The notes under the pieces: model-generated
Databases searched by the model: none
What the model saw: only the letters and a program-made list of their open reading frames with translations
Told to the model about the DNA's origin: nothing
IMG/VR virus record: IMGVR_UViG_3300008219_000053
Location: 1 to 32,525 of that record
Source of the DNA: a virus
DNA: 32,525 bases
Strand: one strand, 5' to 3'
Translations under genes and position numbers: made by a program
Part shown: one piece after another, positions 1 through 32,525 of the stretch
Numbering within the stretch: position 1 is the first letter of the stretch
Layout: the number at the start of each line of letters is the position of its first letter

Positions 1-216
1 CCTATGATCAGTGCGAAGATGAAGGTTTCGGTGCGTAACTACAGTCAACTCGCGACAGAATGTACACCGCCCCCGGATAGTTGCTAGCTCCCTTATAGTT
101 TCCTGTATTTTCTTCATAGCTTCCTGTGCCTCACAGTACGAGCAGAGACGGCGAGGGCTGAGGGCTATGCCCTCGCACAGTACACACCGAATGAATGGGT
201 AGTCTAGTTCACGCAT
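1..216 (-). CDS. Partial triple CxxC zinc-knuckle protein, runs off left edge
   Basis: Reading leftward from an ATG at 216, 72 codons are open to the window edge with no stop. Three CxxC pairs are visible: CVLC at residues 11-14, CSYC at 25-28 and CTFC at 51-54, with a charged helix (about 30-48) between the second and third. This spacing suggests a zinc-binding protein; the third knuckle lacks its partner pair inside the window. The start overlaps the stop of the upstream gene by 8 bases, as expected in this compact leftward operon. The C-terminus may lie at the right edge of the window if the genome is circular (see 32419-32525). Function is unknown; a nucleic-acid-binding role is only an inference from the knuckles. 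Confidence 0.7.
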   Translation of the reverse strand, partial: MRELDYPFIRCVLCEGIALSPRRLCSYCEAQEAMKKIQETIRELATIRGRCTFCRELTVVTHRNLHLRTDHR

Positions 217-559
217 GCGTCACCGCTCCTCGCGCCTTGGCGATGGCATCAAAGGCATCCTGCCATACCTCGTTGGCTCTTTGCTGTGTGTCATCCTCTG
301 GGTAGAAGCCAGCCTCATCGCCTTCCCATTCCATGAGTTGTATGAGGGCGGCTAGCAGATCAGGGGCAGAGGCCAATAACCGCGCGTTGGCCTCGTTCTC
401 AGCATCGTCAACCACCTCTCCAAACCGTGGCCACTCCACTATCGTACCGGACTCAGGTGCGTGGCTATCGCAGAGCAATGCCACTGGCTCGCCCCACGGC
501 CCGATCCGCTCATGGTCAACCGTCCACGGCCCCGGTGTGTGTCCTGTTATGTCTGCCAT
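209..559 (-). CDS. Conserved phage hypothetical protein, HTPGPW...ANARLLASAPDLL type
   Basis: This 116-residue protein has the pattern of a widespread phage and prophage family of unknown function: an N-terminal HTPGPW segment (residues 7-12), then an ANARLLASAPDLLAAL segment in the middle. The start ATG overlaps the upstream stop as TAATG, and a GGAGG ribosome site lies 6 bases upstream, within the sequence GAAGGAGGTCAACTAATG. The C-terminus overlaps the next gene by 8 bases. The protein is acidic and has no cysteine cluster or membrane segment. Family recognition is from memory of the pattern; no biochemical function is known to me. Confidence 0.8.
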   Translation of the reverse strand: MADITGHTPGPWTVDHERIGPWGEPVALLCDSHAPESGTIVEWPRFGEVVDDAENEANARLLASAPDLLAALIQLMEWEGDEAGFYPEDDTQQRANEVWQDAFDAIAKARGAVTHA

Positions 560-831
560 TAGTTGACCTCCTTCACTGACTCAAGATCAATGCCTGCCTC
601 TACGCGAAAGTGGTGCATTTGCAGATACGTAATCATATGCTCCATAGCATGATACCTGTGAACCTTACAGGCCGTGCCTAGTTTCTCCTTCTTGGCTTTC
701 TGCCAGCGTCTTACGTCCGCAGTTGTACCATTTGCGTTACATTCTAGACTACGCCCGATCTCCTCTCCCAGTTCCTTGAGAACATCTATGTCTTCATCCG
801 TAAATGACCAGCTAGTATAGTCGCTTGTCAT
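559..831 (-). CDS. Small hypothetical protein
   Basis: A 90-residue, mixed-charge protein that I do not recognise. It has a predicted helical stretch with many acidic and lysine residues in its first half and a histidine/methionine-rich segment (about residues 58-75). The start overlaps the stop of the upstream gene as ATGA and has a GAAGGAGG ribosome site at good distance; the stop overlaps the next start as TAATG. Translation of the three-gene run from 1217 to 209 is therefore probably coupled. No catalytic motif is visible. Confidence 0.7.
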   Translation of the reverse strand: MTSDYTSWSFTDEDIDVLKELGEEIGRSLECNANGTTADVRRWQKAKKEKLGTACKVHRYHAMEHMITYLQMHHFRVEAGIDLESVKEVN

Positions 832-1217
832 GAGTTGACCTCCTTCATGTCCGTCATGTCCATTTCATCGCCATACCTCTGTGCCTCATGGCCTCGCACG
901 AAAGCGGTATCATTTGTGCCAGCACAGACGCCCCTCACCCACGCAACGCACTCCTTGAATCCTGCATCGGGAGCCTGTTTCTGCCTGTTTGGCTGATAGC
1001 GTATCGCCCATCCATCAATGCCGCTATCGCTCCGCACTGTCCATCCGTAGATTGACCGCACAAGCTGATAGCCCCTACTCCCACGGCGATGATTGATAAC
1101 CTGTGCGTCTGGCAAGCTGTAGCCATGCTCCATGAGAGAGCGCATCGTGTCTTGCTCATGGTCAGGGTCGCCCGCCACCCAGATAAAGGCTCCATCCTGT
1201 GTGGTTCTCATTGCCAT
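828..1217 (-). CDS. Small hypothetical protein, first gene of a promoter-proximal leftward run
   Basis: A 129-residue protein with no family I recognise. The middle (about residues 43-75) is rich in Arg, Gly and aromatic residues; the C-terminus is Asp/Met-rich. A strong GGAGGAGG ribosome site precedes the ATG at 1217. A good sigma-70-like promoter lies just upstream on the same strand (1249-1277), so this gene probably heads its own transcript rather than depending only on read-through from the VWA gene. The stop overlaps the next start as ATGA. Confidence 0.7.
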   Translation of the reverse strand: MAMRTTQDGAFIWVAGDPDHEQDTMRSLMEHGYSLPDAQVINHRRGSRGYQLVRSIYGWTVRSDSGIDGWAIRYQPNRQKQAPDAGFKECVAWVRGVCAGTNDTAFVRGHEAQRYGDEMDMTDMKEVNS

Positions 1218-1248
1218 TAGTTGTCCTCCTCCTTCAAAGTATGTAGCT

Positions 1249-1277
1249 ATGATAGTCTAACGTGTTACCAGTGTCAA
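1249..1277 (-). promoter_or_regulatory. Sigma-70-like promoter, leftward
   Basis: On the minus strand a consensus -35 box TTGACA (1272-1277) is followed by exactly 17 bases and a -10 box TATCAT (1249-1254). It sits about 30 bases upstream of the ATG at 1217 in the only real gap between leftward genes in this part of the window. It would drive the three small genes and the zinc-knuckle gene to the left. Confidence 0.65.
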
Positions 1278-1287
1278 CCACTAGGAC

Positions 1288-1311
1288 ACACCCCACCTGT
1301 ACATGGGGTGT
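1288..1311. other. Intergenic hairpin, possible terminator
   Basis: A perfect 8-bp stem (ACACCCCA / TGGGGTGT) with an 8-base loop lies between the VWA gene stop and the leftward promoter. On the plus strand a T-rich stretch follows some 15 bases later. On the minus strand, which is the transcribed one, no U-tract follows. It may end or slow transcription arriving from the VWA gene, but it is not a canonical terminator in that direction. Confidence 0.35.
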
Positions 1312-1335
1312 ATCCCTCTAGATAATTTTATTTTT

Positions 1336-2430
1336 TTATTTTCCCACCTCGCTTAGCACGACTTGCATCAGGGCCTGCCGCAGCCCCTCGCCGTCCACCT
1401 CTTTGCGGAGTTCGCTGCCAGTGACACACCTGAGAGGGATAACCCGGAACTGGTGGGGCAGGGTAACGTCACTTGGTGTCTCCGGGCAGAGGTTCAGGAC
1501 ATAGGTGGTTACGCCTGCACCACGCTTGCGCTGCCACTCCGCTGCCGCATCGGCATCCTTCTGGCTTTCGAACTCACCATCAGTGAGGATGATATCCAGA
1601 CGCGGGCTACCTATGAGGTTGCGCCTCACCTCTGTGTCGTACATACTCTCGATCAGGGGTGCTAGGTTTGTCTGGACTGCATCGGTGCGGCGGGGGTTCT
1701 CAACAACCATGCGCTGCATCGCTTGGCGTACCATCGCAAGCCGCCTCCGTTGACCCCTGCTACCAGTGTGCACATGGGCAATGCGGTTGTAGCTATACGC
1801 ATCCCATGTGACACCGGGCCACTTGCTGGCTGCGACAAACAGAACCTCCATTAGGTTGTTAGCGACATCCTCCATAGCCGCGGCGCAGTACCCGGTAACA
1901 GGCATATGTGTTGAGCCTGAGTTGTCCACCGCTATGTTAACGTGCTTCTCGTACCCTCGCGCACCTAGTCGCTCCTCTCCCCACCCAGAGCCATCAGTCA
2001 GCAGGCCCACGGGATCGTCAAGCCACTCACCCTCGTCTAGGTTCTCCAGTTCGTGGCTCCTAGTGGCTGACTCAAGGGCAGCTACAAGTGCGTCTGCCTC
2101 GTGCACCATGCGTATCTTACGCTCGTTACCCAGCAGTGCCTGAGCACCGTTCTCACGAGAGTCCTTGTAGACAGCACTCTCGATCTCTGCCTTAGTCATC
2201 GTGGACTCGTTGTATTCCTCAGTCATGCCCTCCCTGATAGCCATACGGGTTTCATCATCAACGTCACCCAGCACATCCAGAATACCCCTGAGCTTGTGAT
2301 CCAAGTAGAACGCTACCAGCTCATCCTTCCTCGCCTCTGCGGCGTAGGTGCTGAAGGCTCTGCTGCGCCCACCACTAATGCGGCTGCTGCCCTGTCGTGC
2401 CTTGGTGTATCCCTGATCTGATCTAGCCAT
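1336..2430 (-). CDS. cobT-like: VWA-domain protein, CobT-like, partner of the adjacent AAA+ ATPase
   Basis: A 364-residue protein with a C-terminal von Willebrand factor A domain holding a complete metal-ion-dependent adhesion site: DNSGS at residues 169-173, threonines at 249 and 254, and TDGE at 283-286. The N-terminal half is charged and helical. VWA proteins encoded beside MoxR-type AAA+ ATPases act as a chelatase-like or remodelling pair. In cobalt chelatase the pair is CobS (ATPase) and CobT (VWA), and CobS/CobT-like proteins are known in many phages, where their role is unsettled. The ATPase gene lies directly upstream with an 31-base AT-rich gap. A GGAGG site precedes the ATG. No CobN-like large subunit is in the window, so a cobalamin role is not demonstrated here. 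Confidence 0.85.
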   Translation of the reverse strand: MARSDQGYTKARQGSSRISGGRSRAFSTYAAEARKDELVAFYLDHKLRGILDVLGDVDDETRMAIREGMTEEYNESTMTKAEIESAVYKDSRENGAQALLGNERKIRMVHEADALVAALESATRSHELENLDEGEWLDDPVGLLTDGSGWGEERLGARGYEKHVNIAVDNSGSTHMPVTGYCAAAMEDVANNLMEVLFVAASKWPGVTWDAYSYNRIAHVHTGSRGQRRRLAMVRQAMQRMVVENPRRTDAVQTNLAPLIESMYDTEVRRNLIGSPRLDIILTDGEFESQKDADAAAEWQRKRGAGVTTYVLNLCPETPSDVTLPHQFRVIPLRCVTGSELRKEVDGEGLRQALMQVVLSEVGK

Positions 2431-2461
2431 TTCATACCTCCAAAAATATTTTTATTTTTTT

Positions 2462-3475
2462 CTACCCTGAGTAATCTCGTGCCGTCCAGACGGCCTTGAT
2501 AACCGCCGCGACGGCGTTGCGCTCGTGCTGCACATCGATCTTGGTGAGGATTGAGGTTGTTAGCATATCCCGGAAGGGTGTCTTGGTCAGGTCTGCCATC
2601 TTGGCAGCCGCCAGTGCCCGGCGAGGAGATATCTGGTAGCTGATCCTCTGGCCTTCCCATGCTACGTACAGACGCTCGATCATCATAACCGCATCGGGTA
2701 TGTAGGCCTTCCTGACTTTGTGTGCCCTGAGCATAGCCGTCAGGCCCTCACCCAACAACGGTGGCACGGTGATAGACCAGAACCTGTCACGCAATGCCTC
2801 GTTCATGAGCTTGGTGCCTTGGTAGCCGGGGTTCCGGGTAAGAAAGCACCGGAAATCCGGGTGCACCTCGATAGCCCTACCGCCTACCACAAAGGTAGAG
2901 CCTATGGTGCCGGGGCGGTCAAGCATACCATTGAGGAACCCCAGTGCGTCAGGCTCTGCCATGTTGGCCTCGTCTATGAGTGCCCAGTCACCGTTTTTGG
3001 CGGCACTCGCAAACTCGCTGGCCTGAAATACAGTACGTCCACCTATCAACTCACGGGTGCCTACTAGGTCACGCTTCCTCAGGCCACCATCAGCCGTGAC
3101 TACTGCCAGCCTGCGGCCCTGCGCCGCTGCTAGGTGGTGCACAGCCAATGTCTTCCCACTCCCGGCTGGCCCCATTAACTCGACATGGCCAATGGTCACA
3201 GCCGCAGTCAGTTCCTGATACCACGGCGGCAGCACATAGCTGCCGTTAATGTCAGCGGTGCCGGGCGGCACGTCAGGCCAGATGACCTGTTCCCGATCCT
3301 CTACAGGTGGTGGTGTCAGGGTGGTGACAGGGTCCATATGGACTGACGGCCCGTCTCTGTAATCGTCAGCCAGAGCGGCCACAATTATAGACTTCTTGGC
3401 CGATGCTATCCCTGCGGCGGTTGCCATGCGCCGCAGGTCATGTATGCTAAGTGCCTCTAGGTGTGCTCTATCCAA
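2462..3475 (-). CDS. cobS-like: MoxR/CobS-like AAA+ ATPase with SAP-like N-terminus
   Basis: This 337-residue ATPase has Walker A GPAGSGKT (residues 102-109), Walker B LIDEAN (166-171), a sensor-1 asparagine in FLTRNPGY (211-218) and an arginine-finger region EALRDRF (226-232), the standard order for the MoxR/CobS group. Residues 4-36 form a short helix-turn-helix pattern (LxxLSIHDLRRMATAAGI) resembling SAP or Rho-N domains, which bind nucleic acid; this is by eye. The start is TTG, with AGAGAGG upstream. The VWA partner follows directly on the same strand. Together they probably form a ring ATPase plus metal-binding adaptor that remodels an unknown target. The extra N-terminal domain hints that the target involves DNA or RNA. 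Confidence 0.88.
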   Translation of the reverse strand: MDRAHLEALSIHDLRRMATAAGIASAKKSIIVAALADDYRDGPSVHMDPVTTLTPPPVEDREQVIWPDVPPGTADINGSYVLPPWYQELTAAVTIGHVELMGPAGSGKTLAVHHLAAAQGRRLAVVTADGGLRKRDLVGTRELIGGRTVFQASEFASAAKNGDWALIDEANMAEPDALGFLNGMLDRPGTIGSTFVVGGRAIEVHPDFRCFLTRNPGYQGTKLMNEALRDRFWSITVPPLLGEGLTAMLRAHKVRKAYIPDAVMMIERLYVAWEGQRISYQISPRRALAAAKMADLTKTPFRDMLTTSILTKIDVQHERNAVAAVIKAVWTARDYSG

Positions 3476-3512
3476 TTTGTTCCTCTCTCTCTGCCTATTC
3501 GGCTAGTTGAAA

Positions 3513-3818
3513 CTATAATGACCGTCCAAGTTCACTAATCTGGGCGAACAAATTACTCCAAGCGCAATTCGCGTGCATTAACATCATTTTATGTTGCCGC
3601 GGGTAAAAGTTCGCGCAATGGTCATCTTCTAGGTAGATAGTTTCGCCACACTGGCGGCTATCACAGTAGGTCGGAAACCATGCCGCGGTGACACGCGCCC
3701 CATATATGGGTTTTCGCGCTCTCTTCATGCGTTCTGGTGTCAGTAGCTCAACGCCGACCCCACAATATTTCCAATGGCCGCGCTTGTCCTGTCGGAATTT
3801 GTCATAATTTATACCCAT
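3513..3818 (-). CDS. Small cysteine/histidine-containing hypothetical protein
   Basis: A 101-residue basic protein with cysteines at 19, 52, 57, 68 and 85 and histidines at 67, 76 and 82. The C52-x4-C57-x10-C68 plus H/C arrangement could bind zinc or form an HNH-like knuckle, but no complete HNH motif is visible. A strong AGGAGAGGA ribosome site precedes the ATG at 3818. It lies just upstream of the AAA+ gene with a 37-base gap. No family is recognised. Confidence 0.65.
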   Translation of the reverse strand: MGINYDKFRQDKRGHWKYCGVGVELLTPERMKRARKPIYGARVTAAWFPTYCDSRQCGETIYLEDDHCANFYPRQHKMMLMHANCAWSNLFAQISELGRSL

Positions 3819-3871
3819 GTTCCTCTCCTCTAGCCTTAATCATCAGGCGGCAGGCGGCTAACCCTGCCACT

Positions 3872-3893
3872 AGCGTGACTGAGGAGTCACGCT
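3872..3893. other. Perfect 9-bp hairpin between leftward genes
   Basis: AGCGTGACT and AGTCACGCT form a perfect stem around a 4-base loop in the leader of the 101-residue protein gene. On the plus strand it is followed by TTTCATATTTT, a terminator-like tail, but no rightward gene is known here. On the transcribed minus strand it could be an RNA processing or stability element. Its function is not evident. Confidence 0.5.
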
Positions 3894-3921
3894 TTCATAT
3901 TTTGGGAGTATTCGTGCCTAT
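3886..3921 (-). repeat. Intercistronic stop/ribosome-site cassette, diverged copy
   Basis: On the minus strand the stop codon of the 70-residue gene opens TAGGCACGAATA, followed after a spacer by GAAAGCGTGA, which resembles the AAAGCGAGG part of the other copies. The stop-end 12-mer (3910-3921) is identical to those at 4376-4387 and 5419-5430. Confidence 0.6.
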
Positions 3922-4130
3922 ACTTTGCTGAATTCCTTGCAGCGTGCCGCAGACCTGCCGCGGCTATGCTTGTCCCAGTGCTTAGGTATGCAACGGGTAT
4001 GTATACCCCAGCCATCGCGGACAGCCTGAGTGATACCGTCCATGATACCCAGATCACGCCCACAGCAGCGGCAGGGTGGGATATTGGGCGCGATACGTTC
4101 CAGCCTGACAACCTGATCTTCTATGCTCAT
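3918..4130 (-). CDS. Small phage zinc-finger-like protein
   Basis: A 70-residue protein with C20-x-C22-C23-G and a downstream H44-T-R-C47-I-P-K-H51 segment, plus C64. This arrangement (a CxxCG-like knuckle, a glycine-tryptophan turn, then HTRC) is common in short phage proteins of unknown function and suggests one zinc site. A GTG four codons upstream (4142) is in frame, but it abuts its ribosome site. The ATG at 4130 is preferred because a GAGG lies 6 bases before it. The stop codon opens one copy of the repeated TAGGCACGAATA cassette. Confidence 0.7.
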   Translation of the reverse strand: MSIEDQVVRLERIAPNIPPCRCCGRDLGIMDGITQAVRDGWGIHTRCIPKHWDKHSRGRSAARCKEFSKV

Positions 4131-4133
4131 GAT

Positions 4134-4163
4134 GTGCCTCACTTCCTTGCTATTCGTGCCTAG
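4134..4163 (-). repeat. Intercistronic stop/ribosome-site cassette, copy 1
   Basis: A 30-base element that differs from the copy at 4358-4387 at only 3 positions. On the minus strand it begins with the TAG stop of the upstream gene (TAGGCACGAATAGCAAG) and ends with GAGGCAC, whose GAGG is the likely ribosome site of the next gene. Confidence 0.8.
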
Positions 4164-4354
4164 TATGTGAACCCTACCACCACCACGGTGGCACCCCTTA
4201 AGAATAGTTCCCGGTTCATGTCTTCAGCGTCCATGCAGGTGTATCGCCGTGTCGTGCCACGGATATATTCGCCGCGGATATAAACCTTTGCGGACGTGGA
4301 TGTGCGCCTGAAGAATTCCCCGCGTGCAATGTCCCTAATCTGTGCTGTAGTCAA
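4160..4354 (-). CDS. Conserved small phage protein ending in VVVGFTY
   Basis: A 64-residue protein with the pattern of a widespread short phage family of unknown function: a GEFF segment near residue 12, a YIRGEY core, YTCMDAEDMNRE, and the C-terminal VxVGFTY. It starts with TTG at 4354, six bases after the GAGG supplied by the repeated cassette at 4358-4387. Its own TAG stop opens the next cassette copy. The length matches the family as I remember it. No enzymatic motif is seen. Confidence 0.8.
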   Translation of the reverse strand: MTTAQIRDIARGEFFRRTSTSAKVYIRGEYIRGTTRRYTCMDAEDMNRELFLRGATVVVVGFTY

Positions 4355-4357
4355 TCT

Positions 4358-4387
4358 GTGCCTCGCTTTCTTGCTATTCGTGCCTAT
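4358..4387 (-). repeat. Intercistronic stop/ribosome-site cassette, copy 2
   Basis: Same 30-base element as 4134-4163 with 3 mismatches. It contains the stop codon of the nuclease-like gene (4384-4386) and the GAGG used by the TTG-started gene at 4354. Confidence 0.8.
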
Positions 4388-4740
4388 TGGGCTACTTGTA
4401 CCCCAGACTTGATCACTGTGCTAATTCTCATGTGCTGCCTTAGTGGCACCCGGTACACTGCGACATTATCCCGGCCAGTTATGACCACGACCATGATCAC
4501 ACCTTCTAGTCCGTACTCGTCAAGAAATGCCTGTTTCCTCTCCCATGCCCCGTTTTCGATGTGAATTTTATTGCTGCCAGACAGTGCTAGACCAGACACA
4601 GTTTTGACTTCATATGCTGTGCCATCACTGAAGTCCACCACATCAAACGGGGCATGCTTAGGCGTAGCCTTAGCACCCACTAATCTAGCTACGAGCCTCT
4701 CACCTTTTGCGCCTAGCTTTTCCAATTTTTTAGATACCAA
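4384..4740 (-). CDS. PD-(D/E)XK nuclease-like small protein
   Basis: A 118-residue protein with a restriction-endonuclease-fold signature: E14 in the first helix (GAKGERLVARL), D33 after a short strand in PFDVVDF, and E44-V-K46 in the next strand (YEVKT), followed by alternating strand and helix. These match the E, D and ExK positions of small Holliday-junction-resolvase-like or phage nucleases. The start is TTG, six bases after GAGG in the cassette at 4747-4775. It could be a recombination or DNA-processing nuclease; substrate unknown. The fold call is by motif only. Confidence 0.65.
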   Translation of the reverse strand: MVSKKLEKLGAKGERLVARLVGAKATPKHAPFDVVDFSDGTAYEVKTVSGLALSGSNKIHIENGAWERKQAFLDEYGLEGVIMVVVITGRDNVAVYRVPLRQHMRISTVIKSGVQVAQ

Positions 4741-4746
4741 TTAAAA

Positions 4747-4775
4747 CCTCGCTTTCCTATCTAATTTGTGCCTAT
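4747..4775 (-). repeat. Intercistronic stop/ribosome-site cassette, copy 3
   Basis: On the minus strand this starts with TAGGCACAAATTAG, where TAG is the stop of the 264-residue gene, and ends in GGAAAGCGAGGTT, six bases before the TTG of the nuclease-like gene. It is more diverged in the middle than copies 1 and 2 but keeps both ends. Confidence 0.7.
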
Positions 4776-5566
4776 GGGATCGCTTCAATGACTATGCTGG
4801 GGGTATTTGGCCGCAGATTGCCGGAGCACAGGCCGCATTTGTTGCAATTTGTGCGGCCGCTAGCCTCCGGGCACACCATTTCATCAGCTCGTGGAGCTTC
4901 GCCGACCGCAAGTACTCGGTAAGTACGAAATCCCATGCTGTGGGCCTTATCTAGGGCACTGTCTACGTCCGGCCATGTTATGGGATCAATGCTGGCCATT
5001 GTGTATTCTGCCAGCTCTGGGAAGTTTTCCCACTGGTGTGTATAGCTCGTGAGTTTGCTATCCAGCATTGATAACAGATCGCGCCACACCCAGTCAGGCA
5101 CACTGGCCGGGTCTCCATATGCACCTAGTCGAACACCTAGTGGTTTTCCGGGATTCTTGCATAGTCTGCGCGGATGTGTCTTGGCACAGTCACAGGACTT
5201 GAGTGAAGATATCAATTCGCTAGCTTCCAATGGCGTAATGCTAGCCACATTCCCAGCTTTCCAAGATTTCCATGCTCCTTCAGGGCCTCTCCACTTGTCC
5301 ACGTAGCAAGGTATATTGCTTTCACCTGCCGTCTTAAGTTGCTTTGCGATAATCGGCCGTAGAAAACAACTTCCACACACGGCTTCATCCGATCCCGTAG
5401 TTACTGCAATTGTAGGGGATTCGTGCCTATGTAGGATGAATACTTGGATCATATCCAAAGTCTTGCCATTGATCGACCTTTGGTCAAAGGCGGAAGCTAG
5501 GACAATGATATCGTCAGTGTCTGACGTGTTCCGGCCATCATAAAGCAATCGACTATTCACGTTCAT
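4772..5566 (-). CDS. Cysteine-rich conserved phage protein (GAYGDP / YTHQW / CNKCGLC)
   Basis: A 264-residue protein with clustered cysteines: CGSC (64-67), C87, CDC (125-127), C136, C232 and CNKCGLC (241-247). Between them are GAYGDP (148-153) and SYTHQW (174-179). I recognise this arrangement from phage proteins of unknown function, especially of actinobacterial and environmental phages. The final CxxCxxC could bind zinc or an iron-sulphur cluster; this is inference. The TTG at 5581 is in frame, but the ATG at 5566 has GAGGAG seven bases upstream and is preferred. It is the first gene leftward from the control region and so probably the first expressed. Confidence 0.78.
   Translation of the reverse strand: MNVNSRLLYDGRNTSDTDDIIVLASAFDQRSINGKTLDMIQVFILHRHESPTIAVTTGSDEAVCGSCFLRPIIAKQLKTAGESNIPCYVDKWRGPEGAWKSWKAGNVASITPLEASELISSLKSCDCAKTHPRRLCKNPGKPLGVRLGAYGDPASVPDWVWRDLLSMLDSKLTSYTHQWENFPELAEYTMASIDPITWPDVDSALDKAHSMGFRTYRVLAVGEAPRADEMVCPEASGRTNCNKCGLCSGNLRPNTPSIVIEAIP
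5419..5430 (-). repeat. Extra copy of the 12-mer ATAGGCACGAAT inside a gene
   Basis: The cassette's stop-end 12-mer recurs exactly here, but inside the coding frame of the cysteine-rich protein (read as HRHES), not at a stop codon. The recurrence argues that the DNA or RNA sequence itself may matter, apart from the stop codon. Confidence 0.55.
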
Positions 5567-5596
5567 TGATTCACTCCTCAAGCTAAGATTGTAGGC

Positions 5597-5625
5597 ATGC
5601 TAGCACACTATGTGCCATGCTGCAA
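5597..5625 (-). promoter_or_regulatory. Candidate leftward promoter
   Basis: On the minus strand TTGCAG (5620-5625), a 17-base spacer and TAGCAT (5597-5602) lie about 30 bases before the ATG of the cysteine-rich gene at 5566. The -35 match is weak (3 of 6) and the -10 match moderate (4 of 6), but position and spacing fit. Confidence 0.4.
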
Positions 5626-5638
5626 TAGGTATCACGAT

Positions 5639-5703
5639 ATTGGTGCTGTGGTAGCTGTAGGGTGCTTGATAATTGGTGCTGGAATAGGAGCTGGTAGGGT
5701 GCT
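5639..5703. repeat. Two imperfect direct repeats
   Basis: The segments 5639-5666 and 5672-5703 each begin with ATTGGTGCTG and end with GTAGGGTGCT, with a variable middle. They lie just upstream of the candidate leftward promoter and could be regulator sites for leftward genes. Confidence 0.55.
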
Positions 5704-5838
5704 AGTGGGGGAAAGTTAACAGTCGACCGCAGCAGTACCAAAAGGGCCCGGTACCGAAACTTAGCACCACTCAGGCGGCAGGGCCTTTTTGCGGTATAAG
5801 GAACGGGTGCTGCGCGCTTCGGAAACACTACAATGGCT

Positions 5839-5885
5839 AGCGACAGGAGCGGTAGCGACTGTCGCGGTTGCTGGTTACTGTCGCT
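5839..5885. promoter_or_regulatory. Nested GCGAC/GTCGC inverted repeats, possible operator cluster
   Basis: AGCGACAG (5839-5846) pairs exactly with CTGTCGCT (5878-5885). Between them is the symmetric GCGACTGTCGC (5855-5865). A fourth pair, CGACA (5934-5938) and TGTCG (5945-5949), follows downstream. Such spaced symmetric sites usually bind dimeric regulators or initiators; the protein is not identifiable here. Confidence 0.5.
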
Positions 5886-5962
5886 GATGATGGGTATGGC
5901 TTAGAGTTCTTCTGGTCTTAATAGGGGTACCCCCGACAGACTTTTGTCGCTAAAGGCTTCCG

Positions 5963-5991
5963 TTGACACAGGTCCTTGGTTGCTGTACTTT
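5963..5991 (+). promoter_or_regulatory. Rightward (late) promoter candidate
   Basis: TTGACA (5963-5968), a 17-base spacer and TACTTT (5986-5991) form a plausible promoter facing the virion gene block. The -10 box is overlapped by the first 17-bp palindrome (5987-6003), so a protein bound there would block or modulate initiation. Confidence 0.5.
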
Positions 5992-6003
5992 ACTCGGTAA
6001 AGT
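5987..6003. promoter_or_regulatory. Operator-like palindrome, copy 1
   Basis: A perfect 7-3-7 inverted repeat, ACTTTAC-TCG-GTAAAGT, lying over the -10 box of the rightward promoter candidate. The same arms recur at 6052-6068 with a different 3-base centre. Confidence 0.65.
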
Positions 6004-6051
6004 GGAGTAATGTTACTAGTAAAGTTTTTAGTTTCGTGCCTGAGGTGTGTT

Positions 6052-6068
6052 ACTTTACTGAGTAAAGT
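6052..6068. promoter_or_regulatory. Operator-like palindrome, copy 2
   Basis: A perfect 7-3-7 inverted repeat, ACTTTAC-TGA-GTAAAGT, with centre 65 bases from copy 1. It merges into the tandem AGTAAAGTGG repeats to its right. Conservation of arms but not of the centre is what a dimeric regulator site would show. Confidence 0.65.
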
Positions 6069-6093
6069 GGAGTAAAGTGGAGTAAAGTAAAGT
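6061..6093. repeat. Tandem AGTAAAGTGG direct repeats
   Basis: AGTAAAGTGG at 6061-6070 and 6071-6080 is followed by AGTAAAGTAA and AGTG. These iteron-like half-sites share the GTAAAGT arm of the operator-like palindromes. Further GTAAAG half-sites lie around 6018-6024. Confidence 0.7.
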
Positions 6094-6114
6094 GAGTTAC
6101 TGTAGCTGTTACTT

Positions 6115-6164
6115 TACTTTACTTTACTACTACCCCCCCCTTAAGGGGGTAGTAAAGTAAAGTA
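6115..6164. terminator. Large bulged hairpin with CCCCC/GGGGG core, upstream of terminase genes
   Basis: The arms pair over about 19-20 bp (ACTTTACTTT...ACTACCCCC with GGGGGTAGTAAAGTAAAGT) with one 3-base bulge at 6126-6128 and a 7-base loop. It is almost symmetric, so it would act in both directions. It lies between the rightward promoter candidate and the first late gene, where a terminator would make late expression depend on antitermination. No uninterrupted U-tract follows, so terminator activity is unproven. Confidence 0.5.
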
Positions 6165-6217
6165 GTAAGTAATAGTAATAAGTAATAGTAATGTGGTTAG
6201 AGTAAAGGAGGAGTTCC

Positions 6218-6742
6218 TTGCCAGATCCTGCTAAGAAGGTTAGGCGTGTTATGACGGCTAAGGAGAAGAAGTCGTTAGGCGAGTTGGATGAGAGGACACA
6301 GAAGAAGAGGAGGAATCAGGAGAAGTTCCTTGAAGGATTGAAGGAGACAGGGACGATACGGAATGGGTTGCGTAGGGCTGGTGTGATACGGTGGACGTAC
6401 AGGGAGTGGATGGAGGATGACCCCACGTTCCCTGACAGGGTACTGGATGCACGGCAGGAATTTGCGGAGGCATTGGAGGAGGTTGTCGTGGGAATTGTTA
6501 TGGACCCGGACACGGTGAAGAAGGTTCCCATCTTGGCAATTACGCTTTTAAATGCTAATCTGCCTAATAAGTATCGCCCGACTGCGATTGTGCAGGATGA
6601 GGCGGCTAGGGATTTGCTCAGGGAGTGGAGGAAGGCTGCGAGGGAGCACCCACAGGAGGTTGCACAGGTGGCCAAGAACTTTGAGACTCCGGTGGACCAG
6701 CAGATTGATGAGATACTGAAGAGGAAGCAGGGTGGTGGATGA
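6218..6742 (+). CDS. terS: Terminase small subunit (candidate)
   Basis: A 174-residue, highly charged protein. Residues 36-85 carry the TerS-type helix-turn-helix pattern (FLEGLKETGTIRNGLRRAGV, then a WxxDPxFxDRVxxAxxEFAEALEE helix), which in terminases binds viral DNA before cleavage. The large terminase follows three genes later. The start is TTG, but a very strong AAGGAGGAG ribosome site lies just before it and no better in-frame ATG exists upstream. The stop overlaps the next ATG as ATGA. It is the first gene of the late block. Confidence 0.78.
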   Translation: MPDPAKKVRRVMTAKEKKSLGELDERTQKKRRNQEKFLEGLKETGTIRNGLRRAGVIRWTYREWMEDDPTFPDRVLDARQEFAEALEEVVVGIVMDPDTVKKVPILAITLLNANLPNKYRPTAIVQDEAARDLLREWRKAAREHPQEVAQVAKNFETPVDQQIDEILKRKQGGG

Positions 6743-7179
6743 CGATACCAGCAGTCAGGCCCCTGTATGAGACGGGGGATGACAGGACACGCGAGACTGC
6801 TTTCGTAGAAAAGCTGTGCGTAGCGTGGCGTTGTGATGCCCGGAAGCTTCCCATGCACTACAGGCTGGACTTTGCCATGCTCCGTGATGGTATCATCAGG
6901 GCGTTTCTGGAGATCAAGGTACGGAAGTACACCAAGGATTACTTTGGGACGTACATGGTGTCTATGGCGAAGGTGCTTGCGGCACGGGAGTACTCAGGGT
7001 TTGCAGGTGTGCCCTCCCTGCTTGCCGTCAGGTGGACGGACGGTGCAGGGTTTATTGCCCTGAGTGACCTGAAGAGCTTCGAGCTGGGCTTCGGGGGCCG
7101 TGAGGACAGGGGTGACTCTCAGGATATGGAGCCCGTGGTCTTCATACCCACGGGAGATTTCAGGGATCTGGAGTTATAG
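6739..7179 (+). CDS. PD-(D/E)XK nuclease-like protein in the terminase operon
   Basis: A 146-residue protein with a restriction-endonuclease-fold motif: YRLDF (D44) in a strand, then FLEIKVRKY (E58-I-K60) in the next, followed by a helix and more strands. Such small nucleases next to terminase genes may process packaging or recombination intermediates; here the role is inferred from motif and place only. It begins in an ATGA overlap with the small terminase stop. Confidence 0.6.
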   Translation: MTIPAVRPLYETGDDRTRETAFVEKLCVAWRCDARKLPMHYRLDFAMLRDGIIRAFLEIKVRKYTKDYFGTYMVSMAKVLAAREYSGFAGVPSLLAVRWTDGAGFIALSDLKSFELGFGGREDRGDSQDMEPVVFIPTGDFRDLEL

Positions 7180-7180
7180 C

Positions 7181-7264
7181 GTGGCGAAGCCTAAGAGTAT
7201 AGCGAAGAGGAAGAAGATGCGGAAGAAAGCCCGCCATCAGGATAAGGTTGGGAAGAGAAGATGA
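7181..7264 (+). CDS. Very small lysine/arginine-rich protein (27 residues)
   Basis: GTG-started frame encoding 27 residues, about half of them Lys or Arg (AKPKSIAKRKKMRKKARHQ core). A GGAG lies seven bases before the GTG, and the stop overlaps the next start as ATGA, the same coupling used by its neighbours. It could be a DNA- or RNA-binding accessory of packaging. It is short, so the call rests on the ribosome site, the overlap and the composition. Confidence 0.55.
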   Translation: MAKPKSIAKRKKMRKKARHQDKVGKRR

Positions 7265-7545
7265 CTACTAATGTGAACCAGATCAGGGAATGGTTGTCGG
7301 GATGGAACGGGGAAGCCCTGCTGGCAGATGGTTTCGAGGATGCCATAGTAGGGATATGCGAGAGGTTCGGGGCTGTGCCTGTTGTGGCGTATGACAGGGA
7401 TAAGTGTATAGAGATACTTATGGATCGGGACGGTATGGAAGACGAGGAAGCGGTGGAATATTTTGAATTTAATGTTGCGGGGTCTTATGTAGGAGATGGT
7501 ACCCCTGTATTCCTGACACTGTGGGATAAAGAGGAAAGTGGATGA
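7261..7545 (+). CDS. Conserved small phage protein upstream of large terminase
   Basis: A 94-residue acidic protein matching a common phage family of unknown function: DGFEDAIVGICERFG in the first half, VVAYDRDKCIEILMDRDGM in the middle, then EEAVEYFEFNVAGSYVGDGTP. It is usually of this length. It is coupled by ATGA overlaps to both neighbours. No catalytic residues are evident; a regulatory or adaptor role is only a guess. Confidence 0.78.
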   Translation: MTTNVNQIREWLSGWNGEALLADGFEDAIVGICERFGAVPVVAYDRDKCIEILMDRDGMEDEEAVEYFEFNVAGSYVGDGTPVFLTLWDKEESG

Positions 7546-8891
7546 CTACTGCCACTAAGGAAACTCTCACTTCGTACCTGTATGACAGGGTGGGATTCAA
7601 GCCCACTCCTTCACAGGAGATAATACTGGCATCGCCGCACCGGTTCAACCTTGTTGCGGGCGGTGAGCAGGCAGGGAAGTCGATGATAGCGGCGAAGTAC
7701 CTGCTGGCTAGGTTTCTGGAGACGGAGGGCAAGGGACTTTACTGGCTGGTGGCTGCGGACTACGAGAGGACACGGGCAGAGTTCACATACCTTGCGGAGG
7801 ACTTCGAGAAGCTGGGAGTACTCAAGGAAGTTTCCAAGCGTGTAGACCCCGGCCACATCACGCTGGTGGATGGCACACTGATAGAGACAAAGTCGGCGAA
7901 AGACCCAAGGACTCTGGCCATGCGTGCGCCCGATGGGATACTGGGATGCGAGGCAAGCCAGCTAGACATGGAGACATTCTTCAGGATGAGGGGCAGATGT
8001 GCGCCGAAGAGGGGATGGATGTTCCTTGCAGGGACATTTGAAGGGAGCCTTGGGTGGTATCCCCAGATGTTTACCGCTTGGGCTTCGGGTGCAGAGCCTG
8101 ATGCTAGGGCTTTCTCCCTGCCGAGTTATACAAACTCCCACCTGTACCCGGGTGGTGCCAATGACCCGGAGATTCTGAGACTGAAGGAGGCATCGAGCGA
8201 TGACTTCTTTATGGAACGTATTGAAGGCAAGCCTTCTCCACCTCGTGGACTCGTATTCACGGAGTTTCGACCTGATATGCACATCAGTGAACTCGAATAC
8301 GACCCCGGATCTCCCGTGCACCTGTGGATGGACCCCGGATATGCAGGGGCATACGCCGTCGAAGTCGTGCAGGTCAGGGGAGAACAGATTTGTATTATTG
8401 ATGAGATATATGAGCAGGGACTGGTGACCGACGAGATCATAGATATCGCACGGAGCCGACCGTGGTGGAAGGATGTCCACTTCGGGGTAATAGATATAGC
8501 AGGGACACAGCATCAGGCTATGGCCGCACCCACCGAGGTGTGGCTGGCACAGACAGGGCTGTACCTTTCAAGCCAGAAGATCAGGATTAACGAGGGAACG
8601 GAACGGCTCAAGGGGTGGCTCAAGGTGGATGCCAAGACCCACGCCCCGAGGATAGTCTTCTCCCCTAAATGCAAAGGGGTGCTGTCCGAGTTCGGTGCCG
8701 TTGCGTCTCCTATAGACGGTCAGACACGGGCATATAGATGGAAGGTTGACCGTGATGGTAATATAGTGGGTGATACGCCCGAAGATAAGAATAACCACGG
8801 AGTGAAGGCTTTGATATACGGGTTAGTAGACAGGTTCGGCTACGGGTATGTGGAGCACAGGAATAAAATTGCCGTAAAGCGGTGGAAGTAG
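7542..8891 (+). CDS. terL: Terminase large subunit
   Basis: A 449-residue packaging motor. The N-terminal ATPase has Walker A GGEQAGKS (40-47), a Walker-B-like GILGCEASQ with glutamate 137, and a coupling motif near FLAGTFEGSLGWY (161-173). The C-terminal RNase-H-fold nuclease shows D264 in LWMDPGY, D318 in FGVIDIAG, and an acidic cluster before NNHGVKALIYGLVDRF (about 414-432). It translocates DNA into the procapsid through the portal, which is encoded immediately downstream, and cuts it. GAGGAAAG precedes the ATG, which overlaps the upstream stop. Confidence 0.93.
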   Translation: MTTATKETLTSYLYDRVGFKPTPSQEIILASPHRFNLVAGGEQAGKSMIAAKYLLARFLETEGKGLYWLVAADYERTRAEFTYLAEDFEKLGVLKEVSKRVDPGHITLVDGTLIETKSAKDPRTLAMRAPDGILGCEASQLDMETFFRMRGRCAPKRGWMFLAGTFEGSLGWYPQMFTAWASGAEPDARAFSLPSYTNSHLYPGGANDPEILRLKEASSDDFFMERIEGKPSPPRGLVFTEFRPDMHISELEYDPGSPVHLWMDPGYAGAYAVEVVQVRGEQICIIDEIYEQGLVTDEIIDIARSRPWWKDVHFGVIDIAGTQHQAMAAPTEVWLAQTGLYLSSQKIRINEGTERLKGWLKVDAKTHAPRIVFSPKCKGVLSEFGAVASPIDGQTRAYRWKVDRDGNIVGDTPEDKNNHGVKALIYGLVDRFGYGYVEHRNKIAVKRWK

Positions 8892-10754
8892 ATGCCCAGA
8901 CGTAAGCCAGAGGACATCATCGCACTGGTTGACGGCCACTACGAGGCTACGGAACCTCTCAGGGACCGCATGGAAGAAGACCATGCCCTTTATAAGCTTG
9001 ATCCCTACGATGCGGGAGAGGGATACCAGAGCTATACATCGAATGAACCCCAGACATTTGCCGACAAGGTGATGGGCTGGATATCTGGAGCGGAGATGAC
9101 TGTCAGGATTCCCCACGACGGGGCTGACGAGGAACTCCGTGAGAAGAATGACCAGAAGGAACGCTTCCTTATAGGGATACTAAGGTCGGCAGACGAGCGT
9201 CTGTGCTCCCTGATGCAGCCTAACCTGCGTGACCAACTTGCATGGTACACGGTTATAAGGGGATGGTATGCAGGCCGTGCGCTACTGGCCAAGCGCGATG
9301 ATGGTTCCACCTATGTGGATATCACGCCGTGGGACCCGCTTCATACCTACTGGGGCATAGGCCCCGACGGACTGGAGTGGGCGTGCTACAAGATGGTGAA
9401 GACCAAGGACCAGATCTTCGCACAGTACAACGTGAAGGTGGACTGGGATGCACGTCACGATGCCGAGGGCTCCTTCGTGTATGACTTCTACGACAAGGAG
9501 ATGAACACCATCCTTGTCCATAATGGCGATACGAACAACCCGCTGTATAAGGTGGCGAAGAAGCAGACACGGCATGGCGCAGGCACGGTGCCTGTCTTCC
9601 TAGGCCCGGTAGGGGCCAACCCCCTGATAGTGGGGATGAATAACACATCGATTATAGACACTATAGCGGATATGGGAGAGAGCGTGTTCCGCTCTACAAG
9701 GAACCTGTACCCGAAGCACAACCTTATGATGAGCACCCTGCTGGAGCTGACCGCCCGGTCACGGAGGCAGGGATTGAAGGTACGCTCTAGGGACGGGACA
9801 AAGACGCTGGATGAAGACCCCTATCTGGAAGGCTCAGAGATTTCCCTTGCACAGGGGGAAGAGGTGGAGCCTCTGGGATTACTCGAAGTGGCGAAGGAGA
9901 CAGGGGCATTTATGAGCCTTGTCTCAGGCGAGCTGCAACGGGGTTCCCTGCCCCACTCCGTGTATGGGGACCTCCCTTTCCAGTTATCGGGTTACGCTAT
10001 TAACACACTGAGACAGGGCGTGGATACTATCGTGGGTAAGTACCTCCGTGCTATCGAGAAGGCTTACCAGATGGCATTCAGTATCATAGCTGACCAGTAT
10101 GCCTCCGGGTCATACAAGGCTATGGAAGTATCAGGTATGGACCGTAACCGCACCTACTTCTCTCAGGAGATTACCACGGATGTGATTGATGGAGCGGGCA
10201 TGGCAGTGGTACGCCTGATCGGACAACTGCCTCAGGACGACATGACCAAGTTCTCGATGGCACAGATTGCAAGGGAGGGGCCGACTCCTCTCCTGTCAGA
10301 CAGGGCAATCAGGGACAGGATACTTGCGATACAGGATGCAGACCAGATGGATGACGCAATTAAGGAACAGATCGCAGAGAAGATGTTGCCAGAGGCAACG
10401 CTCTGGTCTATGCTACAGGCAGCGGAACGTCAGGGACGCGATGACCTAGTGGACTTCTATATGGGCGAGATGCTGTCGGTGTTACTTGAGAAGAGGCGTG
10501 TATTACAGGAGCGCATGAGTGCGGTAATGCCCCCGCCACCGCCCGGAATGGGAGGCCCCATGCCTCCCGGTGGCCCTCCTCCCGGTGGCCCTCCGATGGG
10601 ACCAATGGGCCCGCTACCCGGTGGCCCTCCGGGCCTGCCACCTGAAGTAATGCCTAACGCTGCTTTGGGCGTGCCACCACCCATGCCTGTACCACAGGCT
10701 GGGCCTGTAGTGCCGCCCGGTTCTCCTAGACCCGGTGCACAGGTAGGCCCCTAA
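8892..10754 (+). CDS. Portal protein with a proline/glycine-rich C-terminal tail
   Basis: A 620-residue protein beginning right after the terminase stop. The N-terminal SYTSNEPQTFADKV segment (about 47-60), the long mixed alpha/beta core and the helical region at about 330-540 fit a portal, which forms the dodecameric DNA channel at one capsid vertex. The last 75 or so residues are an unusual low-complexity tail of MPP, GGPP and PPG units. At the DNA level the tail includes three exact copies of CCCGGTGGCCCTCC (10566, 10581, 10617). A disordered tail of this kind may lie inside the capsid or contact scaffold. The stop overlaps the next start as TAATG. Confidence 0.85.
   Translation: MPRRKPEDIIALVDGHYEATEPLRDRMEEDHALYKLDPYDAGEGYQSYTSNEPQTFADKVMGWISGAEMTVRIPHDGADEELREKNDQKERFLIGILRSADERLCSLMQPNLRDQLAWYTVIRGWYAGRALLAKRDDGSTYVDITPWDPLHTYWGIGPDGLEWACYKMVKTKDQIFAQYNVKVDWDARHDAEGSFVYDFYDKEMNTILVHNGDTNNPLYKVAKKQTRHGAGTVPVFLGPVGANPLIVGMNNTSIIDTIADMGESVFRSTRNLYPKHNLMMSTLLELTARSRRQGLKVRSRDGTKTLDEDPYLEGSEISLAQGEEVEPLGLLEVAKETGAFMSLVSGELQRGSLPHSVYGDLPFQLSGYAINTLRQGVDTIVGKYLRAIEKAYQMAFSIIADQYASGSYKAMEVSGMDRNRTYFSQEITTDVIDGAGMAVVRLIGQLPQDDMTKFSMAQIAREGPTPLLSDRAIRDRILAIQDADQMDDAIKEQIAEKMLPEATLWSMLQAAERQGRDDLVDFYMGEMLSVLLEKRRVLQERMSAVMPPPPPGMGGPMPPGGPPPGGPPMGPMGPLPGGPPGLPPEVMPNAALGVPPPMPVPQAGPVVPPGSPRPGAQVGP
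10566..10630 (+). repeat. Three copies of a 14-bp repeat in the portal tail
   Basis: CCCGGTGGCCCTCC occurs exactly at 10566-10579, 10581-10594 and 10617-10630, encoding P-G-G-P-P units. It looks like a slippage-expanded low-complexity coding repeat. Confidence 0.85.
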
Positions 10755-13261
10755 TGGTTGATTTTGATAACATTACAAAGGCATTCAGGAACATTGTGCC
10801 GCTGTCAACTATGGGACTGGCCGCAACATTTGCGATGGCCCTTGGTAATAAGAGTCTCGATCAGGTAGTCAAGGATGAGGTTAGGGCACGGGAGGAAGCG
10901 GAGTTTGATGAGTTTGAAACTGACGAGGGTATCGGGGCTGGTGGCAGCTACGAGGATTACAAGGACCTATATCCTGATATCGTAGACCAGACAATATACC
11001 AGATTGATAACCCGAATGCCCTGCTGACACCGTGGGGGCCGACACTTACTGATGAAGAGATCGACATGGTGCTGGCAGAGAACCCCAGCATACCCGAACT
11101 CCTGTCGGTTGACCCCGGCGAGAGAGTAGAAGTACAGGCAGAAGCAGGCAACTTGCTTGCTCAGGCAGGGGCTTTGATAGATGATTGGTGGGATCAGGGC
11201 AGTAAGATAGCCATGTCTGTGGGAGGGAATGCCCTCAAGGTAACGATGGATCTGGTCGATGCTGGTATCAATAGTAGCATTAACAGCTATGATCAGTCCC
11301 TTGCCGGTCTGACAGAACAGGAAGGATACACCGTAGCGCACCCTGATGACCCTGAGCTTCACGTCAGTACTCTTGCTGGCTCCTTGTATGCGGGTAGCGG
11401 GAGTCATGAGGACTACGGCGACCTCTTCACCGCTCTAGGGGCTGATACGGTAGTGGATGCGAATGAATCGACACAAGTTGTACCTACGTTGTCAACGACT
11501 CCTGTTCCTGATCCCTTAGAGGTTCCTTTTGCAGAGCGGCAGAGGGCTCAGACCGCTTTCGATATGATGCAGCACAGCCTCTTACCAAGCCCAGAAGAGG
11601 AGTACGCAGCAACGGATCAGGATGTCATCGAAGGTGTTTTTCTCGGCTTAACATACGGGCAATTGCTTAATAGCGACGTGCAATCGTTCTTAGACTACCA
11701 CGTTGAGTTCGAGTCTGAAAAGCCTGTCCTGCATGACGGTCTGATGGCAGCGATGGAGATTATAGACTTACGGACAGAATATTGGGGCTGGCTTAAGAAA
11801 AACAATATACCGGTGCCCTCAATGGAGGACCTAGCCGCCTCAGAGATGATTACCCCTGAGCTAATTGAAAAGTGGGCAACAAACCTCGGCAGGAAGTCTG
11901 TGCCCGCGCATCCCCTTTCCTTCGTTGACCCGGAGTTATACGGGCAGCCGATCACTGTTGACGTTGATGATGCAGGCCCTACGCAGTCGGCGCAGGCTAC
12001 TGCTGATCAGGCTGCGCTGGCAGCAGCTATGACAGAACCCAAGACAGCAGCAGAGTTTACCAAGATATTCTATGAGACTATGGCGGGTGTGCCGGGTGGC
12101 AACCACAGCGAAGTGCGTGCCCGTATGGATGAGCTTCAAGCGGAGTCCGAGGTGCTGTTCTGGTTGTGGCACGCGGATAATGCCTATGCCCCTTGGGCAA
12201 CGGGCACGCAGTATGCAGCAGCAGGGGCTTCGGGAGACAAACACTTTGATCAGGTAGAAGCTATGTATAAGGCGTTCCTCAGCCGCGATGCTGAGGGGGG
12301 TGGCATGAAGGGCTATGTGTGGAACCCCCGTGCTTATAAATCCGGGGAACAGTTCACAAAGAGATTGGAGTATCTGTCTAATCTGATGACAGACTACGAG
12401 GCAGGTGGTGACCAGTTTGCCGCTGGAGCGTCAATGCCGCTACTCGCCATGTTTGCTGGGGAGGACGCTTATGGCCAGTGGCGGATGGCAACTATGGCGA
12501 AGGTACATGCTACGGGCGGGTCCACGGACTATAATGCCTCAAGGATACATGGCGTGATGCAAAAGACAATGGACTGGTGGAGAAAGACGGGTGTTTCCGA
12601 AGCGGAAATCTTCCGAAGGATGACGCAGCCCACCGAGGTGGCTACGGCATTTCCGGGGACAGGCCAACTAGGTGCGGGATATGATGACGACGGAGACTTG
12701 GGTGGGTACCCGGATGCCTATGGGGTGGACGGGGAAGTCTCGAAGTACGACTTCAGCGATCTGCTGGACATACGAAATAGACCTACATATTACGAGATGG
12801 CAACTGACAGGGCTCCGCTTGGGTCAACGGTAAGGGAAGAGCAATACGACTTCACTGATCTAAAGAAACCAGATACATATTACCAAACCCAGACCAGCGG
12901 TTCCTTGAGCCCTGATGAGGTTGCTATCCGAGAGGGAGAGGTAGATGCCTACCTTGAGGCTCAGTCTCCGTGGACGAAAATGGGGATTCCCGAGGATTAT
13001 TTCCTTCAGAGCAGTGCGGCGTTAGGGAAGGGCGAAAAGTTTGACACAGGGTCATTCAAAGGCACGGATACTCGTACAGATATAGGAACGGCATATGGCT
13101 ATAACGAGGAAGAAGAAAAGAAGCGTAAGGCGGGTAAGCCGTATAGAACAGGACGATGGACTGAAGAGCCCAAGCATGTGTTTGATGCCAAGAGTGCGGA
13201 GGATAAGAAGAGGATAATGGCAGACCCGACAGTATGGAAAATGGGACCGATGCACAGGTAG
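10754..13261 (+). CDS. Large virion protein of unknown function (835 residues)
   Basis: An 835-residue protein between portal and capsid genes; no family recognised. The first 40 residues include an apolar stretch (LSTMGLAATFAMALG), followed by a strongly acidic region. The middle is helical and Ala/Asp/Glu-rich. Near the C-terminus a motif occurs twice: KYDFSDLLDIRNRPTYYE and QYDFTDLKKPDTYYQ. The last 60 residues are basic, with EEEEKKRKAGK. Size and place suggest an internal virion or ejection protein, or a structural protein injected with the DNA. Start by TAATG overlap. Confidence 0.7.
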   Translation: MVDFDNITKAFRNIVPLSTMGLAATFAMALGNKSLDQVVKDEVRAREEAEFDEFETDEGIGAGGSYEDYKDLYPDIVDQTIYQIDNPNALLTPWGPTLTDEEIDMVLAENPSIPELLSVDPGERVEVQAEAGNLLAQAGALIDDWWDQGSKIAMSVGGNALKVTMDLVDAGINSSINSYDQSLAGLTEQEGYTVAHPDDPELHVSTLAGSLYAGSGSHEDYGDLFTALGADTVVDANESTQVVPTLSTTPVPDPLEVPFAERQRAQTAFDMMQHSLLPSPEEEYAATDQDVIEGVFLGLTYGQLLNSDVQSFLDYHVEFESEKPVLHDGLMAAMEIIDLRTEYWGWLKKNNIPVPSMEDLAASEMITPELIEKWATNLGRKSVPAHPLSFVDPELYGQPITVDVDDAGPTQSAQATADQAALAAAMTEPKTAAEFTKIFYETMAGVPGGNHSEVRARMDELQAESEVLFWLWHADNAYAPWATGTQYAAAGASGDKHFDQVEAMYKAFLSRDAEGGGMKGYVWNPRAYKSGEQFTKRLEYLSNLMTDYEAGGDQFAAGASMPLLAMFAGEDAYGQWRMATMAKVHATGGSTDYNASRIHGVMQKTMDWWRKTGVSEAEIFRRMTQPTEVATAFPGTGQLGAGYDDDGDLGGYPDAYGVDGEVSKYDFSDLLDIRNRPTYYEMATDRAPLGSTVREEQYDFTDLKKPDTYYQTQTSGSLSPDEVAIREGEVDAYLEAQSPWTKMGIPEDYFLQSSAALGKGEKFDTGSFKGTDTRTDIGTAYGYNEEEEKKRKAGKPYRTGRWTEEPKHVFDAKSAEDKKRIMADPTVWKMGPMHR

Positions 13262-13289
13262 GATTTAATAACACCAAGGAGGTAGGCCG

Positions 13290-13955
13290 ATGGTAAATGG
13301 TATTGGAAATTTAACGGGCCAGTGGGGAGGCGTACCGGGATGGGAAACAGCCGGGGCTGGGGGGTATACCGCAGCGGATGTGGGGGCAGGACTGATCCCC
13401 GGCGATCTCGCTGGTTATCGCACGCCAGACATGGACTGGCAAAACCTGATGCGGAATGTTGGCCGCACATGGTCATCACGGGTGCCCCTGCAAGACTTAC
13501 GGAGTCAGCTAGAGACACGATATCAGTTGGAGCAGACCCCCGGACAAACCTTTTCTGGTTTCCTAGGGTCCAAGCTACCGGCTGGGGGTGGTGGGTATGC
13601 AAGCCGGATGTATCTTAGCCCAGAGGCACTGAGGGATCGTGCGGCAGAGGCTGTGAGGTTCGGGGGTATGTCAGAGGACGAATTCGGTGCGTATCAAATG
13701 GCCGTAGGGGGACCCGAATCGGCACAGGGGTTACGGGGCGCGAGCCTCCGGGATTACTTTGATCCCGTATCCCAGACGGGTCGGGCAAACCAGATGGGCG
13801 TGGCCAACCTGCTCGCATTGCAACGCGGCGGTGGCGGGCAGTATCAGGGCAGGATGGCAGGGGCAATACAGGATGCCATACAAGCTATGGCTGCGTCACG
13901 CTTTGGTCAAGGGTATGACCCCGGTTCATTCCTGAATTGGTATCTACAGCAGTAG
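13290..13955 (+). CDS. Glycine-rich putative virion protein
   Basis: A 221-residue protein rich in Gly, Ala, Gln and Arg, with no recognised family. A textbook AAGGAGG site lies before the ATG. The C-terminal half carries MxVANLLALQRGGGGQYQGR and ends with FLNWYLQQ. It sits in a run of three structural-looking genes between portal and the giant protein. An internal or minor structural role is likely from position only. Confidence 0.65.
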   Translation: MVNGIGNLTGQWGGVPGWETAGAGGYTAADVGAGLIPGDLAGYRTPDMDWQNLMRNVGRTWSSRVPLQDLRSQLETRYQLEQTPGQTFSGFLGSKLPAGGGGYASRMYLSPEALRDRAAEAVRFGGMSEDEFGAYQMAVGGPESAQGLRGASLRDYFDPVSQTGRANQMGVANLLALQRGGGGQYQGRMAGAIQDAIQAMAASRFGQGYDPGSFLNWYLQQ

Positions 13956-13968
13956 TAAGGAGTAGGCC

Positions 13969-14307
13969 ATGACGATGCAGAACTCTGACATGTGGAAGGA
14001 CTGGCTGGCTAGTGGGGTTCTTGAGCAGTATGAGCCTGCCCAGTACTATAGCTCGCCCACGGGCATGGCCTTTGGGCAGGGTAGTCCGCGCAGGCGCAGG
14101 TACTTCTCCAATGCTTACGATGATATTTTCAAGGAATACCTAGGGTCGGCTGGCACTTCCCTGCGTGGGGGGCAGCAGCCGACAAGCTTCATGGAGTTCC
14201 TTGAGACGGACCCGTGGACCAAGAGGTACTCGTCCTTGCCGCAGCAGAACAGGGGTGTAACAGGAATGGCGGCAAATCCACGGACGAGATTCCTATATAA
14301 CTTCTAA
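13969..14307 (+). CDS. Small putative virion protein
   Basis: A 112-residue basic, aromatic-rich protein (many Tyr, Phe, Trp) with no recognised family. It has segments LEQYEPAQYYSSP and FMEFLETDPW. An AAGGAG site precedes the ATG, and the stop overlaps the start of the giant downstream gene as TAATG. It may be a partner or chaperone of that protein. Confidence 0.65.
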   Translation: MTMQNSDMWKDWLASGVLEQYEPAQYYSSPTGMAFGQGSPRRRRYFSNAYDDIFKEYLGSAGTSLRGGQQPTSFMEFLETDPWTKRYSSLPQQNRGVTGMAANPRTRFLYNF

Positions 14308-17300
14308 TGGGTAGAATTACGCTAGAAAAACTACGGGCGATGGGGAAGCCTGCTCCTGAGGCACAAGCCCCCTCATCGGTCTTGGGCACTACGCTTAGCA
14401 GCCTAGAGCGCGTTGGTAGGTTAATAGGTGCTTATGGTGGTGCCGGTATTGCCACTAGTCTTCCGGGATGGGCAGGGCGGTTTATTCCGGGCGTGAGAGA
14501 CTGGCTGCCTGACCCCCTAGACATCCCTGAAGCAGCGCGGCAGTTCGTGGATGTCAGTATGCAGGGTGACGTGGATGCTGGTATTGAGGCATATCAAGAT
14601 GCGATGGCCGCAGGGCCCGGTTTCTGGGGTGCTTCTGAGGCGATTACGGGTGCGATTGCCCCAGTGGGCGCAGCGGCTGTGGGTGGTAGGGTGTTAGCAG
14701 CAGCACCACAACTGGGAAGGTTTGCTCCGTATGCTGTTGGCTTAGGTAAGACCCTGCGTGCTCCGTGGGAGATTGAGGAAGCGATAGGTCGCGGGGCAAT
14801 GCTACCCTTCAAAGCTGGTGCGCGTTGGTTACGCGGCACTCCCCCACCTACAGCTCCGTTAGCAGAAACAGTACAGGAAGTAGCACTTGATGTCCCTCCC
14901 TCTGTTGTGGAGAGGGTTGTCCCGACAACGCGCAGGGCAGAAATACCCACTCCGCTGGAGAGGGCGAGGGTGAAACAGGCACAAGGGGAGATCGACATAG
15001 GGGAGCAGGCACATGAGGTTCGTGGCAGAGAGTCTAAAATCGCCCATGATAAATATAGGGTTGAGTATATAACTGGCAAAGTTCGTGATTTAGAAAACGC
15101 TATGAACCTAGACCCGTCTGAGCTCTCGGATATACCGGGATACAGCTACTTCGAGAATCAAGTAATAAGGGCGCGCCAACAACTGGAGATACCTTCTGTA
15201 AGAATGAGGGTGACAAAGGGCGACAGGCGTGTCTCCGCTGCGGCGAAAGATGTTCTTCGTAAGGCCGACGAGATGCTTGCCGACCTCAAGGGCAAGGCAA
15301 CGCTGGTGCAAAAGGACCTAGAAAGGTCTGAGTTGATGGTCCGTGGCCCTAGGGCCAAACAGGCAAGCCTTCAGTATCAGCAAGACATGAGGGAGTCCGA
15401 GATGCTCCAGATGCCGGGGAGTGGCCTAGTAGATGAGGCTGATGACCTAGTGGGACTGCCGCTACCAGAGGAGCAGGTTGCGCCCCCAATGCCCACAGAG
15501 GGACCCAGTGGCCAGTATGGGCCTGAGGGCCCGTTGATGACTGACCTACAGGATATTGGCGAGGTCATTGATATCTCGCAACGGCCAGACGTGGGCCGCA
15601 AGCTTGCCAACTTCCCTGTCATAAAGCAGATATATGGTCCGCTGAACCGTGCTGCGGTAGCAGGGAAGGTAGAGCTACAGGCACTCGTTGGCAGAGCCAT
15701 CCTGATGTCGCAGGGTCAGCAGAAGACTCAGGCGGCAATGTCAAGGCTCAGGGAACTGGGTAGCTTTGAGGATGTCTTTGGCAAGGTAGACAAAGATACC
15801 GGGCTTATTGCAGAAGACCCTGTAAAGGGTGCGGGAATCCTTCCGTGGGGCGGTCGGGAAATGAGGTTGTCTGGCAGGACACCCGGCATGGTCAACCCGC
15901 TTGCAAAGTTAGCCCCTAACGACATACGCACTCGACCTGATGACTTTGCTGGTATCACAACTCAGAAGCAGAAGGACTGGATTAAAGTAGCGCAAGATAT
16001 TGAAGATGCCAAGTTGAAGTTCCTCGATGATAACGGCATTGATGTAAACGAACTGGGCTTTGATGAAGGCGGTGTATATGCGGGCAGGCGCGTCTATGCC
16101 AAGAAAGACTCTAGTGGCAGGATTATTTCAACTCAGTCATTCTCCTCTCAGCCGGGGCCGGGGCGGGTAGGGTCAAAGATGACAAGTGAGGGCGAGCGGC
16201 AATTTGCAACTCAGGCCGAGGCTCTGAAAGAAGGGTACATGTATCTCCCTGAGGACGAGGCCCTCGCTCTCAATGTGCAGGCTGCGTATAACAAGGTAGC
16301 TAACAAGAAATTCTTGGATTGGTTGCAGGCGACTATTCCCGACACGCTCCCCGAAGGCGAGGCGGGACTCACCATGCGCAAGCTGAGCGCGGAGGAGTAC
16401 AAGAAGATACGGTTCGGTGAGGAATATGTAGGAGACTTAGGCCCCGGCTTTGCAGGGGATGTGTTTGGTGGGGATAGGGCTGGGGAAGCGAAAAAAGCAC
16501 TGGAGGCAGGACTGCACCCGCAATTTAGTAATGCGCTGGGGAAGGTGAATAAGGTGAATGCCCTAGGTAGGTTCTTCACCCTCGCTGCTGACGTGAGCCC
16601 CTTTAATATACAGCTCCTGTTCTTGTCTGGCTATAGACCGGGGATAGTGTATACCAAGGCCCTGCCGGGGTTCTTCAAGGCGATGGTTAACCCTGAGTTT
16701 CACCAAGCATACATGAATAAACACCGAGCTACCCTAGCGCGACATAATATACTCACTACCTTGCAGGGTAACGAGATGACTGAGGCAATGGAGAAGGGCG
16801 GGATCTTGCACTCACGGGCCGTTACTCCTATAAGGAAGCTCTTTGAGCCGTTCCAGCGTGGGTTTAACACGGCTCTAGATGTAGCGGGTGTCGAGCTTGC
16901 GGAGGGGCTTGAGCATCTGGCTAAAAACGCCGATGGCTCTGTTGATGCTGCGAAGATGGCTGACGTAGATGCCTTCATTAACGAGATTCGTGGTTTAGCA
17001 TCCAGTCAAACTGTAGGCGCGTCAGCGCAAGTGCGTCAGTGGGAAACAACACTGTTACTTGCACCACGGTACAACAGGGCAATTGCGGCCCTGCTTTGGG
17101 ATGCAACTCTTGGGGTTGTTGAAACAGTGGGCAGGGGTGGTCCCCAAACCATGCGGACGCGGTTAGCACGCGACGCAATGGTGAAATCTATGTCTGGGTT
17201 AATGGCACTCAACACGGCCATCACCACAGGGAGATATATGCTGAGGGTGGACCGGGATGACTGGAATATGGCCGATCTCCAAGATGATATAGGAGAGCAC

Positions 17301-18845
17301 CTCGACCCCAGATCATCACGGTTTTTCACTTGGGATGTAGGGGGTAGGAACATAGGCCCCGGCACCAAGGTAAGGAGCGTCATACAGCTTCTTGGCAGGA
17401 GCTTCACAGACCCCAGTGCATTTGACCCCCGTAACATAGATGACGCGGGAGGGTTATATCAGTTTGCCATGAATAACCCTACCGTAAAGTTCTTGCGAGG
17501 CAGCCTTGCCCCTGTTCCCTCTGGAGCCACAGACATACTGTCTGGGTATACCTATATTGGGGAGCCGACGAGGGGCGAGATAGGCGATCCAAAAACATAC
17601 TTGAATGCGGCAACAGAAGTGGTGTTGCCAGACATAATGCCTATATGGACACAGGCACTGCTGCTTGAGGGTGGTTCGATCCGGGAGAGGGCCGTTGGGG
17701 CGGGGGTGGAGTTCATTGGTGGTCGCGGCTCCCCGATGTCAACAACACAGCGTATGCAGGAGATGCACAGGCTTGATCCTGCAACACGGGACACACCTTA
17801 TGAAGAGTTGTCGCTGTCACAGCTTGACGAGTATTCCGATAGGGTGGTAGAGGAAACCGGGGACCGTGCTTACCGTGGGCCTAGGGGCAAGGATCTGATG
17901 GAGAGGGACAGGATTAAACAGCTTGCCGTTGCCGATATGGCAAAGGCAGCGACACACCTGAAAGACACGCCATTCTCTAAGGGGCATCTTGGTAAGTATG
18001 TCAGGGAAGAGGTAGGGAGGATAGAGAGAAACAAGTTCAGGGAGCTATATGGCAAGTGGAATGAAGACTTGCAAAGGATGCAGGGAGGAGTCTATGAGAG
18101 ACTCTATCCCGGTCGGAAGCGCGATGAGCCAGAGAAAGATACTAGGGCCCACATCCTGTGGCGATACTACAAGATGTATGACGATGCGACTGTGAAAGAG
18201 GAAGTGGCCCCCTCGGTAGAGGGAATGCCAGCGACAAAGGCGGGGAGTCTGGATTTCGAGAAACTTGATAAACTGGAAGCGGATTTGTGGGGATCTCTGG
18301 ATGAGGGCGAGAGAGAGTGGCTGCTCAACAGTATCAGGCGTGACGAGCAGGACTACCCCCCTGCTATACAGCAAATGAAACATGCTAAAAGGTGGCTTGG
18401 GGCTGTGAAGGTTGACCTAGAAGGTATTCCCACTGGGTACTGGGATATACCCGAACACCCCTCTGTTAAGAAAGTAATGCGATTAGCAGTGCCCGAACTT
18501 AGCACTGAAGATATAGACTATTGGTTTGATGCAACATCCAGCGTGAAGGAGGGCCTTGAGGTTCAACCTCTGTATAGGCGACTAGCTCAAGTAAAGTCGC
18601 AGATGGAAAGGGGCACAGGGCCAGCTACTGGGCTTATCAAGCAGTTTAAGCTTCAGTTCCTGAATGCGGCACCAGAGGGCTGGTACTCTACTATGCTGAT
18701 GTATGGATATCACGTTTATGGTGAAGGCCGTGGGCTGGATGCCATGAGGGAGGCATATATGGAGGGGGCTCCATTGCCCACGGTACCCTATGAGGAACTG
18801 TATGAGGAGAGCAAGATGGCCATGAATGGAGTGGGGGTTCCATAA
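14307..18845 (+). CDS. Giant virion protein (1512 residues), candidate DNA-ejection protein
   Basis: The longest gene in the window. Residues 26-62 and 104-148 are glycine/alanine-rich and apolar, suitable for membrane insertion. About 215-370 is charged and coiled-coil-like. A region at about 745-940 has RFFTLAADVSPFNIQLLF and LLLAPRYNRAIAALLWDA, a pattern I associate with very large proteins of many environmental phages. The C-terminal 350 residues are charged and helical. Size, apolar N-terminus and place between portal and scaffold fit an internal virion protein that forms a conduit during ejection, like gp16-type proteins of podoviruses; no peptidase or transglycosylase motif was seen. 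Function is inferred. Confidence 0.75.
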   Translation: MGRITLEKLRAMGKPAPEAQAPSSVLGTTLSSLERVGRLIGAYGGAGIATSLPGWAGRFIPGVRDWLPDPLDIPEAARQFVDVSMQGDVDAGIEAYQDAMAAGPGFWGASEAITGAIAPVGAAAVGGRVLAAAPQLGRFAPYAVGLGKTLRAPWEIEEAIGRGAMLPFKAGARWLRGTPPPTAPLAETVQEVALDVPPSVVERVVPTTRRAEIPTPLERARVKQAQGEIDIGEQAHEVRGRESKIAHDKYRVEYITGKVRDLENAMNLDPSELSDIPGYSYFENQVIRARQQLEIPSVRMRVTKGDRRVSAAAKDVLRKADEMLADLKGKATLVQKDLERSELMVRGPRAKQASLQYQQDMRESEMLQMPGSGLVDEADDLVGLPLPEEQVAPPMPTEGPSGQYGPEGPLMTDLQDIGEVIDISQRPDVGRKLANFPVIKQIYGPLNRAAVAGKVELQALVGRAILMSQGQQKTQAAMSRLRELGSFEDVFGKVDKDTGLIAEDPVKGAGILPWGGREMRLSGRTPGMVNPLAKLAPNDIRTRPDDFAGITTQKQKDWIKVAQDIEDAKLKFLDDNGIDVNELGFDEGGVYAGRRVYAKKDSSGRIISTQSFSSQPGPGRVGSKMTSEGERQFATQAEALKEGYMYLPEDEALALNVQAAYNKVANKKFLDWLQATIPDTLPEGEAGLTMRKLSAEEYKKIRFGEEYVGDLGPGFAGDVFGGDRAGEAKKALEAGLHPQFSNALGKVNKVNALGRFFTLAADVSPFNIQLLFLSGYRPGIVYTKALPGFFKAMVNPEFHQAYMNKHRATLARHNILTTLQGNEMTEAMEKGGILHSRAVTPIRKLFEPFQRGFNTALDVAGVELAEGLEHLAKNADGSVDAAKMADVDAFINEIRGLASSQTVGASAQVRQWETTLLLAPRYNRAIAALLWDATLGVVETVGRGGPQTMRTRLARDAMVKSMSGLMALNTAITTGRYMLRVDRDDWNMADLQDDIGEHLDPRSSRFFTWDVGGRNIGPGTKVRSVIQLLGRSFTDPSAFDPRNIDDAGGLYQFAMNNPTVKFLRGSLAPVPSGATDILSGYTYIGEPTRGEIGDPKTYLNAATEVVLPDIMPIWTQALLLEGGSIRERAVGAGVEFIGGRGSPMSTTQRMQEMHRLDPATRDTPYEELSLSQLDEYSDRVVEETGDRAYRGPRGKDLMERDRIKQLAVADMAKAATHLKDTPFSKGHLGKYVREEVGRIERNKFRELYGKWNEDLQRMQGGVYERLYPGRKRDEPEKDTRAHILWRYYKMYDDATVKEEVAPSVEGMPATKAGSLDFEKLDKLEADLWGSLDEGEREWLLNSIRRDEQDYPPAIQQMKHAKRWLGAVKVDLEGIPTGYWDIPEHPSVKKVMRLAVPELSTEDIDYWFDATSSVKEGLEVQPLYRRLAQVKSQMERGTGPATGLIKQFKLQFLNAAPEGWYSTMLMYGYHVYGEGRGLDAMREAYMEGAPLPTVPYEELYEESKMAMNGVGVP

Positions 18846-18852
18846 CAAGATG

Positions 18853-18881
18853 TTGTGCCTGTTGACGGAATGGTGTATATA
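18853..18881 (+). promoter_or_regulatory. Possible internal promoter before scaffold and capsid genes
   Basis: In the 60-base gap before the scaffold gene, TTGTGC (18853-18858), a 17-base spacer and TATATA (18876-18881) could form a promoter. A TTGACG at 18862-18867 with TATAGA at 18882-18887 has only a 14-base spacer. An extra promoter here would raise capsid and scaffold levels. Confidence 0.3.
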
Positions 18882-18905
18882 TATAGAGGAAAAGGAGACT
18901 AGGAT

Positions 18906-19652
18906 ATGGTAATGCCAGAGGAGCCACAGGAAGTAGAGCAGCCAGTTAACTATCTGGATGAATCCGATCCCGATGTAGACGCAGGTCTGCCACCACCACC
19001 CGAAGATACAGACGGTGGGAATATATCAGGAGCTATGGAGGCCGATGCGCCGCTAGTTAATGCGCCTGCTGGGGAGGCACAGGCACCACCTACTGCCCCG
19101 GCGGCTCCACAGTTAGACGAGAGGATGGTGCAAGAGGTACACCAGCGACGTGCCTTGGATCATCTCCAGCAGTGGAGGGATCAGGTAGGGCAATCAGCTC
19201 GCCAGTACGAGCAACGTCTGTCGCAGGCAGGATACTCCCCTGCTATGGCTCGTGATCAGGCGCGTCGTTATGTGCAGCAGGAACAAAGGTTTAGAGAACA
19301 GGGGCAGGAAGCTGCTGAAATCTTGGGGTTTGTTGAGGGCAGACAGGTGGCTGCTATTCATTACCTTGAGAAACACGGGCTGGCTGATAAGCAGATGCTT
19401 AATGACTTACGCTTTCTGCAACAGACCGGCACCCCTGCGGAAATGGAAAAGGAAGCTAAGCGCATGAAGGAAGACAGGGCCTTACGGTCTGAGAATGCGC
19501 GGCTAAAGCAAGGACAGGTCCCGGCGCAGACCTTCGACAACAGTCAGGGGTCAGCACCGGCATCGTCCAATGACCAACGCTTGCTGGATGCTTATATTTC
19601 AGGTGACAGGTCAGAGGCGGCTACTGCTGCCGTCAAGCGTATGATGCAGTGA
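18906..19652 (+). CDS. Scaffolding protein (candidate)
   Basis: A 248-residue protein directly upstream of the major capsid gene. The first 80 residues are acidic, proline-rich and probably disordered. Residues about 85-205 are a Gln/Arg/Glu-rich helical, coiled-coil-like core, and the C-terminus ends in a small basic helix (AAVKRMMQ), the usual capsid-binding feature of scaffolds. It would direct procapsid assembly and then leave. AAAGGAG precedes the ATG. No protease motif is seen, so there is no sign that it carries its own maturation protease. Confidence 0.78.
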   Translation: MVMPEEPQEVEQPVNYLDESDPDVDAGLPPPPEDTDGGNISGAMEADAPLVNAPAGEAQAPPTAPAAPQLDERMVQEVHQRRALDHLQQWRDQVGQSARQYEQRLSQAGYSPAMARDQARRYVQQEQRFREQGQEAAEILGFVEGRQVAAIHYLEKHGLADKQMLNDLRFLQQTGTPAEMEKEAKRMKEDRALRSENARLKQGQVPAQTFDNSQGSAPASSNDQRLLDAYISGDRSEAATAAVKRMMQ

Positions 19653-19673
19653 AGCTAGTATAGGAGGTGCGTA

Positions 19674-20534
19674 ATGGCACAGACAGCAACTACGGGTAAT
19701 CTAGAGAATGCTCAAAGGATCATAATCTCGACTGCTCGTTACACAGAGGAGCATAATGCTCCAGCGATGAACCTGATTGAGCAATTCACATTGCCCAAGG
19801 GTTCAAAACAGGTCACTGTTCCCAAGGTGGGACAGATGGACATGAGCGACCTCGTTGATGGTCAGGACATCATAGACGAGGAAGACATCGGGATGACCAC
19901 GGTAGACCTCACAGCGGCTGAGGTCGGAGCCAAGATCATCATCACTGACAAGCTGGCACGGCAGAGTGCACAGAATGTGTTCTCCATTATAGGGAGACAG
20001 CTCGGTGACGGCATGGCGCGCAAGAAGGACAAGGACGTACTGGCTCTCTACAGCGGATTCAGCACCGACATTGGTTCAGCGGGTCGCGCCATGAGCCTTG
20101 CAAACGTGTCCGCAACTGTGGCGTATGCCAAGGGTAACAGGTTCGGGTCACAGGTCTACATCGTCCAGCACCCATTCGCGGTGTGGGACATTGCCAACAC
20201 GGCAGTGACGGCATCGACCACATATCCCGTACCCGCAGGGTGGTCCGCTGACCTGCTCGGCAACTTCTTCAGTGGGCTAAGACCCATTAACGGAGTGCCG
20301 ATATTCGAGGATGGAAATATCAGCATTGACTCCAGTGACGATGCTATAGGCGTTTGCGCTGACAAGTCTGCCTTAGCCGTACTCAAGAGTGTGGATACTA
20401 GGACAGAGCGACAGAGAGACGCATCCATGAGAGCGACCGAGGTCGTGATCACCGCAGACTATGGCGTATTCGAGCTTGATGACAGCAAGGGTGTTGCTCT
20501 TACTCTGGATGCAGCGACACCAGCAACCAGCTAG
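19674..20534 (+). CDS. Major capsid protein
   Basis: A 286-residue protein with HK97-fold coat character: an N-terminal helix region, a strand-rich segment VTVPKVGQMDMSDLVDGQDI, then a spine-helix-like TAAEVGAKIIITDKLARQS. Toward the end, RATEVVITADYGVFELDDSKGVAL suits the P-domain and last strand. The place after a scaffold gene and the strong AGGAGGTG site fit a highly expressed coat gene. It forms the icosahedral shell. Family assignment is by pattern and context; structure prediction would settle the fold. Confidence 0.88.
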   Translation: MAQTATTGNLENAQRIIISTARYTEEHNAPAMNLIEQFTLPKGSKQVTVPKVGQMDMSDLVDGQDIIDEEDIGMTTVDLTAAEVGAKIIITDKLARQSAQNVFSIIGRQLGDGMARKKDKDVLALYSGFSTDIGSAGRAMSLANVSATVAYAKGNRFGSQVYIVQHPFAVWDIANTAVTASTTYPVPAGWSADLLGNFFSGLRPINGVPIFEDGNISIDSSDDAIGVCADKSALAVLKSVDTRTERQRDASMRATEVVITADYGVFELDDSKGVALTLDAATPATS

Positions 20535-20546
20535 TAGAGGTATCTG

Positions 20547-20891
20547 ATGGCAATAACAACTAAGGAACGCACTGAGTTGCGACAGGAATTGGTAGGTCAG
20601 GGTTACTCGTGGAAGTATATAGACGAGTGGCAACCCAAGGTCACGCTGTACCGCCATAGGGCACTAACAAATCCCAGTGGCGAGACGGTGAGTCCAGTGG
20701 GCACGAAGCTAGAGAATATGCCCGGGAACCCTGACTATGTGAACAAGAAGGCGAGAGCGGGCTTACTCTCGTGGCCTCCGGGTAGTGCGTGTACCTGTCG
20801 ATGGTGCGTGCGGATCGTAGCTGAACAAGAAAAGGTTACAGCTATTCCCCGTGCTGCCAAGACTGGTCCGTATTACAGCCCAACCAGCTAG
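20547..20891 (+). CDS. Small hypothetical protein with CTCRWC motif
   Basis: A 114-residue basic protein. It has a C-terminal CTCRWC knuckle (residues about 82-87) after a GNPDYVNKKARAGLLSWPPG segment. Three closely spaced cysteines could bind zinc, but a full set of ligands is not visible. It lies between coat and decoration genes, so a minor head role is likely. Ribosome site AGAGGT is moderate. No known family recognised. Confidence 0.65.
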   Translation: MAITTKERTELRQELVGQGYSWKYIDEWQPKVTLYRHRALTNPSGETVSPVGTKLENMPGNPDYVNKKARAGLLSWPPGSACTCRWCVRIVAEQEKVTAIPRAAKTGPYYSPTS

Positions 20892-20901
20892 GTGTAACGA
20901 T

Positions 20902-20932
20902 TGCCGTGCCTAGCGATATATTAACAACGGCA
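20902..20932. other. Weak intergenic hairpin before the decoration gene
   Basis: TGCCGT (20902-20907) and ACGGCA (20927-20932) form a 6-bp stem with a long AT-rich loop in the 77-base gap upstream of the decoration candidate. It may adjust mRNA level or processing, but the stem is short. Confidence 0.25.
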
Positions 20933-20968
20933 TTCGCAGGACTTTGAGCCTGTAGGAGGAGCTTTGAC

Positions 20969-21724
20969 ATGGCGTTTCCAACGACGATTTATTTAAGTTA
21001 TGGGATGGAGAAGACTGAGACTTCTGAGCAGAAGCAGAAGCTCGGCACAAGAGCTGTTACCCCTGATGGCAGGGTGTTCTACTATGCCAAGAACAGCTCG
21101 ACGGCGATTACGCCCGCAGGGAAGATTGTGGATGGCATTGCAGCAGTGGCAGCACACGACATGGACGTTGCCGCAGCGGCTACAGATGCAGGGAAGATCA
21201 CGTTCACTAGCGGAACGAGCCTGACAACGACCAAGAACCAGTATGCTGACGGGTACGTTCTCTTCAATGACGGCCCAGCACAGGGCGAGGTCTACCGTGT
21301 CAAGTCCAATACTGCGGTATCGGGTGCGACGGGCCTTTCGATAACCATCGACGAGCCAGACGGACTCAGAACTGCATTGACCACAGCGTCCCTCTTTGGT
21401 CTTGCATACAATCCATATACAGACGTTAAGGTCATTGACGGCGATGGGACGCAGACAACTGGTCCACTAGGGGTCACTGTTATCCCGGTCACGGCAAGCT
21501 ACTACTGCTGGCTTCAGACAGCGGGCATTGCCTCTGTTCTATCAGGAGCAGCGGTAGCTGTTGTTGGTGATGCTGTCGGCGTTAGCCAAGCGTCCGGTGA
21601 GGACGGTGCCTTCGACTTGTGGGACGCGTCCTCGGAAGAGGATAGGCAGCCCATAGGCCATGCAATGGGAATCCCGTCCGTGGATACGGACAACCAGATT
21701 GTGATGCTCAATATTCGTAACTAG
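20969..21724 (+). CDS. Capsid decoration or minor head protein candidate
   Basis: A 251-residue, strand-rich protein rich in Ala, Thr, Val and Gly. Its C-terminal third reads YYCWLQTAGIASVLSGAAVAVVGD (from residue 178) and then QPIGHAMG near the end, a beta-barrel pattern I know from capsid-associated and decoration-type proteins. It lies two genes after the coat protein with a strong AGGAGGAG site, consistent with high copy number. It probably binds the outside of the shell at symmetry points; this is inference. Confidence 0.68.
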   Translation: MAFPTTIYLSYGMEKTETSEQKQKLGTRAVTPDGRVFYYAKNSSTAITPAGKIVDGIAAVAAHDMDVAAAATDAGKITFTSGTSLTTTKNQYADGYVLFNDGPAQGEVYRVKSNTAVSGATGLSITIDEPDGLRTALTTASLFGLAYNPYTDVKVIDGDGTQTTGPLGVTVIPVTASYYCWLQTAGIASVLSGAAVAVVGDAVGVSQASGEDGAFDLWDASSEEDRQPIGHAMGIPSVDTDNQIVMLNIRN

Positions 21725-21732
21725 GAATTGGA

Positions 21733-22092
21733 ATGGTAACTGATCTATGGACTCCAACGGGGACTGCCCTAGTAGGGGTGGCCCCCGTTGGGAACAACGC
21801 GGAGACAGGTAGCCCCATTGTGGCGCATACTATAATGCTCAAGGCCAAGGATAAGTTTGGTAAGGAGCATAAGATGCGTGTGCAGGTACTGGCTGACAAG
21901 GACACAAGTCAGGCACAGGTGGAAGATATGATGGGGAATGCTGCCGAGAGGTTTGTGCAGGAAGTTGGGGAAAAGTATAACAAGCGGCCTCCGACAGCAG
22001 AGGAGCGCAAGGAAATAGGCAAGGCTTTAAATGAGCTAAGGCAATATGCCAACAGGCGTATCGCTAGCACAAGTAAAAAAATTTATTTTTAG
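21733..22092 (+). CDS. Small hypothetical head-region protein
   Basis: A 119-residue protein with a short beta N-terminus (TALVGVAPVG...MLKAKDKFGKEHKMRVQVLAD) and a basic helical C-terminus. It ends at an A-rich tract coding KKIYF. The run of seven A bases could slip, but the -1 and +1 frames stop within a few codons, so no meaningful frameshift product exists. Function unknown; location suggests a head-completion or minor structural gene. Confidence 0.65.
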   Translation: MVTDLWTPTGTALVGVAPVGNNAETGSPIVAHTIMLKAKDKFGKEHKMRVQVLADKDTSQAQVEDMMGNAAERFVQEVGEKYNKRPPTAEERKEIGKALNELRQYANRRIASTSKKIYF

Positions 22093-22107
22093 ATAAGGAA
22101 TAGGAAT

Positions 22108-22353
22108 ATGGTGCAGGAAAATACTGATGTTAAGGTAGACATTACCCCCGAAGACGTTCAGACTGTTATGCAGTCGAACCCATTGATGGCGGTTCAGGTC
22201 CAGAATCGTGCCCTGTTTCGTAAACTAGGCGAGGCGTACAAAGAGATCGCAAGGCTCACCAAGGAGTTGGAACAGACACAGATGGAACTTCACGACACAC
22301 AGAACGACTATGCGTCCGGACGGAGAGATAACGAGGTTCTGAAGGAGGCGTAA
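22108..22353 (+). CDS. Small coiled-coil protein
   Basis: An 81-residue acidic protein; residues about 30-75 show heptad-like leucine spacing (RKLGEAYKEIARLTKELEQT), typical of a coiled coil. AAGGAATAGGA precedes the ATG. Unknown function; small coiled-coil proteins in phage structural operons are often assembly chaperones or head-tail joining accessories. Confidence 0.68.
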   Translation: MVQENTDVKVDITPEDVQTVMQSNPLMAVQVQNRALFRKLGEAYKEIARLTKELEQTQMELHDTQNDYASGRRDNEVLKEA

Positions 22354-22355
22354 CT

Positions 22356-22475
22356 ATGCCAAAGGTAGGAAAGAGGCAGTTCCCTTACACAACAAAGGGC
22401 AAGGCGGCAGCTCAGAGGTATGCAAAGGCCTCTGGCAAGCCCGTGACGAAGAAAAAGAAGAAGGGTGGGTACTGA
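22356..22475 (+). CDS. Small basic phage protein (39 residues, KVGKRQFPYTTKGKAAA type)
   Basis: ATG at 22356 after an AAGGAGG site at the end of the previous gene. The 39-residue product has the pattern KVGKRQFPYTTKGKAAAQRY and ends KKKKKGGY. I recognise this as a family of very short basic proteins common among marine and environmental phages, of unknown role. Strong lysine content suggests nucleic-acid or portal/capsid contact. Its C-terminal coding sequence is partly repeated downstream (22857-22883). Confidence 0.8.
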   Translation: MPKVGKRQFPYTTKGKAAAQRYAKASGKPVTKKKKKGGY

Positions 22476-22476
22476 T

Positions 22477-22860
22477 ATGGTAATGATGCCACCGGGTGGG
22501 CCTCCCCCACCAAGACCACAAAGACCACAAGGGCCGCCACCGCCTCCACCTGCTGGTCCCGGTGGGCCCGGGATGGACCCCGCTTTTGCTGCGGCAGTCA
22601 AGCTGATGATGCCAGCCATTGAAAGTGTTATGAGAACCCTCGGCCCAGAGGACATACAGGGTATCCTCGGCAATGGCCAAGGGCCCAGAAGGCCAAGCCC
22701 AATGGGGCGACCCGGCCCTGCGCCAAGGCCCGCTGGTGGGCCCGGGAGAGCGATGCCTAGGGGTGGCCCGCCAAGGCCAGCACCCGCTCGGGGTAGACCA
22801 GCCCCTGCTCCACGGCCTCCTGCTAGGAGAGCAGCCCCAAGGCCACGAGCCAGACCATGA
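22477..22860 (+). CDS. Proline/arginine-rich low-complexity protein
   Basis: A 127-residue protein from the ATG at 22477; an in-frame GTG at 22465 lies inside the previous gene. It has a polyproline N-terminus (PPPPRPQRPQGPPPPPP), a short helical middle (PAFAAAVKLMMPAIESVMRTLG) and a Pro/Arg/Ala-rich C-terminus with many PRP and APR units, overall very basic. The composition resembles the portal tail (shared PPGGPPP units). An open frame overlapping in another phase (22673-22960) exists but is a compositional shadow. It could be a disordered DNA-binding or capsid-lumen protein. Confidence 0.65.
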   Translation: MVMMPPGGPPPPRPQRPQGPPPPPPAGPGGPGMDPAFAAAVKLMMPAIESVMRTLGPEDIQGILGNGQGPRRPSPMGRPGPAPRPAGGPGRAMPRGGPPRPAPARGRPAPAPRPPARRAAPRPRARP

Positions 22861-22883
22861 CACAGAAGAAGGGTGGCTACTAA
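22857..22883 (+). other. Eight-codon open frame repeating the KKGGY tail
   Basis: An ATG overlapping the previous stop as ATGA encodes MTQKKGGY and stops. The DNA AAGAAGGGTGGCTACTAAGATGG closely matches the end of the 39-residue gene plus the next start, so it is probably a partial duplication. It may serve only to deliver ribosomes to the next start. Confidence 0.4.
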
Positions 22884-22884
22884 G

Positions 22885-23061
22885 ATGGCAGGCCGAACAG
22901 TACAGAATGGCAGCCGTGGTCCTAAATCCCCTGCTAAGATACAGAATCCAGAGAAGCTGAAAGATCCTAAGTATGCGTTGGCACTGCATATCGTGCGCCA
23001 GCGACGCGCACAGCGTGGCAGGGGGATGCCGCCGGGTATGCCGCCAGCCCCAATGAGGTAA
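22885..23061 (+). CDS. Small basic protein ending in MPPGMPPAPMR
   Basis: A 58-residue protein from the ATG at 22885; the in-frame GTG at 22873 lies within the duplicated KKGGY segment. The N-terminus MAGRTVQNGSRGPKSPAK is basic, the middle YALALHIVRQRRAQRGRG is helical and arginine-rich, and the end is PPG-like as in its neighbours. The role is unknown. With the 39-residue and proline-rich genes it forms a cluster of small basic proteins between the head and tail genes. Confidence 0.6.
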   Translation: MAGRTVQNGSRGPKSPAKIQNPEKLKDPKYALALHIVRQRRAQRGRGMPPGMPPAPMR

Positions 23062-23064
23062 GAT

Positions 23065-24327
23065 ATGCCAGTTATTCAGGGTCGCACCCGTGAACAGTTA
23101 CGGCAGCACATAGGTTATGCCCTTGGTGCTGTGTATGTCTCGTCGGCATCTACAAACGGGTCCACTACCACCCTTGTTGACAACACGTTGGTGTTGGGGG
23201 GTGCTGATAACTACATAGGGTACTGGGCTAGGTTCACGTCCGGGGATGATGACGGGGCAATCAGGCGCGTTACTGATTCCGCAATCTCCAGTAACGTGAC
23301 TACGCTTACCATCATGCCAGCCCTGTCTGCATCGTCCACGTCCGGGGATACCTACGAGCTATGGCAGGGCACATATAACCCTACGTCCATAGATGATTTT
23401 ATTAACCAGACAATCATTGGGGCGACTGGTAATGCCTATGACCCCATTGAGAACGTGGAGCTGCATGGCGACGGGAAGCAGCTCCGCTTTGACATCCCCT
23501 CCAATATATCCATGATCTCCAAGGTTGAGTATCGGGACAAGGTGAAATCCACACGGATTCATGCCTGTAATGTTACTTTTGATGAAACAACTGATAATGA
23601 AATGTCTCAAGAGGTGGATAGCAAGGACTTCAAGCAAGGGGGGTCATCACTTAAAATCACTACATCTGTCGGTGATGGCAGCTTTATCAGTGACTCTATC
23701 AGTTCACTAGATATCTCTGGGTATACCCATCTGGAGGGGTGGGTGAAGGCGACAACAGCCCTAGCGGCATCAGACTTCAATGTCCTTCTTGATGACACTG
23801 CCGCCTGTGCTAGTCCCGTTGAGACGCTTGCAGTTCCTGCGGTTGCAGCGGATACATGGACGTTCTTCCGCATAGAACTTGCTAATCCTGAGTCAGATAC
23901 AGCGATTGTTAGTGTAGGCATTGAGTACAACGCAAACTCAGGCACAAATAAAGTGTGGTTCGATGACCTCCGTGTTGTTCACAATGACACGGCTGAGTGG
24001 ACAACACTGTCGCGCCACAACTGGAGGATAGACAAGGCGGCCCGTGACCTGATGCTCGTGAGGGACGGACATGATGCAGTGGGATACTCACTCATTAAGC
24101 TGATTGGTGGCGATAAGCCAGCCTTGCTTACGAGTGATTCTGCGGCTACTGAGATTGATGAGAACTTCATAATAGCCAATGCTACCAACCTTGCCCTGAT
24201 ATCTACTTCAGGGGGGCCTGCTACAGACCCTGATGCAAAGAGGCAGCTTAGTGCCTACTGGGCTGCACAGGCAGAGCGTAGCAGGCGGGCGTTGCCCCTG
24301 CTTGTGAACGTGAGGCAAGTTGAGTAA
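23065..24327 (+). CDS. Connector/adaptor-like protein with inserted carbohydrate-binding-type domain
   Basis: A 420-residue protein in two parts. Residues 1-160 and about 310-420 look like one structural unit: an N-terminal helix (REQLRQHIGYAL) and helices DKAARDLMLVRDG and KRQLSAYWAAQAERSRRAL, as in head-tail adaptors. Between them, about 170-306, is a beta-rich jelly-roll pattern with GGSSLKIT, LEGWVKAT, ETLAVP, DTWTFFRIEL and VWFDDLRV, the hallmarks of carbohydrate-binding or galactose-binding-like domains. It is therefore probably a collar or head-tail joining protein with a surface-exposed sugar-binding insertion. GAGGTAAG precedes the ATG. Confidence 0.65.
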   Translation: MPVIQGRTREQLRQHIGYALGAVYVSSASTNGSTTTLVDNTLVLGGADNYIGYWARFTSGDDDGAIRRVTDSAISSNVTTLTIMPALSASSTSGDTYELWQGTYNPTSIDDFINQTIIGATGNAYDPIENVELHGDGKQLRFDIPSNISMISKVEYRDKVKSTRIHACNVTFDETTDNEMSQEVDSKDFKQGGSSLKITTSVGDGSFISDSISSLDISGYTHLEGWVKATTALAASDFNVLLDDTAACASPVETLAVPAVAADTWTFFRIELANPESDTAIVSVGIEYNANSGTNKVWFDDLRVVHNDTAEWTTLSRHNWRIDKAARDLMLVRDGHDAVGYSLIKLIGGDKPALLTSDSAATEIDENFIIANATNLALISTSGGPATDPDAKRQLSAYWAAQAERSRRALPLLVNVRQVE

Positions 24328-26267
24328 TGACCTCCAAGGTTATAGATACCAACGAGATCTCCCTGAATGGGGTCTACTACCCTATTACACGTCCTGTTCG
24401 TAGCACGCTGGCTTCTATCTACCCTGCCAAGGTAGTCATAGGAGACACGAGTAAGGATTCCAACCTACGCTCCTCCATCATAGCGTGGTCTGACTGGCGT
24501 GGAGGGATTGGCATTAACCGCATGGAGGGTGGCGAGACTAGCAGGGCGTGGTATAGCACCTGTCAGTTACGATACAAGAACCATCTGGTGCTTCCCGGCC
24601 TTGCTACTGAGAGTAGCACCCCTACTCATAGCCTTACAGATGCCACGATAGGGGCAATCAATACGCTTTCCTCTGAGGTATATGCCTTCTGGAATGGCTC
24701 AACCTCTGAGTCACCAAAGCTCTTCAAGTACAACAACACCAATGATAGCTGGGGGTCTGCCCTGACCCAGAGTGCCACCGATCAGGTTACTGACTCCGTG
24801 GTCTTCACGGATAGTGGGGGCACAACCTACCTAGTCTTTGCCCACTATGATGCTAATGGCAGCGGATATACCTACTCATCAGATGGGTCTAGCTGGACTA
24901 CAGATGCCACAGACACACAGTTTGTGACCACATGGGACGAGCGTTTATGGGGCATATCTAATGTTGGACAGCTCTGGCATGCCACATCTATAGGCACAGA
25001 GGTCAACGATGCAGTGTTGCCCCTGCCTGACGGCTCCGTAACTGCCCTGTTTGTAGCCCGTAATGCTATGGGTGTGCCAATTATCTATGCGGCTACGGCT
25101 AGGGGACTGTATGCCCACAATGCGGACAACGCCATGTGGGAAGACACGCAGATGGACTTCCCCACCCACCCGGAGAACGGCAAGGGCACCGTGAGGTGGC
25201 GTGACTCGGTATACATTCCTTCAGGGAACGGAATTTACCGGTATGTTAACGGCAACAATGCGGCGGTTATCTCAGTGGTGGGCCCCGACAGGGATGACGG
25301 CCTACCCTCTGATAAGCGTGGTTCCATACGCCACATGGCCGGGTCCCATAACGAACTGCTGGTGGGCATAGATGCCAGCACGTCACCATCAACCATAAGC
25401 TCCACGGATGTCCCATACCAGTGGGTCAGTCACCAAGGATCAAAGGTTATTGCAGCAGATAGTGGGTATAGCACCATACTGGGGTACAACGATATGGGGT
25501 GGGAAGTGAAGTGGCAGGCGAGCACGTCAGGGAAGGGCTTTGATTCCATGCACGTCTCAGACGCATATGACAAGCACCGTGTGTGGTGGGGTCACAACGA
25601 CATAGTGCATTTCATGGACTTACCCAGTGATATCATCAACCCGTCAGAGGTATCGGAGTTTTCCTATGCCCTAGAGGGGGTGCACGAGACACCGTGGTTC
25701 AATGCAGGGCAGTCAGAGATAGATAAGCTGGCATTAAAGCTACGCATTGAGGCACAGGATCTTAGCTCCACGGAGAAGGTCAAGGTGGAGTATGCCACCG
25801 ACTATGCCGAGTCGTACACCACGGCTGTGGGAACGCTGGATGCTACAGAAATGGGAGCTGCGTCTGGGACATACACATATACGTTTGGCTCAAGCGCAGG
25901 CACGGTGTTCAGGGCTATCAAGTTCAAGCTCACCCTGAACCGCTCCACGGCTACAAGTACAGGGCTGGAGAAGTTCGAGACACCTGATGTGGTGAGCCTT
26001 ACCCTTGAGTGGCGCAAGAAGATACCGGCTAAGTGGGGACACACCGTGGAGGTAGACCTCAATAATGAGCATAGGGGCAACCAGCCCAAGGACCTGCGGT
26101 CAGCACTTGTCAGTGCTATTGAGAGCACCACCCTCGTGGAGTTTACTTTCAGGGATGATGGAGGGGGTACGAGGAACTACTATGTGGATGTGATGGCAGC
26201 GGCGGGCATGGAGTATACAGGACATGATGAAAGAGGCACCACACAGATTTCTGTGGTGGAGCCGTAG
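24327..26267 (+). CDS. Large beta-rich tail protein (propeller-like)
   Basis: A 646-residue protein rich in Trp, Ser, Thr and Gly with repeated strand-turn units (VYAFWNGSTS, TYLVFAHYDANGSGYTYSSDGSSW, ERLWGISNVGQLWHA, IYAATARGLYAHN), which suggests a beta-propeller for roughly residues 90-430, followed by a beta-sandwich C-terminus. It starts in a TAATG overlap with the adaptor-like gene. Position suggests a tail hub, nozzle or adhesion-bearing tail protein. No specific family is recognised; confidence in tail role comes from gene order. Confidence 0.65.
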   Translation: MTSKVIDTNEISLNGVYYPITRPVRSTLASIYPAKVVIGDTSKDSNLRSSIIAWSDWRGGIGINRMEGGETSRAWYSTCQLRYKNHLVLPGLATESSTPTHSLTDATIGAINTLSSEVYAFWNGSTSESPKLFKYNNTNDSWGSALTQSATDQVTDSVVFTDSGGTTYLVFAHYDANGSGYTYSSDGSSWTTDATDTQFVTTWDERLWGISNVGQLWHATSIGTEVNDAVLPLPDGSVTALFVARNAMGVPIIYAATARGLYAHNADNAMWEDTQMDFPTHPENGKGTVRWRDSVYIPSGNGIYRYVNGNNAAVISVVGPDRDDGLPSDKRGSIRHMAGSHNELLVGIDASTSPSTISSTDVPYQWVSHQGSKVIAADSGYSTILGYNDMGWEVKWQASTSGKGFDSMHVSDAYDKHRVWWGHNDIVHFMDLPSDIINPSEVSEFSYALEGVHETPWFNAGQSEIDKLALKLRIEAQDLSSTEKVKVEYATDYAESYTTAVGTLDATEMGAASGTYTYTFGSSAGTVFRAIKFKLTLNRSTATSTGLEKFETPDVVSLTLEWRKKIPAKWGHTVEVDLNNEHRGNQPKDLRSALVSAIESTTLVEFTFRDDGGGTRNYYVDVMAAAGMEYTGHDERGTTQISVVEP

Positions 26268-26275
26268 GAGTAAGA

Positions 26276-26569
26276 ATGAGAGTAGATACGGGCATAATAA
26301 CTGTTTCTTCGGCAGGCACAGGGGTTCAGGCCAGCAACGTGACCAACCGTGTTAAGTACATCAAGTTCAAAGCCCTTGCGGGGAACTCAGGCATTGCCTA
26401 TGTGGGCATCAGCGATGTGGCCTCAACGACAGGGTACGAGCTGAGTGCAGGCAACGAGATAGATATGAACTTTGGAGAGTTCGGGGGCAGTGTCCCGGCT
26501 AATGTTTTCTACGCAGACGCAGCGACCAACAACGACAAGGTCTGCTGGGTGATGATACTGGAAGGATAA
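26276..26569 (+). CDS. Small beta-rich tail or fibre-associated protein
   Basis: A 97-residue, Val/Ala/Gly-rich beta protein: VKYIKFKALAGNSGIAYVGISDVASTTG and GYELSAGNEIDM. This pattern (a strand with YVGxSDVxSTxG followed by LxAGxEI) is familiar from small phage structural proteins, which often form a sandwich bound to tails or baseplates. The ribosome site TAGGAG is good, and the stop overlaps the next start as TAATG. Role inferred from neighbours. Confidence 0.65.
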   Translation: MRVDTGIITVSSAGTGVQASNVTNRVKYIKFKALAGNSGIAYVGISDVASTTGYELSAGNEIDMNFGEFGGSVPANVFYADAATNNDKVCWVMILEG

Positions 26570-26967
26570 TGACAACACAGGCATCACAAGTACAGATTCC
26601 TGCGAACTGGGCTGGATCAGGGCCTGAGTACATTGCGTACCAGACCTTCATACAGCTAGGCAAAGACCCGCAAGAGGACTTCACCTACCAGTCAGCGCGC
26701 ATGGGTGGCCGTCTGGACAAGGGCGGTATCATACTGGACTTCCTATTCACTAACCCGCCAGATTTGGCTGTCAATGTGCAGGGGGTATACTATCACTATG
26801 AGTTTGGAGTTGAAGTTAAGGCTCGTGATATAATGGCTCGTGCTATGATGGCAGGGAATGGTATAGCGTTAATCTTCATAGATGACGATGACTTGATGAG
26901 GGACCCGACATACTATTGCAGGGAAGCTCTCAATTATCGTGACCACTCTCAGATAGGAGGCGGCTAA
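26569..26967 (+). CDS. Restriction-endonuclease-fold phage protein
   Basis: A 132-residue protein matching a phage family with TYQSARMGGRLDKGGIILDFLF (catalytic-position D57), then VNVQGVYYHYE, and later a helix and ALIFIDDDDL. The pattern (GGR...GG.vvDFl, VQG.YxH, D in a following helix) belongs to PD-(D/E)XK/Vsr-like endonucleases found as single small genes in phage structural operons, possibly mobile. Here it is inserted between a tail protein and the fibre without a change in gene spacing. Activity is not demonstrable from sequence. Confidence 0.65.
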   Translation: MTTQASQVQIPANWAGSGPEYIAYQTFIQLGKDPQEDFTYQSARMGGRLDKGGIILDFLFTNPPDLAVNVQGVYYHYEFGVEVKARDIMARAMMAGNGIALIFIDDDDLMRDPTYYCREALNYRDHSQIGGG

Positions 26968-29738
26968 TGACAATCAATGTTGCGGGACATTTATACAACG
27001 ATGCTGGGACTGCCATCAGTGGAGCCAGCGTTAAGCTCCTTGAGACGGGCACGACCACACAGGAAGGGTCTACGGTTACTACTGGTAGTGGTGGGGAGTG
27101 GGCTTTTACTGAGGCTGATCAGGACCGCTATGACGTAGAGATAACGAGTGGGTCATCGGTACGGCGCATCCGCTGGGATGACCAGATATCCCTCAAGGAA
27201 CTGGATGCCCGCAACAACACGGGGGCTACTACCCCTGCTGCTACATTCAGCAACATTACTAATGCTGTAGCTAACCAAGTAGCTGTATTTAGTGGTGCTA
27301 ATTCAACCAAAGCAGACAATGACGAGATATACCTGTCCTACAAACTAGCTGATTCTGCTGGCAACCTCGATGAGTTTGCCCGGATGACAGTGGTTGCAAC
27401 AGACGTGACATCTGGCTCTGAAGATGGGCAGATAGAGTTTGATGTCATTAAGGCAGGGACACTTACCAAGGTCTGGACAATCACTTCCAGCACTGGTGCG
27501 GCCATGTCCTTCGACATGAACGTGGATGCCCTGACCATAGGGTCTGGAGCTGACACGGATGTCAGCCTTACCTTTGATGCCAATAGTGCTGATGGGGTCA
27601 TCACATGGATGGAAGACGAGGACTACTTCAAGTTCTCTGATGACATCCTGATGAACAGCACTGAGCGTATCAACTTCTATGACACGGCTATCTACATCTA
27701 CTCCTCTGCGGATGGGCAGTTAGATCTGGTAGCTGATACCGAGGTGCAGATAGCAGCCACTACGATAGATATCAATGGAGCTGTTGCCCTCAATGGGGCA
27801 ATAACAGGGGCAACGGACATCACCTTATCAGGTGAACTAGATGCGGCAACCCTAGATATATCAGGCAATGCCGATATAGACGGGACTACGAATCTGGATG
27901 CCGTGGACATAGATGGAAACGTACAGCTAGACGGTACATTGACTGTGGGGGTGGATGACACAGGGCTGGACGTGAAGTTCTTTGGGGCTACGGCGGGGAG
28001 TTTTATGTTGTGGGATGAGTCCGATGATGCTTTAGAACTAACGGACTCAAGCCCAATTAAAATCGGCGATGGTGGGGATATGACTATCTACCACGATGGG
28101 AGCCACTCATACATCACCAATGCCACAGGAGCATTAAAGTTAGCTACTGAGACAAGTGGTATCGCTGTCACAATAGGACACGCCACATCTGAGGTCACCA
28201 TTGCAGACAACCTTACGGTAACAGGAACGCTTACACTTGGATCTGGTGCAGAATTGGCCGAGGCAGAGTTGGAGCTGCTTGACGGCATCACCGCTGGTAC
28301 AGCGATTGCTTCTAAGGTAGTTACTACGGATGCAAACATAGATACGTCAGGACAAAGAAACCTTACGATCACTGGTGAGTTAGATGCAGCAACACTAGAC
28401 ATCTCAGGCAACTCAGACTTTGATGGCACTCTTGATGTAGCAGGCAACACTGTTATATCCGCAGGCACATTCACGGTTGGCTCAGATGGTAGCGGACAGG
28501 ATGTCATCTTCTACTCAGGGACATCAGGGGACAACCTCACTTGGGATTCCTCAGAAGAAGTTCTCCAGATAACAGGCACTAACGGGGCTACCGCCCTTGA
28601 TGTTCTTGATGGTGATGTGCGGATTGTAGACAAGCTCTATTTCTTTGACCGTGGCGGTGAGTATATATCTAGCGATGGTGGTACGCTGACGATTAAGGGC
28701 GCGTCAACGATTGTGGACTCGACAGGCGGGAATTTTTATGTGAGGGCTGCTGGCGGTGGGCTGATTCTCCAATCGGCAGAGAATATATTCTTTGATGCGA
28801 GTCAATATTTTACTTGGCGTGACCAAGATAATAGCGATAATGAGATACTAAAACTTAACAGTGCAACTGCGACTGTCGCACTTGAATTTCAGCAGGCATC
28901 CACCATCAGCACCAGTACGGGCATCCTATCTCTGGATGCTGGCTCTACATCCATTCGCCTAAATGAAGCGGGTGCTGATATTGATGTCTTTATAGAGTCT
29001 GCGAACAATAACAAAGTGTTCCACACCAACGCAGGCACAGACACCGTGGGCATTGGAGGGACGGGCGTAACCGAGTCCATGCTGGCTATCGTCGCTGGTG
29101 CTGTTGGGCATAATCTATATACGCAGTACGGCGTAGCCATCAATGTTTTCGCAGATACTTTCAACGATACTGGGAGTGCTGCGACAGATGCAATTATACC
29201 CACGGTGTCCATTGCTCCATTAACCTATACAGGCACAAATGCCAACACCTACACAAACGCAGTCAGTCTATATATCCAAGGCCCACCTGTTGCAAGCACG
29301 AACATTACAATCACCAATGCTTACGCCCTCTGGGTAGATGCTGGGGTGAGTAGGCTTGATGGGGCTATTTCATTAGGCACTGACCACGGTGATGATGGGC
29401 AGCAACTAACATCGGGCGGGGATGACGCAGCCTGTGATTGGACTGCTGCCAGTTCTCTGCGAGAGCATAAAAATATTGGAAGTGAGGCTGATGCAGGCCA
29501 AGCACTTCAGGCAATGCTGGACGCAACTCCATACCACTTCAGATACAAAGAGAAGCACGGCACGGGTGACTCAAGGACAGAGTATATCGGCGTGATGGCT
29601 GATGATGCACCGTGGGCAATGCACTACAAGGGAACGATTGTCAATCCAGTTAATACTCTTGGGTATACTGTGCTAGCGGTACAAGCATTGAACGATAAAA
29701 TTGAGAGGTTAGAGTCCTTACTCGCAAAGGAGGCATAA
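26967..29738 (+). CDS. Tail fibre/spike with C-terminal S74 intramolecular chaperone
   Basis: A 923-residue protein. Residues 1-75 form an Ig-like/carboxypeptidase-regulatory-type domain (VAGHLYNDAGTAISGASVKL...). The long middle is a repetitive beta-rich shaft with GELDAATLDISGN twice and many DIDG, LTVG and ITGA units, typical of trimeric fibres. The last 95 residues are a peptidase S74 chaperone: SSLREHKNIG, with Ser830 and Lys835 at the spacing of the Ser-Lys dyad, YIGVMADDAPWAM, and a terminal coiled coil ALNDKIERLESLL. The domain drives trimerisation and then cleaves itself off. AGGAGG precedes the ATG, which overlaps the upstream stop. It probably mediates host binding. Confidence 0.88.
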   Translation: MTINVAGHLYNDAGTAISGASVKLLETGTTTQEGSTVTTGSGGEWAFTEADQDRYDVEITSGSSVRRIRWDDQISLKELDARNNTGATTPAATFSNITNAVANQVAVFSGANSTKADNDEIYLSYKLADSAGNLDEFARMTVVATDVTSGSEDGQIEFDVIKAGTLTKVWTITSSTGAAMSFDMNVDALTIGSGADTDVSLTFDANSADGVITWMEDEDYFKFSDDILMNSTERINFYDTAIYIYSSADGQLDLVADTEVQIAATTIDINGAVALNGAITGATDITLSGELDAATLDISGNADIDGTTNLDAVDIDGNVQLDGTLTVGVDDTGLDVKFFGATAGSFMLWDESDDALELTDSSPIKIGDGGDMTIYHDGSHSYITNATGALKLATETSGIAVTIGHATSEVTIADNLTVTGTLTLGSGAELAEAELELLDGITAGTAIASKVVTTDANIDTSGQRNLTITGELDAATLDISGNSDFDGTLDVAGNTVISAGTFTVGSDGSGQDVIFYSGTSGDNLTWDSSEEVLQITGTNGATALDVLDGDVRIVDKLYFFDRGGEYISSDGGTLTIKGASTIVDSTGGNFYVRAAGGGLILQSAENIFFDASQYFTWRDQDNSDNEILKLNSATATVALEFQQASTISTSTGILSLDAGSTSIRLNEAGADIDVFIESANNNKVFHTNAGTDTVGIGGTGVTESMLAIVAGAVGHNLYTQYGVAINVFADTFNDTGSAATDAIIPTVSIAPLTYTGTNANTYTNAVSLYIQGPPVASTNITITNAYALWVDAGVSRLDGAISLGTDHGDDGQQLTSGGDDAACDWTAASSLREHKNIGSEADAGQALQAMLDATPYHFRYKEKHGTGDSRTEYIGVMADDAPWAMHYKGTIVNPVNTLGYTVLAVQALNDKIERLESLLAKEA

Positions 29739-29947
29739 TGCCATTAAGTGATTCGGAGAAGGTAACGCTGGTAACAGATGCGCTCAAAGACCACATTCCT
29801 TATGAAGGGGCTGGAAGCGATACTAGGGACTTGGCAGCTTTGAAAGCGGCATTTCTCAAAAGGCACTTAGACGCTCTCGTGATCTCATACCAGAGGGCAC
29901 AGGCCAATGCAACAATGGAAGTCATCGCCACTGAGACGGTGACCTGA
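29738..29947 (+). CDS. Small hypothetical protein after fibre gene
   Basis: A 69-residue helical protein with DSEKVTLVTDALKDH and FLKRHLDALVISYQRAQANATM. AAAGGAGG precedes the ATG, which overlaps the fibre stop. No membrane segment. Possibly a fibre assembly factor, judged only by adjacency, or a lysis-cluster accessory. Confidence 0.65.
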   Translation: MPLSDSEKVTLVTDALKDHIPYEGAGSDTRDLAALKAAFLKRHLDALVISYQRAQANATMEVIATETVT

Positions 29948-29962
29948 TATAGGTGGTGAACC

Positions 29963-30133
29963 ATGTTTGCTATGATGAGGATATGGCTGACCAACAGGCC
30001 CTTGTTCCGGGCACTCTGTGCGTTGGCACAGGCCACGGAGGCTATACCGGGACGAGTGCCACCCGTGGCTAGGCAGAAGATCAACCATATATACTGGGCT
30101 AAGTATGATTCAGAAGGTGCGTGGCAACGGTGA
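29963..30133 (+). CDS. Small basic hypothetical protein (56 residues)
   Basis: ATG at 29963 with AGGTGG upstream and a stop overlapping the next start as GTGA. The product is Arg-rich with an amphipathic N-terminus (MRIWLTNRPLFRALCALAQA) and ends INHIYWAKYDSEGAWQR. It is too short to assign; it may associate with the membrane through its N-terminal helix. The coupling with the next small membrane protein argues it is real. Confidence 0.6.
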   Translation: MFAMMRIWLTNRPLFRALCALAQATEAIPGRVPPVARQKINHIYWAKYDSEGAWQR

Positions 30134-30282
30134 TAGGCAAGGTCAGGCCCCAGATATTTTTAGCAATACTGGTGCTGGGTATTCTTGCAGGGGTTGGGGC
30201 TTGGCAGCAACAGCCTGAGATAGCCACCGGTACCATCGGTGGTATAATCGCGCTCGGCATGAAGGTATTAGAAGCGGAGTAG
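30130..30282 (+). CDS. Two-helix small membrane protein, holin candidate
   Basis: GTG at 30130, overlapping the previous stop as GTGA, encodes 50 residues. Residues 9-25 (IFLAILVLGILAGVGAW) and about 33-46 (GTIGGIIALGMKVL) are apolar and form two membrane spans joined by a polar QQQPE turn. Small two-span proteins in phage late regions are commonly holins, which trigger lysis, but this type of protein also occurs with other roles. No lysin was recognised next to it. Confidence 0.55.
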   Translation: MIGKVRPQIFLAILVLGILAGVGAWQQQPEIATGTIGGIIALGMKVLEAE

Positions 30283-30286
30283 GCTC

Positions 30287-31285
30287 ATGTGGATAGCAGA
30301 ATTATTTATTAATTTTTTAATTGCCCTTGAGTTTGGGTGGTGGAGCTTTCTCCGCTCACCCGGCCACACATATCGCCGCACAATATTCTACCGTGATTGG
30401 GTGTTGGCGAAGGTGGAGTATCTGCAATCTGAGAGTGCCAAGTGGCGAGCCTTATTTACCACGCTGAAGCTACCATACAGTGCGCTAAGGATGATGGGCC
30501 TATCACCGAATATGGCGGTGTCTATGCTTGTGGCAGGGAGTGCAGTTGGTGGTGGAGCGATAGCAGCAGAAATGATGGAACCGCCATCATTTAGCAAGGG
30601 TGATGCTGGCATATATGACGCTCCGTTAGACACTCCCGTATTCGTAGCCGAGAGTTTCAACACCCTTAGAGTAGACCTTGGGTCTACGGCTGTGGGGAAT
30701 ATAACCATCAAGGACACCACGCTTGGCACGGCGTTCACGGGGTCGTCTTTGCCGTCGGGCGAAACGTCTCCCATAATCATCGGGGGCAAAGCAGCAGTGG
30801 TTGACCCTGCGTTCTCCGAGACTTTTCTTGAGACATCATATCTGTTGGTGGATAGGTGGCGGTGCGAGTCGCTCCTGATTACCAACTCAGAGGCGAACAA
30901 GCTGATAGTCACTGGCATGGTTTCAGACGGGCAGAGCCTTAGCCCTGTTCCAGCAGCTATCCGCATGCGGGCGGTGAATGGGGGAGTCAGGGCTGCTGAC
31001 ATGGAAGGCCATTCTAACTACTTTGACCAATTGCGCATACAGGCGACGAGCAGTGGGGTCAATGGCAAGGTCGATGTCTTAACCCTTTCCAATTTGTACA
31101 GCCGCGGAGGCTCGTGCCTGATAGACAGAGTTCTTGCGAATGTGATAGAAATCAGGTTAGGCGAGATAGGAGGGGATTCAGATTTAGCCACCAAGGCATT
31201 CCAGATCGCCGATACCGTTTCCTATACCACATTTGAGGCCGTTGGCAATGTTGAGGTAGCGATGGCAGTACCTGCCATCCAGTGA
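30287..31285 (+). CDS. Membrane-anchored beta-rich protein of unknown function
   Basis: A 332-residue protein with an N-terminal apolar aromatic segment (about residues 4-21) and a second, MAVSMLVAGSAVGGGAIAA (76-94). After this, a beta-rich ectodomain includes FNTLRVDLGSTAVGNITIKDTTLGTAF. The order of short cytoplasmic part, span and strand-rich domain suggests a protein anchored in or crossing a membrane, or a virion protein with a lipid-seeking N-terminus. The start follows GGAG. No enzyme motif recognised. Its place between two small membrane proteins hints at lysis or host-envelope interaction. Confidence 0.65.
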   Translation: MWIAELFINFLIALEFGWWSFLRSPGHTYRRTIFYRDWVLAKVEYLQSESAKWRALFTTLKLPYSALRMMGLSPNMAVSMLVAGSAVGGGAIAAEMMEPPSFSKGDAGIYDAPLDTPVFVAESFNTLRVDLGSTAVGNITIKDTTLGTAFTGSSLPSGETSPIIIGGKAAVVDPAFSETFLETSYLLVDRWRCESLLITNSEANKLIVTGMVSDGQSLSPVPAAIRMRAVNGGVRAADMEGHSNYFDQLRIQATSSGVNGKVDVLTLSNLYSRGGSCLIDRVLANVIEIRLGEIGGDSDLATKAFQIADTVSYTTFEAVGNVEVAMAVPAIQ

Positions 31286-31494
31286 TAACCATGTGGCCAT
31301 TCAAGCGTAACAGGTGGAAGCCCCCGAACAGCCCCCTAACATCCTTCGCCTTTGAGAACCAAGGAACTTGGGAGATGTGGCAGGGGCTGATGGATGTCCG
31401 AGAGAGGGTGGGCCGCATAGAGGGAGGGCTAATGTTGCTGATCCCACTGGTGTTGGCGATTCTGGGACTATTGATTGCGGAAGGTGTGAGGTAA
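31282..31494 (+). CDS. XhlA-like small membrane protein, holin candidate
   Basis: A 70-residue frame from a GTG at 31282, overlapping the upstream stop as GTGA, or 67 residues from the ATG at 31291. A polar N-terminus with TWEMWQGLMDVRERVGRIEGG precedes one C-terminal span, LMLLIPLVLAILGLLIAEGV. A short helix with VRERVGRIEG ahead of a single C-terminal span is the architecture of XhlA/haemolysin-type holin partners. Holin function is inferred; no experimental evidence can come from this window. Which start is used is uncertain. Confidence 0.6.
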   Translation: MITMWPFKRNRWKPPNSPLTSFAFENQGTWEMWQGLMDVRERVGRIEGGLMLLIPLVLAILGLLIAEGVR

Positions 31495-31497
31495 ACT

Positions 31498-31581
31498 ATG
31501 GATTGGGTTGTCATAATGGCCCTGAGGTGCCTTAAAACGCCATGCAGGCATGGTGACAACCCTGCTAGAAATGAGGAATAG
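31498..31581 (+). CDS. Very small hypothetical protein (27 residues)
   Basis: ATG at 31498 with GAGG seven bases upstream encodes MDWVVIMALRCLKTPCRHGD and a short acidic tail. The N-terminus is apolar and the middle basic with two cysteines and one histidine. The stop is two bases before the ATG of the next gene. It could be a genuine micro-protein or a leader for translation of the next gene. Confidence 0.4.
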   Translation: MDWVVIMALRCLKTPCRHGDNPARNEE

Positions 31582-31583
31582 GC

Positions 31584-31841
31584 ATGAGGCATTACATGGA
31601 CTCGGATGTGAGACATGCTATGGAGGTCATAGAAACAGCCAGCACAGGGATCAGACTGGAGGTGGCGTGTTTGCTCATGCGCCAGTCGGCTATGGATTCG
31701 TCAGTGGGAGTTGTTGGCAGGGGGTTCCTAAGAGAATCAGTAAGTGGACTACAGGCGGTACTCGACTGGATCTCTGTCGGTGACCGTGAGGCACTAGTGC
31801 CCAACGTAACAAGCGAGGAAATGGAAACGGAGGCATTATGA
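31584..31841 (+). CDS. Small helical hypothetical protein
   Basis: An 85-residue protein with two helical segments (RHAMEVIETASTGIRLEVACLLMRQ and GFLRESVSGLQAVLDWISVGD) and an acidic C-terminus. GAGGAATAG precedes the ATG and the stop overlaps the next start as ATGA. No recognised family. The segment is weakly apolar but shows no clear membrane span. Confidence 0.65.
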   Translation: MRHYMDSDVRHAMEVIETASTGIRLEVACLLMRQSAMDSSVGVVGRGFLRESVSGLQAVLDWISVGDREALVPNVTSEEMETEAL

Positions 31842-32068
31842 ATTGGATACTAAGGTTTCTACCAAAGGATACACAGCAGCTCCTTGTATTGGGTCAGAGG
31901 ATCATCGCATCTCTGGATACACCGGAGGAGCGCAGGGCTGCTGTGCAGTACGGCATACATATGCTGTCTGTTGGATCTGATGGTGGGTCGCGCTGTACAG
32001 TGAGTGAGTGGGCAAGGTTCGGCTCGATGCTCGGGGTCTTAAAAGGACCTGCCCAGAAACCCAAGTAG
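31838..32068 (+). CDS. Small conserved phage protein, last late gene
   Basis: A 76-residue protein with LLVLGQRIIASLDTPEERRAAVQYG in the first half and TVSEWARFGSMLGVLKG at the end, a pattern seen in short phage proteins of unknown function encoded near late genes. The start overlaps the upstream stop as ATGA. It is the last convincing rightward gene before the hairpin-rich gap. Confidence 0.72.
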   Translation: MNWILRFLPKDTQQLLVLGQRIIASLDTPEERRAAVQYGIHMLSVGSDGGSRCTVSEWARFGSMLGVLKGPAQKPK

Positions 32069-32418
32069 GTGTCTCAGGGGCAGGGTAAGGGACACAAGAG
32101 AAAAAAATAAATATAGAAACTGGTTCTCCTGCGTATAGATCGTTCTCCCTGCCCCACATTACTTTACTACCCCCCTTAAAGGGGGGTAGTTAGTAAAGTA
32201 CCGGGAGAGTCAGCCCCTCTTACAACGTATCGTGGTTAGCTCCTCCGTGTACGTCACGGCCAATCTTTTCCGGGATCAGACCCCACTACCGGGGCTTGGT
32301 GTGGGGGAAAGAGGAAGGATTTGGCACCTTATCCCTGAGCTGTTTCACCGTGACTCTCCCGATGTAGACTATTATACACTATCCTATCTCCGCCACGTCT
32401 ATATTATCCTAATTCCTC
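32069..32418. other. Convergent intergenic region without a convincing gene
   Basis: About 350 bases between the last rightward gene and the leftward zinc-ribbon frame. It contains a perfect 9-bp inverted repeat GGGGCAGGG (32077-32085) / CCCTGCCCC (32147-32155), the A-rich AAAAAAATAAATATAG (from 32101), the bulged CCCCCC/GGGGGG hairpin and a CCCCAC/GTGGGG stem (32281-32306). A 75-codon plus-strand frame (32232-32459) lacks a ribosome site and overlaps the zinc ribbon, so it is not called. Confidence 0.7.
32160..32200. terminator. Bulged hairpin with CCCCCC/GGGGGG core, bidirectional terminator candidate
   Basis: TACTTTACTACCCCCC pairs with GGGGGGTA...GTAAAGTA around a TTAAA loop, about 16 bp with one 4-base bulge (32191-32194). 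Core and arms match the hairpin at 6115-6164. Here it lies between convergent gene blocks, where a two-way terminator would be expected. Confidence 0.55.
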
Positions 32419-32525
32419 CTATCTCCTTCTGCTATAGTTTCCTCGTTTTGCTTCTTTAAGTTGGCCTCTCCATTCGTAACGACATTTAGGACACATAAAC
32501 CATCCTGATGTTGTGTTACGCCTCA
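32419..32525 (-). CDS. Zinc-ribbon C-terminus entering from right edge (partial)
   Basis: Reading leftward from the window edge, 34 codons are open to a TAG at 32419-32421. The product includes TSGWFMCPKCRYEWRG, a CPxC zinc-ribbon knuckle followed by an aromatic residue, then a basic tail. One CxxC pair needs a partner upstream, outside the window; the left-edge gene (1-216) ends with an unpaired CxxC. An internal ATG at 32496 with AGGA six bases upstream could alternatively start a 25-residue peptide. Real coding is likely because of the ribbon motif, but the N-terminus is unseen. Confidence 0.55.
   Translation of the reverse strand, partial: RRNTTSGWFMCPKCRYEWRGQLKEAKRGNYSRRR

Follow-up and report, generated by a model that had tools for sequence, protein, structure and literature searches.

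The window, by which we mean the whole 32.5-kb stretch of DNA analysed here, is a record of an uncultured virus, a marine phage whose relatives come from deep-ocean viral contigs. A cis element, mapped in Table 1, separates its leftward early genes (encoding phrog_2554 family, AAA+ and VWA proteins) from rightward late genes, which follow the order terS, a PDDEXK protein gene, a gene for a 94-aa protein, terL and structural genes. The predicted model of TerS, of low confidence, gave a weak fold match to Sf6 TerS; that of the phrog_2554 left neighbour was good, with no PDB match at E ≤ 0.001. At 1336–3475 a VWA-domain protein (weak Pfam match) adjoins a CobS/MoxR-like AAA+ ATPase, a pair also present in contig G024. 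Our searches found no close cultured relative, and no host assignment was obtained.

A prior reading made from the letters alone (the sequence-only reading) had recognised no regulator gene. This holds within the window. Contig G001, almost the same in sequence and with identical proteins, reaches 4.7 kb further left and does encode HTH proteins. Its left arm carries genes for an AAA_25 helicase, a PDDEXK nuclease, an HTH_17 protein and another protein that is HTH-like by eye. Such left-arm genes are visible in only about ten contigs.

Table 1. Features of the element and its neighbours, in window coordinates
Feature	Position	Strand	Description
Divergent left neighbour, phrog_2554 family	4772–5581	−	Left of the element in many relatives
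Bipartite block	5890–5955	+	GGGTATGGCTTA (to 5903)-N24 (5904–5927)-TACCCCCGACAGACTTTT (5928–5945)-TAAAG (5951–5955)
Late promoter (probable)	5963–5991	+	TTGACA 5963–5968, 17 bp, TACTTT 5986–5991
Palindrome 1	5987–6003	.	ACTTTAC-TCG-GTAAAGT = ACTTTACTCGGTAAAGT; perfect; over promoter −10; from sequence and alignment
Palindrome 2	6052–6068	.	ACTTTAC-TGA-GTAAAGT = ACTTTACTGAGTAAAGT; perfect; also perfect in L015, L006, L009 and L010
Tandem iterons	6060–6093	+	Unit GAGTAAAGTG, period 10 bp, 2.9 copies at 6060–6088
Hairpin	6109–6174	+	Core arms 6115–6130/6149–6164; apex C-run, TTAA, G-run; 3-nt bulge on 5′ arm
terS (small terminase subunit)	6218–6742	+	PHROG 4044, E 6e-11; HTH at ∼37–65
terL (large terminase subunit)	7542–8891	+	PHROG 2, E 3e-22; synteny anchor
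Second hairpin	32159–32200	+	TTACTTTACTA-C6-TTAAA-G6-TAGTTAGTAAAGTA; intergenic, near the record's right end; ACTTTAC/GTAAAGT arms

Palindromes, block and probable late promoter

The sequence-only reading had described two perfect 17-mers with centres TCG and TGA, the second running into tandem copies. Both are present, spaced 65 bp, and the 10-bp iterons begin inside palindrome 2. Its extent for the feature (5987–6093) proved too narrow, as the unit spans from the block (5890–5955) to the hairpin (6115–6164). On its own a perfect 7-N3-7 palindrome is not unusual, whatever its sequence: about two are expected per window and six were found. ACTTTAC/GTAAAGT is the sole 7-mer that recurs among them. 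Its half-sites are strongly clustered, with 13 of the 18 in the window falling within 177 bp (5987–6163), and about three would be expected in the entire window.

About 100 related loci were gathered by TerL and pattern searches. They share a near-invariant bipartite block with the consensus GGGGYATGGCTTR-N24-KATACCCNTGMCARAMTTTT-N6-TAAAR, whose second part begins KATACCC. With a range of 18–30 allowed, the gap is 24 in 91/96 cases and 25 in 5/96. The block alignment took in 90 relatives, some fetched by the block pattern itself (gap 12–40) and others through TerL alone, so that its base frequencies are somewhat biased. A few chance hits aside, the block precedes terS-terL, with its orientation preserved, in nearly all relatives. 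It is conserved separately from the array of palindromes and iterons beside it, and may plausibly be a terminase cutting or packaging site. Some farther relatives have the block and no clear array; two of them, L112 and L160 (minus strand), have the block between terS and terL, where it runs over the 3′ end of terS. Relocation of the block away from structural genes was considered for G024 and rejected: its flank matches that of L171, where terS, terL and portal follow the block. G024 was left out since it may be chimeric.

A perfect TTGACA occurs within 230 nt past the block in 35/41 nearer relatives, compared with 2.9 expected, and the late promoter is therefore probably real. Its −35 in the window matches the consensus fully; its −10, TACTTT, is weak (3/6 to TATAAT), and a consensus promoter scan of the window did not list the TTGACA/TACTTT pair. 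Placement of the palindromes over a late promoter, as the sequence-only reading had it, thus stands for the nearer clade but does not extend to the farther one, where only 1/29 relatives have TTGACA and the array is still there. For this reason regulation of the late promoter is unlikely to be the array's entire role.

Promoter control could still be the main one, if the palindromes are operators for a phage repressor or activator at the late (and leftward early) promoter, diversified in the manner of immunity systems. In favour of such a transcriptional switch, the −10 of a conserved TTGACA promoter lies under palindrome 1, and a top motif k-mer overlaps the −10 in 16/41 nearer relatives; the 7-3-7 symmetry suits a dimeric HTH protein, and HTH genes lie in the left arm. 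We nevertheless think it unlikely, because the farther clade has array and hairpin almost without TTGACA, both persist when terS is far away, and the rest of the genome holds no further operators, one hairpin excepted. Nor would a repressor site need a bulged 21-bp hairpin, and no integrase was recognised by eye among the proteins read. Known phage operator arrays (the lambda operators, the L5 stoperators) resemble the present sites in their short palindromes, of which one here lies over the −10. They differ in that the present sites form a single cluster with a hairpin, not a dispersed set, and persist without the promoter.

Motif switching of array and hairpin

Situated where early and late genes diverge, ahead of terS-terL, the conserved element has the array as its AT-rich middle. 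The array's palindromes change from virus to virus: GTAAAGT, AGTAAT, ATAACATGTTAT, TTACATGTAA, GTTTCA..TGAAAC and ATTGCAAT are found. The classes of top repeated 6-mer include CTTTAC, AGTAAT/GTAATA, ATAACA, CATGTA, GAAACA, ATTTCA and ATTGCA. L015 has both palindromes perfect at the same 65-bp spacing as the window, L006, L009 and L010 have one perfect copy each, and the copies in L013 are imperfect; the palindromes are thus retained in close relatives. In L007, L017 and L016 quite different repeats or palindromes occupy the same frame. Palindromes at equivalent places in close relatives, or other palindromes in the same frame, fit the earlier impression of a site for a dimeric regulator or initiator.

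In nearly all contigs tested, a virus's own motif occurs elsewhere in the contig at about chance level. Where terS has moved 1–2.3 kb downstream (L143, L164, L179, L185, L146, L148), array and hairpin remain at the block. A scan for the 17-mer, as suggested together with the sequence-only reading, matched 120 contigs, of which only L241 (=L015), L003 and L305 (=L006) had TerS/TerL homology and a dense array. Nearly all of the rest had isolated matches, and the 17-mer was given up as a search key.

Most relatives have a stable hairpin past the array. That of the window is imperfect, of ∼21 bp, with a lower stem built from the array motif (z = −4.9 as ssDNA); detection used RNA energies. Among nearer-clade hairpins (n = 30) the mean stem is 20.8 pairs, G-T pairs make up 2.2%, and 29/30 have their unpaired bases (the bulge) on the 5′ arm. 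Several GAAACA-type viruses instead carry it on the 3′ arm. Hairpin and array switch motif in step: k-mers of the lower stem match the virus's own array with a mean of 0.81 versus 0.25 (permutation p = 1e-4). Moreover, five viruses (the window, G023, G025, G044 and G012) have a second hairpin with their own motif, and these second hairpins hold the same orientation in oppositely transcribed regions. The match of lower stem to array, together with the motif in the second hairpins, suggests one binder for all parts. The near-absence of G·T pairs and the fixed orientation argue for a role at the DNA level.

These last properties also bear on the idea that the hairpin acts in the 5′ UTR of the late mRNA, in antitermination or stability, with the repeats incidental. 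A stable fold between promoter and terS is what an RNA leader calls for, but G-U pairs are almost nil, the second hairpins keep their orientation in regions transcribed the other way, the promoter is missing from the farther clade and no Rfam family matched; we consider an RNA leader highly improbable.

Contigs L005, L014, L018, L021, L058, L063, L081 and L082 start inside or beside the hairpin, probably from assembly failing there.

Candidate binding proteins and a possible packaging site

TerS was found at 94/95 loci. Motif similarity, taken from k-mer profiles that are a crude measure and from contigs that are fragments, correlates with similarity of TerL (rho 0.35) and of TerS (0.32). Once TerL is accounted for, TerS keeps a partial correlation with motif of 0.11 and its recognition helix one of 0.02; because the relatives share phylogeny, Mantel-type p values do not count here as independent evidence. 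TerS and motif dissociate both ways. L143 and L148 have TerS proteins 84% identical, with the same recognition helix, yet a motif similarity of 0.02, and L129 and L146 have the same motif with TerS proteins only 35% identical. TerS was accordingly rejected as the array binder. With the motif at about chance level elsewhere, a dispersed regulon is disfavoured as well.

This dissociation tells against a packaging site (cos or pac), in which the terminase would cut at the block and TerS would bind the array, as in lambda-like cosN/cosB. In lambda, 21 and N15 a conserved cosQ/cosN stands beside a variable cosB (PMC4669245), and the element has a similar layout, a conserved block adjoining a variable array, placed ahead of terS-terL and pointing the same way in nearly all relatives; repeats at 10-bp spacing would suit a TerS ring. 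Unlike lambda-like cos sites, the element has variable repeats that the TerS recognition helix fails to track, a constant part that is bipartite with N24, and a hairpin, with a second one elsewhere. Contigs pass through the block without a shared end, and motif-bearing hairpins also lie far from the terminase. Neither direct terminal repeats nor a common contig end were found as evidence of a packaging end, and contig ends near the element are best explained as assembly breaks at the hairpin. Taken with these points, a packaging site made up of block and array is distinctly unlikely.

In a farther subgroup (L117, L113, L158, L164, L143, L135) a small HTH protein with a zinc motif is encoded right after the array. 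It was rejected as binder because it is absent from the window's clade, and because similar recognition helices, compared by eye, go with different motifs. The left-arm HTH_17 protein was rejected since, read by eye, it diverges among viruses with the same motif. HTH candidates lie 6–9 kb from the array and, by eye in the roughly ten contigs with a left arm, show no visible tracking of the motif. The sequence-only reading had left room for a host-encoded binder. This is unlikely, as the motif changes completely between close relatives.

A possible replication origin

We tentatively regard palindromes, iterons and hairpin as one cis element, an iteron-type replication origin or control region at the early/late boundary, a reading that comes close to probable and falls slightly short of it. 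Several results point to it. The motif is confined to the locus. The element is AT-rich, its lowest 80-bp GC window equalling or approaching the minimum of the whole contig in most long contigs, and the divergent gene blocks meet there, as does the cumulative GC-skew minimum in most long contigs, a coincidence that gene direction alone could explain. Array and hairpin stay by the block when terS is 1–2.3 kb off. Genes for the AAA_25 helicase, the PDDEXK nuclease and HTH proteins are present in the left arm. The reading is weakened by the constant position beside the terminase, which is typical of packaging sites and not of origins, and by those farther relatives (such as L112) with no clear array. 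No consistent DnaA boxes were found, and the distance of the HTH candidates also counts against it.

From the architecture, conservation and motif switching read in the sequences, we infer how such an origin might work. A putative phage-encoded dimeric DNA-binding protein, other than TerS, would occupy the repeated half-sites and bend or melt the AT-rich array, exposing the hairpin. Replication would then be loaded at the exposed hairpin by a RepA-like AAA_25 helicase module encoded in the left arm. In the window's clade the same binder would also lie over the late-promoter −10, where repression could couple early/late expression to initiation.

Hairpins beside iterons are known from the IncQ/RSF1010 oriV, which has ssi hairpins. 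Another iteron origin is the RepA_N origin of PLE, whose RepA illustrates iteron binding by a mobile-element initiator (PMC7145576). The element shares with both of them repeated semi-palindromic non-coding sites and a RepA-like helicase in the genome. It differs from these iteron origins in that the array has no linked initiator gene, many unrelated motifs occur within one phage group and the element adjoins the terminase. In function the nearest precedent is the origin of lactococcal Ceduovirus (c2-type) phages, which lies between divergent early and late blocks and comes in three mutually unrelated sequence types (PMC7150918). Both are non-coding and occur in several unrelated versions in otherwise similar phages. 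The Ceduovirus origin requires an early transcript that is non-coding, and it supports replication without phage proteins (PMC7150918), whereas the present candidate origin combines palindromic iterons with a bulged hairpin and a fixed block.

A bolder version, somewhat unlikely in our judgement, is a control element shared by the whole phage group, in which the fixed bipartite signal goes with a cassette made up of the iterons, the lower stem of the hairpin and the distant second hairpin. All parts of the cassette would switch recognition sequence together between close relatives, driven by a candidate binder that may recognise the folded ssDNA hairpin. The locus would then be an origin/packaging junction of a new kind, whose self-recognition changes rapidly.

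If the origin reading is true, a group of uncultured deep-ocean phages marks its replication start or early/late switch with a recognition word that alters completely while its surroundings stay. The viruses would offer a natural series of matched sites and putative binders for studying how protein-DNA specificity evolves, and for asking whether mutual exclusion occurs among such phages. A compact DNA signature for finding these viruses in metagenomes is provided by the fixed block.

Two minor observations concern the left side of the element. In L153 (2086–2841) the phrog_2554 ORF has its C-terminal half before its N-terminal half, as if circularly permuted, or as if the gene were rearranged or misassembled. 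Between the left gene and the block (5600–5720 in the window) lies a low-complexity stretch, also present in L033, L030, L048 and L053; depending on the relative it is rich in GT or in CA, so that its strand bias flips.
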